Shown here: positions 1-64,000 of the stretch, piece by piece
Layout: each line of letters starts with the position of its first letter
How positions within the stretch are numbered: position 1 is the first letter of the stretch
Origin: Brevundimonas viscosa
GTDB lineage: Bacteria; Pseudomonadota; Alphaproteobacteria; Caulobacterales; Caulobacteraceae
Direction of reading: 5' to 3'
Length of the DNA: 64,000 bases
Assembly: GCF_900116065.1 (NCBI RefSeq)
Contig: NZ_FOZV01000004.1
Location: 248,001-312,000 of the forward strand
Notes under the pieces: generated by a model
What the model saw: the letters and a program-made list of their open reading frames with translations, nothing else
Databases searched by the model: none
What the model was told of the DNA's origin: nothing
Translations under genes and position numbers: made by a program

Positions 1-164
1 TCGCCTTCTCGGCCTACCTCAACGATGTGTCGGGGCAGGTGATGGCCATGTTCGTGCTCACCGTCGCCGCCGCCGAGGCGGCCGTGGGCCTGGCCATCCT
101 GGTGACCTTCTTCCGCAACCGCGGCGACATCGCCGTCGACCACGCCTCGGTCATGAAGGGCTGA
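1..164 (+). CDS. nuoK: NADH-quinone oxidoreductase subunit K, 3' end only
   Basis: This is the C-terminal part of the small proton-pumping subunit NuoK of respiratory complex I in the inner membrane. The 5' end lies outside the window. The visible frame contains the family's last transmembrane segment ([20 protein letters not shown], with the conserved glutamate of the [10 protein letters not shown] motif) and ends at TGA 162-164. nuoL begins two bases later, so the two are translationally close. The call rests on the motif and on the nuoK-L-M-N order. Confidence 0.93.
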
Positions 165-166
165 TC

Positions 167-2248
167 GTGAACCTCGAGACCCTCGTCACCCTGGGCGTTC
201 TCGCCCCGCTGCTCGGCGCCGCGATCGCCGGCCTGACCGGCCGTCGCATCGGCGACGTCGCCTCCCAGGCCGTCACCACGGGCCTGCTGTTCTTCTCGTG
301 CGTGGTCGCCTGGATCGTCTTCGCCCAGTGGACCTGGGGCCATCTGGAGCCGTTCACGGTCACCCTGGCGCCGTTCATCCATGTCGGCGACTTCGTCTCC
401 AACTGGTCGATCCGCATCGACGCCCTGTCGGCGGTGATGCTGGTGGTGGTGACGACGGTGTCGTCGCTCGTGCACCTGTATTCGTGGGGCTACATGGCCG
501 AGGACCCCGACAAGCCGCGGTTCTTCGCCTACCTGTCGCTGTTCACCTTCGCCATGCTGGCGCTGGTCACCGCCGCCGACTTCATGCAGCTGTTCTTCGG
601 CTGGGAAGGCGTGGGGCTGGCGTCCTATCTGCTGATCGGCTTCTGGTACAAGAAGGCGACCGCCTCGGCCGCCGCCATCAAGGCCTTCGTGGTCAACCGG
701 GTTGGCGACTTCGGCTTCGCGCTGGGCATCTTCACCGTCTTCTGGATGTTCGGCACCATCCAGTTCGCCGAGCTGTTCCCGATGATCGCGGACCGCGCCG
801 GGACGGGCTGGGAGTTCATCGGCCGCACCTGGTCGGCGCTCGATCTGGCCGCCTTCCTGCTGTTCATCGGCGCCATGGGCAAGTCGGCCCAGTTCTTCCT
901 GCACACCTGGCTGCCCGACGCCATGGAGGGCCCGACACCGGTGTCGGCCCTGATCCACGCGGCGACCATGGTCACCGCCGGCGTCTACATGGTCTGCCTG
1001 CTGTCGCCGCTGTTCGAGTACGCGCCGGTGGCCAGCCAGATCGTCGCGCTTATCGGCGCGGTGACGGCTCTGTTCGCCGCCACCGTCGGCCTGGCCCAGA
1101 ACGACATCAAGCGGGTCATCGCCTATTCGACCTGTTCGCAGCTCGGCTACATGTTCTTCGCCGCGGGCGTGGGCGCCTACGAGGCGGCCATGTTCCACCT
1201 GTTCACCCACGCCTTCTTCAAGGCCCTGCTGTTCCTCGGCGCCGGCTCGGTGATCCACGGCATGCACCACGAGCAGGACATGCGGCAGATGGGCGGCCTC
1301 GCGAAGCTGCTGCCCGTCACCTATGCGGTGATGATGATCGGCACCATCGCCATCACCGGCCTGGGCATCCCCGGGATCGGCGGCTTCGCCGGCTTCTACT
1401 CGAAGGACATCGTTATCGAGAGCGCCTTCGCCGCCGCGGCCAGCAACCACTCGCCGATGGGCCTGTTCGCCTTCTTCGTCGGCATCTTCGCCGCCGGCCT
1501 GACCGCCTACTACTCGTGGCGGCTGGTGTTCATGACCTTCCACAACAAGCCGGTGTGGAAGGAGGAGGGCGCCCATCACGCGGACGACCATGCGACCGCG
1601 GCGCAGCTCGAGACCCACTCCGAGCCGCTTGAGCACGACCATGCCCACGACGACCATGCGCACGGCCACCACGGCCCGCTGAAGCCGCACGAGAGCCCGC
1701 TGGTCATGCTCGTGCCGCTGCTTGTCCTGTCGGTCGGCGCGATCGCCGCCGGCTTCCTGTTCGAGCCCTTCTTCACCGGCCACCACGAGAACGAGTTCTG
1801 GCGCGGCGCCATCTTCAACGGTCCGGCCAACCACGTGGTGCATGACGCGCACGGGGTGCCCACCTGGGTGGTGTGGTCGCCGCTGGTGCTGACCCTGATC
1901 GGCACGGCCTTCGCGGTGTGGATCTACCTGGTCAAGGAAGGCATGGCGCGCCGCATGGCCGAGCGGGGCGGGCTGCTGCACCGCTTCCTCTACAACAAGT
2001 GGTGGTTCGACGAGGCCTATGACTTCATCTTCGTGCGTGGCGCGAAGGCGCTGGGCGACCTGTTCTGGAAGGTCGGCGACGTGAAGATCATCGACGGAGG
2101 CGGGCCCAACGGCTTCGCCTGGCTGTCGCGCAAATTCGCCGGCGGCCTCGGCCGCTTCCAGTCCGGCTACGTCTATTTCTACGCCTTCGTGATGCTGATC
2201 GGTCTCTGCCTGTTCCTCGCGTTCGCCATCTCTGCGTGGGGAGCCTGA
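167..2248 (+). CDS. nuoL: NADH-quinone oxidoreductase subunit L
   Basis: This 693-residue, multi-pass membrane protein is an antiporter-like proton-channel subunit at the distal end of the complex I arm. It has the Mrp/NuoL core with conserved charged residues in membrane segments ([17 protein letters not shown]; the lysine in [30 protein letters not shown]). It also has the long C-terminal region typical of NuoL that carries the lateral helix. The start is GTG at 167, two bases after the nuoK stop. Residues about 466-510 form a histidine-rich soluble loop with about 12 histidines in fewer than 45 residues. The gene overlaps or abuts nuoM and belongs to the nuo operon. Confidence 0.97.
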
Positions 2249-2250
2249 TC

Positions 2251-3738
2251 TTGCCCCAGATCCCCTACATCCTGAGCCTGGTCACCTTCCTGCCGCTGGT
2301 CGGCGCCGGCGTGCTCCTGCTGGCGCGCCTGATGAGCAAGGGCTCCGCCGACGGTCTGGCGCGCTGGATCGCGCTGGCCACGACGCTCGCGACGCTGGTC
2401 GTCTCGATCGCGCTGGTCGCGGCCTTCGATCCGTCGAACCCGGGCTACCAGTTCGTCGAACGCTTCGGTTGGTTCCGCGGGGCCGAGTACCACCTCGGCG
2501 TCGACGGCGTGTCGATCCTGTTCGTGCTGCTGACCGCCTTCCTGATGCCGCTGTGCATCGTGGCCAGCTGGAAGACGATCACCGAGCGGGTTGTCGACTA
2601 CATGATCGCCTTCCTGGTGCTGGAGACGCTGGTCATCGGCGTGTTCACGGCGCTGGACCTGTTCCTGTTCTACATTTTCTTCGAAGGCACCCTGGTGCCG
2701 ATGTTCATCATCATCGGGGTGTGGGGCGGCGCGAACCGCATCTACGCGGCCTACAAGTTCTTCCTCTACACCCTGCTGGGGTCGGTGCTGATGCTGCTGG
2801 CCATGCTGTGGATGGCCCACACGGCCGGCACCACCAGCATCCCCGAGCTGAAGACCTTCGCCTTCTCCGAACAGGCCCAGCCGCTGCTGTGGCTGGCCTT
2901 CTTCGCCAGCTTCGCGGTGAAGATGCCGATGTGGCCGGTGCACACCTGGCTTCCCGACGCCCACGTCCAGGCGCCCACGGCGGGCTCGGTGATCCTGGCC
3001 GGCATCCTGCTGAAGCTCGGCGGCTACGGCTTCATCCTGTTCAACCTGCCAATGTTCCCGCAGGCGTCGGAGATGTTCGCGCCGCTGGTCTTCGCCCTGT
3101 CGGCGATCGCCATCGTCTACACCTCGCTGGTCGCCTTCCGGCAGACCGACATGAAGAAGCTGATCGCCTATTCGTCGGTGGCGCACATGGGCTTCGTCAC
3201 CATGGGCATCTTCGCCGGCAACGACCAGGGCGTGCAGGGGGCGGTGTTCCAGATGCTGAGCCACGGCCTGATCTCGGGCGCGCTCTTCCTCTGCGTCGGC
3301 GTCGTCTACGACCGCATGCATACCCGCGAGATCGCCCTGTACGGCGGCCTGACCGCGCGGATGCCGTGGTTCGCGGCCATCTTCCTGCTGTTTACCATGG
3401 CCAACGTCGGCCTGCCCGGGACCTCGGGTTTCATCGGTGAGATCCTGACCATGACCGGCATCTACCAGGTGTCGACCTGGACGGCCTTCGTGGCCGCCTC
3501 AGGCGTGATCCTGTCGGCGGTCTACGCCCTGACGCTGTACCGCAACGTCATGTTCGGCGAGATCACCAACCCGGCCATGAAGGCGATCACCGATGTGGAT
3601 CGCCGCGAGATCCTGATCTTCACGCCGCTGATCGTCGGCACCCTGATCCTCGGCGTGCAGCCGGGGCTGGTGCTGGACTACACCGAGGCCTCGGTGAGCG
3701 CCGTAACCACCGCCTATCAGCTCGCGATCGGCGGGTGA
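2251..3738 (+). CDS. nuoM: NADH-quinone oxidoreductase subunit M
   Basis: This is an antiporter-like membrane subunit of complex I (about 495 residues). It carries the conserved lysine and histidine channel motifs ([38 protein letters not shown]) and the early glutamate in [12 protein letters not shown] prefer TTG at 2251, because GGGGAG at 2238-2243 lies 7 nt upstream. A longer reading from GTG at 2236 adds five residues, overlaps nuoL by 13 nt and has no Shine-Dalgarno sequence. It is followed 4 nt later by nuoN. Confidence 0.96.
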
Positions 3739-3742
3739 GACG

Positions 3743-5188
3743 ATGATGCCTGACCTGATCCAAGCCCTGCAGCTTTCCGCCCCCGAGGCGACCCTCGCGG
3801 TCGGCGGCCTCGTGCTCCTGATGGTCGGCGCCTTCGCCGGCGAGAAGAGCGCGCGGCTGGTGTCGACCCTGTCGGTGCTGCTGCTCGTCGCCGCGACGGC
3901 CCTCGTCGTGACCGGCCCGCTGGGCCGCGCCTTCAATGGCGCCTATGTGGCCGACCCGCTGGCGGTGTTCGGCAAGGCGGTGATCTTCCTGTCCAGCGCC
4001 GTGGCCATCGTGCTCGGCGACGGCTGGATGAAGCGCCAGCGCATCGCCCGCTTCGAGTATCCGATCCTGATCGTGCTGGCCTCGGCCGGCATGGGGATGA
4101 TGGCCTCCTCGGGCGACCTGATCTCGCTCTACATCGGCATCGAGCTGCACTCGCTGGCGCTCTATGTGCTGGCCGCCTTCCACCGCGACGACCTGCGCGC
4201 TTCGGAAGCCGGTCTGAAGTATTTCGTGCTGGGTGCGCTGTCCTCGGGTCTCCTGCTGTACGGGGCCAGCCTGATCTACGGCTTCACCGGCTCGATGCGG
4301 TTCGAGGACATCGCCGCCTACGCCGCGGCCAACCCGTCGACCGGCCTGATCTTCGGCCTGGTGTTCCTGATCTGCGGCCTGGCGTTCAAGGTCTCGGCGG
4401 CGCCTTTCCACATGTGGACGCCCGACGTCTACGAGGGCGCGCCGACGCCGGTCGTGGCCCTGTTCGCCACCGCGCCGAAGGTCGCGGCCATGGTGCTGAT
4501 CGCCCGGACTCTCGAAGGGGCCTTCGCCGGTTCGCACGATCAGTGGTCCCAGGTGCTGATCCTGATCTCGCTGATCTCCTTCGCCGTCGGCGCCTTCGGC
4601 GGCCTGGTGCAGAAGGACATCCAGCGCCTGCTGGCCTATTCGTCGATCGCCAACATCGGCTACGCCCTGCTCGGCATCGCCGCCGGCACCACCCTGGGCG
4701 TGCAGGCCATGCTGCTGTTCATGACCCTGTACGTCGTCGACCAGTTCGGCTTCTTCGCCATCCTTCTGTCGCTGAGCCGCAACGGCCGGCCGATCCGCAC
4801 GATCCAGGACCTCGCCGGCCTGCGCAAGGAGCGACCGGTGACGACGCTGGCCCTGACCGTCCTGTCGCTGTCGGTGCTCGGCATGCCGCCGCTGTCCGGC
4901 TTCTGGGGCAAGTGGGCGGTGTTCGGCGCGGCCGCCGAGGCGGGCTACTGGATGGTCGGCGCCGCCGGTCTGGTGGCCTCGGTCGTGGCCGGCTTCTACT
5001 ACCTGCGCATCATCAAGGTGATGTGGTTCGATCCGGCCCCCGAACAGGCGCCGACCGACCGCGCGCCGCTGGAGGCGAAGACCATCGCCTGGGGCTGCGC
5101 GGCCTTCAGCTTCCCGCTGGTCATCGTCGGCCTGACCTGGCTCGAGCCGTGGGCCGCCGCCGCCGCCGTGGGCTACGGAGTCGGGTGA
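3743..5188 (+). CDS. nuoN: NADH-quinone oxidoreductase subunit N
   Basis: This is the 481-residue antiporter-like subunit NuoN and the last gene of the nuo operon. Diagnostic stretches are the membrane glutamate region (YIGIELHSLALYVLAAFHRD), the lysine segment (GLAFKVSAAPFHMWTPDVYE) and the broken-helix region near LAYSSIANIGYALLG. The start is ATG at 3743, directly followed by a second ATG at 3746, and either could be used. It ends at TGA 5186-5188, just before a palindromic repeat that may mark the end of the operon transcript. Confidence 0.96.
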   Translation: MMPDLIQALQLSAPEATLAVGGLVLLMVGAFAGEKSARLVSTLSVLLLVAATALVVTGPLGRAFNGAYVADPLAVFGKAVIFLSSAVAIVLGDGWMKRQRIARFEYPILIVLASAGMGMMASSGDLISLYIGIELHSLALYVLAAFHRDDLRASEAGLKYFVLGALSSGLLLYGASLIYGFTGSMRFEDIAAYAAANPSTGLIFGLVFLICGLAFKVSAAPFHMWTPDVYEGAPTPVVALFATAPKVAAMVLIARTLEGAFAGSHDQWSQVLILISLISFAVGAFGGLVQKDIQRLLAYSSIANIGYALLGIAAGTTLGVQAMLLFMTLYVVDQFGFFAILLSLSRNGRPIRTIQDLAGLRKERPVTTLALTVLSLSVLGMPPLSGFWGKWAVFGAAAEAGYWMVGAAGLVASVVAGFYYLRIIKVMWFDPAPEQAPTDRAPLEAKTIAWGCAAFSFPLVIVGLTWLEPWAAAAAVGYGVG

Positions 5189-5194
5189 CCCCTT

Positions 5195-5232
5195 CCACCA
5201 CGCTTCGCGTGGTCCCCCGCCCCCGATGGGGG
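5195..5232. repeat. REP-like double hairpin between nuoN and birA
   Basis: Two consecutive hairpins are visible. ACCACGC (5197-5203), loop TTC, GCGTGGT (5207-5213) is followed by CCCCC (5220-5224), loop GAT, GGGGG (5228-5232). The pattern of a short palindrome plus C-rich and G-rich arms resembles palindromic elements I recall as dispersed in Caulobacterales genomes. That resemblance is from memory and was not searched. There is no T-tract, so it is not a classical terminator. The second arm overlaps the birA ribosome-binding site. Confidence 0.6.
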
Positions 5233-5240
5233 AGGAGACC

Positions 5241-5990
5241 GTGACGCCGGCGCCGGTCCTGCTGTTCGACCAGACCGACTCCACCAATGCGGAGGCCCGC
5301 CGCCGGGCCGAGGCCGGCGAAACCGGACCGCTGTGGATCGCCGCGCGCCGGCAGACGGCAGGGCGCGGGCGGCGCGGCCGGGCATGGGAGAGCGACACCG
5401 GCAATCTGTTCGCCACCCTGCTGACCACGACCCGGAAGCCGCCCGCGGAGGCGGCGCAGGTGACCTTCCTCGCCGCCCTGGCCGTGGCGGACCTGCTGGA
5501 CCGGTACGCGCCGCCGTCGCTGGTCACGATCAAATGGCCCAACGATGTGATGCTGGCCGGCGAGAAGGTCGCCGGGGTGCTGGTGGAGTCCGGCGTCCAT
5601 GCGGCCGGCGGATTGTGGCTGGCGGTCGGGATCGGGGTGAACCTCGCCCATGCCCCCGCCGGCACGGAGCGCCCGGCCACGGCGCTGGCGCAGCACCTGT
5701 CAGCCGACGTCCCCGCGCCCCCGTCCGTGGAGGTCGCCGCCCGCGAGCTGGCCGGGTGTTTCGCCGTCTGGATGGAGCGTTGGGAGACGCTGGGCTTCCA
5801 GCCGGTGCTGGACGCATGGCGCGCGCGGACGCTTGGGCTGGACGGACCGGCGACGGCGCGACTGGGACATGAGACTATCGAGGGGCGCGCCGAGGGCGTG
5901 GCGACGGACGGCGCGCTGCGGCTCAGGCTGGCCGACGGCGGCCTGCGGCTGATTTCGGCGGGCGACGTGTTCTTCGGGGAGGGCGGCTGA
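5241..5990 (+). CDS. birA: Biotin--[acetyl-CoA-carboxylase] ligase
   Basis: Activates biotin as biotinyl-AMP and attaches it to the biotin carrier protein of acetyl-CoA carboxylase. It is about 249 residues and has the catalytic domain only. The N-terminal DNA-binding domain of E. coli BirA is missing, so it is a monofunctional ligase. Visible motifs are the biotin/ATP loop [13 protein letters not shown], the lysine segment IKWPNDVML and the small C-terminal SH3-like domain. I prefer GTG 5241 because GGAGGAG (5231-5237) sits 3 nt upstream. A longer ATG at 5226 would put that site inside the coding region. The stop overlaps the coaX start (TGATG). Confidence 0.93.
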
Positions 5991-6769
5991 TGCTGCTGGC
6001 GATCGAGCAGGGCAACACCAACACGCTGTTTGCGGTCCACGACGGCGCGACGTGGATCGCCCAGTGGCGGACCGCGACCGAGGCCAGTCGCACGGCCGAC
6101 GAGTACGCGGTCTGGCTGACCCAGCTGCTGGCCATGCGCGGCCTGGCGCTCGGCGACCTCGATGGCTGCATCATCTCCAGCGTGGTCCCGCAGTCGATCT
6201 TCAACCTGCGAAACCTGTCGCGGCGCTATCTGGAGGTCGAGCCGCTGGTGATCGGGGAGAACGTCGACCTCGGCATGCCCGTGCGCATCCTGAAGCCGAA
6301 GGAGGCGGGGGCGGACCGGCTGGTCAATGCGCTGGGGGCGCACCTGAAGTATCCCGGCGACCTGATCGTCATCGACAGCGGCACCGCCACCACCTTCGAC
6401 GTCATCGCGGCCGACGGCGCCTTCGAGGGCGGCGTGATCGCCCCGGGCATCAATCTGAGCCTGCAGGCCCTGCACGAGGCGGCCGCCATGCTGCCGCGCA
6501 TCGCCATCCAGAAGCCCGAGAAGGTGATCGGCAAGGACACGGTGTCGAACATGCAGTCCGGCGTGTTCTGGGGCTACATCGCCCTGATCGAGGGGCTGGT
6601 CGCGCGCATCAAGGCCGAGTGGGGCAAGCCCATGACCGTGATCGGAACCGGCGGCGTGGCTTCCCTGTTCGAGGGGGCGACCGACAGCATCGACGCCTTC
6701 GATCCCGACCTGACCATCCGCGGCCTGCTGGAAATCTGGCGGCGGAACACCCACCTGAAGGGCGAATGA
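5990..6769 (+). CDS. coaX: Type III pantothenate kinase
   Basis: Phosphorylates pantothenate, the first step of coenzyme A synthesis, in the cytoplasm. At 259 residues it matches the CoaX (acetate/sugar kinase fold) family. It has the N-terminal phosphate loop region AIEQGNTNT, the [11 protein letters not shown] segment, and the DSGTATTFD motif. The usual aspartate of DxGNT is glutamate here, which I believe is seen in other Caulobacterales. The gene shares one base with birA and overlaps the next gene by ATGA, so the three genes look co-translated. This placement after birA is common in the group. Confidence 0.95.
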
Positions 6770-8439
6770 CAAAACAACAATCGAACGAACTCGTCTTCCT
6801 GCCCCTGGGCGGGTCGAACGAGATCGGCATGAACCTGAACGCCTACGGCTTCGGGCCTGCCGACAATCGCCAGTGGATCGTCGTCGACGTCGGCGTGACC
6901 TTCGGCGACAACTCCACCCCCGGCGTCGACGTGATCGTGCCCGACCCGAGTTTCCTCGAAGGTGAGGACATCATCGGCATCGTGCTGACCCACGCGCACG
7001 AGGACCACATCGGCGCGCTGGGCTGGCTGTGGCCGCGCATCAAGGCGCCGCTGTACGCCACGCCGTTCACCGCCTTCCTGATCCGCGAGAAGCTGCGCGA
7101 CGCGGGCATCCTCGACCGGGTGACGCTGCACGAGGTGCCGCTGGGCGGGCAGATCGACCTGGGCCCGTTCCAGGTCGAGATGGTGACCATCACCCATTCG
7201 ATCGCGGAGCCGAACGGCCTGGCCATCAAGACGCCGCTGGGCACGGTGCTGCACACCGGCGACTGGAAGATCGACAACGACCCCGTGGTCGGCGAGCGGA
7301 CCGACATCGAGACCATCCGCCGCCTCGGCGACGAGGGCGTGCTGGCCATGGTCTGCGACTCGACCAACGTCTTCCAGGAGGGCGTGGCGGGATCCGAAGG
7401 CGACGTGAAGGTCGCCCTGGCCGAGCTGATCTCGGGCCTCAAGGGACGCGTGGCGGTGGGTTGCTTCGCCTCGAACGTGGCCCGCATGGACAGCGTGATC
7501 CGCGCCGCCGAGGCGTCCGGGCGACGCGTGGCGCTGGCGGGCCGGTCGATGCACCGCATCACGGCGGCGGCCAAGTCGGTCGGCATGCTGTCGGACATCC
7601 AGCCCTTCCTGTCCGAGCAGGAGGCGCGGGTCTGGCCGGCGGACGAGATTCTCTACCTCTGCACCGGCAGCCAGGGCGAGTCGCGTGCAGCCCTGTCGCG
7701 GGTGGCCGAGGGCACCCACCCGTTCGTCAAGCTGGGGCCGGGCGACCACTGTATCTTCTCGTCGCGGGTCATCCCCGGCAACGAACTGGCCATCGGCCGG
7801 CTGCAGGACACCCTGTCGGAGCGCGGGGTGCGCATCTACACGGACAAGGATCACCCCGGCATCCACGTCTCCGGCCACCCGTGCCGCGACGAGCTGCGGC
7901 AGATGTACCAGTGGGCGCGGCCGCACGTGGCGGTGCCGACCCACGGCATGCGTCGCCACATCGCCGAGCACGCCCTGCTGGCGAAGGAGATGCAGGTCCC
8001 CGAAACCGTCACGCCGCGCAACGGCGACATGGTTCTGCTGGCCCCGGGACCGGCGCGGATCATCGACGAAGTGCCCTCGGGCCGCCTCTACGTCGACGGC
8101 GGCATGCTGGTCGAGGAGGCCGGCGCGGCCCTGCGCGAGCGGCGCCACGCCGCCTCGAACGGGGTGCTGATCGTCAGCTTCGCCATGGACCGGCGCGGCA
8201 AGATCGTCTCCGACATCGACGTGCGCGGCCTCGGCCTGCCCGGCGACGAGGAGAGCCCCCTTGGCGACCTGCTGGACGACCTCGCCGAACGGGTCGAACA
8301 GGTCGTCCGTGGACTGAAGGGCGAGGCGCTGGCGGACGAACTGGTCGCCGAGCAGGCGGTTGCGCGGGCGCTGAAGAAGGCCAGCATCCAGATCTGGGAT
8401 CGCCGGCCGATCGTCGAGACCATCATCCTGAGGCTTTGA
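6766..8439 (+). CDS. rnj: Ribonuclease J
   Basis: This 557-residue metallo-beta-lactamase/beta-CASP nuclease acts as a 5'-3' exonuclease and endonuclease in RNA turnover and maturation. The zinc-binding signature [13 protein letters not shown] is near residue 75, and later metal ligands lie in HTGDWKID and CDSTN. The beta-CASP domain follows, and a C-terminal alpha/beta domain ends near LRL. A long open frame continues upstream inside coaX, but ATG 6766 is right: it overlaps the coaX stop (ATGA) and begins the conserved [16 protein letters not shown] region. Alphaproteobacteria typically carry one copy. Confidence 0.96.
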
Positions 8440-8495
8440 AGCACGGCCGGGCCTACCTATAAGGGTCCGATTCCGCCGTCCCCCAAGGTTGCCCG

Positions 8496-9239
8496 ATGCC
8501 CGACGTTCCGTCCGAGTTCCGCTACAAGCGCGTCCTGCTCAAGGTCTCGGGCGAGGTGCTGATGGGCGACCAGGGCTACGGCATCGACATGAAGACCGTG
8601 GCCCAGGTCGCCGCGGCCATCGCCGACGTCGCCCGCGAGGGAGTCGAAATCTGCCTCGTCATCGGCGGCGGCAACATCTTCCGCGGCCTGAGCAAGGCCG
8701 CCGGCGACATGGATCGCGCCTCGGCTGACTACATGGGTATGCTGGCGACGGTGATGAACGCGCTGGCCATGCAGGCTGCGCTGGAGAAGATCGGCGTGCA
8801 GACGCGGGTGCAGAGCGCGCTGGTGATGAACGCCGTGGCCGAACCCTATGTGCGCCGCCGGGCCCTTCGGCACCTGGAGAAGGGCAGGGTTGTGATCTTC
8901 GCGGCCGGCGTCGGCGCGCCCTTCTTCACCACCGACTCGGGCGCCGCGCTGCGCGCCGCCGAGATGGGTTGCGACGCCCTGCTGAAGGGGACGAGCGTCG
9001 ACGGCGTCTACACCGCCGATCCGAAGAAAGACCCGACCGCGACCCGCTACGACTCCCTGAGCTACCAGGAGGTGCTGGCGAAGGACCTCAAGGTGATGGA
9101 CGCCTCGGCCGTGGCGCTGATGCGTGACTCCGGCATCCCGATCGTGGTGTTCTCGATCCGCGAGGACGGCTCGTTCCGGCGCACCCTGCGGGGCGAGGGC
9201 GCCTTCACCGTGATCAGCGGCGACGGCAAGTCCGTCTGA
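8496..9239 (+). CDS. pyrH: UMP kinase
   Basis: Phosphorylates UMP to UDP in pyrimidine nucleotide synthesis. This hexameric enzyme belongs to the amino-acid kinase fold and is allosterically controlled by GTP and UTP in studied bacteria. The sequence (247 residues) shows the family landmarks [35 protein letters not shown] and the [12 protein letters not shown] segment. It heads the pyrH-frr-uppS-cdsA-dxr cluster, following a 56-nt gap after rnj with only a weak Shine-Dalgarno. rpsB and tsf, which often precede pyrH, are not in this window. Confidence 0.97.
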
Positions 9240-9270
9240 CAAGACCAAAGAAAACACGAGAGAAACGACC

Positions 9271-9828
9271 ATGGCCAAGCCAGACCTCAAGAGCTACCGC
9301 GACCGGATGGACAAGGCGGTGGCTGCGCTGAAGGAGGAGTTCTCCGGGCTGCGGACCGGCCGCGCCAACGCCGGCCTGCTGGATCCCGTGCAGGTCGAGG
9401 CCTACGGCTCGACCTCGCCGCTGAACGCCGTCGCCGCGATCAGCGTGCCGGAGCCTCGGATGATCTCGGTCAACGTCTGGGACCGCGGCATGGTGGTGTC
9501 GGTCGAGAAGGCCATCCGGGCCGCCGGCCTGGGCCTGAACCCCATCGTCGACGGCCAGACCCTGCGCATTCCGATCCCGCCGCTGACTGAGGAGCGCCGC
9601 AAGGACCTGGTCAAGCTGGCCGGGAAATACGCCGAGCAGCAGAAGATCGCCGTCCGCAACGTTCGCCGCGACGCCAACGACGATCTCAAGAAGGCCGAGA
9701 AGGCCTCGGAGATCAGCCAGGACGAGCAGAAGAAGATGGAAGCCGAGGTCCAGAAGGACACCGACGCGGCGATCAAGCGCATCGACGAAGCCTTGAAGGC
9801 CAAGGAAGTCGAGATCATGCAGGTCTGA
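9271..9828 (+). CDS. frr: Ribosome recycling factor
   Basis: Works with EF-G to split post-termination ribosomes. The 185-residue sequence covers the whole family. It has the N-terminal helix [20 protein letters not shown], the head domain ([20 protein letters not shown]) and the long C-terminal helical bundle rich in lysine and glutamate. ATG 9271 follows a purine-rich AAAGAAAACACGAGAGAAACG leader. It lies 31 nt after pyrH, in the standard pyrH-frr order. Confidence 0.97.
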
Positions 9829-9857
9829 CGGCGCGTTCTGCCGTAGGATAGACGCGC

Positions 9858-10607
9858 ATGTCCGCCGAAACCTCCAGTCCCCAGCCCGACGGGCCGCGCC
9901 ATGTCGCGTTGATCATGGATGGCAACGGCCGCTGGGCCGCGGCCCGCGGCCTGCCGCGGGCGGCCGGCCACCGCGAGGGGGTCGAGGCGCTGAAGCGGAC
10001 CATCCGGGCCGCGCCCGATCTCGGCATCCGCTGCCTGACCGTGTTCGGCTTCTCCACCGAGAACTGGAGCCGCCCGGCCGACGAGGTCTCGGACCTGATG
10101 GGCCTGGTCCGCGCCTATGTCGCGGCGGACCTGCGCAAGCTGGATCGAAACGGCGTGCGGGTCCGAATCCTCGGGCGGCGCGAAGGCCTGCCCGCCGACA
10201 TCGCGGAGATTGTCGCCCGCACCGAGGCGACCACCGCCGGCAACGAGAAATTCCTGCTGCAGGTGGCCTTCAACTACGGCGGCCGGGCAGACATCGTCGA
10301 CGCGGCGCGGCGGCACTACGAGCGGGTGGCCGCCGGACAGGCGACCGGCCCGCTCACCGAGGAGGCGCTGGCGGCGGGCCTGTCCACCGCCGACGGGCCG
10401 CCGGTGGACGTGATCGTGCGCACCTCGGGCGAGCAGCGACTGTCCAACTTCCTGCTGTGGGAAGCCGCCTACGCGGAGCTGGTCTATCAGGACATCCTCT
10501 GGCCCGACTACGGCGCCGAGGCCCTGGCCGACGTGGTCGCCCGGTTCCGCGCCCGTGAGCGCCGTTTCGGCGGCCGCCCGGCCGCGCCCGCGCGCGTGGC
10601 CGGCTGA
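9858..10607 (+). CDS. uppS: Undecaprenyl diphosphate synthase
   Basis: Condenses isopentenyl diphosphate onto farnesyl diphosphate to make the C55 carrier lipid for peptidoglycan and O-antigen assembly. The 249-residue cis-prenyltransferase shows the catalytic Asp in [30 protein letters not shown] and the downstream [21 protein letters not shown] block. The stop overlaps the cdsA start by one base (TGATG), which implies translational coupling. Confidence 0.96.
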
Positions 10608-11422
10608 TGGCGGTCAAGGTCCGCGAGATCGGATTGCGGGCGGCCTCGGCCGTGGTGCTGGCGCCCGCGGCGGTGCTGGCCATCTGGGCCGGCGGCTTCT
10701 GGTTCCTTGGCATCATGCTGGCGGCCTGCCTGCTGCTGTCGATCGAATGGGCGATGATGAGCGCGCCGCGCGCCTGGCGGCTGATGACCGGGGCCGTGGC
10801 GTTCGGCCTGTTCGCCGCGGTCATCTCGGCCCACGTCGAGCAGCTGTCGCTGGCCCTGGTGATGCTGGTGTTCTGCGCCGTGGCGGCGGGTGTCTTCGCC
10901 CGCAGCCGGGGGCAGGAGGCGCTGGATGCGGCCTATGGGGTGCTCTACCTCGGCTGGCCGGCGGTGCTGCTGATCTGGCTGCGCGACGGCTCCACCGCCG
11001 TGGGGCTGGCGTGGACGGTCTTCGCCTTCGCCGTGGCCTGGGCCTCGGACATCATGGCCTACCTCGCCGGCTCGACCTTCGGCGGGCCCAAGCTGTGGCC
11101 GCGCTTCTCGCCCAACAAGACCTGGTCGGGCTTCATCGGAGGCCTGGCGGCCGGGTGCGCGGCGGGGGCCCTGCTGGCCGCCTTCCTCGACATGGGCATC
11201 GGCCCGCTGTGGGGCGCGGCGCTGGGGCTGGCCGCAGCGATCGCCACCATGGCCGGCGACCTCTGGGAGTCGGCGCTGAAGCGACGCTACGGAGTGAAGG
11301 ACGCAGGCAATCTGATTCCGGGGCACGGAGGGCTGCTGGACCGCGTCGACGGCCTGATGTTCGCGGCCGTCGTGGTGGCCTGCGGGCGGCTGATCGCCAT
11401 CCTGCTGGAGCGGAGCGCGTGA
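10607..11422 (+). CDS. cdsA: Phosphatidate cytidylyltransferase
   Basis: Makes CDP-diacylglycerol from phosphatidate and CTP, the branch point for membrane phospholipids. It is a polytopic inner-membrane protein of 271 residues. The C-terminal CTP transferase signature is visible as [20 protein letters not shown], with an upstream conserved block ([25 protein letters not shown]). It overlaps uppS by one base at its start and dxr by four bases at its end. Confidence 0.95.
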
Positions 11423-12615
11423 TCCGCCGTCGCGTCACGGTGCTGGGCGCCACCGGCTCGGTCGGCTGCTCGACCCTCGACCTGATGGCCCAGGCCGAGG
11501 CCGGCGGCTCGGGAGCCTTCGAGGTCGAGGCCCTGACCGGCGGAGCCAACATCGCCCGTCTGGCGGAACAGGCGCGGCGCTGGAAGCCGAAGCTGGCGGT
11601 CACCGCCGACCCCGCTCGCCTCGGCGAACTGCGCGAGGCGCTGGCGGGCACGGGCGTAGAGGCGGCGGCGGGCGACGAAGCCATCACCGAGGCGGCGGCC
11701 CGGCCGGTCGACTGGGTCATGGCCGCCATCGTCGGCGCCGCCGGGCTGCGCTCGGCCTGGGCGGCGGCGGGCACCGGCGCGACGCTGGCGCTGGCCAACA
11801 AGGAGAGCCTTGTCTGCTGCGGACCTGGCCTGATCGGGCGGGTGCGCCGCTCCGGCGGACGGCTGATTCCGGTCGACTCCGAGCATTCGGCCATCTTCCA
11901 GGTGTTTCCGCATACGGCCCCGGAGCAGGTGGCGAAGCTGACCCTGACCGCCTCGGGCGGACCGTTCCGGACCACGCCGGCCGGGGCCATGGCCGACATC
12001 ACCCCCGAGCAGGCGGTCGCGCATCCCAACTGGAGCATGGGCGCGAAGATCTCGGTGGACAGCGCCACCATGGCCAACAAGGGCCTGGAGATGATCGAGG
12101 CGGCCTATCTGTTCGATACGCCGTCGGAGCGGATCGACGTGGTGGTGCACCCGGAATCGATCATCCACAGCCTGGTCGAGTACATCGACGGCTCGACGCT
12201 GGCCCAGATGGGGCCGCCGGACATGAAGACGCCGATCGCCTGCGCCCTCGCCTGGCCGGACCGGATCGCCTGGCGCGCGCCACGGCTGGACCTCGCGGCT
12301 CTTGGCAAGTTGACTTTCGAGGCCCCGGACACGCGTCGTTTTCCGTTGCTGGGGCTGGCCCGCGACGCTCTGGAGGCGGGGGGGGCGGCGCCCATCGTGT
12401 TCAACGCGGCCAACGAGGTTGCGGCGGTGGCCTTCCTTGACCGTCGCTTGGGCTTTCTCAATATTGCCGCAGTCGTCGCCGACACCTTGTCGCGCATGAC
12501 GGCCTCGGGGGTGGATTCCGGTTCCGAAAGCGTCTGCGACGCGGCCCTGGCCGTGGACGCGGAGGCGCGACGGACGGCGGAATCGATCGTCCGAGGTTTC
12601 GCGGCGGCGGCCTGA
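11419..12615 (+). CDS. dxr: 1-deoxy-D-xylulose-5-phosphate reductoisomerase
   Basis: Converts DXP to methylerythritol 4-phosphate, the committed step of non-mevalonate isoprenoid synthesis. The 398-residue sequence has the NADPH-binding loop [10 protein letters not shown], the ANKESLVC segment, the metal/substrate motif [11 protein letters not shown] and the catalytic flexible-loop region [18 protein letters not shown] long upstream reading frame is only cdsA read out of frame. GTG 11419 overlaps the cdsA stop (GTGA) and begins [12 protein letters not shown]. It supplies precursor for the neighbouring uppS. Confidence 0.96.
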
Positions 12616-12638
12616 ACGGCGGAGGGACCCATACCGGC

Positions 12639-13853
12639 ATGACGGGCTTTCTCGGCCAGGCTCTGCTCTACATCGTGCCCTTCCTGCTGGTGCTGACGTT
12701 CATCGTCACCATCCACGAACTGGGCCATTTCCTCGTCGCCCGCGCCTTCGGCGTGAAGATCGACCGCTTCTCCATCGGTTTCGGCAAGGCGCTGCTGAGC
12801 CGCGTCGACAGGCGCGGGGTCGAGTGGCGGCTCGCCTGGATTCCGCTGGGCGGCTACGTCAAGTTCGCGGGCGATCTAGACGCCTCCAGCGTGCCCGACC
12901 GGGCAGGGCTGGACGAGCTGAAGAGCCGCATCGTCGCCGAACGCGGGCCCGGGGCCGAACGGGACTATTTCCATTTCAAGCCCGTGTGGCAGCGCGCCCT
13001 GATCGTCTTCGCCGGACCGGCCGCCAACTTCCTGCTCGCGGTGGCGCTGCTGACCGTGCTGTTCAGCGTCGTGGGCGAACAGATCGTCGCGCCCCGGGTC
13101 GCGCAGGTGGTCCCCGGATCCCCGGCGGCGGAGGCGGGCTTCCAGCCGCGCGACCTGATCACCGCCGTCAACGGCCGGGCGGTCCGCGGCGGGGACGAGG
13201 TGACCCGCATGGTCATTCTCAGCGCCGGCGATCCCCTGACCTTCACCGTCGACCGGGACGGCCGCACGGTCCGCCTGGTGGCTACGCCGGAGCGGCGAAT
13301 GGAGGACGACGCCATCGCCGGTCGCGTCCGTGTGGCCCGCATCGGCCTGAACATGTATCCGCTGCCCCAGGACTACAGCTTCCGTCGCCTGAATCCGTTC
13401 GAGGCGGCCGGCAAGGGGATCGACACCATCGGCGCGGTCATCGGCTCGACCTTCCGCTACCTCGGCCGGATTTTCGTCGGCAAGGAATCGGGCGACCTGC
13501 TGAACGGGCCCCTCGGGATCGCCAAGGCGGCGGGCGGCGTGACCCAGCAGGCGGTGTCGGTCGAGGCTTCGGCGCCGCTGGTGGCGGCCTATCTCGCCCT
13601 GACCCTGGTCCAGTTCGCCGCCATAGTTTCGGTCGGAATGGGGATTGTTAATCTGCTTCCGATTCCGGTTCTCGATGGGGGACACCTGATGTTCTACGGC
13701 TATGAGGCTGTGGCGCGCCGGCCAGTGCCCGCCCGCGTCCAGGAACTGGGATACCGCGTCGGTCTTGCTTTGCTGGCGGGATTGATGTTGTTCGCAACCT
13801 GGAACGACCTGCAGAAGCTCAGCTTGTTCAAATTCCTCGGCGGGCTCGCCTGA
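12639..13853 (+). CDS. rseP: Site-2 intramembrane zinc metalloprotease RseP/MmpA
   Basis: An inner-membrane protease that cleaves transmembrane substrates after a first cut by another protease. In Caulobacter the homologue MmpA clears PodJ. The 404 residues show the zinc site HELGH near residue 27, a periplasmic PDZ domain (about residues 140-220, around GSPAAEAGFQPRD) and the second metal/LDG motif NLLPIPVLDGGHL. The stop overlaps the bamA start by one base, a conserved arrangement that ties this protease to outer-membrane assembly. Confidence 0.96.
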   Translation: MTGFLGQALLYIVPFLLVLTFIVTIHELGHFLVARAFGVKIDRFSIGFGKALLSRVDRRGVEWRLAWIPLGGYVKFAGDLDASSVPDRAGLDELKSRIVAERGPGAERDYFHFKPVWQRALIVFAGPAANFLLAVALLTVLFSVVGEQIVAPRVAQVVPGSPAAEAGFQPRDLITAVNGRAVRGGDEVTRMVILSAGDPLTFTVDRDGRTVRLVATPERRMEDDAIAGRVRVARIGLNMYPLPQDYSFRRLNPFEAAGKGIDTIGAVIGSTFRYLGRIFVGKESGDLLNGPLGIAKAAGGVTQQAVSVEASAPLVAAYLALTLVQFAAIVSVGMGIVNLLPIPVLDGGHLMFYGYEAVARRPVPARVQELGYRVGLALLAGLMLFATWNDLQKLSLFKFLGGLA

Positions 13854-16318
13854 TGAGCCGACGCCAGCCCCCGATGGTTTCCCGCATGATCCGAAAAGAC
13901 GCGTCCGCCCTTCGTTTCGCCCGCGCGGCGAGCCCCAGCCTGCTGGCGCTGATCGTCGCCGCCGGTCTCGCGGGGCCCGCCCTCGCCCAGACCCCGCCCG
14001 AGGCCCCGCCGGCCCCCGCGATCCAGGTGCAGCCCGAGCCCGCCCAGGCCGCGCCGGCTCCAGCGCAGTCGGAGCGGGTGCTGGTGAATCGCATCCTGGT
14101 GCGCGGCAACCAGCGCATCGACCAGACTACGGTCCTGTCCTACCTGCCGATCCAGCCGGGCGACACCGTCGACCCGGCCGTTCTCGACGTGGCCGTCCGC
14201 ACCCTGACCCGCACGCAGCTGTTCGCCGACGTCCAGCTGGGCGTGCAGCCGAACGGCGACCTGGTCGTCGAGATCGTCGAGAACCCGATCATCAACCAGG
14301 TGGTGTTCGAGGGGAACGGCGCCATCAGCGACGACAAGCTGACCGAGGAAGTGACCCTCCGCCCGCGCGGCATCTACACCCGGGCGCGCGTCCAGGAGGA
14401 CGTCGGCAAGATCGTCGAGCTGTACCGGCTGTCCGGGCGCATTTCGGCGACGGTGACGCCGAAGATCGTGCAGCTGGACCAGAACCGCGTCGACGTCATC
14501 TTCGAGATCGACGAGGGTCCGGAGACGGGCGTCCGCGCCATTACCTTCCTCGGCAACCAAGCCTTCTCCGACAACGACCTGCGCGAGGTTATGGTCACCA
14601 AGCAGTCGCAGTGGTGGAGGCTGTTCACCAGCAACGACAACTACGACCCGAACCGGCTGGACTACGACCGGGAGCAACTGCGGAAGTTCTACACCAACCG
14701 CGGCTATTACGACTTCCGCGTGGTCTCGGCGATCAGCGAGCTGGCTCCGGACGACAGCGCCTTCGCCATCACCCTCACCCTTGACGAGGGCGACCGCTAC
14801 AACTTCGGCAACGTCGACGTCGTCACCGAGAACGACCGGCTGAACCCGGACTTCCTGCGCCTGCTGCTGCCGATCCGGGAGGGCGACCTCTACGAAAGCG
14901 ACAAGATCGAACAGGCGGTCGACGCCCTGACCTTCGCCGCCGGCTCGGCCGGCTACGCCTTCGTCGAGATCGATCCCGAGTATCGCGCCAATCCGGAGAC
15001 AGACACCGTCGACGTGACCTTCCGGGTGCGCGAGGGCCAGCGGGTCTACGTCGACCGGATCAATGTGGTCGGCAACACCCGGACGCTGGACAATGTCATC
15101 CGTCGCGAGATGATGCTGAGCGAAGGCGACGCCTTCAACCGCACCCTGCTGGAGCGGTCGCGCAACAATCTGCGCGCGCTCGGCTTCTTCAAGGACGTGA
15201 CGGTCGAGGAAGCCCGCGGCTCGGCCCCGGACCGTTCGGTCGTCAATGTGCGGGTCGAGGAGCAGCCGACCGGCGAACTGTCGGTGGGCGCCGGCTTCAG
15301 CTCGGTCGACTCCTTCGTCGTCAACCTCGGGATCACCGAACGGAACTTCCGCGGGCGGGGCCAGAACGTCGTCGCCCGCCTCGAGTGGGGCTCGCTGCGC
15401 CAGCAGATCGATTTCCGCTTCACCGAGCCGAAATTCCTCGGTCGCGACCTGCGGGCGGGCTTCGATCTGTTCCACTCGCGCTACGATCTCAGCGAGTACT
15501 CGTCCTACGACTACCGGTCGACCGGCGGCATGGTGAGGCTGTCCTATCCGCTGAACGGCTACACCCTGTTCAGCACCCGCTACTCGCTCAAGAGCGATGA
15601 GATCATCGTTCCCTCCAACTACTGCGGCACGAGCGGCTTCGGTTCGACCGCGCTGTGCGACCAGGTCGGCTCGTTCCTGAATTCGTCGGCCGGCTACACC
15701 CTTTACGTCGACCGGCGGAACGATCCGATCCGCCCGACGCGCGGCTGGACGGGTTCGCTGCGCCAGGATTTCGCCGGCATCGGGGGAGACGTGAACTACG
15801 TCCGCACCGAGGCCGACGTCTCCGCCTACTGGGGCATCTCCCCCGAGTGGATCGTCAGCGCCAGCGCCTCGACGGGCTATGTGACGGGCTGGGGCGGGGA
15901 CCCGATCCGGATCAACGACCGCTTCTTCAAGGGCGGCAACAGCTTCCGCGGGTTCGAGACCGCCGGGATGGGGCCACGCGATCTGAGAACGACCGACGCC
16001 CTCGGCGGCAACTTCTACGCCATCGGCACCCTCGAGCTGACCGTCCCCAACGGCCTTCCCGAGGAGTACGGCATCCGCACCTCGCTGTTTGCCGACGTCG
16101 GCACCCTCGGGCTGCTCGACGACCGTTACACCGTCAACGCCCAGGGCCTGCCGGACTCCAACATCGTCGACGAGCTGTCGTTGCGCGCCTCCGCCGGCGT
16201 CAGCATCCACTGGCGCTCCCCGATGGGACCGATCCGCTTCGACCTCAGCCATGTTCTCGGCCAGGAAGAGTACGACAAGACCGAGACCTTCCGCTTCTCG
16301 ACCTCCACCCAGTTCTAG
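13853..16318 (+). CDS. bamA: Outer membrane protein assembly factor BamA
   Basis: The central beta-barrel insertase of the BAM complex. The 821 residues run as follows: signal sequence ending near GPALAQ, a Pro/Ala-rich linker of about 30 residues, five POTRA repeats (about residues 80-430) and a C-terminal 16-strand barrel. The L6 loop motif appears as SFRGFETAG, and the protein ends in an aromatic-rich strand (FRFSTSTQF) with terminal Phe, as expected for a BAM substrate. A cysteine pair (NYCGTS and ALCDQ) lies in one barrel loop and could form a disulfide. The first Met at 13853 overlaps rseP; an internal Met 34 nt or so later is an alternative start. Confidence 0.97.
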   Translation: MSRRQPPMVSRMIRKDASALRFARAASPSLLALIVAAGLAGPALAQTPPEAPPAPAIQVQPEPAQAAPAPAQSERVLVNRILVRGNQRIDQTTVLSYLPIQPGDTVDPAVLDVAVRTLTRTQLFADVQLGVQPNGDLVVEIVENPIINQVVFEGNGAISDDKLTEEVTLRPRGIYTRARVQEDVGKIVELYRLSGRISATVTPKIVQLDQNRVDVIFEIDEGPETGVRAITFLGNQAFSDNDLREVMVTKQSQWWRLFTSNDNYDPNRLDYDREQLRKFYTNRGYYDFRVVSAISELAPDDSAFAITLTLDEGDRYNFGNVDVVTENDRLNPDFLRLLLPIREGDLYESDKIEQAVDALTFAAGSAGYAFVEIDPEYRANPETDTVDVTFRVREGQRVYVDRINVVGNTRTLDNVIRREMMLSEGDAFNRTLLERSRNNLRALGFFKDVTVEEARGSAPDRSVVNVRVEEQPTGELSVGAGFSSVDSFVVNLGITERNFRGRGQNVVARLEWGSLRQQIDFRFTEPKFLGRDLRAGFDLFHSRYDLSEYSSYDYRSTGGMVRLSYPLNGYTLFSTRYSLKSDEIIVPSNYCGTSGFGSTALCDQVGSFLNSSAGYTLYVDRRNDPIRPTRGWTGSLRQDFAGIGGDVNYVRTEADVSAYWGISPEWIVSASASTGYVTGWGGDPIRINDRFFKGGNSFRGFETAGMGPRDLRTTDALGGNFYAIGTLELTVPNGLPEEYGIRTSLFADVGTLGLLDDRYTVNAQGLPDSNIVDELSLRASAGVSIHWRSPMGPIRFDLSHVLGQEEYDKTETFRFSTSTQF

Positions 16319-16358
16319 GAATGCGGGTCGCACGACCCGTCGCACAGGCAGTCCACCC

Positions 16359-16955
16359 ATGAAAATCCTCGCCACCAGCGCGCTCGCCATCGCCGCCGTT
16401 CTTTTCGCCGGCTCCGCCCAGGCGCAGGCCCAGCAGCCCGCCGCGGTCCAGCACGGCGCGCCGATCGCCGGCGTTTGCGCCCTGAACCTGCAAGGGGTGT
16501 TCGCCCGCTCCACCGCCGGCCAGGGGCTCAACACGCGACTGCAGGAACTCCAGCAGGAAATCGCCGGCGAACTGGCGCCGTACCAGCAGACGATCGAGGC
16601 CGAGGACCAGGCGCTGTCCGGCGCCGGCGCCAGCCTGTCGGACACCGAGCGCCAGCAGCGCGGCCAGGCTCTCCAGCAGCGCTTCGCCGAGTTCCAGCAA
16701 CTGCGCCAGACCCGCCTGCAGGAGCTGGAGTATACGGAGTTCATGCAGCGCCGGGCGCTTGGCGCCGCGGTCGATCCGATCGTCGCCGCCGTCTACCAGG
16801 AGCGCGGCTGCAGCATCCTGCTGAACCGCGCCGAGGTGTTCTACCTGAACCCGCAGATGGAGATCAGCGAGCTGGTCCTGCAGCGTCTGAACCAGCAGCT
16901 GCCCAGCCTGCCGGCCTTCAACCGCATGCCCGTTCCGGTCCAGCAGCAGCAGTAG
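16359..16955 (+). CDS. skp: Skp/OmpH family periplasmic chaperone
   Basis: Holds unfolded outer-membrane proteins during transit across the periplasm. The 198-residue product has a clear signal peptide (LATSALAIAAVLFAGSAQAQ) and a glutamine- and glutamate-rich coiled-coil region (about residues 60-130), followed by a C-terminal segment that contains a cysteine (ERGCSILL) next to NRAEVFYLNP. A longer open frame upstream belongs to antisense or bamA overlap; ATG 16359 gives the signal peptide. Its location between bamA and lpxD is the classic one. Confidence 0.9.
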   Translation: MKILATSALAIAAVLFAGSAQAQAQQPAAVQHGAPIAGVCALNLQGVFARSTAGQGLNTRLQELQQEIAGELAPYQQTIEAEDQALSGAGASLSDTERQQRGQALQQRFAEFQQLRQTRLQELEYTEFMQRRALGAAVDPIVAAVYQERGCSILLNRAEVFYLNPQMEISELVLQRLNQQLPSLPAFNRMPVPVQQQQ

Positions 16956-16961
16956 TCCGCC

Positions 16962-17978
16962 ATGACTGATCCGCGCTTCTTCGAGAGCCTGCTGGCGCTG
17001 AGCGTCGCCGGGCTGGCGGAGCGGATCGGCGCTGAAGTTCTGCGGGGCGGCGAGCGGATGATCTCCGCCGTCGCCCCGCTTGCGTCCGCGGGTCCCGCAG
17101 ATGTCGCCTTCCTCGGCGACCGGCGGTTTCTCGACAGCCTCAGGGCGACCGCGGCCGGATGCGTCATCGCGCCCGCCGCAGCCGCCGACGTCGTCCCGGC
17201 AGGTGCGGCGCTGATCGTGTCCGGCGAGCCGCAAGCCGCGTGGGCCCGCGCCTCGCTGCTGCTTCATCGGCCGATGGACCTGTCGCCGATCCCTCTCGCC
17301 CGGGCCGCCGAAGACGAAACCGTCCGGGCCGATCCGGGCGTGGTCCTGGGTCAGGGGGCCCGCATCGGGCGGGGGACGCGGATCGGCGCCAATACTGTCA
17401 TCGGACCCGGGGTGCAGATTGGCCGCGATTGCCTGATCGGACCGAACGTCACCGTGAGCTTCGCCCTGGTCGGCGACCGCGTGAAGCTCTACGCTGGCGC
17501 GCGCATCGGCGAGGCCGGCTTCGGCGCCGCGGGCTCGCGCTCGGGTCCGGTCGACGTGCCCCAGCTGGGCCGGGTCATCCTGCAGGACGGGGTGACCGTC
17601 GGGGCGAACAGCTGCATCGATCGCGGCGCCTACGACGACACGGTGATCGGTGAGAACACCAAGATCGATAATCTGGTCATGATCGCCCACAACTGCGTCA
17701 TCGGCCGCAACTGCCTGATCGCGGCGCATACCGGGATTTCCGGGTCGGTGACCGTCGGCGACGGGGTGATTTTCGGCGGCAAGGCCGGGATCGGCGACCA
17801 CATCGCTATTGGGCAGGGCGCCCGGGTCGCGGGCGGCGCCGGCGTGCTGGCGGACATCCCGCCGGGCGAGACCTGGTCCGGCTATCCGGCCAAACCGATC
17901 CGTCAGTTCTTGCGCGAGACCGTCTGGGTGTCCAAACAGGCGTCCGGAAAGGCCCGCGCGGGAAAGACGGACGAATGA
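16962..17978 (+). CDS. lpxD: UDP-3-O-acylglucosamine N-acyltransferase
   Basis: Adds the N-linked hydroxyacyl chain in lipid A synthesis (third step). The 338 residues consist of an N-terminal uridine-binding domain and a left-handed parallel beta helix, visible as repeated hexapeptides (for example IGRGTRIGANTVIGPGVQIG), plus a C-terminal helical tail. The catalytic-type histidine region appears as MIAHNCVIGRN. It starts 6 nt after skp and overlaps fabZ by four bases. Confidence 0.96.
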   Translation: MTDPRFFESLLALSVAGLAERIGAEVLRGGERMISAVAPLASAGPADVAFLGDRRFLDSLRATAAGCVIAPAAAADVVPAGAALIVSGEPQAAWARASLLLHRPMDLSPIPLARAAEDETVRADPGVVLGQGARIGRGTRIGANTVIGPGVQIGRDCLIGPNVTVSFALVGDRVKLYAGARIGEAGFGAAGSRSGPVDVPQLGRVILQDGVTVGANSCIDRGAYDDTVIGENTKIDNLVMIAHNCVIGRNCLIAAHTGISGSVTVGDGVIFGGKAGIGDHIAIGQGARVAGGAGVLADIPPGETWSGYPAKPIRQFLRETVWVSKQASGKARAGKTDE

Positions 17979-18439
17979 GCGACGACGGAAAGATCGACTA
18001 TGCCGAGGTGATGCGGCGGCTGCCGCACCGCTATCCGTTCCTGCTGATCGACAAGGCCGAGGATTTCGTCGCCAACACCTCGATCGTCGGCATCAAGAAC
18101 GTCAGCCACAACGAGCCCTTCTTCCCGGGCCACTTCCCGATCGATCCGGTGATGCCGGGCGTGCTGATCGTCGAGGCCATGGCCCAGACGGGGGCGCTGC
18201 TGATGTCCAAGACCCTGGATGTCTCGGTCGAGGGCAAGGTGATCATGTTCATGTCCATCGACGGCGTGCGCTTCCGCAAGCCGGCGCGGCCGGGCGACCA
18301 GCTGCGCATGGAGGTGAAGGTGATCAAGGCCCGCGGCGACGCCTTCAAGTTCCGCGGCGAGACCTTCATCGACGGCAAGCTGGCGGCCGAGGCCGAATTT
18401 ATGGCCATGGTGGTGACCGTGGCGGAGCCGGCGGCGTGA
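17975..18439 (+). CDS. fabZ: 3-hydroxyacyl-[acyl-carrier-protein] dehydratase FabZ
   Basis: Dehydrates beta-hydroxyacyl-ACP in fatty acid elongation and competes with LpxA for hydroxyacyl-ACP. The 154-residue hot-dog-fold protein shows RLPHRYPFLLID near the start and the catalytic histidine and glutamate in HFPIDPVMPGVLIVEAMAQ. It overlaps lpxD (ATGA) and lpxA (GTGA), so its synthesis is coupled to the lipid A enzymes that share its substrate pool. Confidence 0.97.
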   Translation: MSDDGKIDYAEVMRRLPHRYPFLLIDKAEDFVANTSIVGIKNVSHNEPFFPGHFPIDPVMPGVLIVEAMAQTGALLMSKTLDVSVEGKVIMFMSIDGVRFRKPARPGDQLRMEVKVIKARGDAFKFRGETFIDGKLAAEAEFMAMVVTVAEPAA

Positions 18440-19224
18440 GCATCCACCCCACCGCCCTCGTCGACGCGAAGGCGGAGATCGCCGACGGCGTCGAGATCGG
18501 CCCCTGGTGCACCGTCGGACCGGGCGTGGTTCTGTCAGAAGGCGTGCGTCTGATCAGCCACGTGGTCGTGCAACAGGACACGACAGTCGGCGCACGGACG
18601 GTCATTCATCCCTTCAGCGTCATCGGCGGGGATCCGCAGCATGGCGGCTACAAGGGCGAGCCGGTGCGGCTGGAGATCGGCGCCGACAACGTCGTGCGCG
18701 AGCACTGCACCTTCAACCGGGGGACGCCCGGCGACCGCAAACTGACCACCATCGGCTCGAACGGCCTGTTCATGACAGGCGCCCACGTGGGCCACGACGC
18801 CATCGTCGGCGACCACGTGACCATGGCCAATCATGCCACCCTCGGCGGCCATTCGCGCGTCGGTAGCCGGGTCTTCCTCGGGGGGCTGTGCGCGGTGCAC
18901 CAGTTCGGCCGGGTCGGGCAGGGGGCGATCGTCGGCGGTCTGGCGGCGGTGACGCGCGACGTCATTCCCTACGGTTCGGTGTGGGGCAACCACGCCAGCC
19001 TGCACGGGCTCAACCTGATCGGGCTGAAGCGCAAGGGCTATGGCAAGGACGCCATCCGGCGCCTGCTGGCGGCCTATCGTGATCTGTTCGAGCGCGACGA
19101 CGCGCCCTTCGCAGAGCGGCTGGGCGCGGTCGAGGCCGCCTACGCCGACCTGCCGGAGATCATGGAGATCGTCGCCTTCGTCCGCGACGGCGGCCGCCGG
19201 CCGTTGTGCCTGCCGGAACAATGA
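18436..19224 (+). CDS. lpxA: Acyl-ACP--UDP-N-acetylglucosamine O-acyltransferase
   Basis: Catalyses the first step of lipid A synthesis, transfer of a hydroxyacyl chain to UDP-GlcNAc. The 262-residue protein has a hexapeptide left-handed beta helix and a helical C-terminus. The catalytic histidine lies in GAHVGHDAIVGDHV, and the conserved block GLCAVHQFGRVGQGA follows. GTG 18436 overlaps the fabZ stop and begins SIHPTALVD; the longer frame upstream is fabZ read out of frame. Confidence 0.96.
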   Translation: MSIHPTALVDAKAEIADGVEIGPWCTVGPGVVLSEGVRLISHVVVQQDTTVGARTVIHPFSVIGGDPQHGGYKGEPVRLEIGADNVVREHCTFNRGTPGDRKLTTIGSNGLFMTGAHVGHDAIVGDHVTMANHATLGGHSRVGSRVFLGGLCAVHQFGRVGQGAIVGGLAAVTRDVIPYGSVWGNHASLHGLNLIGLKRKGYGKDAIRRLLAAYRDLFERDDAPFAERLGAVEAAYADLPEIMEIVAFVRDGGRRPLCLPEQ

Positions 19225-20066
19225 GGGGCAAGCTGGCTCTGATCGCAGGGGGCGGGGCCCTGCCGCTGTCGGTGGCGGCCCGCTGCGAGGCGGAGGGACG
19301 GCCGGTGTTCGTGGTCCGTCTGGCCGGATTCGCCGACCCGCACCTGGCGCACTACCCCGGGATCGACGCCGGCATGGCCGAGATCGGCCGCATCCTGTCG
19401 GCGATGAAGAAGGCGGACTGCAAGGCGGTCTGCCTCGCGGGCCTCGTCAACCGTCCGGACTTCCGCACCCTGAAGCCGGACTTCAAGGGCGCGACGCTGT
19501 TGCCTGGGATCATCAAGGCCGCGACGCAGGGCGACGACGCCCTGCTGCGCAAGATCCTCTCTGTGTTCGAGGCGGAGGGCTTCACGGTAGAGGGCGCGGA
19601 CGACATCCTGGGCGGGGAGACGCTGCCCGCCGGCGCCCTGGGGGCGGTGCAGCCCACTGCAGAGCAGCTTTTCGACCTGAAAAAGGCGCTGCATGTAGCG
19701 GAAAAGTCGGGTGAACTGGACATCGGTCAGGGCGCCGTCGTCTGTGACGGCCTGGTGCTGGCCGTCGAGGCCCAGGAGGGCACCGACGCCATGCTGGTGC
19801 GCGTCGCCGGGCTGCCCGCCGACCTGCGAGGCTCGCCGGGCGACCGCAAGGGCGTCCTCGCCAAGGCGCCGAAGCCGATCCAGGATCTGAGGGTGGACAT
19901 GCCGGTGATCGGCGCCCGCACCGTGGAGCTGGCCGCCGCGGCCGGTCTCGCCGGAATCGGCGGCGTGGCGGGCCGGCTGATCGTGATCGACCGGCCGGCG
20001 ATCATCGAGGCCGCCGATCGCCTCGGACTCTACGTCTGGGGAGAGACCTCCGGAGAGACGGCGTGA
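19221..20066 (+). CDS. lpxI: UDP-2,3-diacylglucosamine pyrophosphatase LpxI
   Basis: Hydrolyses UDP-2,3-diacylglucosamine to lipid X plus UMP, the fourth lipid A step. LpxI is the alphaproteobacterial replacement for LpxH and was first characterised in Caulobacter. The 281-residue DUF1009-type protein starts KLALIAGGGALPLSVAARCE and has the conserved GAVVCDGLVLAVEAQEGTD and VDMPVIGARTVELAA blocks. ATG 19221 overlaps the lpxA stop (ATGA); a GTG at 19206 would extend it by five residues. It overlaps lpxB by four bases. Confidence 0.93.
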   Translation: MRGKLALIAGGGALPLSVAARCEAEGRPVFVVRLAGFADPHLAHYPGIDAGMAEIGRILSAMKKADCKAVCLAGLVNRPDFRTLKPDFKGATLLPGIIKAATQGDDALLRKILSVFEAEGFTVEGADDILGGETLPAGALGAVQPTAEQLFDLKKALHVAEKSGELDIGQGAVVCDGLVLAVEAQEGTDAMLVRVAGLPADLRGSPGDRKGVLAKAPKPIQDLRVDMPVIGARTVELAAAAGLAGIGGVAGRLIVIDRPAIIEAADRLGLYVWGETSGETA

Positions 20067-21235
20067 GCCGGCCGCTGAAGATCATGCTGGTGGCCGCGGA
20101 GGCTTCCGGCGATGATCTGGGCGCCGGGCTGGCGCGGGCGCTGAAGGCCCGTCTCGGCGATGACGTGTCCTTCGTCGGCGTCGGGGGAGCCAAGATGGCC
20201 GCCGAGGGCGTGCGGAGCCCGTTTGACATCGCCGAACTGTCCGTCATCGGCTGGCTGGAGGGGCTGCGGGCTTACGGAGCGGTGAAGCGCCGGGTCGCCG
20301 ACACCGCCGCGCTGGCCATCGCCGAGAGCCCTGATGCGGTGGTGCTGATCGACAGCTGGGGTTTCACGATCCGCGTCGCGAAGGCGATCCGCGCCGCCAG
20401 ACCGCATATTCCCCTGATCAAGTACGTCGGGCCGCAGGTCTGGGCCTCGCGCCCGGGCCGGGCGAAAACCTTGGCCGGGACGGTCGATCACCTCCTCGCG
20501 CTCTATGCGTTCGATGCGCCCTGGTTCGAGCGTCACGGCCTCGCCACGACGGTTGTCGGCTCCCAGGCCCTGCACATCGACCTGGAGCAGGCCGATCCTG
20601 CCCGTTTCCGCGCGTCCCGCGGCATTGCGCCCGACGCCAATCTGCTGCTGGTCCTGCCGGGCAGCCGCCGCTCCGAGATCCGCCTGATGACGCCGGTGTA
20701 TGAGGCGGCGGTGGCCCGGTTGAAGCGGTTGGACCCGACGCTCGAGGTCGCGGTGGTGGCCGCCGGCCCTGTGGCCGGGGATGTGGCCGGCCGCGTCGCC
20801 TCCTGGCCTTTCCGCATCCATCTGGTGCAGGAGGCCGAGAAGCACGACGCCATGCTGGCGGCGACCGTGGCGCTGGCGACCAGCGGCACTGTGTCGTCCG
20901 AGCTGGCCGTGGCGGGCGTGCCGATGGTCATCGGCTACCGGTTCCAGCCTCTCAGCTACGCGATCATGCGGCCCTTCTTCACCGGCAGGTACGCGACCCT
21001 GTTCAATCACGCCGCCGATGAGGAGATCGCCCGGGAGCTGATCCAGGACGACGCCACTCCGGAGAGGTTCGCGGCCGAGGTCGGACGTCTGCTGTCGGAT
21101 CCGGAGGCGCGGCGGACGCAGGCGATCCGGCAGACCGAGGCGCTCGACCTGATGGGCCGCCACGGCCGCCACCCGTCGGAGATCGCCGCCGACGCCGTGC
21201 TGAGGGTGATCGCCGCCAAGGCGTCGGACGCCTAG
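20063..21235 (+). CDS. lpxB: Lipid-A-disaccharide synthase
   Basis: Joins lipid X and UDP-diacylglucosamine into the lipid A disaccharide. It is a 390-residue GT19 glycosyltransferase with an N-terminal AEASGDDLGAGLARAL motif, VGPQVWASRPGRAK, LLVLPGSRRSEI and the C-terminal donor-site block ATSGTVSSELAVAGVPMV. It begins with GTG overlapping lpxI. Its TAG stop shares the palindrome CTAG with the stop of the convergent gene at 21232. It closes the envelope cluster. Confidence 0.96.
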   Translation: MSRPLKIMLVAAEASGDDLGAGLARALKARLGDDVSFVGVGGAKMAAEGVRSPFDIAELSVIGWLEGLRAYGAVKRRVADTAALAIAESPDAVVLIDSWGFTIRVAKAIRAARPHIPLIKYVGPQVWASRPGRAKTLAGTVDHLLALYAFDAPWFERHGLATTVVGSQALHIDLEQADPARFRASRGIAPDANLLLVLPGSRRSEIRLMTPVYEAAVARLKRLDPTLEVAVVAAGPVAGDVAGRVASWPFRIHLVQEAEKHDAMLAATVALATSGTVSSELAVAGVPMVIGYRFQPLSYAIMRPFFTGRYATLFNHAADEEIARELIQDDATPERFAAEVGRLLSDPEARRTQAIRQTEALDLMGRHGRHPSEIAADAVLRVIAAKASDA

Positions 21236-22365
21236 GGGCGAGGCCCTGCGGCGGCATCGAGCAGCGCGCGCCATCCGCCGCCCGACAGGCTGCGGCGGGC
21301 GAGGATCATCGCGGCGACCACGCAGGCGCTGAACAGGGCGCCCTCGAGCGCCGCGGTCACGACCTGGCTGACCGGCCCCAGTCCGGTCTCGCCGAACAGC
21401 GCGCCGATCTGGTCGAGGCGCAGGCGGGACTGGGGGAAGCGGGTTGCGAGCTGGTCCAGACTGCCGCCCATCAGCCGACCGCCGAGCAGGGGGATGGCCG
21501 CGCCCGCCGCGCCCCCCGCAAGCGCGGTCGCGGCCACGCTCCGGCGCAGGGGCAATGAGCGCGAGCCTCGGCTGGCCAGCCAGGCTCCAAGACCGACCGC
21601 CGCGCCCAGCAGCGCGCCCTCGGTCGCGCCGGTGATGTCTCCCGGCGTCTGGCCGAACAGCAGGTCGAAGGCGTCGGTTCCCAGCAGTTTGACCACCGCT
21701 CCGACGATCATGCCGGCCAGGGCCCCGCCGAGGATGCTCCAGGGACCGGGACGTCCCGAGGCGAAGCCGGCGGAGGCGATCCCGACGCCCACGCCCACGC
21801 CGCCGATGAGGCCAACGAGGACGGTCAGGCAGATCAGGACGAGAAGCACCGACGCGGCGCCCATGCCCCCCTGCAGCGGCTGGGAGGCGCCCACGAAGCC
21901 GTAGAACAACCCGCCCAGCGCGCCGGCGGCGCCGCCGCCCACCATCCCGGCCACGGAGAGAAAGGCGATTTCAGGCAGCGTGCCGGCGCGGGCGGCGCCC
22001 GTTGGCGACACAGACGGGGGCGCTGGCGTCGCGGACGGCTCCTCGTCGAGCCGCTCCACCGTGGCGATGAAGCGGTAGCCGTGCTTGGGCACGGTCTCGA
22101 TAAAGCGCGGCCGGCCCGCGTCGTCGCCCAACTGACGACGCAGGGTGCGGATGCACTGGGTCAGCGCCTCGTCGGTGACCGGCACGCCGCGCCAGACCTC
22201 CTCGAGGAAGCGGTCCTTGGAGACAAGGCGGCCCTGTTCGCTGACCAGCAGGGCGAGGGCGTCGAGGTAGCGGGCGTTGAGCTCCACCCGCGTATCGTCC
22301 AGCCGTAGCTGGCGGTCGCGGGGGTCCAGCAGGAAGCCTTCGAAGCGGTAGCGGCCGGGCGCCAT
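21232..22365 (-). CDS. Winged-helix (OmpR/CadC-type) regulator with polytopic membrane domain
   Basis: Residues 1-105 form a transcriptional-regulator C-terminal winged helix (YRFEGFLLDPRDRQLRL; recognition region DEALTQCIRTLRRQLGDD; wing RFIETVPKHGYRFIATVERL), as in CadC/ToxR. After a short Pro/Thr/Ala linker come about six hydrophobic, glycine- and alanine-rich segments to residue about 365. ToxR-like proteins have a single transmembrane helix and a periplasmic sensor, so this architecture is unusual. The gene converges on lpxB with a shared CTAG stop and is divergent from the next small gene. Its signal and targets are unknown; an envelope-sensing role is only a guess from position. Confidence 0.8.
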   Translation of the reverse strand: MAPGRYRFEGFLLDPRDRQLRLDDTRVELNARYLDALALLVSEQGRLVSKDRFLEEVWRGVPVTDEALTQCIRTLRRQLGDDAGRPRFIETVPKHGYRFIATVERLDEEPSATPAPPSVSPTGAARAGTLPEIAFLSVAGMVGGGAAGALGGLFYGFVGASQPLQGGMGAASVLLVLICLTVLVGLIGGVGVGVGIASAGFASGRPGPWSILGGALAGMIVGAVVKLLGTDAFDLLFGQTPGDITGATEGALLGAAVGLGAWLASRGSRSLPLRRSVAATALAGGAAGAAIPLLGGRLMGGSLDQLATRFPQSRLRLDQIGALFGETGLGPVSQVVTAALEGALFSACVVAAMILARRSLSGGGWRALLDAAAGPRP

Positions 22366-22452
22366 GTTTCAGCACAACCTCACGACTTGCTCATGCCGCT
22401 CACCCGGCGCGCAGGGCAGGGGTGAGCCTCCCCCAGGTGCGGAGGCAAGGCA

Positions 22453-22899
22453 ATGGCCGGAGAAGCGGAAATCGGCGAGCTGCGCCGCGGTCGGCGATGG
22501 ATGATCGCCAGCGCCGTCGGCGTCGCCGGACTGATGGGACTGTCGATCGTGGTCGACGAGCCCGTCGACGAGAGGGAGGACCTGGTTCTGTCCGGCGGCG
22601 AGGTCACGAGAAGCGGCTCTGGCGGGCTCGTCTGGCGAGGCGTGCTGAGCAACACCGCTCGCGAGGCCTGCCGCGACCTCGCCGTGGAGATCCGCTTCCT
22701 CGACGGGACCGGCGCTCTGGCCGGCGAACTCACCGCCAGCATCAGCCGGCTGGCGGCCGGCGGGCGGCTTGATCTGGAAGCCGCTCTGCCGAAAGGGGCG
22801 GTGGGGTTGCAGATCTACGCCCTGCGCTGGCGGACGCGCGACGCCAGCATCGAACTGGGCCCGTTCGCGTCGCGGCCGCTGGCGCGGCTCACCGCCTGA
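22453..22899 (+). CDS. Small single-pass membrane protein of unknown function
   Basis: I do not recognise the family. The 148 residues begin with a charged segment (EAEIGELRRGRRW), then one hydrophobic helix (MIASAVGVAGLMGLSIVV) and a soluble beta-rich domain of about 110 residues. That domain contains NTAREACRDLAVEIRFLDG, which resembles FxLYD-type extracytoplasmic beta domains. GGAGG sits upstream of ATG 22453. It is divergent from the winged-helix regulator across an 87-nt gap, so the two may share regulation. Codon use matches the neighbours. Confidence 0.7.
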   Translation: MAGEAEIGELRRGRRWMIASAVGVAGLMGLSIVVDEPVDEREDLVLSGGEVTRSGSGGLVWRGVLSNTAREACRDLAVEIRFLDGTGALAGELTASISRLAAGGRLDLEAALPKGAVGLQIYALRWRTRDASIELGPFASRPLARLTA

Positions 22900-22916
22900 C
22901 GACCCGGACAGCAGAA

Positions 22917-22944
22917 AGGCGCCGGAGCTGTCGCCCCGGCGCCT
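22917..22944 (-). terminator. Intrinsic terminator downstream of gltA
   Basis: AGGCGCCGG (22917-22925) and CCGGCGCCT (22936-22944) form a 9-bp stem with a 10-nt loop. On the minus strand it is followed by TTTCTGCTG, so it fits a rho-independent terminator for gltA, whose stop lies 22 nt upstream. Read on the plus strand it also sits just after the small membrane gene, so it may act in both directions. Confidence 0.7.
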
Positions 22945-22965
22945 CCGACAGGTTTCGCGCTGCGA

Positions 22966-24267
22966 TCAGCCGCGGTTCTGGATCGGCACGTAGTCGCGCT
23001 CGGTCGGACCGGTGTACAGCTGACGCGGGCGGCCGATCTTCTGCGACGGGTCCTCCATCATCTCCTGCCACTGGGCGATCCAGCCGACGGTGCGGGCCAG
23101 GGCGAACAGCACGGTGAACATGGTGGTCGGGAAGCCCATCGCCGACAGGGTGATGCCAGAGTAGAAGTCGACGTTCGGGAACAGCTTGCGCTCGATGAAG
23201 TATTCGTCGTTCAGCGCCACGCGCTCCAGCTCGCGGGCCACCTGCAGCAGCGGATCGTTCGGATCGCCGACCGCTTCCAGCACCTCGTGGGCGCTCTGCT
23301 GCATCACCTTGGCGCGCGGATCGTAGTTCTTGTACACGCGGTGGCCGAAGCCCATCAGCTTGTACTTGCGGGCCTTCACCCCCTCGATGAACTCGGGGAT
23401 GCGCTCGGGCGTGCCGATCTCCTTGAGCATGTTCAGCGCCTCCTCGTTGGCCCCGCCGTGCGACGGGCCCCACAGGCAGGCGATGCCGGCGGCGATGCAG
23501 GCGAACGGGTTGGCGCCTGAGGAACCGGCTAGGCGCACCGTCGAGGTCGAGGCGTTCTGCTCGTGGTCGGCGTGGAGGATGAAGATGCGGTCCATGGCGC
23601 GGGCCAGCACCGGATTGACCACATAGTCCTCGGCCGGCACGGCGAAGCACATGCGCAGGAAGTTCTCGGCGTAGTTCAGGTCGTTGCGCGGCGACACGAA
23701 CGGCTGGCCGATGTGATACTTGTACGCCCGCGCGGCGATGGTCGGCATCTTGGCGATCAGGCGGATGGCCGAGATGTTGCGCTGGACCGGATCGTTGATG
23801 TCGAGGCTGTCGTGATAGAAGGCCGACAGGGCCCCGACGGTCCCGACCATGATCGCCATCGGGTGGGCGTCGCGGCGGAAGCCCTCGAAGAAGCGGTCGA
23901 ACTGGGAGTGCAGCATCGTGTGCATGGTGATGCTGTTTTCGAACTTCTCGTACTCGGCCGCCGTGGGCAGCTCGCCGTGCAGGAGCAGGTGGCAGACCTC
24001 GACGAAGTTCGACTTCGAGGCCAGCTGATCGATCGGGTAGCCGCGGTGCAGCAGCACGCCCTCGTCGCCGTCGATGAAGGTGAGGGCCGACTCGCAGCTG
24101 GCGGTCGAGGTGAAGCCCGGGTCGTAGGTGAAGGCGCCGGTCGCCCCGTACAGCTTGCGGATGTCGATGACATCCGGGCCGGTCGACCCCGAGAGCACCG
24201 GAAGGTCGACGGTCTTGTCGCCGTGGGTCAGCGTCGCCGTCCCGGCGGCCTTGGCTTGTTCGGTCAT
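22966..24267 (-). CDS. gltA: Citrate synthase
   Basis: Condenses oxaloacetate and acetyl-CoA to open the TCA cycle. The 433-residue type II (hexameric, NADH-sensitive in other proteobacteria) enzyme shows the catalytic triad context: histidine in [13 protein letters not shown], histidine in [15 protein letters not shown] and aspartate in NVDFYSGI. The open frame extends upstream, but ATG 24267 has GAAGGGG 5 nt upstream and begins [12 protein letters not shown]. It follows gltX in the same direction with a 70-nt gap. Confidence 0.97.
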
Positions 24268-24337
24268 CTGGGCCCCTTCATGATCCTGCGGCGGCCATTT
24301 TCGCGGGGAGGCGTCGGCCGCGTTTCGTTTGTGAACG

Positions 24338-25759
24338 TCACTTAGTCTGTTGCAGCGCGTCATCCAAGCGCCCGAGGGCGTCTTCCCGCCCCAAAGCGGC
24401 CAACGTTTTCGCGATGTCGGGCGAGGTCGCGCTGCCGGTCAGGGCCGCCCGCATGGCCGGACCGATCTTGCCGAAGCCCACCGCCTCCTCCTCGGCGAAG
24501 GCCTTGAGCTCCGCCTCGAGGGCGAAGACGTCCCAGCTGGCGAAGAGCTGAAGCCGGTCGCGCAGGCGGCCGATCCGCTCGCCGGACTCGCCCGAAAGCA
24601 GGGCGCGGCCCTTGTCGTCGAGCGCCAGCGGGCGGGACTTCAGGACGAAGGCGGTCTGGTCGGCGAGTTCGAGCGTGGTCTTCGCCCGGTCCTTGACGAA
24701 CGGCATGGCCCGCAGCAGCCGGTCCTCGTCATGCTCGCCGAGGGCGTGACCGCGCGCGAGGTGGACGTCCAGGGTCAGCTTGGCCAGCCGGTCGTCCTCG
24801 GCCATCCGGATCCAGTGGGCGTTGACGTGGGCCAGCTTGTCGAAGTCCAGCCGGGCGGGCGCCTTGCCGACGCCGGAGAGGTCGAACCAGGCCTGTGCCT
24901 GTTCGTCGGAGAACAGCTCGTCGTCGCCGTGGCTCCAGCCGAGGCGGGCGAGATAGTTGCGCATGGCCTCGGGCAGGTAGCCCATCTCCGCGTACTCGTG
25001 CACGGCCTGGGCGCCGTGACGCTTGCTGAGCTTGGCGCCGTCCGGGCCGTGGATCAGCGGAATGTGGGCGAAGGTCGGGCGGGCCCAGCCGAGGGCGTCG
25101 TAGATCAGGCTCTGCCGCGCCGCGTTGTTGAGGTGGTCGTCGCCGCGGATGACGTGGGTCACCCCCATGTCGTGGTCGTCGACCACCACGGCGAGGTTGT
25201 AGGTCGGGGCGCCGTCGGAACGCAGGATGACGAGATCGTCGAGCGCCGCGGATTCCCACCGCACGGCGCCCTGCACCGCGTCCTCGACCACCACGGCGGC
25301 GTCGAGGGGACGGCGGAAGCGCACGGTGTGGGGCTTCTCCAGATCGTCGACGGTCGGCTCGCGATCGCGCCAGGGCGACTCGAAGGCGCGGCCCTCCGCC
25401 TTGGCGGCGTCGCGCAGGGCGCCGGTCTCCTCGGCGGTCAGAAAGTCGCGGTAGGCGTGGCCGTTCTCCAGCAGCTGGTCGACCACCTCGCGGTGGCGAT
25501 CGGCGCGCGAGGCCTGGAACACAGGCTCCTCGTCGGCGAACAGCTCCAGCCATGCCAGGCCGTCGAAGATGGCCTTCACCGCAGCGTCGGTCGAACGCTC
25601 GCGGTCGGTGTCCTCGACCCGCACGAGGAACTTTCCGTTGCGTCCCCGGGCATACAGGTAGTTGAGTAACGCTGTTCTGGCTCCCCCGATGTGGAGGTAG
25701 CCGGTCGGCGAGGGGGCGAAGCGGGTGACCACTTCGGGCTTCGAGTCAGATGAGGTCAT
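24338..25759 (-). CDS. gltX: Glutamate--tRNA ligase
   Basis: Charges tRNA(Glu) with glutamate. It is a class I synthetase of 473 residues with HIGH-type motif [11 protein letters not shown] near residue 22 and KMSKS-type motif [10 protein letters not shown] near residue 240, followed by the helical anticodon-binding domain. Many alphaproteobacteria have a second GluRS, and whether this organism does cannot be told here. Its ATG (complement of 25757-25759) overlaps the candidate ATG of comEC on the other strand. Confidence 0.96.
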
Positions 25760-27935
25760 GGCGGGTCGGTCCGGTCGGGCCGCCCTTATAGCGCCCGGTG
25801 CGGCGAAGCCTACCCCGGCGGCGTGGGTGAGAAGCTTCCTGAAGGATCAGATCGACGCCCAGGCGCTGCGGTGGCGGCTATGGGCGCCGGTCGCGTTCGG
25901 CGGCGGCTGCGCCGTCTACTTCGCCCTGAAGACGGAGCCGTCGCTCTGGCCGCTGTTGCTGGCGGCGGTGGCTGCCTTCGGCGTCTGGCTGGCGGCGCGG
26001 CGGGCGGGGCTGAGGCGCGGCTGGACCCTGCCACTGATGCTGCTGGCCTGTTTCGCGCTCGGCCTGACGGGAACGAAACTGCGGACGGAGGCCGTGACGG
26101 CGCCGATCGCCCCAGCAATGGCGGCGCCGACCGTCGTCGAGGGCTGGGTGGTCGACGTCGACAGTCCCGGCGCCGCAGGGGCCCGGGTGGTGCTCGCCCC
26201 CGTGCGGATCCGCGGCCTGGCGCCGGAGGCGACGCCCGTGCGGCTCCGCGCCACGGTGCGCGGCGAGGCGCCGGAGCCGGGGCAGGCGGTCCGCCTCTTC
26301 GCCATCCTCAATCCGCCGCCCGCGCCGGCGAGTCCCGGGGCCTATGACTTCGGCCGCAACGCCTTCTTCCAGCGCATGGGCGGCGTGGCTTTCACCGTCG
26401 GGGAGACCCGGCCCGCCCTGTTGCCCCACCCACCCGCGTCCCTGCGGCGAACCATGGCGATCAACGGCCTGCGCTACGATCTGGCCCGGCGGATTGTCGA
26501 ACGGCTGGGGCCGCGCACCGGAGGCGTGGCCGCAGCGATGACAACGGGTCATGAAGCGTGGCTGGATCCGGCCGAGGTGGACCGGATGAGGGACTCCGGC
26601 CTCGCCCACATCCTGTCGATCTCGGGGCTGCACATGGCGGTGGTGGGCGGCTTCGCCTTCTTCCTCGTGCGCCTGCTGGTCGCGGCCTGGCCGTGGCTGG
26701 CGCTGCGGGTATCCGGAAAGAAGGTGGCGGCCTGGGGCGGGCTGATCGCGGTCGGAACCTATCTGGTCGTCTCGGGCGCGCCGCCGCCGGCCGAGCGCGC
26801 GGCGATCACCGCGGCCATCGCCTTCCTCGCCATCCTGCTCGACCGGCAGGCCATCACGATGCACGCCCTCGCCGTCGCGGCGCTGGTCGTGCTGGCGCTG
26901 CAGCCGGAAGCCATCGTGACGCCGGGATTCCAGATGTCCTTCGCGGCCACCGCCGCCCTCGTCGCCCTGGTCGAGGCCTGGCCAAGGCGACCGAAGGAGA
27001 TCTCGGCGCCCTGGCCGATTCTGGCGGTGCAGCGCGCCGGCGCCTGGCTGGGCGCCGCCGTGCTGGCCAGTCTCGTCGCCGGCGCCGCCACGGGACCGTT
27101 CGCCATGCAGCACTTCAACCGCACGGCGATGTACGGCCTGCTGGCCAATCTGACGGTGGCCCCGATCTCGGACTTTCTGGTGATGCCGGCGCTGGCGCTC
27201 GGCGCCCTGCTGGAACCGCTCGGCCTGGGCGCGCCCTTCCTGTGGCTGGCGGGGCAGGGGATCGCCGCCACCCTGGCGGTCGGCGGCTGGGTGGCGGGTC
27301 TGCCCGGGGCGGTGCGCACCGTCGCCAGCGCGCCGGATGTCGCCCTGCCTATAGCCTTTCTTGGGGTGCTGTTCTGCTGCCTGTGGCGCGGGCCGCTGCG
27401 CTGGCTGGGCCTGCCGTTCGCCTGCGCGGTGCTCGTCTGGCCGCGACCGCCCGCGCCGGATCTCTGGATCGGCGAAGGCGGGACCCAGGCCGCCTTCGTC
27501 AGCGGCGGGAAGGCGGTCGTCGTGCGTCCCGGCGTGCGTCAGTTCGCGGTCGACGTCTGGTCGAGGCGGCGGGGGCTCGAGGCGATCCAGCGGCCCGGGG
27601 AGGGCTGGGCCTGCTCCCGCCTCGCCTGCGCTCCGGCCGAGCCGGGGGCCGCGCCTGTCGCCATCTGGTGGGGACGCCGTCCGCCGACGAGAGAACAGCT
27701 CGACGACCTGTGCCGCTCGGCGGCCGTGGTGGGAATTCGGGCTGCGGTCGTCACCCTTCCGGCTGCGTGCGAGGGAAGGCTCGTGCTCGACGGGGTCGAC
27801 TGGGCGCGCGGCGGCGCCGTCGAGCTGTGGCGCACCGGGTCGCCGTCGGCGAAGCAGTGGCGCGCGCGGTGGGTGGCGGAAACGCGGGGCGACCGGCCGT
27901 GGTCCCCGACGGCGGCTACGCCGCCTCCGGGATGA
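25758..27935 (+). CDS. comEC: ComEC/Rec2 family competence protein
   Basis: The family forms the inner-membrane channel for single-stranded DNA uptake in natural transformation. The roughly 725-residue product has an N-terminal DUF4131-like region and the Competence domain with many transmembrane helices (around residues 240-530; HILSISGLHMAVVGGFAFFL is diagnostic). Its C-terminal domain is short and lacks an HxHxDH metal site, so the usual metallo-beta-lactamase part is degenerate. The start is uncertain: ATG 25758 has GAGG upstream but overlaps the gltX start; GTG 25725 or GTG 25827 are alternatives. The last residues are encoded by a palindromic element. Confidence 0.88.
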   Translation: MAGRSGRAALIAPGAAKPTPAAWVRSFLKDQIDAQALRWRLWAPVAFGGGCAVYFALKTEPSLWPLLLAAVAAFGVWLAARRAGLRRGWTLPLMLLACFALGLTGTKLRTEAVTAPIAPAMAAPTVVEGWVVDVDSPGAAGARVVLAPVRIRGLAPEATPVRLRATVRGEAPEPGQAVRLFAILNPPPAPASPGAYDFGRNAFFQRMGGVAFTVGETRPALLPHPPASLRRTMAINGLRYDLARRIVERLGPRTGGVAAAMTTGHEAWLDPAEVDRMRDSGLAHILSISGLHMAVVGGFAFFLVRLLVAAWPWLALRVSGKKVAAWGGLIAVGTYLVVSGAPPPAERAAITAAIAFLAILLDRQAITMHALAVAALVVLALQPEAIVTPGFQMSFAATAALVALVEAWPRRPKEISAPWPILAVQRAGAWLGAAVLASLVAGAATGPFAMQHFNRTAMYGLLANLTVAPISDFLVMPALALGALLEPLGLGAPFLWLAGQGIAATLAVGGWVAGLPGAVRTVASAPDVALPIAFLGVLFCCLWRGPLRWLGLPFACAVLVWPRPPAPDLWIGEGGTQAAFVSGGKAVVVRPGVRQFAVDVWSRRRGLEAIQRPGEGWACSRLACAPAEPGAAPVAIWWGRRPPTREQLDDLCRSAAVVGIRAAVVTLPAACEGRLVLDGVDWARGGAVELWRTGSPSAKQWRARWVAETRGDRPWSPTAATPPPG
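27903..27932. repeat. Palindromic element at the comEC 3' end
   Basis: GGCGGC (27911-27916), loop TAC, GCCGCC (27920-27925), with flanking TCCC (27903-27906) and GGGA (27929-27932) that can extend the stem. The surrounding GTCCCCGA...TCCGGGATGACA pattern resembles palindromes I remember from many alphaproteobacterial intergenic regions; this was not searched. It encodes the last residues of comEC and sits 13 nt before the convergent lexA stop. It could act as a bidirectional transcription stop. Confidence 0.5.
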
Positions 27936-27944
27936 CAAGGGGGC

Positions 27945-28637
27945 CTAGTGGTAGCGGCGGATGAGTCCGACCAGCTTGCCCTGCACCGCCACCTGGTCGG
28001 CGCCGAAGATCTTCGTCTCGTAGTTGCGGTTGGCGGGCTCGAGGGCGATCGACGCGCCCTTCTTGCGCAGCCGCTTGAGCGTCGCCTGCTCGCCCTCGAC
28101 GAGGGCGACGACGATCTCGCCGGAGTTGGCCTGATCGGCCGACTTGATGATCACCAGGTCGCCGTCGAGGATGCCCGCCTCGATCATCGAGTCGCCCTCG
28201 ATCTCCAGCAGGTAATGCTCGCCGGCCCCGAGCATGGCCTCCGGCACCGGGTAGCGAGCCTGTTCGTGTTCGATGGCGTCGATGGGCGTGCCGGCGGCGA
28301 TCTTGCCCATCAGCGACAGCTCGCGCGTATCGTTGGCCGCCTGGACGGGGGCCGGACGGCCGCCGCCCTCGATGATCCCGGGCGTGAAGCCGGGGCGGCC
28401 GCGAGGCGCGCCGGTCGTCGCCTGCTCCGGCAGCTTGACCACCTCCAGCGCCCGGGCCCGGTGGGCCAGCCGGCGGATGAAGCCGCGCTCCTCCAGCGCC
28501 GTAATCAGACGGTGGATGCCCGATTTCGACGCCAGATCCAGCGCCTCCTTCATCTCGTCGAACGAGGGGGAGACGCCGGTCTCCTTGATCCGTTCGTGGA
28601 TGAACATCAGCAATTCGTGCTGTTTGCGCGTGAGCAT
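27945..28637 (-). CDS. lexA: LexA repressor
   Basis: Represses the SOS regulon and is inactivated by RecA-stimulated self-cleavage. The 230 residues comprise an N-terminal winged helix ([20 protein letters not shown]), a linker and a C-terminal S24 protease domain. The scissile Ala-Gly is in KIAAGTPID, the catalytic serine in EGDSMIEAG and the lysine in [10 protein letters not shown]. The frame extends upstream to 28700, but ATG 28637 begins the conserved MLTRKQ. Two LexA boxes lie directly upstream, so autoregulation is expected. Confidence 0.96.
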
Positions 28638-28666
28638 GAAGACCTCGAGGCGAATCCCGTTGAAGG

Positions 28667-28681
28667 GAACGCTAACGGAAC
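28667..28681 (-). promoter_or_regulatory. LexA box 1 upstream of lexA
   Basis: GAAC-GCTAACG-GAAC on the plus strand, i.e. GTTC-N7-GTTC on the coding strand of lexA. This is the alphaproteobacterial SOS box and matches the consensus at all eight fixed positions. It lies 30 nt upstream of the lexA ATG, consistent with promoter occlusion. Confidence 0.85.
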
Positions 28682-28703
28682 AAACCGCAAACGTCCACAA
28701 GGT

Positions 28704-28718
28704 GTTCCTGTGCTGTTC
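28704..28718 (+). promoter_or_regulatory. LexA box 2 upstream of lexA
   Basis: GTTC-CTGTGCT-GTTC on the plus strand, again a perfect GTTC-N7-GTTC. Its direct repeat has the opposite orientation to box 1 and starts 37 nt farther from lexA. A CtrA-like TTAA-N7-TTAC (28722-28736) lies just beyond it and is a weaker, unverified candidate. Confidence 0.82.
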
Positions 28719-28732
28719 CGGTTAAGGTCCGG

Positions 28733-28972
28733 TTACCGTGAAGCCGGCCCGCCGTTGCGCAGGGTCCGCCCGCGGCGGACCTGCGCCGCCGTCCGCCAAC
28801 CGCTCGCCAGGGCGGCCGCAAGCGAAAGCCACTTCAGGCCGTTTCGCAACCCGTCGGGTCCGCCTAGCCCCTCGGTGAAGAAGCTCGCGCTGAACGCCAG
28901 GATCGCAATCGCGGCGAAAGCCTTGGCGAGGCGGTCAAGCTTTGGTCCGCGGCCCTCGTGAAGATCCGTCAT
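28733..28972 (-). CDS. Small two-helix membrane protein of unknown function
   Basis: I do not recognise the family. The 79 residues contain two hydrophobic helices (LAKAFAAIAILAFSASFF and WLSLAAALASGW) separated by a short glycine-rich loop, with basic ends. No clear Shine-Dalgarno precedes ATG 28972. It lies between trpC and lexA in the same direction, the place where moaC and moeA commonly sit in alphaproteobacteria. The codon pattern is GC3-rich like the neighbours, which supports a real gene. Confidence 0.6.
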   Translation of the reverse strand: MTDLHEGRGPKLDRLAKAFAAIAILAFSASFFTEGLGGPDGLRNGLKWLSLAAALASGWRTAAQVRRGRTLRNGGPASR

Positions 28973-29016
28973 GGGGGCAGACTGCAGCCGTGCGGCTGTT
29001 CCGACAAGCCGTGGCC

Positions 29017-29808
29017 TCAGGCGAGCAGCGCCCGCGTCGCCGCCTCCACATCGGCTTGGCGCATCAGGCTTTCGCCAACGAGGATGGCCTGGGCGTGGGC
29101 GGCGGAGACCCGCGCCACGTCGTCGGGCGTGAAAATGCCGCTCTCGGCGACCAGGAGGGCCCTGACCGGGCTGAGCATGGCCAGCCGCTCGGTCGTCGCC
29201 AGATCGACCTCGAAGGTGCGCAGCGAGCGGTTGTTGATCCCGACCAGATCGCCGCCGAGGCGGCAGGCGCGCTCCATCTCGGCCTCGTCGTGGGTCTCGA
29301 CCAGGGCGTCCATGCCGAACCGTTCCGCCTCCGCCAGCAACTCGGCGGCCAGGGCGTCGTCAATCATGGCGAGGATGATCAGGATGCAGTCGGCGCCCAG
29401 GGCCCGGCTCTCGGCCACCTGCCAGGGATCGACGAGGAAGTCCTTGCGCAGGCAGGGCAGGGCGGTCGCGTCGCGGGCGGCGACGAGGAAGGCGTCGTCG
29501 CCCTGGAAGCTGGGGCCGTCGGTCAGCACCGACAGGCAGGTCGCTCCGCCGCGCTCGTAGGCGCGGGCCAGCGCCGGCGGATCGAAATCCTCGCGGATCA
29601 GGCCCTTCGAGGGACTGGCCTTCTTGATCTCGGCGATCAGGGAAGGGCGGCCGGTCTCTTCGATATGGCGCGCCAGCGCGGCGCGGAAGCCGCGCGGGGC
29701 CGAGGCTGCGCGGGCGCGCGCCTCGATCTCGTCCTGCGAAAGCGTCGCCTTGCGGGCCGCAACCTCCTCGCGCTTGTAGGCGGCGATGCGGGCGAGGACA
29801 TCGGTCAC
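29017..29808 (-). CDS. trpC: Indole-3-glycerol phosphate synthase
   Basis: Closes the indole ring in tryptophan synthesis. The 263-residue TIM barrel has the conserved substrate-binding lysine blocks [13 protein letters not shown] and [11 protein letters not shown], the [16 protein letters not shown] segment and the phosphate-binding AESGI. It is a stand-alone TrpC without fused TrpF. The start is GTG 29808, overlapping the trpD stop (GTGA). The longer frame upstream lies inside trpD and is not coding. Confidence 0.96.
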
Positions 29809-30839
29809 TGCGGGGACTCCTCGACCGGCACATGGCTGACCTCGACCAGCCGGGCGAGGGCGGAGCGGGCCGCGCCGGAGTCGATGGTCTCGGCCGCCCG
29901 TGCCGCGCCCTCGCGCAGGTCGTCGGCCTTGTCGGCGACCACCAGCGCGGCGGCGGCGTTGAGCAGCACCACGTCGCGATAGGCGCCCGTCGCCCCGTCC
30001 AGCAGGTCGCGCAGGGCGGCCGCGTTCTCTTCCGGGTCGCCGCCGCGCAGGTCGGCGAGGTCTGCGCGGGGAAGGCCGGCGTCCTCCGGCGTAACGAGGA
30101 AGCGGCGCACGGTCCCGTCCTTCCACTCGGCGGCCTCGGTGACGCCCGTGGTGGTCAGTTCGTCGACGCCCTGGCCGTGCACGGTCCAGGCGCGTTTCGC
30201 CCCCAGCCGGCCGAGCACCTCGGCGAGCGGCTCCAGCAGGGCGGGATCGTAGACTCCCATCACCTGCCGCCGCGCTCCGGCCGGATTGCACAGGGGGCCG
30301 AGGAGGTTGAACACGGTGCGGAAGCCTATCTCGGCCCGCACCGGGCCCACGTGGCGCATGGCTCCGTGGTAGGTCGGCGCGAACAGGAAGGCGATGCCGG
30401 CCTCGTCGAGGCAGCGACGCTGCTGCGCCGGGGTGGCGGCGAGGTTGACGCCCAGCGCCGCCAGCACGTCGGATGAGCCCGACTTCGAGCTCATCGCCCG
30501 GTTGCCGTGCTTGGCGACCTTCAGCCCCGCCCCGGCGAGCACGAGGGCGGTGGCGGTCGAGATGTTCCAGGTGTGCTGGCCGTCCCCGCCGGTGCCGCAG
30601 GTGTCGACGACCTCGTAGGGATGGTCGAGGCTCAGCGCCGCCTCACGCATGGCCGTGGCGAAGGCGACGATCTCGTCCACCGTCTCGCCGCGGATGCGCA
30701 GGGCTGTGACGGCGGCGGCGACCTGCGCCGGGGTCGGCTCGCCGCGCAGGCAGGCGGCGAAGAAGGCGTGCGCCTCCTCGCCCGACAGCACGCGGCCGTC
30801 GACCAGCTTGGCCAGCAGGGGCTTGAAGCCTTCCGCCAT
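29805..30839 (-). CDS. trpD: Anthranilate phosphoribosyltransferase
   Basis: Transfers phosphoribose from PRPP to anthranilate. The 344-residue protein has an N-terminal helical domain and the PRPP loop [17 protein letters not shown], followed by [21 protein letters not shown] and later [18 protein letters not shown]. It overlaps trpG by one base and trpC by four, so trpG-trpD-trpC is one tightly coupled unit. Confidence 0.97.
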
Positions 30840-31429
30840 CAGACCATCGCCCGGCGCTTGACCGCCGCGAAGTCGAGGAAGTTGGCGAGCAGGTCGTGGC
30901 CATGCTCGGTGGCGATCGATTCGGGGTGGAACTGCACGCCGTGGATCGGCCGGGTCCGGTGGGACAGGCCCATGATCTCGCCGTCGGCGGTCCAGGCGGT
31001 GACCTCCAGCACGTCGGGCAGGGTGTCCCGCTTCACCGCCAGCGAATGGTAGCGGGTGGCGGTGAAGGGCGAGGGCAGGCCGCGGAACACCCCCTTGCCC
31101 TCATGCTCGATCGGCGAGGTCTTGCCGTGCATCAGGGTTTTTGCGCGGATCACGTCGCCGCCGAATGCCTGGCCCATAGCCTGGTGGCCGAGGCAGACGC
31201 CGAAGATCGGCATCGTGTCCGGCGAAGTGGCCAGCAGGTCGAGGCAGATGCCCGCCTCGTTGGGCGAGCACGGGCCCGGCGACAACAGCACCGCTTCGGG
31301 CGCCAGCTCCCACGCCTCGGCGGCGGTGAGGTCGTCGTTGCGCACGACGCGCGTCTCGGCGCCCAGTTCCGCGAGGTAGTGGACCAGGTTCCAGGTGAAG
31401 CTGTCGTAGTTGTCGACGACGAGGATCAT
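30839..31429 (-). CDS. trpG: Anthranilate synthase component II (glutamine amidotransferase)
   Basis: Supplies ammonia from glutamine to TrpE. This class I amidotransferase of 196 residues has the nucleophilic cysteine in [14 protein letters not shown], and the histidine and glutamate in [15 protein letters not shown]. In many bacteria this subunit also serves aminodeoxychorismate synthase (PabA). It is separated from trpE by about 270 nt that hold a small gene on the other strand. Confidence 0.96.
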
Positions 31430-31482
31430 GCAGCGCTTCTAGGGGTGAAGGCAGGGCGCGCCAAGCGGCCTTGCGGCAAGGA

Positions 31483-31506
31483 ATGGTTAACCATGTTCGG
31501 CCGAAC
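31483..31506. promoter_or_regulatory. Two abutting perfect 12-bp palindromes (operator candidate)
   Basis: ATGGTTAACCAT (31483-31494) is directly followed by GTTCGGCCGAAC (31495-31506); each is a perfect palindrome. TTAACCAT, present in both orientations in the first, is the CtrA-type half-site known from Caulobacter and relatives. The pair lies 54 nt upstream of trpG (minus) and 24 nt upstream of the small gene at 31530 (plus), so it could control either. Function is inferred only. Confidence 0.5.
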
Positions 31507-31529
31507 CTCGGCCCTCGACGGAGGGGCGC

Positions 31530-31724
31530 ATGGCCGAGGATGCAATCACACGGGCGCGACGACTGCTGGACGCGCCGCCGACGCGTAGCGGAGCGGTGTC
31601 GGCGCTCGGCGCGGCCGCCCTGGCGGCCTCGGCGGCGGTGCTGATGGCGGGCGTGATGGTGCTGGGGCCGGGGGTCCGGTTCGACGAACCGCCCGCGGCT
31701 CAGCCCCTGTTCCCGAACGGATAG
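31530..31724 (+). CDS. Small single-pass membrane protein between trpG and trpE
   Basis: The 64-residue product has a charged N-terminus (AEDAITRARRLLDAPP), one long hydrophobic helix (VSALGAAALAASAAVLMAGV, continuing to MVLG) and a short acidic/proline tail. GGAGGGG (31520-31526) lies at good spacing before ATG 31530. It is on the strand opposite to the trp genes and its 3' end overlaps the trpE 3' end by 25 nt. I do not recognise a family. The good ribosome-binding site and palindromic upstream region make it a likely real gene. Confidence 0.6.
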   Translation: MAEDAITRARRLLDAPPTRSGAVSALGAAALAASAAVLMAGVMVLGPGVRFDEPPAAQPLFPNG

Positions 31725-33178
31725 CGCCAGGCCTCGCCGGCGGCGCGCATCGGCGCCCGCGCCTTGGCCTTCGTTTCCGCATACTCGGCGGCCGGATCGC
31801 TGTCGGCGACCACGCCGGCGCCGGCTTGCACGTGCACCTGGCCCTTCGCGAACAGGGCGGTGCGCAGCACGATGCAGATGTCCGCCTCGCCGCCCGACGA
31901 GATGTAGCCTACGCCGCCGCCGTAGCCGACGCCCCGCTTGACGCTCTCCAGCTCGTCGATGATCTCCATCGCCCGCACCTTGGGCGCGCCCGACAGGGTG
32001 CCGGCGGGCAGGGCCGCGAGCAGGGCGTCGACAGCGTCCAGGTTCGGGTCGGCGACGCCCTGCACGTCCGAGACGATGTGCATCACCGAGCTGTAACGCT
32101 CGACCACGAAGCTCTCGGTCACCTCGACCGTGCCCGGAGCGGACACCCGACCGACGTCGTTGCGGCCGAGGTCGAGCAGCATCAGGTGTTCGGCGCGCTC
32201 CTTGGGGTCAGCCAGAAGCTCGGCCTCCAGCGCCCGGTCAGCTTCGGGCGTCTCGCCTCGGGGCCGCGTGCCGGCCAGCGGACGGATGGTCACCCGGCCT
32301 TCTTTGAGGCGGACGAGAATCTCCGGGCTGGAGCCGGCCAGCTGGAAGTCGCCGAAGTCGAGGAAGAACAGGTAGGGGGAGGGATTCTGCCGGCGCAGGG
32401 CGCGGTAGAAGGCGAAGGGATCGGCGTCCCAGGCGGTGGAGAAGCGGTGGCTGAGCACCACCTGGAAGATGTCGCCCGCGGCGATGTAGTCCTTGGCCCG
32501 CGCGACCATCCCGCCGAAGGCCGCCTCGTCGACGGGCGAGCGGAAGTCCGGTCCGGGCGTTTCCATCGCGGTCGGGATGGCCGAAAGGGGCGCGCGCAGT
32601 TCACGTTCGAAACGGTCCAGCCGGGCTTCGGCCTCGGCCCTTACGGTCCTGGCGTCGAGGCCGCCGTCGGTCCAGCAGGGCGCCACGAGCACGATCTCGT
32701 GCTTCACCGAATCGAAGATCGCCACGATCCCCGGCCGGGTCAACACCGCGTCCGGCAGATCCAGCGGGTCAGGATTGGGCGCGCCGAGGGGCTCGAGCAG
32801 CCGCACCATGTCGTAGCCGAAGACGCCGAACAGACCCGCGGCCATCGGCGGCAGATCGTCGGGTAGCTCCAGCCGCGAGGTGGAGATCAGGCGGCGCAGG
32901 GAGGCGAGCGCGTCGTCGCCGTCGCTCGCGTACCGCTCGCCGGCGATGTCGTCGCCGCGGGCCAGCTCGGGGCGACCATCGCGGCAGCGCCAGACCACGT
33001 CGGGATCGCGGGCGATGATGGAATAGCGGCCGTTGACGGCGCCGCCCTCCACCGACTCGAGCAGGATGGCGTGGCGTCGGCCCCAGCCGACCTTCAGGAA
33101 GGCCGAGACCGGGGTTTCAAGATCGTCGACCAACCGGCGAACGACGACATCGGCTCCGGCCCGATCGGTCAGGCTCAT
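31700..33178 (-). CDS. trpE: Anthranilate synthase component I
   Basis: Converts chorismate to anthranilate with ammonia from TrpG. The 492 residues show the chorismate-binding fold in the second half: IRPLAGTRPRGETPEADRAL, LMLLDLGRNDVGRV, MHIVSDVQG and LPAGTLSGAPKVRAMEIIDE. The N-terminal LLESVEGG segment corresponds to the tryptophan feedback site. The open frame extends upstream, but ATG 33178 overlaps the ppiD stop (ATGA) and begins SLTDRAGADVVVRR. Confidence 0.96.
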   Translation of the reverse strand: MSLTDRAGADVVVRRLVDDLETPVSAFLKVGWGRRHAILLESVEGGAVNGRYSIIARDPDVVWRCRDGRPELARGDDIAGERYASDGDDALASLRRLISTSRLELPDDLPPMAAGLFGVFGYDMVRLLEPLGAPNPDPLDLPDAVLTRPGIVAIFDSVKHEIVLVAPCWTDGGLDARTVRAEAEARLDRFERELRAPLSAIPTAMETPGPDFRSPVDEAAFGGMVARAKDYIAAGDIFQVVLSHRFSTAWDADPFAFYRALRRQNPSPYLFFLDFGDFQLAGSSPEILVRLKEGRVTIRPLAGTRPRGETPEADRALEAELLADPKERAEHLMLLDLGRNDVGRVSAPGTVEVTESFVVERYSSVMHIVSDVQGVADPNLDAVDALLAALPAGTLSGAPKVRAMEIIDELESVKRGVGYGGGVGYISSGGEADICIVLRTALFAKGQVHVQAGAGVVADSDPAAEYAETKAKARAPMRAAGEAWRYPFGNRG

Positions 33179-35094
33179 TGCGCCGGAGCGGCAGGCGCAC
33201 CCGCGGCCGTGGCCGGATCCAGCCCGAGAGCCCGGCGCGCTTCGGCCTCGTCGAACTCGGCCCCGACCCGGTCGGCGGCCGCCATGACCGCCGTTTCGCC
33301 AAGAGCGCTCAGGCTGTCGGGGGCCAGGCGGGCGCGGAACTGTTCCGCCATACGGGCGGCCAGCGTCGGGTTGGGCGGCGTGATCCGGTCGGTCCGGCCG
33401 ATCACGAAGCTGTCCTGGCTCTGCTGCTGGGAGAAGACCTCGTTGCGTCCGGCCGTGAACAGACCCGCCAGCACGCCCTGGCCGCGGGCCTCGTCCTGTC
33501 GGCTGACTGCGGTGGCGGTCGTCACGCTCGCGCCCGCGGAAGCGGCGACGGCCGCCAGATCCTCGCCGCGGCGGATGCGGGCGGCCAGCGCCTCGACCCG
33601 GGTGTTCAGCAGGCGGGCGTTCTCCTGCGCCGTCCACGCCGCCGTCAGCTGCTCGCGGACGCCGGGCTCGGAGAGCGAGGGCAGGGCGGGCGGCACGACG
33701 CGGTCGACGCGGACCACGAAATACTGGCCGCCGCCGGCCTCGACGACCTCGCTGGCGGCGTTGGCGCCCAGCGACCACATCGCGTCCAGCAGCTGCGGCG
33801 GAGCGGTGAAGCCCGGCTGCTCGCGGCTGCGTCCCTCGCGGGTCACCAGCGGAATCTGCAAGGTGCGCGCGCCGACTTCGGCCACCGCCGCTTCCAGCGA
33901 CTTCCCTTCCTGTCGGGCCTTGTCGTAGGCCTCGACCCGCTCGAACACCGCCGCGCGGGCCTGTTCCTGACGAAGCTCCTGAACGACCTGGTCGCGGACC
34001 TCAGGAAGGGTGACGGCCTGTCCCGGCGCGACGCCCGTCACGCGGGCGACGACGAAGCCCACCCGGGCCTGCACCGGATCGGAGACCTGGCCTTCCGTCA
34101 GCCCGAACACGGCCGCCGCCACCGCGGGATCGCTGACGGCGCTGCGGGGGGTGTCCTCATACCGGGCCGGCTGGAGATTGTTGGCCTGGCCGACAGCGTC
34201 CGGAGTCTGGCCCGCGCGCAGGGCGGCGGCGATGCGCTCGGCGGCCGCCCGCGTGGGGGCGGTCAGGGTGACGAAGGTGCGCCGCTCCGGGCGGGAGAGG
34301 GACTCGCGCCGGAACTCGAAACGCTCCTGAATCCGCTCTTCCGGAATCGCACCCCCCGTGTCGGCGGGGTTGTCGAAGAGCACCAGGGTTCCGGAACGCA
34401 ACTCAGGCTGGCGCAGCCGCGCGGCGTTCTGGTTCATGAAGGCCGTCAGCTGCGCCTCGGTCGGGGTCGGGGCGCGTCCGGCCATGGCCTGGGTCACGGT
34501 GAACCAGCGGCCGTCGCGCGTCTCCATCGCCTGGTTGGCCAGGATGGCGCCATAGACGCGCGGCAGCCGGGCGCCTGCGCCCATCGCGGCGCCGAAGTGG
34601 CGGGTGACGACCTCGTCGCGCAGCTGTTCCTCGAACATCTCCGGCGTGGCGTTGTTCTCGGCCAGAACCGACCGGTACTGCTCTTCGCTGAAGCGGCCGG
34701 TCACGGAGTCGAAAAATGCGGGCGCCTGGCGGATCTGACGGAGGACCAGCTCCTTTCCGGGCCGCACCCCCGCATTCCAGGCCCAGGCCATGAAGCCGAG
34801 CTGCTGCGACCGCTGGCGCAGGTACTGGACCAGTTCTCCGCCCTCGCCGACCAGCTGTTCGAAGCTGACCGCCTGGCCGGACTGCGCCTGCGCCTGGCTG
34901 CGAACCCGCTCCATGTCGGCGCGGAACTCAGCGGCGTCGATGCTGCGGTCGCCGGCGCTGACGACATGCTTGGGTCCGAGGTTCGCCAGCACATCCATCT
35001 GCGTGCCGCCGGTGACGAGAAGGCCCAGCGCGAGCAGCACGAGCAGACCGATGGCCCACGGTGACTTGGCGAAGTTGCGGAACGCGGTGAGCAT
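33175..35094 (-). CDS. ppiD: PpiD-type periplasmic folding factor (SurA-like peptidyl-prolyl isomerase)
   Basis: A membrane-anchored periplasmic chaperone/prolyl isomerase near the Sec translocon. The 639 residues start with a cytoplasmic stub, one transmembrane helix (WAIGLLVLLALGLLVTGG), a SurA_N-like chaperone region (about 45-200) and one parvulin rotamase domain (about 260-390, ending near GFVVARVTGVAPGQAVTL). A long C-terminal chaperone region follows. The upstream frame reaches 35166, but ATG 35094 directly precedes the anchor helix. Its coupling by ATGA to trpE is a known alphaproteobacterial arrangement. Confidence 0.88.
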   Translation of the reverse strand: MLTAFRNFAKSPWAIGLLVLLALGLLVTGGTQMDVLANLGPKHVVSAGDRSIDAAEFRADMERVRSQAQAQSGQAVSFEQLVGEGGELVQYLRQRSQQLGFMAWAWNAGVRPGKELVLRQIRQAPAFFDSVTGRFSEEQYRSVLAENNATPEMFEEQLRDEVVTRHFGAAMGAGARLPRVYGAILANQAMETRDGRWFTVTQAMAGRAPTPTEAQLTAFMNQNAARLRQPELRSGTLVLFDNPADTGGAIPEERIQERFEFRRESLSRPERRTFVTLTAPTRAAAERIAAALRAGQTPDAVGQANNLQPARYEDTPRSAVSDPAVAAAVFGLTEGQVSDPVQARVGFVVARVTGVAPGQAVTLPEVRDQVVQELRQEQARAAVFERVEAYDKARQEGKSLEAAVAEVGARTLQIPLVTREGRSREQPGFTAPPQLLDAMWSLGANAASEVVEAGGGQYFVVRVDRVVPPALPSLSEPGVREQLTAAWTAQENARLLNTRVEALAARIRRGEDLAAVAASAGASVTTATAVSRQDEARGQGVLAGLFTAGRNEVFSQQQSQDSFVIGRTDRITPPNPTLAARMAEQFRARLAPDSLSALGETAVMAAADRVGAEFDEAEARRALGLDPATAAGAPAAPAQ

Positions 35095-35222
35095 GGTCGG
35101 TCCTGGGCGGAAGGGCGGCGAGAGTAGCCGCTTCGGCCTATAGGGGTTGATCGCCCCGCCCGGCAAGACGAGAGCGGACTGACGGCTTGGCTATGACGCG
35201 ATCGACCCCTAAAGAGGCGTCC

Positions 35223-35972
35223 ATGAAACAATCCGTGAAGCTGATCGCCGGCAACTGGAAGATGAACGGCCTGTGCGCGAGCCTGACCGAAGCGGAGGCG
35301 CTGCGCGCGGAGCTTGAGAAGGGCCCGGCCACCTGCCGCGTTGTCCTGTGTCCGCCCGCCACTTTGATCGACCGCATGGGCGTCGCCCTGAGAGGGAGCT
35401 CCGTCGAGGTGGGTGGTCAGGACTGCCGAGCGGAGCGTTGCGGCGCGTACACCGGAGATATCTCGGCCGATATGCTGAAAGATGCTGGCGCGGCGTGGGT
35501 GATCGTCGGCCATTCCGAGCGGCGACAGGGCTACGGCGAAACCGACGCGGTGGTCGCCGCCAAGGCTACGGCCGCGCTCGAGGCCGGGCTGGCTCCGATC
35601 GTCTGCGTCGGCGAGACCCTCGCGGAGCGGGAGGCCGGCCGCGCTGTCGAGGTGGTGCGCGGGCAGGTGCTGAATTCGTTGCCGCTGGCGGCCGGGGGCC
35701 GCGAGTTCGCCGTGGCCTATGAGCCGGTCTGGGCGATCGGCACGGGACTGACGCCGACGCTGGAGCAGATCGAGGAGGTGCACCGCGCCGTGCGCGCCGC
35801 CATGATCGAACGCCTCGGACTCGCGGCGGCGACGGCGCCGATCCTCTACGGCGGCTCGGTGAAGCCTGACAACGCCCGCGACATTCTCGCCGTGCCCGAG
35901 GTGGGCGGGGCCCTGGTGGGCGGAGCGTCGCTGAAGGCCGCGGATTTCCTGACCATCGTGCGGGCGGCCTGA
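35223..35972 (+). CDS. tpiA: Triose-phosphate isomerase
   Basis: Interconverts glyceraldehyde-3-phosphate and dihydroxyacetone phosphate. The 249-residue TIM barrel has catalytic Lys in AGNWKMNG, His in IVGHSERRQGYGETD, Glu in AYEPVWAIGTG and the phosphate-binding YGGSVKPDN. ATG 35223 has AAAGAGG upstream; an in-frame ATG at 35187 would only add a non-conserved leader. It is divergent from ppiD across 128 nt. Confidence 0.97.
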   Translation: MKQSVKLIAGNWKMNGLCASLTEAEALRAELEKGPATCRVVLCPPATLIDRMGVALRGSSVEVGGQDCRAERCGAYTGDISADMLKDAGAAWVIVGHSERRQGYGETDAVVAAKATAALEAGLAPIVCVGETLAEREAGRAVEVVRGQVLNSLPLAAGGREFAVAYEPVWAIGTGLTPTLEQIEEVHRAVRAAMIERLGLAAATAPILYGGSVKPDNARDILAVPEVGGALVGGASLKAADFLTIVRAA

Positions 35973-36050
35973 CCCCTAGCCCCCGCTCCGCCGCCATGAT
36001 AGACGCCGCCGCTTGATCGGCGCGGGTCCGCGCCACACATATCGGCCGCC

Positions 36051-36467
36051 ATGCTCCAGACCATTCTCCTCGTCGCCATGATCCTGATTTCGGTCGCGCT
36101 CGCCGGCGTGATCCTGCTGCAGCGGTCCGAAGGCGGCGCGCTGGGCATGGGCGGGGGACCGTCGGGCTTCATGACCGCCCGCGGCGCCGGCAACCTGCTG
36201 ACCCGGACGACCTGGATCCTGTCGATCCTGTTCTTCCTGTGCGCCATCGGCCTGACCATCGTCGGCAACATGGACCGCTCCAGCCGCTCGATCGTCGACG
36301 CCGATGCGGTCGGCGAACTGGCCGCGCCGCCGTCGACCTCCTCGGCGCCCGCCGCCGATCCGACGGCCCCGGCCCAGCCGGCGGCTCCGTCGCTGCAGGA
36401 TCTCGAGTCGAGCCTGTCGGGCGCCTCCGCGGCGCCCGCTCCGGCCCAGCCGGCTCCGACCGAATAA
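36051..36467 (+). CDS. secG: Preprotein translocase subunit SecG
   Basis: A small auxiliary subunit of the SecYEG channel. The 138 residues have two transmembrane helices (LQTILLVAMILISVALAGVI and WILSILFFLCAIGLTIVG) joined by the conserved glycine-rich loop LLQRSEGGALGMGGG. A Pro/Ala/Ser-rich C-terminal tail of about 55 residues makes it longer than E. coli SecG; such tails are usual in alphaproteobacteria. It is followed by a probable terminator and pyrG. Confidence 0.93.
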   Translation: MLQTILLVAMILISVALAGVILLQRSEGGALGMGGGPSGFMTARGAGNLLTRTTWILSILFFLCAIGLTIVGNMDRSSRSIVDADAVGELAAPPSTSSAPAADPTAPAQPAAPSLQDLESSLSGASAAPAPAQPAPTE

Positions 36468-36471
36468 GGTG

Positions 36472-36499
36472 GGCGGGGCGCTTATCCCCGCCTTCTCTT
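36472..36499 (+). terminator. Probable intrinsic terminator after secG
   Basis: GGCGGGG (36472-36478), loop CGCTTAT, CCCCGCC (36486-36492), followed by TTCTCTT. The stem is GC-rich and the T-tract is interrupted, so termination may be partial. It lies five bases after the secG stop and about 60 nt before pyrG. Confidence 0.6.
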
Positions 36500-36549
36500 C
36501 CCGCCCTCAAAGTCTCCGGAGTAGCGGCGCCGAATCGGCGCTAAGGTGA

Positions 36550-38372
<1,823 letters not shown>

Positions 38373-38391
38373 GGTCTCTCTCCCCCGAGAG

Positions 38392-38414
38392 GGAACAATG
38401 TTCCATTCCGGAAC
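38392..38414. promoter_or_regulatory. Palindromes upstream of the Cys-rich mini-gene
   Basis: GGAACA-A-TGTTCC (38392-38404) is a perfect 13-nt palindrome. It is followed by TTCCGGAA (38406-38413), and a GAAC occurs again at 38411-38414. The cluster sits 20-42 nt upstream of ATG 38372, in the expected promoter/operator position. It does not match GTTC-N7-GTTC, so I do not call it a LexA box. The regulator is unknown. Confidence 0.5.
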
Positions 38415-38469
38415 GGTCTGCAAGAAGCCGAGCTACATCCGTCCCTTACAGTCAAGCTTTCAGGTGCGG

Positions 38470-39474
38470 TCAGGCGGTCAGGGCCAGCAGGGCGAAGCTC
38501 GCCAGCCAGTGCTCGCCCATATAGTCGCCGGTGACGTGCGGCAGGGCCGCGGCCAGATGCACGTCTGCCGCCGCCATGGCCGCCGCCGCCCGCGGGTCGC
38601 CCGGCGGCAGGGCGGCGGCGATCTCGCACCAGCACCAGGCCCGGCTGAGGTTCAGACCGTCGAGATGGGCGATCTTGCCGTCGGACCGATCGCTGACGCT
38701 CGCCGGCCGGAACAGCGTCGCCGGCTGGCCGTCCGCCAGTTGCGGCAGGAAGGCGTCGAACCATTCGAGGAAGGCCCGCGCAGGCAACACACGACGCATC
38801 AACGCCGCCTCGATCAGTGCCGGCGACAGGAACTCGTCCTGGGACGGCTCCCAGGCCTGGCAATCGCGGTCGCCGCTGTGCCAGTCCAGCGCCCTGGTTC
38901 GGCAAAGATCGGCCAGCGCCGGATCGTTGATCTCGGCCCAGTCCAGCGTCAGCCGCAGCGCGAAGGCGGTGTTGTAGTGGGTTCCGACCCGCACCGGATA
39001 GGCGGCGAGGGGCAGGAAGGCGCGGAAGCGTTCGGCGAACGCCAGCGCCAGCGGGCGGAGATCGCTTGCCCAGCGGCGCCCCTGGTCGTCTTCGTGCCGG
39101 TCCATCTCGGCCGCCAGCATCAGCAGCCACGCCCAGCCATAGGGCCGCTCGAACCCCCGACTCTCCGGCCGCGCCAGATAGGCCGCCTCGGTCGCCACAT
39201 TGGCTCCGGTGAACAGCTCGCCGGCCAGCGCGCGGATCCGGGGGGCTTCCGGCAGATCCGGAAAGCGGCGCAGCAGGGTGAACAGGGTCCACCATCCGTG
39301 CACGCAGGAGTGCCAGTCGAAACTGCCGAAGAAGATCGGGTGCAAGGCCCGTGGGCCCAGCACGTCGTCCGGCCCGGCCAGGACATGGTCCAGCTTGTTC
39401 GGATACTCGCGCGTCACGTGGTCGAGGGCGGCGTCGGCGAAGCGGGAGGCGAGGGCGGCGTCGAGCGTCGGCAT
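38470..39474 (-). CDS. DUF2891 family protein
   Basis: This 334-residue cytoplasmic protein has the conserved DUF2891 blocks: HPIFFGSFDWHSCVHGWWTL near residue 50, VGTHYNTAFAL, CQAWEPSQDEFLSP and HLDGLNLSRAWCW. Tryptophan- and histidine-rich motifs and all-helical character suggest an alpha/alpha toroid enzyme fold, but no activity is established to my knowledge. ATG 39474 lies just after the DUF979 stop; an in-frame ATG at 39495 overlaps that gene. Its linkage to the 5-oxoprolinase gene suggests a role in amino acid or pyroglutamate-related metabolism. Confidence 0.85.
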   Translation of the reverse strand: MPTLDAALASRFADAALDHVTREYPNKLDHVLAGPDDVLGPRALHPIFFGSFDWHSCVHGWWTLFTLLRRFPDLPEAPRIRALAGELFTGANVATEAAYLARPESRGFERPYGWAWLLMLAAEMDRHEDDQGRRWASDLRPLALAFAERFRAFLPLAAYPVRVGTHYNTAFALRLTLDWAEINDPALADLCRTRALDWHSGDRDCQAWEPSQDEFLSPALIEAALMRRVLPARAFLEWFDAFLPQLADGQPATLFRPASVSDRSDGKIAHLDGLNLSRAWCWCEIAAALPPGDPRAAAAMAAADVHLAAALPHVTGDYMGEHWLASFALLALTA

Positions 39475-39478
39475 GCGA

Positions 39479-40447
39479 TCAGAACCGGAAGGCAAGGAAG
39501 TACATCAGGGCGATGTTGATTACGAGAATCAGGCCCGCGGTCGGGACCTGGACCCGAATCACGCCGTTGAACGGCGCCTCACGGTCCGGCAGGTCCAGCA
39601 GGGCGGCGGGCACCACGTTGAAGTTGGCCGCCATCGGTGTGGTCAGGGTGCCGCAGAAGCCGGACAGCATGCCGATGGCGCAGACGATGGCCGGATCGCC
39701 GCCGAACTGCCCGACCACGAGCGGCAGGCCCACCGCGGCGGTCATCACCGGGAAGGCGGCGAAGGCGTTGCCCATGATGAAGGTGAAGAGGGCCATGCCG
39801 ACGCAGTAGGCGATCACCGCCAGCAGCCGGTGGTCGAGCGGCAAGTAGGTGGCGAACAACTCGCCGATGCGGTCGCCAACCCCCGCGATAACGAAGACGG
39901 CGCCCAGCGAGGCCAGCATCTGGGGCAGGACGCCGGCCCAGCCGACCGCATCCATCAGTCGCCGCCCTTCCTGGAGCGGGGCCAGCACCGGCGGCCGCAG
40001 CCACGCCATGGCCAGCGCCAGGCCGGCGGCCACCCCGAGGCCGAGAGCGATGAGCGTCGGCTGCTCTGGCCCGAACAGGGGCACGCCGAAGATGACTGTC
40101 TTGTCCAGCACAAGCGCGCCCAGCAGGGCCACCGCCGGGATCAGCAGGGCGGGGACGAACAGCCAGTCGCCGCGCCGCTGAGCGCTCGCCAGCCGCTCCT
40201 CGCCCGTGGTGGTGGCGGGCTTGCCCTGACCCAGCCATTTGAAGCCTGCGATGACGGCCAGCGCCACGACCAGCAGGCCGTTGGCGAGGTCGGACAGGTA
40301 GGACCCGAACAGGAAGCTGACCGCCAGCAGGCCCCAGAAGGCGGTGTTGCCGAGCCGCTTCGGATTGGCGCGGTCGCCGGCGCTGAGCAGGGCGAAGGCG
40401 AGGAAGGTCAGGCCGGCGAAGATGTAGAGCCACTGCAGGGTGATCAT
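39479..40447 (-). CDS. DUF979 family membrane protein (transport pair, subunit 2)
   Basis: This 322-residue protein has about 8-10 hydrophobic segments. It begins LQWLYIFAGLTFLAFALLSA and includes AFPVMTAAVGLPLVVGQFGG and MLSGFCGTLTTPMAANFNVV, which resemble the re-entrant loops of ion-transporter-superfamily carriers. DUF979 proteins occur next to DUF969 proteins. It overlaps DUF969 by ATGA here and follows a 5-oxoprolinase gene, so I infer that the pair carries 5-oxoproline or related compounds. The substrate is not shown by sequence. Confidence 0.85.
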   Translation of the reverse strand: MITLQWLYIFAGLTFLAFALLSAGDRANPKRLGNTAFWGLLAVSFLFGSYLSDLANGLLVVALAVIAGFKWLGQGKPATTTGEERLASAQRRGDWLFVPALLIPAVALLGALVLDKTVIFGVPLFGPEQPTLIALGLGVAAGLALAMAWLRPPVLAPLQEGRRLMDAVGWAGVLPQMLASLGAVFVIAGVGDRIGELFATYLPLDHRLLAVIAYCVGMALFTFIMGNAFAAFPVMTAAVGLPLVVGQFGGDPAIVCAIGMLSGFCGTLTTPMAANFNVVPAALLDLPDREAPFNGVIRVQVPTAGLILVINIALMYFLAFRF

Positions 40448-41160
40448 CGGCCGGCCTCCGGGGCGGCGACCTGCCGGGCCAGCGAACGATCGAGCAGCAC
40501 CAGCCGGGTCCCGTGCACCAACAGGGCGGCGATGGCGGTGGGGATGGCCCAGACCGACAGCTGCAACGGCTCGACGAGGATGCCGTTGGCCTCAAGGAAG
40601 CCCTTGATCAGCAGGATGGAAGCGATGGCGATGAAGATGTCCTCGCCGAAGAACAGGGCGATGTTGTCGACCGCCGCGGCGTGGGCGCGGACCCGGTAAC
40701 GGACGGCGTCCGGCAGGTCCCCGTGCCGCGCTTCGGCCGCCGCCTCGGCCATCGGCGCGATCAGCGGCCGGACCATCTGCGGATGGCCGCCCAGCTTGGT
40801 CTGGCCCAGCGCAGCGCTGACCTGGCGGAGGACGAAATAGGCCAGCAGGATGCGCCCTGTGGTGGCGCCCCGGGCCGTGGAGATCAGGATGCGGGCCCGT
40901 TCCTGCAGGCCGTAGCGTTCGAGAATGCCGATCAGCGGCAGGACCAGCCAGATCACGCTGATGTAGCGGTAGTCGTTGAAGGCCCTGCCGAAGGCCGCGA
41001 TGGTGTCGAGCGCCGCCGTCCAGAGCGCGGCGGGGCTGACGCCGGGCGCGAACGCCGCGGCCACGCCGGTGACCACTGCGGCGGCGAGGATCACCGCCAG
41101 CGGATTGAGCCGCGCCACGAAGCCGCCGACCAGCACGGCGATGCCCAGTAGAACCCACAT
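40444..41160 (-). CDS. DUF969 family membrane protein (transport pair, subunit 1)
   Basis: This 238-residue polytopic membrane protein begins [20 protein letters not shown]. It includes [20 protein letters not shown] and the conserved polar stretch [33 protein letters not shown] lies upstream of ATG 41160. It is co-oriented with and 59 nt after the 5-oxoprolinase gene and overlaps DUF979. Together with DUF979 it probably forms one split carrier. Confidence 0.85.
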
Positions 41161-41219
41161 CCGACGTTCCCCTCCGTTGCGGCGCGAGAGTTGCGCCGTT
41201 CGCCGCCGCCGGAAAGCCC

Positions 41220-44200
41220 TCAGGGCCTCCCGAACCCTCCGCCGCCCGGCGTTTCGATCACGAACACGTCGCCCGAGGCCATCTCGACCTCGGCGGTCGA
41301 GCCCAATGTCTCCGTGGAGCCGTCCGCCCGGTCGATCCGGTTGACGCCCGGAGCGCCCGGGGCGCCGCCATCCACGCCGAAGGGCGGGACGCGACGGCGG
41401 TTGGACAGGATCGCCGCCGTCATCGGCTCAAGAAAGCGCACCCGCCGCACCGCTCCGTCCCCCCCGCGATGGCGACCGGCGCCGCCCGAGCCGCGGCGGA
41501 TTGAGAATTCCTCGAGCAGGACCGGGAAGCGGGTCTCCAGCACCTCGGGGTCGGTCAGCCGGCTGTTGGTCATGTGGGTCTGCACCGCGGATGTCCCGTC
41601 GAAGTCCGGGCCGGCGCCCGAGCCGCCGGCGATGGTCTCGTAGTACTGCCGGGTCGCGTCGCCGAAGGTGAAGTTGTTCATCGTTCCCTGACTGCCCGCC
41701 AGCACGCCGAGCGCGCCGTAGAGGGCGTCGACGACGGCCTGGCTGGTCTCGACGTTCCCCGCCACCACCGCCGCCGGGTAGCGCGGGTTGAGCATCGAGC
41801 CTTCCGGCACGATCAGCCGGATGGGCTTGAGGCAGCCTTCGTTCAGGGGGATGGCGTGGTCGACGAGGGTGCGGAACACGTAGAGGGCGGCGGCCCGCGT
41901 GATCGACAGCGGGGCGTTGAAGTTGTTCGGCCGCTGGTCGCTGGTGCCGGTGAAGTCGACCACCGCGCCGCGGGTCGCCGGATCCACATCGATGCGCACG
42001 CGGATGACCGCTCCGTCGTCCATCTCCAAGGCGAAGGAACCGGGCTTCAGCGCCGCGATGGCGCGGCGCACGGCCTCCTCGGCGTTGGCCTGGACGTGGC
42101 CCATGTAGGCCTCGATCGCGGGGCGGCCGAACTCCCCGACCATGCGCGCCAGCTCGTCGGCTCCACGGGCGCAGGCCGCGATCTGGGCCTTCAGGTCGGC
42201 GAGGTTCTGATCGACGTTGCGCGACGGGTGGGGGCCGGAGGCGAACAGGGCCCGCGTCTCCGCCTCGCGCAACGCGCCGGCGTCGACCAGAAGGAAGTCG
42301 TCGATCAGGACGCCCTCGTCCTCGACCGTGCGGGAGCCGGGCGGCATCGAGCCCGGCGTGATCCCGCCGATGTCGGCGTGGTGACCGCGCGCCGCGAGGA
42401 AGAAGGCGGGCGAGACGTCGCCGTCGAGGAAGACCGGCAGGATGACGGTGATGTCGGGCAGATGGGTGCCGCCGTTGTAGGGGGCGTTCAGCATGTAGAC
42501 GTCGCCGGGCTTCATGCCCCGGCCGTCGGCGGCGTCGCCGCGGGAGCGGATCACCGTGCGGATGCTCTCGCCCATGGAGCCGAGGTGCACCGGGATGTGC
42601 GGGGCGTTGGCGATCAGCGCTCCGCCCGCGTCGAACACGGCGCAGCTGAAGTCGAGCCGCTCCTTGATGTTGACCGAGTAGGCGGTGGCCCTCAGCGCCT
42701 CGCCCATCTGTTCGGCGCAGGCCATGAAGCGGCTGTTGAACACCTCGAGCAGGATCGGATCGACCTCGGTCCCGACGGCCGTCCGGGCGGGCAGGGGCGT
42801 GACGCGTTCGAGGATCAGGTTCAGCGCCGGGTCCACCGTCGCCCGCCAGCCGGGCTCGACCACGGTGGTGCCGGTGTCCTCCAGCACCACCGCAGGGCCG
42901 TCGATGGTCGCGCCGGGGGCGAGCTGTTCGCGCCGCCAGACCGGCGCTTCCCGGCGCTCTCCCGCCATCCAGACCGGGATCGCGCCCAGAGCCGCGGCTG
43001 TTCCGTCGGCGGCGAAGCCGGGTGCTTCCGCGACGCGATGCGACACTCCTGCCGCCTCGACCTCCAGCGTTTCGACCACGAGGCCCTTGCCCTCGGCAAA
43101 GAAGCCGAAGCGCCTCCGGTGCAAGGTCTCGAAGTCGGAGCGCATCGCCTCGGCCGATCCGAACGGCACCGTGAGAGGCGTGTCGGAGCCGGCGAACTTC
43201 ACCTCCGCCCGCGCGGAGACGCCGGTCTGGTCGTCGGCGAAGCCCTGGGCCGTCAGTTCCGCCCGCGCCTCGGCCGCAAGCCCCGCGATCCGGTCGGCCA
43301 TCTCCGCGTCGCGGGAGGGCTCCAGCGGCAGGGCGGCGGTGGCCTGGCGGATCGCCCGCACCTCGGCCAGGCCCATGCCGTAGGCCGAGAGCACCCCGGC
43401 GAAGGGGTGCAGCATGACTTTCGTCATGCCAAGGGCGTCCGCGACGAGGCAGGCATGCTGGCCGCCGGCGCCGCCGAAGCAGTTCAGCACATAGCGGGTG
43501 ACGTCGTAGCCGCGCTGGATGGAGATCGACTTGATCGCCTCGGCCATGTTCTGCACGGCGATGGTGACGAAGCCCTCCGCCAGCGCCTCCGGCGAGGTTT
43601 CCCGCCCGGTCGCCCTGGTCACCTCCGCCGCCAGCGCCTCGAAGGCCGCACGCACCGCGCCGGCGTCGAGGGGCTGGTCGGCGTCGGGCCCGAAGACCGT
43701 CGGGAAGAACTCGGGCTTCAGCTTGCCGAGCATGACGTTGCAGTCGGTGACCGTCAGCGGGCCGCCGCGCCGGTAGGCGAGGGGGCCGGGAACGGCGCCG
43801 GCGGACTCGGGGCCGACCCGGAGGCGCGCCCCGTCGAAGCGGCAGATGGATCCGCCGCCGGCCGCCACGGTGTGGATCGACAACATCGGCGCGCGCAGCC
43901 GCACCCCGGCGACGACGGCGTCGGCGGTGCGCTCGTACTCTCCGGCGAAGTGCGAGACGTCGGTCGAGGTGCCGCCCATGTCGAAGCCGATGACCCGGTC
44001 GAAGCCCGCGACGCGGGCGGTCTCGGCCATGCCGACCACGCCGCCCGCCGGACCCGAGAGGATGGCGTCCTTGCCGCGGAACGCGTCCGCCGCGGTCAGG
44101 CCGCCGCTCGATTGCATGAACAGCAGCGGCGTCGCCTCACCCAGTTCGCCAGCGACGTGGTGGACGTAGGCGCGCAACACCGGCGACAGGTAGGCGTCGG

Positions 44201-44843
44201 CGACGGTGGTGTCGCCGCGGCCGATCAGCTTGATCAGCGCGCCGACCTCGTGGCTGACCGAGACCTGGCTGAAGCCGATCTCGGAGGCGATCGCCGCCAC
44301 CTGCCGTTCGTGCTCCGGATAGCGCCAGCCATGTACCAGGACGATGGCCACGGCGCGGAAGCCGGCGCCGAACGCCGTCTGCAATACCCGCCTCGTCCCC
44401 AAGATATCCAAAGACCTGTCCACGGCCCCATCGGCGCGGACCCGTTCGTCAATCTCAACGACCCGATCATAGAGTTGGTCTTGTAGTCGGATGTGGCGCG
44501 CGAACAGGTCGGGCCGGCTTTGCCAGCCTATCCTCAGGGCGTCGCCGAAGCCGCGGGTGATCGCCAGCGCGGTGGGCTGGCCCTTGCGCTCGAGCAGGGC
44601 GTTGGTGGCGACGGTGGTGCCCATGCGCACGCCGTCGACGAGGCCGGCGGGCAGGGGACCGGCGCCTGCGCCAAGCACGCGCCGCACCCCTTCGACCGCC
44701 GCGTCGGCGTATTGCTCGGGGTTGTCGGACAGCAGTTTGGCGGTGCTCAGGCGGCCGTCCGGCGCGCGCGCCACCACGTCGGTGAAGGTGCCGCCGCGAT
44801 CGATCCAGAAGCGCCAGCCGGGAGCGGCGGGGGCTGGCGGCAT
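41220..44843 (-). CDS. 5-oxoprolinase/hydantoinase family protein (single-chain HyuAB type)
   Basis: ATP-dependent hydrolysis of 5-oxo-L-proline to glutamate is the expected reaction. The 1207 residues join a HyuA-like half (about 1-690; [48 protein letters not shown]) to a HyuB-like half (about 700-1207; [44 protein letters not shown] end). Length and fused order match eukaryotic-type OPLAH rather than split hydantoinases. The related acetone carboxylase and hydantoinase families remain alternatives. The linked DUF969/DUF979 pair supports the 5-oxoproline assignment. Confidence 0.85.
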
Positions 44844-44910
44844 GACGAGTCTCCGGCGAGGCTAACCAGGCGCCAGCCTAGCGCCGGCCGTTTCCGCCCC
44901 GCAACCCGAC

Positions 44911-45084
44911 CTATGGCCCGCCAGCCACCGAGCCGGCGACCGCCATCGCCAGCGCCTCCAGATCCACAGGACCGTCGATGCGCACGCGCCCGGGCGTCCC
45001 TTCGCTCAGCCGCAGGGCGCCGTCCGCCTCGGCGGCCTGGCGCTGGAGTTCCGTCCGCAAGGCGTCGACGATCTGCGCTTCCAT
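44911..45084 (-). CDS. Small protein of unknown function after hisIE
   Basis: This 57-residue frame reads MEAQIVDALRTELQRQAAEA, then LRLSEGTPGRVRIDGPVDLE and a short hydrophobic tail ALAMAVAGSVAGG. It looks like a folded small alpha/beta protein. Start codons at 45084, 45090 and 45108 are all in frame, and none has a strong ribosome-binding site. It follows hisIE in the same direction, possibly as the operon's last gene. The start region contains a 22-nt tandem duplication. Low to moderate confidence that it is expressed. Confidence 0.4.
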   Translation of the reverse strand: MEAQIVDALRTELQRQAAEADGALRLSEGTPGRVRIDGPVDLEALAMAVAGSVAGGP

Positions 45085-45085
45085 A

Positions 45086-45128
45086 TCCATGCCGGGACAA
45101 CCGCCCATCCATGCCGGGACAACCGCCC
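45086..45128. repeat. 22-nt tandem duplication
   Basis: TCCATGCCGGGACAACCGCC plus a final C occurs at 45086-45106 and again at 45108-45128, giving 21 identical bases with a period of 22. It covers the start region of the small ORF that follows hisIE. Because 22 is not a multiple of three, the two copies are read in different frames. Confidence 0.9.
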
Positions 45129-45150
45129 GGGCCCGGTGCGGTTCCGCGGC

Positions 45151-45765
45151 TCAGCCCCCGGCCGTCGCCCGCGCATCCAGCACATCGAGCACCGCCTGCA
45201 GGGGCAGGCCGCGCGCGCGCAGCAGCACCAGCAGGTGGTAGAGCAGGTCCGCCGCTTCGGAGGCCAGCTCCTCGTCAGGCCCGGCGGCGCCCGCCAGCGC
45301 CGTCTCAACGCCCTCCTCGCCGACCTTCTGGGCCGCCCGCTTGGGGCCCTCGGCCAGAAGGCGCGCGGTCCAGCTGGTCGCCGGGTCGGCCGCGGCGCGG
45401 GCCGCGATGGTCGCCTCCAGTCGCGCCAGCCGGCCGAGCCCCGGCGCATCTTCGGCGCCGAAGCAGCTGGTGCTTCCGAGGTGGCAGGCGGGGCCTCGAG
45501 GACGCACCTTCAGCACAAGGGCGTCCGCGTCGCAGTCGGGCATGATCGAGACCACGTCGAGCCGATTTCCGGAGGTCTCGCCCTTGCGCCAGCGCCCGCC
45601 GCGCGAGCGCGAAAAGAAGGTCGCCTCGCGCGACGCCACGGTCTCCTCCAGCGCCGCCCGGTCCATGTAAGCGAGCGTCAGCACCTGCAGGGTGGCGGCG
45701 TCCTGCACCACGACAGGGACGAGGCCGCCGCCCTTGGCGAAATCCACGCCGTCGATGTCGATCAT
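45151..45765 (-). CDS. hisIE: Bifunctional phosphoribosyl-AMP cyclohydrolase / phosphoribosyl-ATP pyrophosphatase
   Basis: Carries out steps two and three of histidine synthesis. The 204 residues consist of a HisI domain (about 1-110, metal site near PDCDADALVLKV and GPACHLGSTSCFG) and a C-terminal HisE domain (about 115-204, KVGEEGVETALAGA and ELASEAADLLYHLLVLLRA). In Caulobacterales hisI and hisE can be separate, so the fusion is of some note. ATG 45765 overlaps the hisF stop (ATGA). Confidence 0.94.
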   Translation of the reverse strand: MIDIDGVDFAKGGGLVPVVVQDAATLQVLTLAYMDRAALEETVASREATFFSRSRGGRWRKGETSGNRLDVVSIMPDCDADALVLKVRPRGPACHLGSTSCFGAEDAPGLGRLARLEATIAARAAADPATSWTARLLAEGPKRAAQKVGEEGVETALAGAAGPDEELASEAADLLYHLLVLLRARGLPLQAVLDVLDARATAGG

Positions 45766-46529
45766 GGCCGCACCTCGATCCCGGCGACCGCGAGGGCCGC
45801 CTTCAGTTCCGGAATGGCCAGCGCCCCCGAGTGGAACACGCTGGCCGCCAGCGCGCCCGAGACGTCGGCCTGCTCGAACACCTCGCGGAAGTGCCGGGCC
45901 TCGCCGGCGCCGCCCGACGCCACCAGGGGAACGGTCAGCCGCGCCCGCGCCGCCTTCAGCTGCTCCAGGTCGTATCCGCGCCGGACGCCGTCCTCGTCCA
46001 TGCAGTTCAGGACGATCTCGCCGGCGCCCAGGTCCTGCGCCTCGACGATCCAGTCCAGCGTTCGCCGGCCCGCGGCCCCGCTGCGCGACGGATCGCCCGT
46101 GTACTGATGCACCATCCAGTCGTCGCCGCTGCGTCGGGAATCGACGCCGACGACCACGCTCTGGCCGCCGAACCGTCCGGCCAGCTCGCCGACCAGCTCG
46201 GGCCGCTGCAGCGCCGGGGTGTTTACCGACACTTTGTCCGCCCCGCTGTCGAGGCAGCGGCCGGCCTGCTCGACGGTGCGGATGCCGCCGGCGACGCAGA
46301 ACGGTATGTCCAGCAGCCGCGCGATGTCGCGCACCCAGCCGTAGTCGAGCGTTCGCCCCTCGGGGCTGGCGGTGATGTCGTAGAAGACGAGCTCGTCGGC
46401 CCCGGCGTCGCGATAGCGGGCCGCCAGCTCGGCGGCGTCGCCCATGTCGACGTGACCCTCGAAGCGGACGCCCTTGACCACCCGGCCGTCCTTGACGTCG
46501 AGACAGGGAATGATGCGACGCGCTGTCAT
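45762..46529 (-). CDS. hisF: Imidazole glycerol phosphate synthase cyclase subunit
   Basis: Uses ammonia from HisH to make imidazole glycerol phosphate and AICAR. The 255-residue barrel has catalytic Asp in IPCLDVKDGRVVKGV near residue 11 and phosphate sites VAGGIRT and SGGAG. ATG 46529 overlaps the hisA stop; the long frame upstream is hisA out of frame. Confidence 0.96.
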   Translation of the reverse strand: MTARRIIPCLDVKDGRVVKGVRFEGHVDMGDAAELAARYRDAGADELVFYDITASPEGRTLDYGWVRDIARLLDIPFCVAGGIRTVEQAGRCLDSGADKVSVNTPALQRPELVGELAGRFGGQSVVVGVDSRRSGDDWMVHQYTGDPSRSGAAGRRTLDWIVEAQDLGAGEIVLNCMDEDGVRRGYDLEQLKAARARLTVPLVASGGAGEARHFREVFEQADVSGALAASVFHSGALAIPELKAALAVAGIEVRP

Positions 46530-47251
46530 GCGGCCAGGGCCTGCTCGAGCGAGAAGCGCCCCTCGTACAGCGCCCGGCCGACGATGGCCCCGGCGCAGCC
46601 GAGGCGCCGGGCCGCGGCGAGGTCGTCCAGCGTGGCGACGCCGCCGGACGCCTGCACCGCCAGGTCGGGCCGCCGCGCCACGATCTGCGCCAGCAGGTCG
46701 AGGTTGGGGCCGGTCAGGGCGCCGTCGCGGCCGACGTCGGTGACCAGCAGGTGATGTGCGGTCCCCGGCGGGTAGCGATCGAGCGCCGCCCAGAGGTCGA
46801 CCTCGGCGGCCTCCGTCCAGCCCTTGAGGGCGGGGACGTAGCGGTCGCCGTCGGCCTTCACGTCGATCGCGAGGGTGATCCGCTCCGCGCCGAAGTCGGC
46901 CAGCCACCCCGCCACCGTTTCCGGATCGGTCACGGCCAGCGAACCCACCACCACGCGGCTGACCCCGGCCTCCAGCAGCGCCTCCACGTCGCTCCGGGAG
47001 CGCACCCCGCCGCCCGACTGGATGCGGACGTCGACGGCGCGCGTCAATTCGCCGATCAGCGCGTGTTGCCGGGCCTGTCCTGCCTCGGCTCCGTCCAGAT
47101 CGACGATGTGGACCCACGCCGCGCCGGCGGCGGCGAACGCGGCCAGACGGGCGGCCGGCTGCTCGTCATAGTTGGTCACCTGGTCGAACCGCCCATGCAT
47201 CAGCCGCACGCAGACGCCGTACTTCAGGTCGATGGCGGGATAGACGGTCAC
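46526..47251 (-). CDS. hisA: Phosphoribosylformimino-AICAR ribotide isomerase
   Basis: Isomerises ProFAR to PRFAR. The 241-residue TIM barrel is related to HisF, with catalytic Asp in YPAIDLKYGVCVRL near the start and Asp in VTDVGRDGALTGPN. It starts at GTG 47251, overlapping the hisH stop (GTGA); the longer upstream frame is not supported. Confidence 0.96.
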   Translation of the reverse strand: MTVYPAIDLKYGVCVRLMHGRFDQVTNYDEQPAARLAAFAAAGAAWVHIVDLDGAEAGQARQHALIGELTRAVDVRIQSGGGVRSRSDVEALLEAGVSRVVVGSLAVTDPETVAGWLADFGAERITLAIDVKADGDRYVPALKGWTEAAEVDLWAALDRYPPGTAHHLLVTDVGRDGALTGPNLDLLAQIVARRPDLAVQASGGVATLDDLAAARRLGCAGAIVGRALYEGRFSLEQALAA

Positions 47252-47850
47252 GCGGGCAGCTCCAGAAAGTTGCGCAGGATGCGGGCGCCCGTCCCGGACG
47301 AGCGTTCGGGGTGAAACTGGCATCCCCAGCGGTTCGCCATACGCACCGCCGCCGGGACCGGATCGCCGTAGTCGGCGCGGGCGAGCGTCGTGGGCCCGTC
47401 CGGACAGACGAAGCTGTGCACGAAATAGGCCCAGCTCTCATCGCCGAGGCCTTCCAGCAGCGGGTCGTCGCGCATGATCTCCAGCCGCGACCAGCCCATG
47501 TGCGGCACGGTGCGGCCGGGGCCGGCCTGCAGGCGTCGGACCTCTCCGGGGATCAGGCCCAGCAACGGGGCGCCGCCGCCTTCCTCGCTGGTCTCGAACA
47601 GCAGCTGCTGACCGAGGCAGACGCCGAGCAGGGGGCGGGTGAAGGCGCGGATCGACTCGATCAGGCCCAGCTCGCCAAGCCGGGCCATGGCGTAGCCCGC
47701 GGCTCCGACGCCGGGCAGGATCAGCCGTTCGGCGGCGGCGACCGCCTCCGCCGTGTCGACCAGATGCACGCGGGCGCCCAGCCGTTCGAGAGCGAAGCTC
47801 ACCGAGGCGAGATTGCCGGCGCCGTAGGAGAGGACCGCGACCTCGCTCAC
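47248..47850 (-). CDS. hisH: Imidazole glycerol phosphate synthase glutaminase subunit
   Basis: Releases ammonia from glutamine for HisF. This 200-residue class I amidotransferase has nucleophilic Cys in LLGVCLGQQLLFE and the His/Glu pair in FHPERSSGTG. The oxyanion-strand sequence PGVGAAGYAM is typical. It overlaps hisB by four bases. Confidence 0.95.
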   Translation of the reverse strand: MSEVAVLSYGAGNLASVSFALERLGARVHLVDTAEAVAAAERLILPGVGAAGYAMARLGELGLIESIRAFTRPLLGVCLGQQLLFETSEEGGGAPLLGLIPGEVRRLQAGPGRTVPHMGWSRLEIMRDDPLLEGLGDESWAYFVHSFVCPDGPTTLARADYGDPVPAAVRMANRWGCQFHPERSSGTGARILRNFLELPA

Positions 47851-49283
47851 AGCACCCCCTTGGTGCTGGGCACCGCCTCGCCCTCGACGCGGATCGCCTG
47901 GCGCAGGGCGCGGCCGAAGGCCTTGTAGACCGCCTCGGTCTTGTGGTGGTCGTCGTCGCCCGTCACGGAGACGTGGATGGCTGCGCCGAGGTGCTCGGCC
48001 AGCGAGCGGAACACGTGGGCCGTCAGGTCGGTGCGGTAGTCGCCGATGAAGGGCGTGGCGAAGTTTCCGTCGAACACCGGAAATGGCCGTCCAGACAGAT
48101 CGATCGACACCTTCGCTTCGGCCTCGTCCATGGGCAGGACGAAGCCGTAACGAGCGATGCCGCGACGTTCGCCGAGGGCCTGCCTCAGAGCCTGGCCCAG
48201 AGCGATGGCGCAGTCCTCGATGGTGTGGTGGGGATCGGTGTGCAGATCGCCCTCGCAGGCCAGCCGCAGCGAAAAGCCGCCGTGGGCCGCCACCTGCTCC
48301 AGCATGTGGTCGAAGAAGCCGACGCCGGTGGCGATGCGCACCGGCCCGGCCGCGTCGAGGTCGACGGCGCAGACGATCCGCGTCTCCTTCGTGTCGCGCA
48401 CCGCCTCTCCGGTGCGGTTCGGACGGGCCGCGGCAGGGGCGAGGCGCAGCGCCGTCAGCAGGCGATCGTTCACCGCCGTCTTCGCCGCCACCGGCAGGCG
48501 AAGACGGTCGCCGTCCCGGTCAGCCGGCACGCCGAGCCGGGCGAGATCGGCCAGCGTCGCGTCGATGTCCTGAGGATGCACGAGCAGAGTCGGGCCTTCG
48601 CCGGGCTCGACCGGCATCCGTATCGCCAGCGCCGACGCGAGCCGGGCGCGTTCCCGCCTGACCGCGGCGATCCGCTCGGCGGTTTCGATCATCCGGGAAG
48701 GGTCCAACGCCTGCAGCGCCATCCGCGCCGAGGGCGTCGGCAGGGCGTGCGGCTCCATCACCGCCGCCAGCCGCGCCAGCGCCTCCGGCCAGCCCAGCGC
48801 CGCGCCCACTCGGGCGCCCGCCAGACCGTACGCCAGCGACAGGCTGCGCAGCACGACCAGGTTGGGCTGGTCGGCGATCACCGTGGCCGCCGAGGCAGCG
48901 TCTTCGAACTCGATGGGGCCCTCGTCGACGACGAGCAGGGCGGGGGCGACGCGGGCGGCCGTACCCGCCAACGTCTCCGGCGAAGCCCCGCCGCGCACGA
49001 CCACGGCGGCGACGCCGGCGCCCGCCGGAGGGCTGGGGTAGAGGTCGGTCAGGGCGAGATAGGGCTGCGCCTCCGGCGCCTCGACCGCCAGACCGGCGCG
49101 CGCCGCCATGCGCCAGACCAGCTCGAGCCCGTGGGTCACGCCGCGCACCGGCAGCACGCTGTCGGCCGGCACGCCGTAGACCTCGGCCATGCGCGCCGAC
49201 AGGGCCGCCGGCCCCGCCGGGTAGCGTTCCAGACCGTCGCCGGCGGCGACGAGCGGCGGGAAGGGCGCGGGCAGGGGGCTCAT
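47847..49283 (-). CDS. hisB: HisC-like pseudo-aminotransferase fused to imidazoleglycerol-phosphate dehydratase (HisB)
   Basis: The 478 residues form two parts. Residues about 292-478 are a complete HisB dehydratase with the metal-binding motifs HHTIED and DHHKTEA and the end VPSTKGVL. Residues 1-285 align by motifs with histidinol-phosphate aminotransferase: YP near 21, VVDEGPIEFED near 120, VVLRSLSLAYGLAGARVG at 143-160 and VNDRLLTAL near 275. The PLP lysine is Leu150 (codon CTG), the DEAY tyrosine is Pro123 and NPNNPTG is absent; Arg158 remains. The fusion sits where hisC normally sits, between hisD and hisH. ATG 49283 overlaps the hisD stop. Dehydratase function is confident; the first domain is probably non-catalytic. 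Confidence 0.9.
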   Translation of the reverse strand: MSPLPAPFPPLVAAGDGLERYPAGPAALSARMAEVYGVPADSVLPVRGVTHGLELVWRMAARAGLAVEAPEAQPYLALTDLYPSPPAGAGVAAVVVRGGASPETLAGTAARVAPALLVVDEGPIEFEDAASAATVIADQPNLVVLRSLSLAYGLAGARVGAALGWPEALARLAAVMEPHALPTPSARMALQALDPSRMIETAERIAAVRRERARLASALAIRMPVEPGEGPTLLVHPQDIDATLADLARLGVPADRDGDRLRLPVAAKTAVNDRLLTALRLAPAAARPNRTGEAVRDTKETRIVCAVDLDAAGPVRIATGVGFFDHMLEQVAAHGGFSLRLACEGDLHTDPHHTIEDCAIALGQALRQALGERRGIARYGFVLPMDEAEAKVSIDLSGRPFPVFDGNFATPFIGDYRTDLTAHVFRSLAEHLGAAIHVSVTGDDDHHKTEAVYKAFGRALRQAIRVEGEAVPSTKGVL

Positions 49284-50587
49284 GATCCGGTCCTCAGATC
49301 GGCGGCGCGGGCGTGGGCCTCCAGCCCCTCCATGCGGGCGAGGCGCGCCGCCGCCGGAGCCAGCTGCGCCGCCCCCGCCTCGGTGACGGACTGGACCGAC
49401 ATCCAGGTCATGAAGCTGGCGGTGCAAATGCCGCCCAGGGTCCGGGCGGCCCCGTCGGTCGGCAGCACGTGGCTCGGTCCCGCGGCATAGTCGCCCAGCG
49501 TCTCGGCGGCCCAGCGGCCGACGAACACGGCTCCAGCCGCCTCGATGCCGGGCAGCAGCGCCTCGGCGTCGACGGTCTGGATCGACAGGTGCTCGGGCCC
49601 GTAGGCGTTGGCCGCCTCGCGGGCCCCGGCGAGATCGCGTACGCGTATGACGCGGCCCTGCGCCAGCGAGGCGCGGGCGACATCGGCGCGGGGCAGGGTC
49701 TCCAGCTGGCGCTCGACCTCGTCGAGCGTCGCCTCGATCAGGCCGCGACTGTCGGAGACCAGCAGCACCTGGGCGTCGGCGTCGTGCTCGGCTTGGCTGA
49801 GCAGGTCGGCGGCGACGATCTCCGGATCGGCGTCGCGATCGGCGATCACCATCAGCTCCGAGGGACCGGCGGGCATGTCGACGGCCGGCCCCCCTGACAG
49901 GGCGGTCGCCTGCTTCTTGGCTTCGGCCACCCAGGCGTTGCCCGGGCCGAACAGCTTGTCGACGGGCTCGATCTCGCCGTCATCCAAGACGGCGCCGAAG
50001 GTCAGGGCGGCGATAGCCTGGGCGCCGCCGACCAGCCACAGGGCCTCCAGCCCGGCCTCGGCCGCGGCGGCGATCATCGCCGGATGCGGTTCGCCGTCGC
50101 GCGGGGGCGGGGTCACGGCGACGCGGCGCCTCACCCCGGCCACCGCCGCGGGAATGGCCTGCATGAGGAGCGAGGAGAACAGGGGGGCTGTGCCGCCGGG
50201 CACGTAGAGGCCGGCCGAACGGATCGGCCGCCAGGCGAGGCGGGAGCGCACCCCGGGCGTGGTCTCGATCCACGGCGAGTCCCCGGGGCGGGTCGCCTCG
50301 TGGAAGACGCGCACGTTCTCGGCGGCGATCCGCAGGGCCCGGGTGGCGGAGGGCGGCAGGGCGGCGCGGGCGGCCGCCTCGACCTCCGGGGTGATGGCGA
50401 TGCGGCGGGGCGGCGCGCCGTCGAGTTTCAGGCTCCATTCGGTGACGGCGGTTCCGCCGCGGGCCTGCACGTCCTCAAGGATGGCCCGCACCCCGTCGAC
50501 CACGGCCGGGTCGCCCCGACGGGCGGGGCGGGCGAGGGCGGCTTCGCGCCCGGTTGCGTCCAGCGAGCTCCAGTCGATCAGGCGCAT
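49280..50587 (-). CDS. hisD: Histidinol dehydrogenase
   Basis: Catalyses the last two oxidations to L-histidine. The 435-residue zinc enzyme has GGAQAIAALTFG, PAGPSELMVIAD, the zinc ligands in SQAEHDADAQVLL and GDYAAGPSHVLPT, and the catalytic Glu-His in YGPEHLSIQ. ATG 50587 shares a base with the hisG stop; the longer upstream frame is hisG antisense-phase noise. Confidence 0.96.
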   Translation of the reverse strand: MRLIDWSSLDATGREAALARPARRGDPAVVDGVRAILEDVQARGGTAVTEWSLKLDGAPPRRIAITPEVEAAARAALPPSATRALRIAAENVRVFHEATRPGDSPWIETTPGVRSRLAWRPIRSAGLYVPGGTAPLFSSLLMQAIPAAVAGVRRRVAVTPPPRDGEPHPAMIAAAAEAGLEALWLVGGAQAIAALTFGAVLDDGEIEPVDKLFGPGNAWVAEAKKQATALSGGPAVDMPAGPSELMVIADRDADPEIVAADLLSQAEHDADAQVLLVSDSRGLIEATLDEVERQLETLPRADVARASLAQGRVIRVRDLAGAREAANAYGPEHLSIQTVDAEALLPGIEAAGAVFVGRWAAETLGDYAAGPSHVLPTDGAARTLGGICTASFMTWMSVQSVTEAGAAQLAPAAARLARMEGLEAHARAADLRTGS

Positions 50588-51468
50588 CACATCATCTTCT
50601 CGATGGGCAGGACGAGAATGGCGGAAGCGCCGGCCGCCTTGAGCCGTTCCAGCGTCTCCCAGAACACCGCTTCCTGGCACACGGCGTGCACCGCCACGGC
50701 GTCGTCGCGGCCCGAAAGCGGCATGACCGTCGGGGCTCCGGCGCCGGGCAGGATGGCGGCGATCTCGTCCAGGGCGCTGCGCGGGGCGTTCAGCATCACG
50801 TACTTCGCCCCCTGCGAGGCGACCACGCCGGCCATGCGCTCGACGATGCTGTCCAGCAGTTCGGCCAGCGCCGGCTCGGGCGCCGTCGGGGCCCGGATCA
50901 GAACGGCCTGGCTGTCCAGCACGGTGTCGCGCGCCGCTAGCCCGTTGGCCTCCAGGGTGGCGCCGGTGGAGACCAGGTCGCAGATGGCCTGGGCCAGCTT
51001 CAGCCGCGGGGCCACCTCGACCGCGCCGCGCATGGTGACGATGTCCGCCTGCACGCCTTCCGCCTCGAGCCAGCGGCGGAGGACGCGCGGATACGAGGTC
51101 GCGACGCGCAGGCCCTGCAGCGAAGCCGGGCCGGCATAGTCCAGGGCGGGGGGCGCGGCGATCTTCAGGGTGCAGCGACCGAAGCCGAGGGGCATGACGA
51201 CCTCCGCCATCGGTCCGCCGTTGCGGCCCTCCTCAAGCACGTTCTCTCCCACAATGCCGAGGTCGCAGACGCCGTCGGCGACGAAGGTCGGGATGTCGTC
51301 GTCGCGCACCCGCAGCAGGTCGATGGGGTAGTTCTCGACCCGGTAGAGCAGGTCATTGTTGCCCTTGACGACGCGCAGTCCGGCGTCGCGGACGAGGTCG
51401 AGGCTGCGCTCGGCCAGGCGGCCGGACTTCTGGACGGCGATGCGAAGCCGCCCCTGTACTGTGCTCAT
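50587..51468 (-). CDS. hisG: ATP phosphoribosyltransferase
   Basis: First and feedback-regulated step of histidine synthesis. At 293 residues it is a long-form HisG. It contains LRIAVQKSGRLAERSLDL, CDLGIVGENVLEE and the PRPP site (around AICDLVSTGATLEANGL), and the C-terminal ACT-like regulatory domain for histidine. No hisZ is needed for this form. It starts 9 nt after the regulator gene. Confidence 0.94.
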   Translation of the reverse strand: MSTVQGRLRIAVQKSGRLAERSLDLVRDAGLRVVKGNNDLLYRVENYPIDLLRVRDDDIPTFVADGVCDLGIVGENVLEEGRNGGPMAEVVMPLGFGRCTLKIAAPPALDYAGPASLQGLRVATSYPRVLRRWLEAEGVQADIVTMRGAVEVAPRLKLAQAICDLVSTGATLEANGLAARDTVLDSQAVLIRAPTAPEPALAELLDSIVERMAGVVASQGAKYVMLNAPRSALDEIAAILPGAGAPTVMPLSGRDDAVAVHAVCQEAVFWETLERLKAAGASAILVLPIEKMM

Positions 51469-51477
51469 GGCGGAAAC

Positions 51478-51789
51478 TCAGGCTTTCAGGCGATCCAGCA
51501 CCAGGCGGTAGCCCTGGTGCGGCATCTCTTTGAGGAAGCGGGCGACGCGGACGACGGTGGTCGGACTGGCGTGCGCCTCGGCGGCGATCTCGCGGTAGGA
51601 GCGGCCGCCCGCATGAAGCAGCCGCGCCACCTGCCACCGTTCGGTGAAGGCCCGCAGCTCCGCCGGGGTGCAGAGATCGGTCAGGAAGGCGTCAACTTCC
51701 TCACGGGACCTGAGTGCAAGAATCGCATCGTAAAGGGCGACCCGGTTGCGGGCGGTCGCGTCGGCTCCGGGGGGATAGGGTGCGGACAT
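51478..51789 (-). CDS. TrpR-superfamily (YerC/YecD, HisR-like) regulator heading the his operon
   Basis: This 103-residue all-helical protein has the TrpR-fold DNA-binding region RSYREIAAEAHASPTTVVRV near residues 67-86, preceded by CTPAELRAFTERWQVARLL. YerC/YecD proteins have been proposed from comparative genomics to regulate histidine genes in Gram-positive bacteria. Here the gene is first in the his operon, 9 nt before hisG, which makes a histidine-responsive role likely. ATG 51789 starts close to a perfect inverted repeat. A longer upstream frame reaches 51882 but would destroy that promoter. Confidence 0.85.
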   Translation of the reverse strand: MSAPYPPGADATARNRVALYDAILALRSREEVDAFLTDLCTPAELRAFTERWQVARLLHAGGRSYREIAAEAHASPTTVVRVARFLKEMPHQGYRLVLDRLKA

Positions 51790-51793
51790 AGCT

Positions 51794-51819
51794 GTTCCAA
51801 TATGCTGTAACGTTGGAAC
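51794..51819 (-). promoter_or_regulatory. Candidate his operator/promoter
   Basis: GTTCCAA (51794-51800) and TTGGAAC (51813-51819) form a perfect 7-bp inverted repeat with a 12-nt spacer. On the minus strand TTGCAC (51825-51820) followed after 17 nt by TATTGG (51802-51797) could be -35 and -10 elements, so the repeat overlaps the promoter. The predicted transcript would start only a few bases before ATG 51789, i.e. a nearly leaderless mRNA. Confidence 0.6.
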
Positions 51820-51968
51820 GTGCAAGCCCGGAAGAGGTGGGCTCGGCGGGCTCGCGACGCCGATCGTTGTTCTCCGTCGCATGCCCCGTGCGGCGCCGTT
51901 CGCTTGACGGTTGTGGTTTTCGGCGCGAGAGATTCCCGATCCGGCGCTTGTGCCGGGGGGGAACCATC

Positions 51969-52436
51969 ATGAAGTCCATCGTTTGCGGCCTCGCCCTCGC
52001 GGCCGCCGTCCTGTCTCCGGCCGTCGCCCACGCCCAGAATGCCGGCCTGACCGCCAACTTCGGTGAGATTCGCCTGAACGCCGGCTTCACGCCGGACCCG
52101 TATCGCGTCTCGATCACCGCGGGCGGCTCAATCGACGCCTACACCGACACGGACCTGCCCGGCGCCTGCGTCGGGAACATCAGCGCCGCGCCGGACTTCG
52201 AGGTGACCTACAGCGCCGGCGGCCTGCCGCTGGTGTTCCGCACCCGCTCCTCGACCGACACCACCCTGATCATCAACGGGCCCGACGGCCGCTGGTACTG
52301 CGATGACGACAGCTGGGGCGACGGCGACGCCGAGGTGCGCTTCAACCGTCCGCAGAGCGGGACCTACGACGTCTGGGTCGGCACCTTCGGCGGCGGCACG
52401 GCCGCGGCCACGCTGCTGATCACCGAAACGCCGTAA
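51969..52436 (+). CDS. Secreted PPC-like beta-sandwich protein
   Basis: The 155-residue product starts with a signal peptide (KSIVCGLALAAAVLSPAVAHAQ). The mature domain is rich in Asp, Gly and Thr and has TLIINGPDGRWYCDDDSWGD and SGTYDVWVGTFGGG, the pattern of bacterial pre-peptidase C-terminal (PPC) domains; similar proteins are sometimes mislabelled peptidase S1. No protease residues are visible. ATG 51969 has a strong GGGGGG site. TTGACG at 51904-51909 could be a -35 element, but a clear -10 was not found. Two cysteines (GACVG, WYCDD) could form a disulfide. Confidence 0.75.
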   Translation: MKSIVCGLALAAAVLSPAVAHAQNAGLTANFGEIRLNAGFTPDPYRVSITAGGSIDAYTDTDLPGACVGNISAAPDFEVTYSAGGLPLVFRTRSSTDTTLIINGPDGRWYCDDDSWGDGDAEVRFNRPQSGTYDVWVGTFGGGTAAATLLITETP

Positions 52437-52460
52437 GACGAACCCCGCGGGACCGGCCCA

Positions 52461-54137
52461 TCAGCGGTCGGTCCCCGCCCCTTCGCCGGCGCAGGGCCGC
52501 GCCAGCGGGGCGAGGCCGAGGCACCGGCCGTCCAGATCGGGCGGCGCCGCCAGGCCGGCGGCGTGGGCCAGGGTCGGGGCGATGTCCACGGTCCGCACCG
52601 GCAGGGTGCGCTCCTGACCCGTCTGTCCGCGGGTCCAGAAGACGATAGGCACCCGGCGGTCGTAGTCCCATGGGGTGCCATGGCCGGCGACATAGCCGCC
52701 TGCCGCTCCCGGGAACGGCGTCATGCCGGGCTCCAGGGCGAAGATCACGTCGGCCGAGCGGACGGGCGAGGTGCTCAGAGCGATCCGTTCGCGCAACCCG
52801 AGCAGGTCGGGATGAATGTTCCGCGCCGCCGAAGGCGTGGCGAGCAGTTCGTCGATCGTGAAGGCGTCGATCACGCCCGGCTCCACACGCAGCATGCCCG
52901 CCACGGCCGACGCGACCTCCCGCCGCAGCTGATCCGGGACGGTCCCGTCGTCGCCCATGACATAGATGTTGGACCCGTCGGCCTTCAGCGCATCGAAGCC
53001 GAGGTGGAAGCGGTCGCGCACGGCCGCGTTCAGCCGGGCCATCACACCGGGATCCATGCGGCCGGCCTCGGGATAGCCGCGAGCCTCGAGCCGTTCCGCG
53101 AAGTCGGATCCCCCGTGGTCCGCAGTGAGCACCACCAGCGTCTCCGGAACCTCGCTCAAGGCCTCGACCAGCCGGCCAAGGGCGGCGTCCATACGCAGCA
53201 ACTGCTGGCACATCTCGGGCCCTTGAGAGCCATAGCGGTGCGCGATCCGGTCGGTGCCCGAGAGGCTGACGCCCAGCAGATCCGTCGCGGAACCCCGGCC
53301 AAGCCCCTGATCCCGCAACAGGGCGATGGCGGCCTCGACGGTCAATTCGTCAAGCACCGGCGAGGTGTCGACCACCAGTCGCTGCGGCGGCACGGTGGAA
53401 TGCAGGACCCCGTCTCCGATCGGCCAGTCCCCGGCGAGGGCGGCGCAGCGGCCAGACATCGGCTCCCAAAGCGCGGGCCGCGTCTCCATCCGGGCCTGCA
53501 ACGTCGCATTCAGCGCGCTCACCGGTCGCAGCCGGTCTGCGGCCTCTTCTCCAGGCCGGAGATAGGTGGTGAAACCGAAACCGTCCGCCCACCAGAACGT
53601 CCCGTCAGCGTGCGACCCGGCCAGGTTGATGGCGCCCCGATCCTTGCCCGAGACGGCGAACACGCGGCTTCCGGGGCTCGCCGCCTTCAGCCAGTCGCCG
53701 AAGCCGCTGGCGCGCAGGTTGTCCGGGCCGACCGGGCCGTTCTCGCCCTGACCGCCGTCGGCCAGGCGGTTCTCCGGGGCCGCCAGGCAGTAAATCTCCT
53801 CGCCGGTGGCGCGGTCGAGCCAGTCGTTTGCGGCGATGCCGGTCCGGTTCGGATGCACCCCGGTCAGCACCGTCGAGTGGCCCGGGCAGGTCTCCGTCAT
53901 GCCGTGGGTCTGGTAGCCGTTGGCGTAGACCACCCCCTCGTCCGCGAGCCTGCGCAAACCGCCGGTGAAGACCGGCCGGTACTGGTTGAACAGGTCGCTG
54001 CCGAACTGGTCGATGACGATCGTGACCACCAGGCGCGGGTGACGGAGCTCGCCTTCCGGTTGGGGCGTTGCATGGGCCGTCGCCGCCGGCGCACACAGCA
54101 TGAGGGCGCAGGCGGCCGCCTTACAACGAGTTCTCAT
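52461..54137 (-). CDS. PafA-type secreted alkaline phosphatase/phosphodiesterase
   Basis: The 558-residue periplasmic enzyme has a signal peptide ending near ATAHAT. Alkaline phosphatase superfamily motifs are VVTIVIDQFGSDLF (first metal Asp), the nucleophile Thr in HGMTETCPGHSTVLTG, LSGTDRIAHRYG, VVLTADHGGSDF and the late histidine in GYVAGHGTPWDYDRRVP. This is the calcium-independent PafA/NPP-like branch with a Thr nucleophile rather than PhoA. Substrate is probably phosphate mono- or diesters. ATG 54137 has GGGGGAAG close upstream. It is divergent from the DUF4337 gene across 187 nt in which I see no clear operator. Confidence 0.88.
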   Translation of the reverse strand: MRTRCKAAACALMLCAPAATAHATPQPEGELRHPRLVVTIVIDQFGSDLFNQYRPVFTGGLRRLADEGVVYANGYQTHGMTETCPGHSTVLTGVHPNRTGIAANDWLDRATGEEIYCLAAPENRLADGGQGENGPVGPDNLRASGFGDWLKAASPGSRVFAVSGKDRGAINLAGSHADGTFWWADGFGFTTYLRPGEEAADRLRPVSALNATLQARMETRPALWEPMSGRCAALAGDWPIGDGVLHSTVPPQRLVVDTSPVLDELTVEAAIALLRDQGLGRGSATDLLGVSLSGTDRIAHRYGSQGPEMCQQLLRMDAALGRLVEALSEVPETLVVLTADHGGSDFAERLEARGYPEAGRMDPGVMARLNAAVRDRFHLGFDALKADGSNIYVMGDDGTVPDQLRREVASAVAGMLRVEPGVIDAFTIDELLATPSAARNIHPDLLGLRERIALSTSPVRSADVIFALEPGMTPFPGAAGGYVAGHGTPWDYDRRVPIVFWTRGQTGQERTLPVRTVDIAPTLAHAAGLAAPPDLDGRCLGLAPLARPCAGEGAGTDR

Positions 54138-54324
54138 CTCTTCCCCCGGGATAATGCGCGACGCCAAGGCTTTTCGACGCAATGAAATTTCTCTCCCACA
54201 GTCCGTCCTAGGGGACCGTCCGCGCCGACTCAAGGCGGCCGAGCCGCCGTCCGCAATACAACGAATGCTTGATTTCGGCCGCGGGGGCGGCGAGGCTACG
54301 CGGGAGAACCGGCCGGGGGGCGAG

Positions 54325-54960
54325 ATGGATTCGGGGGACGCAGCGGACCTTATTTCGGAGCTCGCCGAGGAGAAGGCCGAGCACGCAGACGCTGACCGCT
54401 TCAGAAGTCGGGCCGCCCTTCTGATCGCCATGCTGGCGGCGATCCTGGCGATCGGCGGAATGGGCGGCGGAAACGCCACCGACGACATGATCGCCAGCAA
54501 CATCGGCGCGAGCGACACCTGGGCCTTTTTCCAAGCCAAGAACATACGCCAGACCGCCTACGAAATCGCCGCCGAGGACATCGAGACGGCCTTGCTGGCG
54601 GAGGACCTCTCGGCGGCCGAGCGCCAGCGACTCGAGGATCGCAAGGCCGCCTATGTCGCGACCGTCGCCCGCTACGACAACGAGCCCGACCCTGCGGCTC
54701 CCGACGATCCGCTGCGCGGCGAAGGCAAGAAGCAGATCAGCGCCCGGGCCCAGAATTTCGAGGCCCAGTTCGAGGCGGCGTCCCGACGGGACAACAATTT
54801 CGACCTCGCCGAGGTTTGTCTGCAGTTGGCGCTGGTGCTCGGTTCCGTGGCCATCCTGGCGCTCAATCGTCCGGTCCTGATTGCGTCTGCGGTTCTCGGC
54901 GGCCTCGGGACCTTGCTGACGCTCAACGGCTTCCTGTTGCTCGCGCCTTTGCCCTTTTGA
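54325..54960 (+). CDS. DUF4337 family membrane protein
   Basis: The 211 residues run: acidic N-terminus (DSGDAADLISELAEEKAEH), one helix (AALLIAMLAAILAIGGMGGG), a soluble helical middle with QAKNIRQTAYEIAAEDIE and many charged residues, and two C-terminal hydrophobic helices (LQLALVLGSVAILALNRPVL and LGGLGTLLTLNGFLLLAPL). This layout matches DUF4337, whose function is unknown. ATG 54325 has GGGGGGCGAG upstream; an open frame continues upstream into the promoter region and is not coding. Confidence 0.85.
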   Translation: MDSGDAADLISELAEEKAEHADADRFRSRAALLIAMLAAILAIGGMGGGNATDDMIASNIGASDTWAFFQAKNIRQTAYEIAAEDIETALLAEDLSAAERQRLEDRKAAYVATVARYDNEPDPAAPDDPLRGEGKKQISARAQNFEAQFEAASRRDNNFDLAEVCLQLALVLGSVAILALNRPVLIASAVLGGLGTLLTLNGFLLLAPLPF

Positions 54961-54974
54961 CCGACGGAGCCTCC

Positions 54975-55367
54975 ATGCCCGCTCCCGCGAAGCTTCGCAT
55001 GATCTTCACGGCCGGACTGCTGGGCCTCGCCGTGGCAGGCTGTCTCGAGCCCGAGGTCGACCGCCTCGAAGATCCGGTGGAGAAGGCCGCCTACCATTGC
55101 CGGTATGTGCTGGAGCGGGGCATCGCCACGCCGGCGCAACTGCGCGCCGACGGCGTCCTGCGACGCCGAATCGCCACTTTCGCGGAGCCCGTGATGGAGC
55201 GGAACGGCGATGTCGTCCGGTTCTCGTGGGCGGCCGGGGCGATCGCCGAGGATGACGGCTCGGGCAGCCACGGCGGCGACTGCGTCATGGACCTCACCGA
55301 CGGCCAGCAGTTGGTCGTCAGCGCCACCCTCGACGGCCAGCCGCTTCATGCCGGCTTCCGGTTCTGA
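54975..55367 (+). CDS. Small putative lipoprotein
   Basis: The 130-residue product has a lipoprotein signal (LRMIFTAGLLGLAVAGCLEP, lipobox LAVAGC). The mature part contains a second cysteine pair (YHCRYV, GDCVMD) and a beta-rich C-terminus (VVSATLDGQPLHAGFRF). I do not recognise a family. GGAG precedes ATG 54975, which lies 14 nt after the DUF4337 stop, so the two are likely co-transcribed. Confidence 0.7.
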   Translation: MPAPAKLRMIFTAGLLGLAVAGCLEPEVDRLEDPVEKAAYHCRYVLERGIATPAQLRADGVLRRRIATFAEPVMERNGDVVRFSWAAGAIAEDDGSGSHGGDCVMDLTDGQQLVVSATLDGQPLHAGFRF

Positions 55368-55701
55368 GGCAGGCGGCCCCCGGCGCGTAAACCTCTGTCT
55401 CGGCGGGGTCGCAGCAGACGGTCACGGGCGCGCCCTGGAGGAACTCGCCGCCGACGTCGGCGCCCTTGGTTGCTTGGTCAACGTCCGGCCAGCGGTCCGG
55501 CAGATGAGTGGACGACTGCGGAGTGTCGCCAGCCTCCGACTCCGACTGCGCCACCACGCGGTCGACTCACCCGGGAGCGCTCGCGCTCAGCGATCCCGGG
55601 CGCCGATCCTCCAGCGCAACAAGGATGAAAACCATCATGGCGACGGCGGCCAGGACGCCGATCCCGGCGCGGGAATCGCCAGCGGACGGTATGCTCGCCC
55701 C
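55368..55701. other. Intergenic stretch with a hairpin and no confident gene
   Basis: This 334-nt stretch has no convincing gene. CCCGGGA (55570-55576) and TCCCGGG (55594-55600) form an inverted repeat that can extend by four more pairs after one mismatch; no T-tract follows. A minus-strand frame from GTG 55557 to 55318 (79 codons; GAPVTVCCDPAETEVYAPGA) has good GC3 but no ribosome-binding site and runs into the lipoprotein gene. A minus-strand hydrophobic stretch (GIGVLAAVAMMVFILVALED) near 55610-55670 has only an internal ATG. Both may be decayed genes. Confidence 0.4.
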
Positions 55702-56343
55702 ATGGTCGCCCTCGCCGCCCTGTTTCGCCGCCGCCATGATATCGCGTCCGCTCCGCTGGGAACTCGCGACGTGCGGCTGCTCGACGGACCGCAAGCGCGG
55801 CGGCTGGCCGAGGCCGCGGCCGTTCTGGCGGCTATGGACCAGGCGGTGCAGGCGCTCTCCGAGCTCCACGCGCGCAGCCGGCGGCCGGCGCCGGATCCGA
55901 GGGGGCCGGAGGCGCTTGTCGAGATCGCCCTCCTGCGTCACGGCGTGGTCCAGTTCGTCGACTGTTTCGAGGAGGCGCGCCGGCTCGGGCTGGCGGGCGA
56001 AGCCGACGCCGCCGGTCCGTCGGGGAGCCTGACCTTCTACCGTCATCTTTGCGCCTTCCGGGACGAGCTCATGGGACCCAATGCGCGGCTGGTGGGCCAG
56101 ACCGAGGCGGTGGCCCTGTTGCGCCATGTCGGGGATCGACCGCTGCTTGCCGGCGTGGCCACGCGCACGCGCCGACCGGACCGGCTCACGTCGGCCGAGC
56201 TGGCGCAGATGCTTGCCTTCGTCCGCCGGGCGCGGACGGCCTGCGCCGAGCGGCTGGAGCACATGCGGGCGGCCATGCTTGATCACCTTCGGGCGTTCTC
56301 CACCGAGCAGCTCGACAGCCTCCCGGCGGCGCCCGACCCGTGA
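55702..56343 (+). CDS. Hypothetical helical protein
   Basis: The 213-residue, mostly helical cytoplasmic protein (VALAALFRRRHDIASAPLGT; EALVEIALLRHGVVQFVDCF; LTSAELAQMLAFVRRARTAC) has no motif I recognise. ATG 55702 lacks a clear ribosome-binding site, so the start is tentative. It converges with the secreted-protein gene at 56357 (13-nt gap). Confidence 0.6.
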   Translation: MVALAALFRRRHDIASAPLGTRDVRLLDGPQARRLAEAAAVLAAMDQAVQALSELHARSRRPAPDPRGPEALVEIALLRHGVVQFVDCFEEARRLGLAGEADAAGPSGSLTFYRHLCAFRDELMGPNARLVGQTEAVALLRHVGDRPLLAGVATRTRRPDRLTSAELAQMLAFVRRARTACAERLEHMRAAMLDHLRAFSTEQLDSLPAAPDP

Positions 56344-56356
56344 GCGCCACATCGCG

Positions 56357-57016
56357 TCAGGCGCCGCCGACCTCCAGTTCCGTCATGCGAAGCCGTCCGG
56401 CGGCGGCGGCGGCGGCGAAGCTGGTCCCGCAGTTGATTGAACCGCGCGAGACAGCTTCGAACCGGATGCGGGCTTCATAGGCTTCCATGCTGTCCGGCGG
56501 CGCCTCGGCCAGGCGCCTGAGCGCGGTCAGACCCAGCTGCTTCTCCACCATGCTGCGCTGGCAGGCCTCACGCGCCTGCCCGAGCATGACCGCGACGCCA
56601 TCGCGGGCGGAGACCGGAATGGCGACCTCCCCGACCTCGGCGGAGGCGCGCCTGCAACGTTCCCGGACGGCCTGCAAGGCCGCATCACCAGGGAAGTGAC
56701 CGTGGGTGCGCCACGCCAGCTGCACGCCATCCACGGCGCTGTTGCATGCAGCCATGGCGTATTTCACCTGGCTCCAGACGTGATCGAACTCCGTCTGGCT
56801 GAGATTCCGCGGCTGCGGCTCGGGGAGAGGCTCGGCAGCGTGCGGGCGGGCGACGAGGCGCGGCGGTCGCCATTCCGGGGACAGGGCCGGGACGGCCAGC
56901 GGACGGTCTGGCAGGCACAGGGCCAGCCCCGTGGCCAGCAGACATGCGAGGGACCGCAGGCGGCTGCGTTCCGGGCGTGCGCGGTACGTGCTGGCGCGGT
57001 TTCTCCTGACGGCCAT
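56357..57016 (-). CDS. Putative exported protein
   Basis: The 219-residue product starts with a strongly basic segment and a hydrophobic helix (SLACLLATGLALCLPDRPLA), which may be a signal or anchor. A proline-rich linker and a helical domain follow, with QTEFDHVWSQVKYAMAACNS, CRRASAEVGEVAIPVSARDG and INCGTSFAAAAAAG. Four cysteines in the mature part could pair. I do not recognise a family. GGGGG lies upstream of ATG 57016; GTG 57019 directly precedes it. It ends 13 nt from a convergent gene. Confidence 0.6.
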   Translation of the reverse strand: MAVRRNRASTYRARPERSRLRSLACLLATGLALCLPDRPLAVPALSPEWRPPRLVARPHAAEPLPEPQPRNLSQTEFDHVWSQVKYAMAACNSAVDGVQLAWRTHGHFPGDAALQAVRERCRRASAEVGEVAIPVSARDGVAVMLGQAREACQRSMVEKQLGLTALRRLAEAPPDSMEAYEARIRFEAVSRGSINCGTSFAAAAAAGRLRMTELEVGGA

Positions 57017-57084
57017 CACGACCCCCGGCGGTGGCGACGCTCCATCTTAGCACGGATCACCGGGCGAAGACGACGTCGCCGTGC

Positions 57085-57174
57085 TGGCGGACAGGGTGGG
57101 ATTCGAACCCACGGTGGGCTTGCACCCACGGCGGTTTTCAAGACCGCTGCCTTAAACCACTCGGCCACCTGTCC
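57085..57174 (-). tRNA. tRNA-Ser(UGA)
   Basis: A 90-nt cloverleaf with acceptor pairing GGACAGG/CCTGTCC, discriminator G and encoded CCA. The D-arm is GGCCGAGTGGTTTAAGGC, the anticodon loop is CTTGAAA with anticodon TGA, there is a long class II variable arm (CCGTGGGTGCAAGCCCACCG) and the T-arm has GTTCGAATC. The long variable arm and anticodon define tRNA-Ser reading UCA-type codons. Confidence 0.95.
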
Positions 57175-57272
57175 GCGCCGCACAGGGCGGAGAGGCCGCA
57201 TAGCGCATAAGCCTGCTGTTAACCAAAGCGGAAATCTTGCCTGCGATCCTTCCGTTCATCCGGAGCTGGGGC

Positions 57273-58115
57273 ATGGCGACCAAACTTCTCAAGGGACTTC
57301 TCGCAGCGCTGTTGCTGTCGCTGGTCGCGGCGTGCGCCAGCGGGCCGCGCGGGGCCGGTGTCGGCGGGGTTCCGGTGGTGACGGATCCCGCGCCGATCGT
57401 CTCGGGCACCATGCGCCCGTACCAGATCCGCGGCCGCTGGTATCGACCGGAGGAGCAGCCGGACTACGACGAGACCGGCCTCGCGTCCTGGTACGGAGAC
57501 CAGTTCCACGGTCGGCCCACCGCCACCGGCGAGCGCTTCGACATGAACGCCCTGACCGCCGCCCACAAGACGCTGCCACTCCCGGGGCTGGTGGAGGTCA
57601 CCAACCTGGCCAATGGCCGGCGGGTGGTGCTGCGCGTCAACGACCGGGGGCCGTTCGTGGACGGTCGCATCATCGACCTGTCGAGAGGCGCCGCCGACGC
57701 CCTCGACCTGCGCCGCGCCGGCGTCGGCGAGGTGAGGGTGCGCTATCTCGGGCGCGCCCCGAGGCTCGGCGGCGGAACCGTGCTGCAGCAGGCGGAGGCT
57801 CGAGCCGCGCCGGGGCCTGTTCCCTACGCCCAGGTGGCCGGCACGCCCACACCCGTCCCGTCGCCGGCGCCGGGCGCGTCCGCGCCAGCCGCGCCGCGCG
57901 GCGGGGTCTGGGTTCAGGCGGGGACCTGGGCCGATGCACGCGCCGCACGTCGCGCCGCCGACCACCTCGGCGGAAGCGCCACGGTGGACATCGTCGGGCC
58001 GGGCGCCTGGCGGGTGCTGGTGGGACCGTGGCCGGACGCCGACGCGGCCGAGCGCTCGCGGCGCGCCGTGATGTCGCGAGGTTATCCCGAGGCCACCGCG
58101 GTCTCCGGCGTCTGA
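57273..58115 (+). CDS. rlpA: RlpA family septal lytic transglycosylase lipoprotein with SPOR domain
   Basis: The 280-residue lipoprotein (lipobox LVAAC after [12 protein letters not shown]) has a double-psi beta-barrel (about 65-165; [41 protein letters not shown]). After a Pro/Ala linker comes a C-terminal SPOR domain (about 205-280; [24 protein letters not shown]). SPOR domains bind denuded glycan at the division site. ATG 57273 has GGAG upstream; an earlier ATG at 57237 would spoil the signal. A TTAACC half-site at 57218-57223 lies in the promoter region. Confidence 0.92.
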
Positions 58116-58154
58116 ACCCCTTGCGAAGCGGGCCGGCGTCGCCATTGTGCGCCC

Positions 58155-58781
58155 GTGACCCAAGGCAGATTCATCACCTTCGAAGGCGGCGAGGGAACGG
58201 GCAAGTCGACCCAGGTGGCGCGTCTGGTGGATCGCCTGCGCGCCCGCGATCTCGAGGTGCTGCAGACCCGCGAGCCGGGCGGTTCCGACGGTGCGGAGGA
58301 GATTCGCAACCTCGCGCTCAACGGCGACGCCGGACGGTGGTCGCCGATGACGGAAACCCTCCTGATGTTCGCGGCTCGCTCGGATCATCTGGAGCGCACC
58401 ATCCGACCCGCCCTGGCCGTCGGGCGGTGGGTGGTGTGTGATCGCTTCGCCGATTCCAGCCGCGCCTACCAGGGCGCCGGCGGCGGGGTCGCGGCCGCCT
58501 TCATCGAGATGCTGGACGCGGCCGTCGTCGACGCTACGCAGCCTGACCTGACCCTGGTCTTCGATCTGCCCGTGGAGGTCGGCCTGGAGCGGGCCTTCGG
58601 TCGCGGCCTGTTCGAGACCCGTTTCGAATCCAAAGGTCTGGCCTTCCACGAGCGTCTTCGGCAGGGGTTTCGCGAGATCGCCGCCGCTCATCCCGAGCGC
58701 TGCGTGATCATCGACGCCGACGGCGATCCGGAGACGGTGGCTGCGCGGGTATGGGCGGCCGTCGCGGAGCGGCTGCTGTGA
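58155..58781 (+). CDS. tmk: Thymidylate kinase
   Basis: Phosphorylates dTMP to dTDP for DNA synthesis. The 208 residues show the P-loop FEGGEGTGKSTQ, the DRx motif VVCDRFADSSRAYQGAGGG and the lid arginines (FGRGLFETRFE). The start is GTG 58155. It overlaps holB by four bases (GTGA), a conserved coupling. Confidence 0.96.
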   Translation: MTQGRFITFEGGEGTGKSTQVARLVDRLRARDLEVLQTREPGGSDGAEEIRNLALNGDAGRWSPMTETLLMFAARSDHLERTIRPALAVGRWVVCDRFADSSRAYQGAGGGVAAAFIEMLDAAVVDATQPDLTLVFDLPVEVGLERAFGRGLFETRFESKGLAFHERLRQGFREIAAAHPERCVIIDADGDPETVAARVWAAVAERLL

Positions 58782-59758
58782 GCGAGCATCCGCGCGACCG
58801 TTTCGACCTGGTCCCGGATGCGGCGGCCGAGGCCGCCTTCCTCGACGCGCAGCGCAAGGGCCGGCTGCACCACGCCTGGCTGCTGTGCGGCGTGGAGGGC
58901 TCGGGCAAGGCGACCTTCGCCTACCGCGCCGCCCGCCGACTGCTGGGCGCGGCCCCCGATCCGTCCCGCGGCCTGCTCGGAACCAGCCCGTCCGACCCGG
59001 TGGCGCGGCTGATCTCCGCCCAGGCCCACCCCGACCTGCTGGTGCTGGAGCGTGCGGTGGAAGGTGGCAAGACGAAGAAGTCGATCTCCGTCGACCAGGC
59101 CCGCGAACTGCCGGAGTTCTTCTCGAAGAGCCCGTCGCAGGCCCAGGCGCGGGTCGCCATCATCGACGCCGCCGACGATCTGAACCTTAACGCCGCCAAT
59201 GCCTTGCTGAAGGTTCTTGAAGAGCCGCCCGAGCGCGGCGTGCTGTTCCTCGTCACCCATGCGCCGGGCCGGCTGCTGGCCACCATCCGCTCGCGCTGCC
59301 GACGCCTGGCCTTCCCCGTCTGGCCGGTCCATGCGCTGGAGGAACTGGTGCGCAATCGCACCGGCGTGTCGTCGGCCGAGGCGGCCCGCATCGCCGCCAT
59401 GGCCGCCGGCTCGCCGGGGCAGGCGTTGGCGCTGGCCTCGGGCGCGACGCTGGAGGCCGACCAGCTGGCCCAGGCCTGGGTCGCGGCCGACAGCCTCGAC
59501 CGGGCGGAGGCCATGGCGGTGGCCGACAAATTCCGCGGCGCCGAGGGGCAGGCGCGGTTCGAAGTGCTGATGGACCGGCTGACCGCGGCGGTGAAGGTGC
59601 GTGCGCTGGAGGAAGGAGCGGCGGGCGCCCGCTGGGCCGAGCTGTGGAGCCGCCTGTCCGAGCTGCCGGACCGGGCCGCGGCCATCAACCTCGACCGTGG
59701 CGACGTGCTGGCCGGCGCGCTCGCCGACCTGCAACGCACCAAGGCGGGCCGCGCATGA
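58778..59758 (+). CDS. holB: DNA polymerase III subunit delta'
   Basis: A clamp-loader subunit. The 326 residues have a degenerate AAA+ P-loop region (HAWLLCGVEGSGKATFAYRA), a sensor segment (ALLKVLEEPPERGVLFLVTH) and an arginine-finger-like SRCRRL. GTG 58778 overlaps the tmk stop; the longer frame upstream is tmk out of frame. Its stop overlaps the tatD start by four bases. Confidence 0.93.
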   Translation: MSEHPRDRFDLVPDAAAEAAFLDAQRKGRLHHAWLLCGVEGSGKATFAYRAARRLLGAAPDPSRGLLGTSPSDPVARLISAQAHPDLLVLERAVEGGKTKKSISVDQARELPEFFSKSPSQAQARVAIIDAADDLNLNAANALLKVLEEPPERGVLFLVTHAPGRLLATIRSRCRRLAFPVWPVHALEELVRNRTGVSSAEAARIAAMAAGSPGQALALASGATLEADQLAQAWVAADSLDRAEAMAVADKFRGAEGQARFEVLMDRLTAAVKVRALEEGAAGARWAELWSRLSELPDRAAAINLDRGDVLAGALADLQRTKAGRA

Positions 59759-60543
59759 TCATCGACAGCCACGTCAACCTGCACGCACCGCAGTTCGACG
59801 AGGATCGCGACGCCGTGATCGCCCGGGCCCGCGCGGCCGGGGTGGGCCTGATGGTCGAGATATCCGACCGGCTGGCGACCTTCGAGGCGACGCACAGTCT
59901 GGCCATGGCCCACGACGACATCTGGTGCACGGTCGGCGTCCATCCGCACGAGGCGCGGCACTACGAAGACCTGGCCGCCGACCGGCTGACCGAGCTGGCG
60001 GCGCGCCCGAAGGTGGTCGGCATCGGCGAGTGCGGGCTCGACTTCCACTACGATCTCAGCCCCCGCGATGTGCAGGCGGCGGTGTTCCGCCAGCACATCG
60101 AGGCCGCGCGCCGCACCGGCCTGCCGCTTGTGGTCCACACTCGCGAAGCCGACGAGGTCATGGCCGCCATCCTCGAGGAGGAGCAGGCGGCGGCGACATT
60201 CCGCTTTCTCATGCACTGCTACACATCCGGACCGCGACTGGCGGAAAAGGCCGCGGAACTCGGCGCGTGGTTCTCGGTCTCGGGCATCGCCACCTTCAAA
60301 GCGGCGACGGAAGTGCGGGAGATCGTGGCGGCCATGCCCGCCGACCGCATCATCGTCGAGACCGACTGCCCCTATCTGGCCCCCGTGCCCCACCGCGGAC
60401 GGCGCAACGAGCCGGCCTACGTCGGCCACGTGCTCGACAAGCTGGCCGAGATCCGCGGCTGGTCCCGCGCCGAGGCCGAAGCCCGCACCACCGACGCCTT
60501 CTTCGCCCTGTTCGACAGCATTCCACGGCCGGAGGGCGCATGA
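59755..60543 (+). CDS. tatD: TatD family metal-dependent hydrolase
   Basis: A TIM-barrel DNase/hydrolase of 262 residues. Visible metal-site motifs are GECGLDFHYD, LVVHTREADEV, MHCYTSG and ETDCPYLAPVPHRG. At the N-terminus the usual HxH pair (DSHCHL) reads DSHVNLH, so the second metal histidine is Asn. I believe related alphaproteobacterial proteins share this form. It overlaps holB and the following gene (ATGA each), with no metG between holB and tatD. Confidence 0.9.
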   Translation: MIIDSHVNLHAPQFDEDRDAVIARARAAGVGLMVEISDRLATFEATHSLAMAHDDIWCTVGVHPHEARHYEDLAADRLTELAARPKVVGIGECGLDFHYDLSPRDVQAAVFRQHIEAARRTGLPLVVHTREADEVMAAILEEEQAAATFRFLMHCYTSGPRLAEKAAELGAWFSVSGIATFKAATEVREIVAAMPADRIIVETDCPYLAPVPHRGRRNEPAYVGHVLDKLAEIRGWSRAEAEARTTDAFFALFDSIPRPEGA

Positions 60544-61346
60544 CGGCGGCGGCGGGCGAGCTGGAGGTCGTCGTCCTCGGCTGCGGCTCGTCCGGCGGGG
60601 TGCCGCGCGGCGACGGCGACTGGGGTCTCTGCGACCCGGCCGAGCCGAAGAACCGCCGTCTGCGTTGCTCGCTACTGGTCCGTCGGCACGGGCTCGACGG
60701 CGTGACCAGCGTGCTGATCGACACCTCGCCCGACCTGCGCCAGCAGATGCTGGCGGCGCAGGTCCGCCATGTCGACGCCGTGCTCTACACCCACGACCAC
60801 GCCGACCAGACCCACGGTCTCGACGACCTGCGCGTCTTCGCCATGCACGCCCGCCGGCGCATCCCGGCTTTCATGGACGGACCGACCCGCGCCGCCCTGA
60901 CCGGGCGCTTCGGCTACATCTTCGAGAGCGTCAACGGCTACCCGGCCATCCTCGAGGCCCGTCCGCTGCCGCCTCACGGCGAGGCCTGGTCGATCGACGG
61001 CCCGGGGGGCGCGGTTCCCGTCGTCGCTTTCGACCAGGGGCATGGGCCGATCCGCTCGGTCGGCTACCGGCTGGGGCCGTTCGCCTATTCGCCGGATGTC
61101 TCCGATCTCGACGGGACCGCGTTGGCGGCGCTGCGCGGCTGTCAGCTGTGGATCGTCGACGCCCTGCGCTGGACGCCGCACCCGACCCACGCCCACCTCG
61201 ATCGCACCCTCGAATGGATCGCCCGCGCCGGGGTGGAGCGGGCCGTGCTGACAAACCTGCATCTCGACATGGATTACAGCGCCGTGTCGGCTATTCTTCC
61301 GGCGAACGTCGAGGTCGCCTGGGACGGCTTGACGATGCGGCCCTGA
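60540..61346 (+). CDS. PhnP-like metallo-beta-lactamase fold hydrolase
   Basis: The 268 residues show VVVLGCGSSGGVPRGDGDWG, CDPAEPKNRRLRCSLLV and the zinc motif YTHDHADQTHG, with later ligands in FDQGHGPI and LTNLHLDMDY. This matches the cyclic phosphodiesterase/PhnP-type branch that often follows tatD in alphaproteobacteria. The physiological substrate is unknown. Its 3' end overlaps the convergent AI-2E family gene by about 56 nt. Confidence 0.88.
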   Translation: MTAAAGELEVVVLGCGSSGGVPRGDGDWGLCDPAEPKNRRLRCSLLVRRHGLDGVTSVLIDTSPDLRQQMLAAQVRHVDAVLYTHDHADQTHGLDDLRVFAMHARRRIPAFMDGPTRAALTGRFGYIFESVNGYPAILEARPLPPHGEAWSIDGPGGAVPVVAFDQGHGPIRSVGYRLGPFAYSPDVSDLDGTALAALRGCQLWIVDALRWTPHPTHAHLDRTLEWIARAGVERAVLTNLHLDMDYSAVSAILPANVEVAWDGLTMRP

Positions 61347-62406
61347 CCGCCCTGACCGGCGGTGTCGCGACTTCGCCCGGCACCGAAATGTCCTCGCCCA
61401 GCGTCTTGCGCAGGTAGAGCAGCCGGACGTTGACGAACAGGACGACCAGCAGCGGCGCCGCCACCAGCACCCCGGCGAATCCGAACAGGGCGCCGAATGC
61501 GAGGATGCCGAACATGGTCAGCACCGGCGGCAACTCCACGGCGCGCTTCTGGATGAAAGGGTAGATGAGGTTGCCCTCGACCTGCTGCACAATCACGTAG
61601 ACCAGCAGGGTCCAGCCCATCAGCTCCCAGCCGCCCTGGGCCGCCAGTAGCAGGCCGGGAATGGCCCCGGCGATCGCCCCCACGATCGCCACGAAGGCCA
61701 GCAGGCCGGCGATCAGCCCCAACGCCAGCGGCGAGGGCAGACCGATCAGGGCCACGCCGACGCCGGTCAGCACCCCGACCACGACCATGTCCACCAGTTG
61801 GCCCGTCAGCCAGGCTTTGAGGGCCCGGCCCGTGGTGTCGGCGGCTTCGCGCACGGTGGTGCGCCGCGCTGGCGGGAACAGCACCACCACCCCGTCGCGG
61901 TAGGTGCGTGGACTGGCGGCCAGGAAGACGCCGGCGACGACGAGGAGAACCAGGCTGGTGATCACCCCCAGGGTGGTCAGGGCGTAGCCGCCGACGCGGC
62001 CAACGATGCCGCCCACCAGGCCTGAGCCGTCCAGCCGCGTGATCTGTTCGCCGAACGGCCAGGAGGCCACCATCGACTGCAGCTCCGCCGCCGAGGAGGG
62101 GAGGCTGGACACGAGCTCGCGGGTCTGGCTGGCGATCACCGAGCCGAACAGCCAGACCGCCGCCGAGAGCAGGGCCACCACCGTCAGGGCCGCGATGACC
62201 ACGGCCGCGCCGTCCGGAACCGGCGTCCGTTCGGCGATCGGATCGGCGATGGTGCGCAGCAGCACCGCGACGATCACTGCGCCGAAGGCCAGCAGCAGGG
62301 GCCCGCTCAGCTGTCAGATCAGCCAGAGCGCGGCCAGCGCGGCGAGGACCAGTGCGGTCCGGCGCAGGAACAGGCGGTTGTCGTCACGAGACCCGGAGGA
62401 AACCAT
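61291..62406 (-). pseudogene. AI-2E family transporter (PerM-like) with an in-frame stop codon
   Basis: The family comprises polytopic membrane proteins of about 350 residues. Reading from ATG 62406 gives VSSGSRDDNRLFLRRTALVL and a first hydrophobic helix, then TGA at codon 31 (plus strand TCA 62314-62316). The same frame continues with QLSGPLLLAFGAVIVAVLLR and the rest of the family (VEGNLIYPFIQKRAVELPPV, GFAGVLVAAPLLVVLF) to the stop at 61291. A family tryptophan fits this position, so one C-to-T change on the plus strand (CCA to TCA) explains it. An internal GTG 62277 could give a 328-residue protein lacking the first helix. Confidence 0.75.
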
Positions 62407-62464
62407 CCATGCCAAACTGCAGGGAACGGCCGAGGTTCAATGTCGGCGGCGGCGATGACAGGAG

Positions 62465-63466
62465 TCAGGCCAGCAGCCGCGCCGCCTGCGGGGCGAAGTA
62501 GCTCAGCACGCCCGCGCAGCCGGCGCGCTTGAAGGCGTGCAGGCTCTCAAGGATGCCCCGCTCCTCGTCCAGCCAGCCGTTGGCCATGGCCGCCCGCATC
62601 ATCGCGTACTCGCCCGACACCTGGTAGGCGAAGGTCGGCACGCGGAAGGTCTCGGACACCCGCCGCACGATGTCGAGGTACAGCATGCCCGGCTTGACCA
62701 TCACCGCGTCGGCGCCCTCGGCGATGTCCATGGCCACCTCGCGCAGCGCCTCATCGGAGTTGGCGTAGTCCATCTGATAGGTCTTCTTGTCGCCGCTCAG
62801 CGCCTTGGCCGACCCGACGGCGTCGCGATACGGCCCGTAGAAGGCCGAGGCGTATTTGGCGGCGTAGGAGAGGATCAGCACGTCCTGCAGGCCGTTGGCC
62901 TCCAGCGCCTCCCGGATCGCCTGCACCCGCCCGTCCATCATGTCCGAGGGCGCGACCACGTCGGCGCCCGCGTGGGCGTGGATGAAGGCCTGCTCGGCCA
63001 GCCGCTCGAGCGTCGCGTCGTTGACGATGCGGCCGTCCTCCAGCACCCCGTCGTGGCCGTGGTCGGTGAAGCAGTCCAGCGCCACGTCGGTCATGACCCC
63101 GACCTCCGGCGCCGCGTCCTTGATGGCCTTGATGCAGTCGGGGATCAGCCCGTCCGGATCGGTCGCGCCCGTGCCGACGCCGTCCTTGATCGCCGCGTCG
63201 ACGTTGGGGAACAGCGCCACCATGGGGATGCCGAGGTCGCGGGCCTCGACGGCCGCGGTCGCCGCCGCCTTCGGCGACAGCCGGAACACACCGGGCATCG
63301 ACGCCACCGGTATGCGCTCCTCCGCGCCGTCGTGGACGATTAGCGGCCAGACCAGGTCGGCCGGGGTCAGGGTCGTCTCCGCCACCAGCCGGCGCACCCA
63401 CGGCGCGCTGCGCAGCCGGCGGGGCCGGGCGTAGGGGAAGGCGGCGGGGGCGAAGGGCGTGCTCAT
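62465..63466 (-). CDS. hemB: Delta-aminolevulinic acid dehydratase (porphobilinogen synthase)
   Basis: Joins two 5-aminolevulinate molecules into porphobilinogen for haem and cobalamin. The 333 residues have RRLRSAPWVRRLVAETTL, the active lysines in SYAAKYASAFYGP and AVMVKPGMLYLD, and DVALDCFTDHGHDGVL where zinc-type enzymes have a triple-cysteine site. This is therefore a magnesium-type (cysteine-poor) variant as in other alphaproteobacteria. ATG 63466 begins STPFAPAAFP; the longer frame upstream is not coding. Confidence 0.95.
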   Translation of the reverse strand: MSTPFAPAAFPYARPRRLRSAPWVRRLVAETTLTPADLVWPLIVHDGAEERIPVASMPGVFRLSPKAAATAAVEARDLGIPMVALFPNVDAAIKDGVGTGATDPDGLIPDCIKAIKDAAPEVGVMTDVALDCFTDHGHDGVLEDGRIVNDATLERLAEQAFIHAHAGADVVAPSDMMDGRVQAIREALEANGLQDVLILSYAAKYASAFYGPYRDAVGSAKALSGDKKTYQMDYANSDEALREVAMDIAEGADAVMVKPGMLYLDIVRRVSETFRVPTFAYQVSGEYAMMRAAMANGWLDEERGILESLHAFKRAGCAGVLSYFAPQAARLLA

Positions 63467-63562
63467 GGCCGGGCTTATAGACGAAGCCCGCGGCGCGGGG
63501 AGAGGGTTCAGTTTGTCGCCGGTTCCGCTAGAAGCGCGGCCAACGACTCGAGGAAATCGCCC

Positions 63563-64000
63563 ATGGACTTCGCCCTCACCGACGACCAGCGCGCCATCCA
63601 GGACGCCGCCCGCGCCTTCGCCGAGGCCGAACTGGCCCCGCACAGCGCCGAGTGGGACGAAACCAAGCATTTCCCCGTCGACGTCATGAAGCACGCCGCC
63701 GAGATGGGCTTCTGCGGCATCTATGCGGGCGAGGAGCACGGCGGCATGGCGCTGGGCCGGGTCGAGGCGGCGGTGATCTTCGAGGAGCTGTCGCGCGGCG
63801 ACGTCTCGACCGCCGCCTTCATCTCGATCCACAACATGGCGACGTGGATGATCGACAGCTTCGGCTCCGACGACCTGCGCGCCCGCTACGTCCCCTCGCT
63901 CACCACCATGGAGCGGATCGCCTCCTACTGCCTGACCGAGCCGGGCTCCGGATCCGACGCCGCCGCCCTGCGCACCACGGCGAAGCGCGACGGCGACCAC
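63563..64000 (+). CDS. Acyl-CoA dehydrogenase, 5' part
   Basis: The first 146 codons of a flavin-dependent acyl-CoA dehydrogenase are visible. They include the N-terminal helical domain (FALTDDQRAIQDAARAFAEA, EMGFCGIYAGEEHGGMALGR) and the FAD/substrate segment ASYCLTEPGSGSDAAAL. The pattern fits isobutyryl-CoA/short-branched-chain dehydrogenases. The gene runs off the window. It is divergent from hemB across 96 nt, in which GGGCTT (63471-63476) and AAGCCC (63484-63489) form a small inverted repeat. Confidence 0.9.
   Translation, partial: MDFALTDDQRAIQDAARAFAEAELAPHSAEWDETKHFPVDVMKHAAEMGFCGIYAGEEHGGMALGRVEAAVIFEELSRGDVSTAAFISIHNMATWMIDSFGSDDLRARYVPSLTTMERIASYCLTEPGSGSDAAALRTTAKRDGDH

What the first reader, a model, noticed from the sequence alone, without database searches (positions are those of the whole stretch)
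47847..49283. HisC-like pseudo-aminotransferase domain fused to HisB
The only gene in the hisC slot of this his operon encodes a shortened HisC-like domain (residues 1-285) joined to a complete HisB (292-478). Seen directly: the segment SLSLAYGLAGARVG has Leu150 where HisC enzymes carry the PLP lysine (TLSKAFGLAG); DEGPIEF replaces DEAYxxF; no NPNNPTG loop exists between them; Arg158 of the phosphate site remains. AAG to CTG needs two changes, so this is not a sequencing slip. Inference: the domain is catalytically dead and may serve as a scaffold, a histidinol-phosphate sensor or an allosteric controller for HisB, and a true HisC is encoded elsewhere. I know HisB fusions with a phosphatase (E. 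coli) but not this one.
Basis: partly seen in the sequence, partly recalled or inferred. Interest (0 to 1): 0.85.

Follow-up and report, generated by a model that had tools for sequence, protein, structure and literature searches.

The report
Dead transaminase domain fused to HisB
In Brevundimonas-type bacteria the histidine-making enzyme HisB carries at its front a HisC transaminase domain that has lost its catalytic lysine and is predicted to be inactive, while relatives keep the lysine-bearing two-enzyme form; the dead domain is still constrained by selection and likely serves as a structural or regulatory part.

Summary
The gene (minus strand, 49283-47847, 478 aa, in hisG-D-[C-B]-H-A-F-[IE]) encodes a domain predicted to have the HisC fold, joined to a complete HisB. 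Leu150 aligns with Lys214 of E. coli HisC, DEAY is DEGP, and NPNNPTG is absent. None of the 120 listed homologues (of 796 hits) has the lysine. A normal HisC lies elsewhere in the genome.

The tools added the origin. Lysine-bearing HisC-HisB fusions (about 550 aa) occur in Sphingomonadales, SAR116, Parvularcula and Peiella, the last placed in the window's genus by the tool. On the HisB tree the HisC half was lost about 7 times if losses are irreversible (range 5-9 in 200 bootstraps), in stages: lysine lost, PLP domain eroded, domain gone (HisD-HisB fusions). Of 40 genomes without an intact half, 39 have a separate HisC over the curated cut-off (one is 1 bit under); of 19 with an intact half, 13 have none. 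Controlled for kinship, that contrast is not significant.

The dead domain is under purifying selection, strongest at the old lysine loop. I infer a retained structural part of HisB; a ligand-sensing controller is the main rival. My paper searches found no HisC-HisB or HisD-HisB fusion.

The parts
47847..49283 (-). pseudo-HisC/HisB fusion gene, 478 aa, ATG...TGA
48429..49283 (-). residues 1-285: HisC-like domain without Lys, NPNNPTG loop and N-terminal arm
48834..48836 (-). codon 150, CTG (Leu) at the Schiff-base lysine position
48924..48926 (-). codon 120 (Asp), equivalent of E. coli HisC Asp184, retained
48810..48812 (-). codon 158 (Arg), equivalent of E. coli HisC Arg222, retained
48804..48863 (-). 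residues 141-160, old lysine loop: most conserved 20-residue window of the domain
47850..48410 (-). residues 292-478: complete HisB (imidazoleglycerol-phosphate dehydratase)
49280..50587 (-). hisD (start taken at the ATG that overlaps the hisG stop)
   Evidence: TIGR00069 448.8 bits
50587..51468 (-). hisG
   Evidence: TIGR00070 179 bits
47248..47850 (-). hisH
46526..47251 (-). hisA (start inferred at a GTG overlapping the hisH stop)
45762..46520 (-). hisF
   Evidence: TIGR00735 305.7 bits
45151..45765 (-). hisIE (fused)
   Evidence: NF002747 237 bits
51478..51882 (-). YerC/TrpR-related regulator gene just upstream of hisG (listed as neighbour)

Best explanation
This is a HisC-HisB fusion protein whose HisC half has lost the catalytic lysine and the NPNNPTG loop, is predicted to be catalytically dead, and is likely kept as a folded structural part of the HisB dehydratase. 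Proposed history (inferred from the trees): a compact gammaproteobacterial-type operon hisGDC[NB]HAF[IE] lost the HisN phosphatase stretch, which joined HisC to HisB and gave a bifunctional enzyme for two consecutive steps. Genomes that also had a separate HisC no longer needed the HisC half, and it was inactivated several times. Shown: lysine-bearing fusions in relatives, the missing catalytic residues here, a separate HisC over the cut-off in this genome, and purifying selection on the dead domain. Inferred: that the separate HisC now does the step, and that the dead domain helps HisB fold, assemble or position itself.
Against: No activity or structure has been measured. With kinship controlled only 3-4 independent pairs exist, and the link between inactive half and separate HisC is not significant. 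dN/dS below 1 could reflect no more than the need of an N-terminal domain not to misfold. It is above that of the separate HisC in 9 of 10 same-genome pairs, so constraint is relaxed. Whole removal of the domain in HisD-HisB lineages shows that HisB can do without it. The retained Asp, Ser and Arg of the PLP site fit a ligand site better than a mere scaffold. The origin from HisNB-type HisB rests on SH-aLRT values of 81-91, not on starred branches.
Confidence: 0.6

Rival explanations
1. The dead domain is a ligand-binding controller: it keeps part of the old PLP/substrate site, would bind a phosphorylated intermediate (or PLP without a covalent bond), and would adjust HisB activity.
For: In 44 copies from the genus, equivalents of Asp184, Ser213 and Arg222 are 100% kept, Arg335 98% and Tyr55 95% (the names Arg335 and Tyr55 are recalled). 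Residues 141-160 have the lowest dN/dS of the domain, 0.07, and the highest conservation of 266 windows, 0.96 against a domain mean of 0.78. There are 51 columns invariant in the pseudo-domain but not matching the intact enzyme.
Against: Other lysine-less lineages replace the Arg, mostly by Pro. Asn157, Tyr187, Lys214 and Asp85 equivalents are lost. No ligand was tested; conserved glycine-rich loops can be structural.
Confidence: 0.22
2. The domain is a passive relic that is decaying slowly; it stays only because a deletion must keep the HisB frame and the protein soluble.
For: A graded series exists: lysine-less domains, domains of about 200 aa with only the C-terminal HisC part recognisable (hhalign 87.7%, E 3.4e-6, HisD control 0.2%), and complete removal with HisD joined to HisB. 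dN/dS rises along it: 0.13-0.33 in lysine-less, 0.29-0.66 in eroded pairs.
Against: dN/dS is well below 1 in every pair tested, length is nearly constant in the genus (24 gapped columns of 297), and the lysine loop is as conserved as HisB itself.
Confidence: 0.15
3. The dead domain pairs with the separate HisC and tethers it to HisB, as the lysine-less LCB1 subunit pairs with LCB2 in serine palmitoyltransferase.
For: HisC is a dimer with shared active sites (recalled); the equivalent of Tyr55, which reaches into the partner's site (recalled), is kept in 95%. LCB1 lacks the PLP lysine and forms a heterodimer with LCB2 (passages of PMC3794620). HisB and HisC act consecutively.
Against: The N-terminal arm is deleted, and the separate HisC is of another subfamily (26% over 132 aa). 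No interaction was tested.
Confidence: 0.06

Closest known systems
HisC, histidinol-phosphate aminotransferase (TIGR01141; E. coli 1fg3/1gex, Klebsiella 7szp)
   Same: Predicted fold of residues 15-283; Asp, Ser and Arg of the PLP site; sequence match over residues 109-246.
   Different: No Schiff-base lysine, no NPNNPTG loop, no Tyr of DEAY, N-terminal arm deleted; far below the family cut-off.
HisNB, bifunctional phosphatase/dehydratase of E. coli (NF003937)
   Same: HisB at the C-terminus of a two-domain protein in a hisGDC[NB]HAF[IE]-type operon; HisNB is the best HisB model by bits for the dehydratase part (268.7).
   Different: The N-terminal part is a HisC-type domain, not a phosphatase; the score is below the HisNB cut-off of 443.
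Lysine-bearing HisC-HisB fusions (e.g. Peiella sedimenti, Parvularcula sp. IMCC14364, Sphingomonas); JGI records name some 'histidinol-phosphate aminotransferase/imidazoleglycerol-phosphate dehydratase'
   Same: Same domain order and junction, same clade of HisB.
   Different: They keep Lys, NPNNPTG and DEAY and pass the HisC cut-off.
LCB1 subunit of serine palmitoyltransferase
   Same: A PLP-fold protein without the lysine, kept beside a working relative (PMC3794620, passages).
   Different: A separate subunit of a heterodimer; not fused to the next enzyme of its pathway.

Membership tests
HisC (TIGR01141) | score over the curated cut-off of 276.55 bits | tested here: not met
   88.9 bits
HisC (TIGR01141) | Schiff-base lysine | tested here: not met
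   Leu150; 0 of 120 homologues have Lys
HisC (TIGR01141) | NPNNPTG loop and DEAY tyrosine | tested here: not met
   loop largely deleted, Tyr replaced by Pro123
HisC (TIGR01141) | fold-type I aminotransferase fold | tested here: met
HisC (TIGR01141) | PLP binding and transaminase activity | not testable with these tools
   needs purified protein
HisB / IGPD (PF00475) | domain over the gathering score; conserved His/Glu/Asp motifs | tested here: met
   196.4 bits against 27; DHM, HHxxED and HHKTE invariant in 80 rows except Lys448/Thr449, which are 90% or more
HisNB (NF003937) | N-terminal phosphatase domain / score over 443 bits | tested here: not met
   268.7 bits, residues 286-478 only
CobD threonine-phosphate decarboxylase (TIGR01140) | score over the cut-off of 290.55 bits | tested here: not met
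   89.0 bits

The most novel reading that the evidence does not exclude
A dead transaminase has been turned into an allosteric sensor domain of the preceding enzyme of the pathway: it keeps a phosphate cup at the old PLP site, reads the level of imidazole-acetol phosphate or histidinol phosphate, and tunes the HisB oligomer, with at least five parallel losses of catalysis in sister lineages.
Probability: 0.2. Interest if true: 0.8.

Novelty: new variant of a known kind. Interest (0 to 1): 0.6.

Why it matters
It shows how a bifunctional enzyme can turn into an enzyme with a non-catalytic partner domain: intact, freshly inactivated, eroded and domain-free versions live side by side in one bacterial order, so the steps can be tested with natural sequences. 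It adds HisC-HisB and HisD-HisB to the known fusions of a classic pathway; the 2007 survey lists five fusions, and hisC is not among the eight fused genes it names (PMC1963479, passages). It is also a caution for annotation: public names for these proteins include 'histidinol-phosphate aminotransferase' and 'aminotransferase class I/II-fold PLP-dependent enzyme', although none of the 120 listed has the lysine.

Tried and rejected
Rejected: a sequencing or assembly slip (44 genomes of the genus and 120 homologues agree). Rejected: a recent copy of the genome's own HisC (26% identity against 35% to Peiella's fused HisC). Rejected: membership in CobD. Not upheld: my guess that the gene upstream of the separate HisC is a chorismate mutase; Pfam gives no family and NCBIfam only a 'hypothetical protein' model below its cut-off, so the other job of the separate HisC stays open. 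Not significant: the kinship-controlled test of separate HisC against loss. Uninformative: promoter and terminator scan (0 promoters; 3 terminators against 1.6 expected). Weak: dN/dS of intact pairs, where dS was saturated in 3 of 4. G171 has HisD at a contig end and no HisB match; I treat it as an assembly gap, not as loss. The order-level loci and the 68 genomes were picked by me to span the match types, not drawn at random; loci L085, L113, L117, L118, L119 and L131 have no genome. No label was checked by a phosphatase search; 'HisNB-like' there means 130 or more residues before HisB in the open frame. For 10 fused loci that marked 'dead?' because of a narrow pattern, one search showed the lysine in 9 and its absence in one (L162). 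Literature: all 10 searches were used; of the papers I saw listings, and passages of five, none in full.

Full report
THE GENE. The frame runs on the minus strand from ATG 49283 to TGA 47847 and gives 478 aa. It overlaps hisD upstream and hisH downstream by an ATGA and a GTGA. Neighbours are hisG, hisD, hisH, hisA, hisF and a fused hisIE, all over their NCBIfam cut-offs in at least one model, with a YerC/TrpR-related gene before hisG. The order is that of E. coli, hisGDC[NB]HAF[IE] (passages of PMC8305728), except that one gene stands for hisC and hisB.

DISTRIBUTION. Of 37 genomes of the window's genus (the window's included), 32 hold the fusion at full length; three hold pieces (G007, G027, G030), one only a weak match (G023), one none (G015). 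By the names of homologues the genus is Brevundimonas (inference). In 199 genomes of the family and 249 of the order other types appeared. I fetched 60 regions and read the frames. Lysine-bearing fusions: 19 rows, Lys in 19, the Asn of NPTG in 18 (L090 has Ser). Lysine-less, HisC-like: 63 rows (44 of the genus, 19 others), Lys in 0, Asp of DEAY in 63. Replacements differ by lineage: Leu or Met in the genus; Tyr or Phe in genus g23; Tyr, Leu, Gln, Ile, Ala, Met or a gap elsewhere; Ser in L087. Eroded: 13 rows with about 200-240 residues before HisB. For 12 of them together hhalign matched only the C-terminal HisC part (87.7%, E 3.4e-6; control against HisD 0.2%). HisD-HisB single frames: 8 rows (L081-L086, L107, L108); two were read in full.

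OUTSIDE THE ORDER. Peiella sedimenti (L132) has the contig length and sequence of G133, which the tool places in the window's genus; NCBI lists Peiella as a genus of its own in Caulobacteraceae. A class-level search found 8 more full-length fusions among 337 genomes; their lysine was not examined.

ORIGIN AND LOSSES. On a HisB tree of 82 rows all 72 fused-type rows form one clade against 10 unfused ones, 100/100. Counting irreversible loss, the best tree needs 7; 200 bootstrap trees need 5-9 (5th-95th percentile 6-7). If regain cost the same as loss, 4 changes would do. HisD-HisB needs at least two origins on starred branches. In a quick tree of 100 rows the fused HisBs lie among HisB parts with a long N-terminal stretch (HisNB-like), mostly gammaproteobacterial, with SH-aLRT 81-91. 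This, the gene order and the best HisB model (NF003937) suggest that loss of the HisN stretch made the fusion; this is inference.

THE SEPARATE HISC. The own genome has one over the cut-off, 301.3 bits, and a HisN over its cut-off, 290.8 bits. Among 68 chosen genomes, 40 lack an intact HisC half and are counted: 39 have a separate HisC over the cut-off, and G296 has one at 275.6 against 276.55. Of 19 with an intact half, 6 have a separate one over the cut-off and 13 none. Fisher p = 6.7e-9, but with kinship controlled only 3-4 independent pairs remain and the sign test is not significant. Four genomes of the genus (G015, G125, G207, G239) lack HisB and HisD, are predicted histidine auxotrophs, and keep a separate HisC over the cut-off. 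So that HisC likely has another job, and redundancy came for free. Genomes with both forms (G133, G039, G047, G249, G398, G383) look like the stage before loss.

SELECTION. Within the genus the median dN/dS is 0.34 in the dead domain and 0.155 in HisB (920 usable of 946 pairs). In 10 same-genome pairs the separate HisC has 0.08-0.35, the dead domain 0.24-0.51 and HisB 0.02-0.18; in 9 of 10 the dead domain exceeds the separate HisC. In 9 lysine-less pairs the values are 0.13-0.33, upper bounds at most 0.44; in 5 eroded pairs 0.29-0.66, upper bounds at most 0.94 (pairs picked by me, simple Nei-Gojobori counts). Residues 141-160, the old lysine loop, have the lowest windowed value (0.07) and the highest conservation of 266 windows (0.96). 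Of 56 columns invariant in 69 lysine-bearing rows, the genus keeps 23, replaces 29 and deletes 4; 51 columns are newly invariant.

MECHANISM. I commit to a structural part of HisB (fold and assembly). HisB is a 24-mer in solved relatives (24 chains in 7oj5 and 6ezm), so each fused domain would sit on its shell. The site remnants (Asp120, Ser149, Arg158, Arg262) keep a ligand-sensing role open. Which of the two holds is not decided by sequence.

NOVELTY. Passages of a 2007 survey name hisA, B, D, E, F, H, I and N as fused genes and five fusions, none with hisC (PMC1963479); a 2023 review repeats seven genes and has no word beginning with hisC (PMC10138114); the passages seen of PMC8305728 (12 of 20) and PMC6029752 (9 of 9) mention no such fusion. 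Ten full-text searches of open papers found no HisC-HisB fusion; HisD-HisB was not searched as its own term except 'hisDB' inside PMC1963479 (0 hits). Subscription papers are not covered. The fusion is visible in database names, for instance 'histidinol-phosphate aminotransferase/imidazoleglycerol-phosphate dehydratase/...'.

Noticed in passing
L081-L086 and L107-L108 (e.g. L081:3077-4975 -): HisD and HisB in one reading frame, in two families of the order; the HisC-derived stretch between them is gone.
   Followed up: partly
genomes G015, G125, G207, G239: Genomes of the window's genus, 100% complete by the tool's figures, without HisB and HisD: predicted histidine auxotrophs that keep HisC and HisN-like genes.
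   Followed up: partly
window 51478-51882 (-): YerC/TrpR-related regulator gene 10 bases before hisG; a candidate regulator of the his operon.
   Followed up: no
L090 (G249): A HisC-HisB fusion that keeps the lysine but has Ser for the Asn of NPNNPTG, beside a separate HisC: possibly caught early in decay.
   Followed up: no
genomes G062, G066, G074, G082: Family members of three other genera with no HisB match at 1e-20; not examined further.
   Followed up: no
window 57088-57174 (-): tRNA gene (Rfam RF00005, 62.7 bits), the only Rfam match of the window.
   Followed up: no
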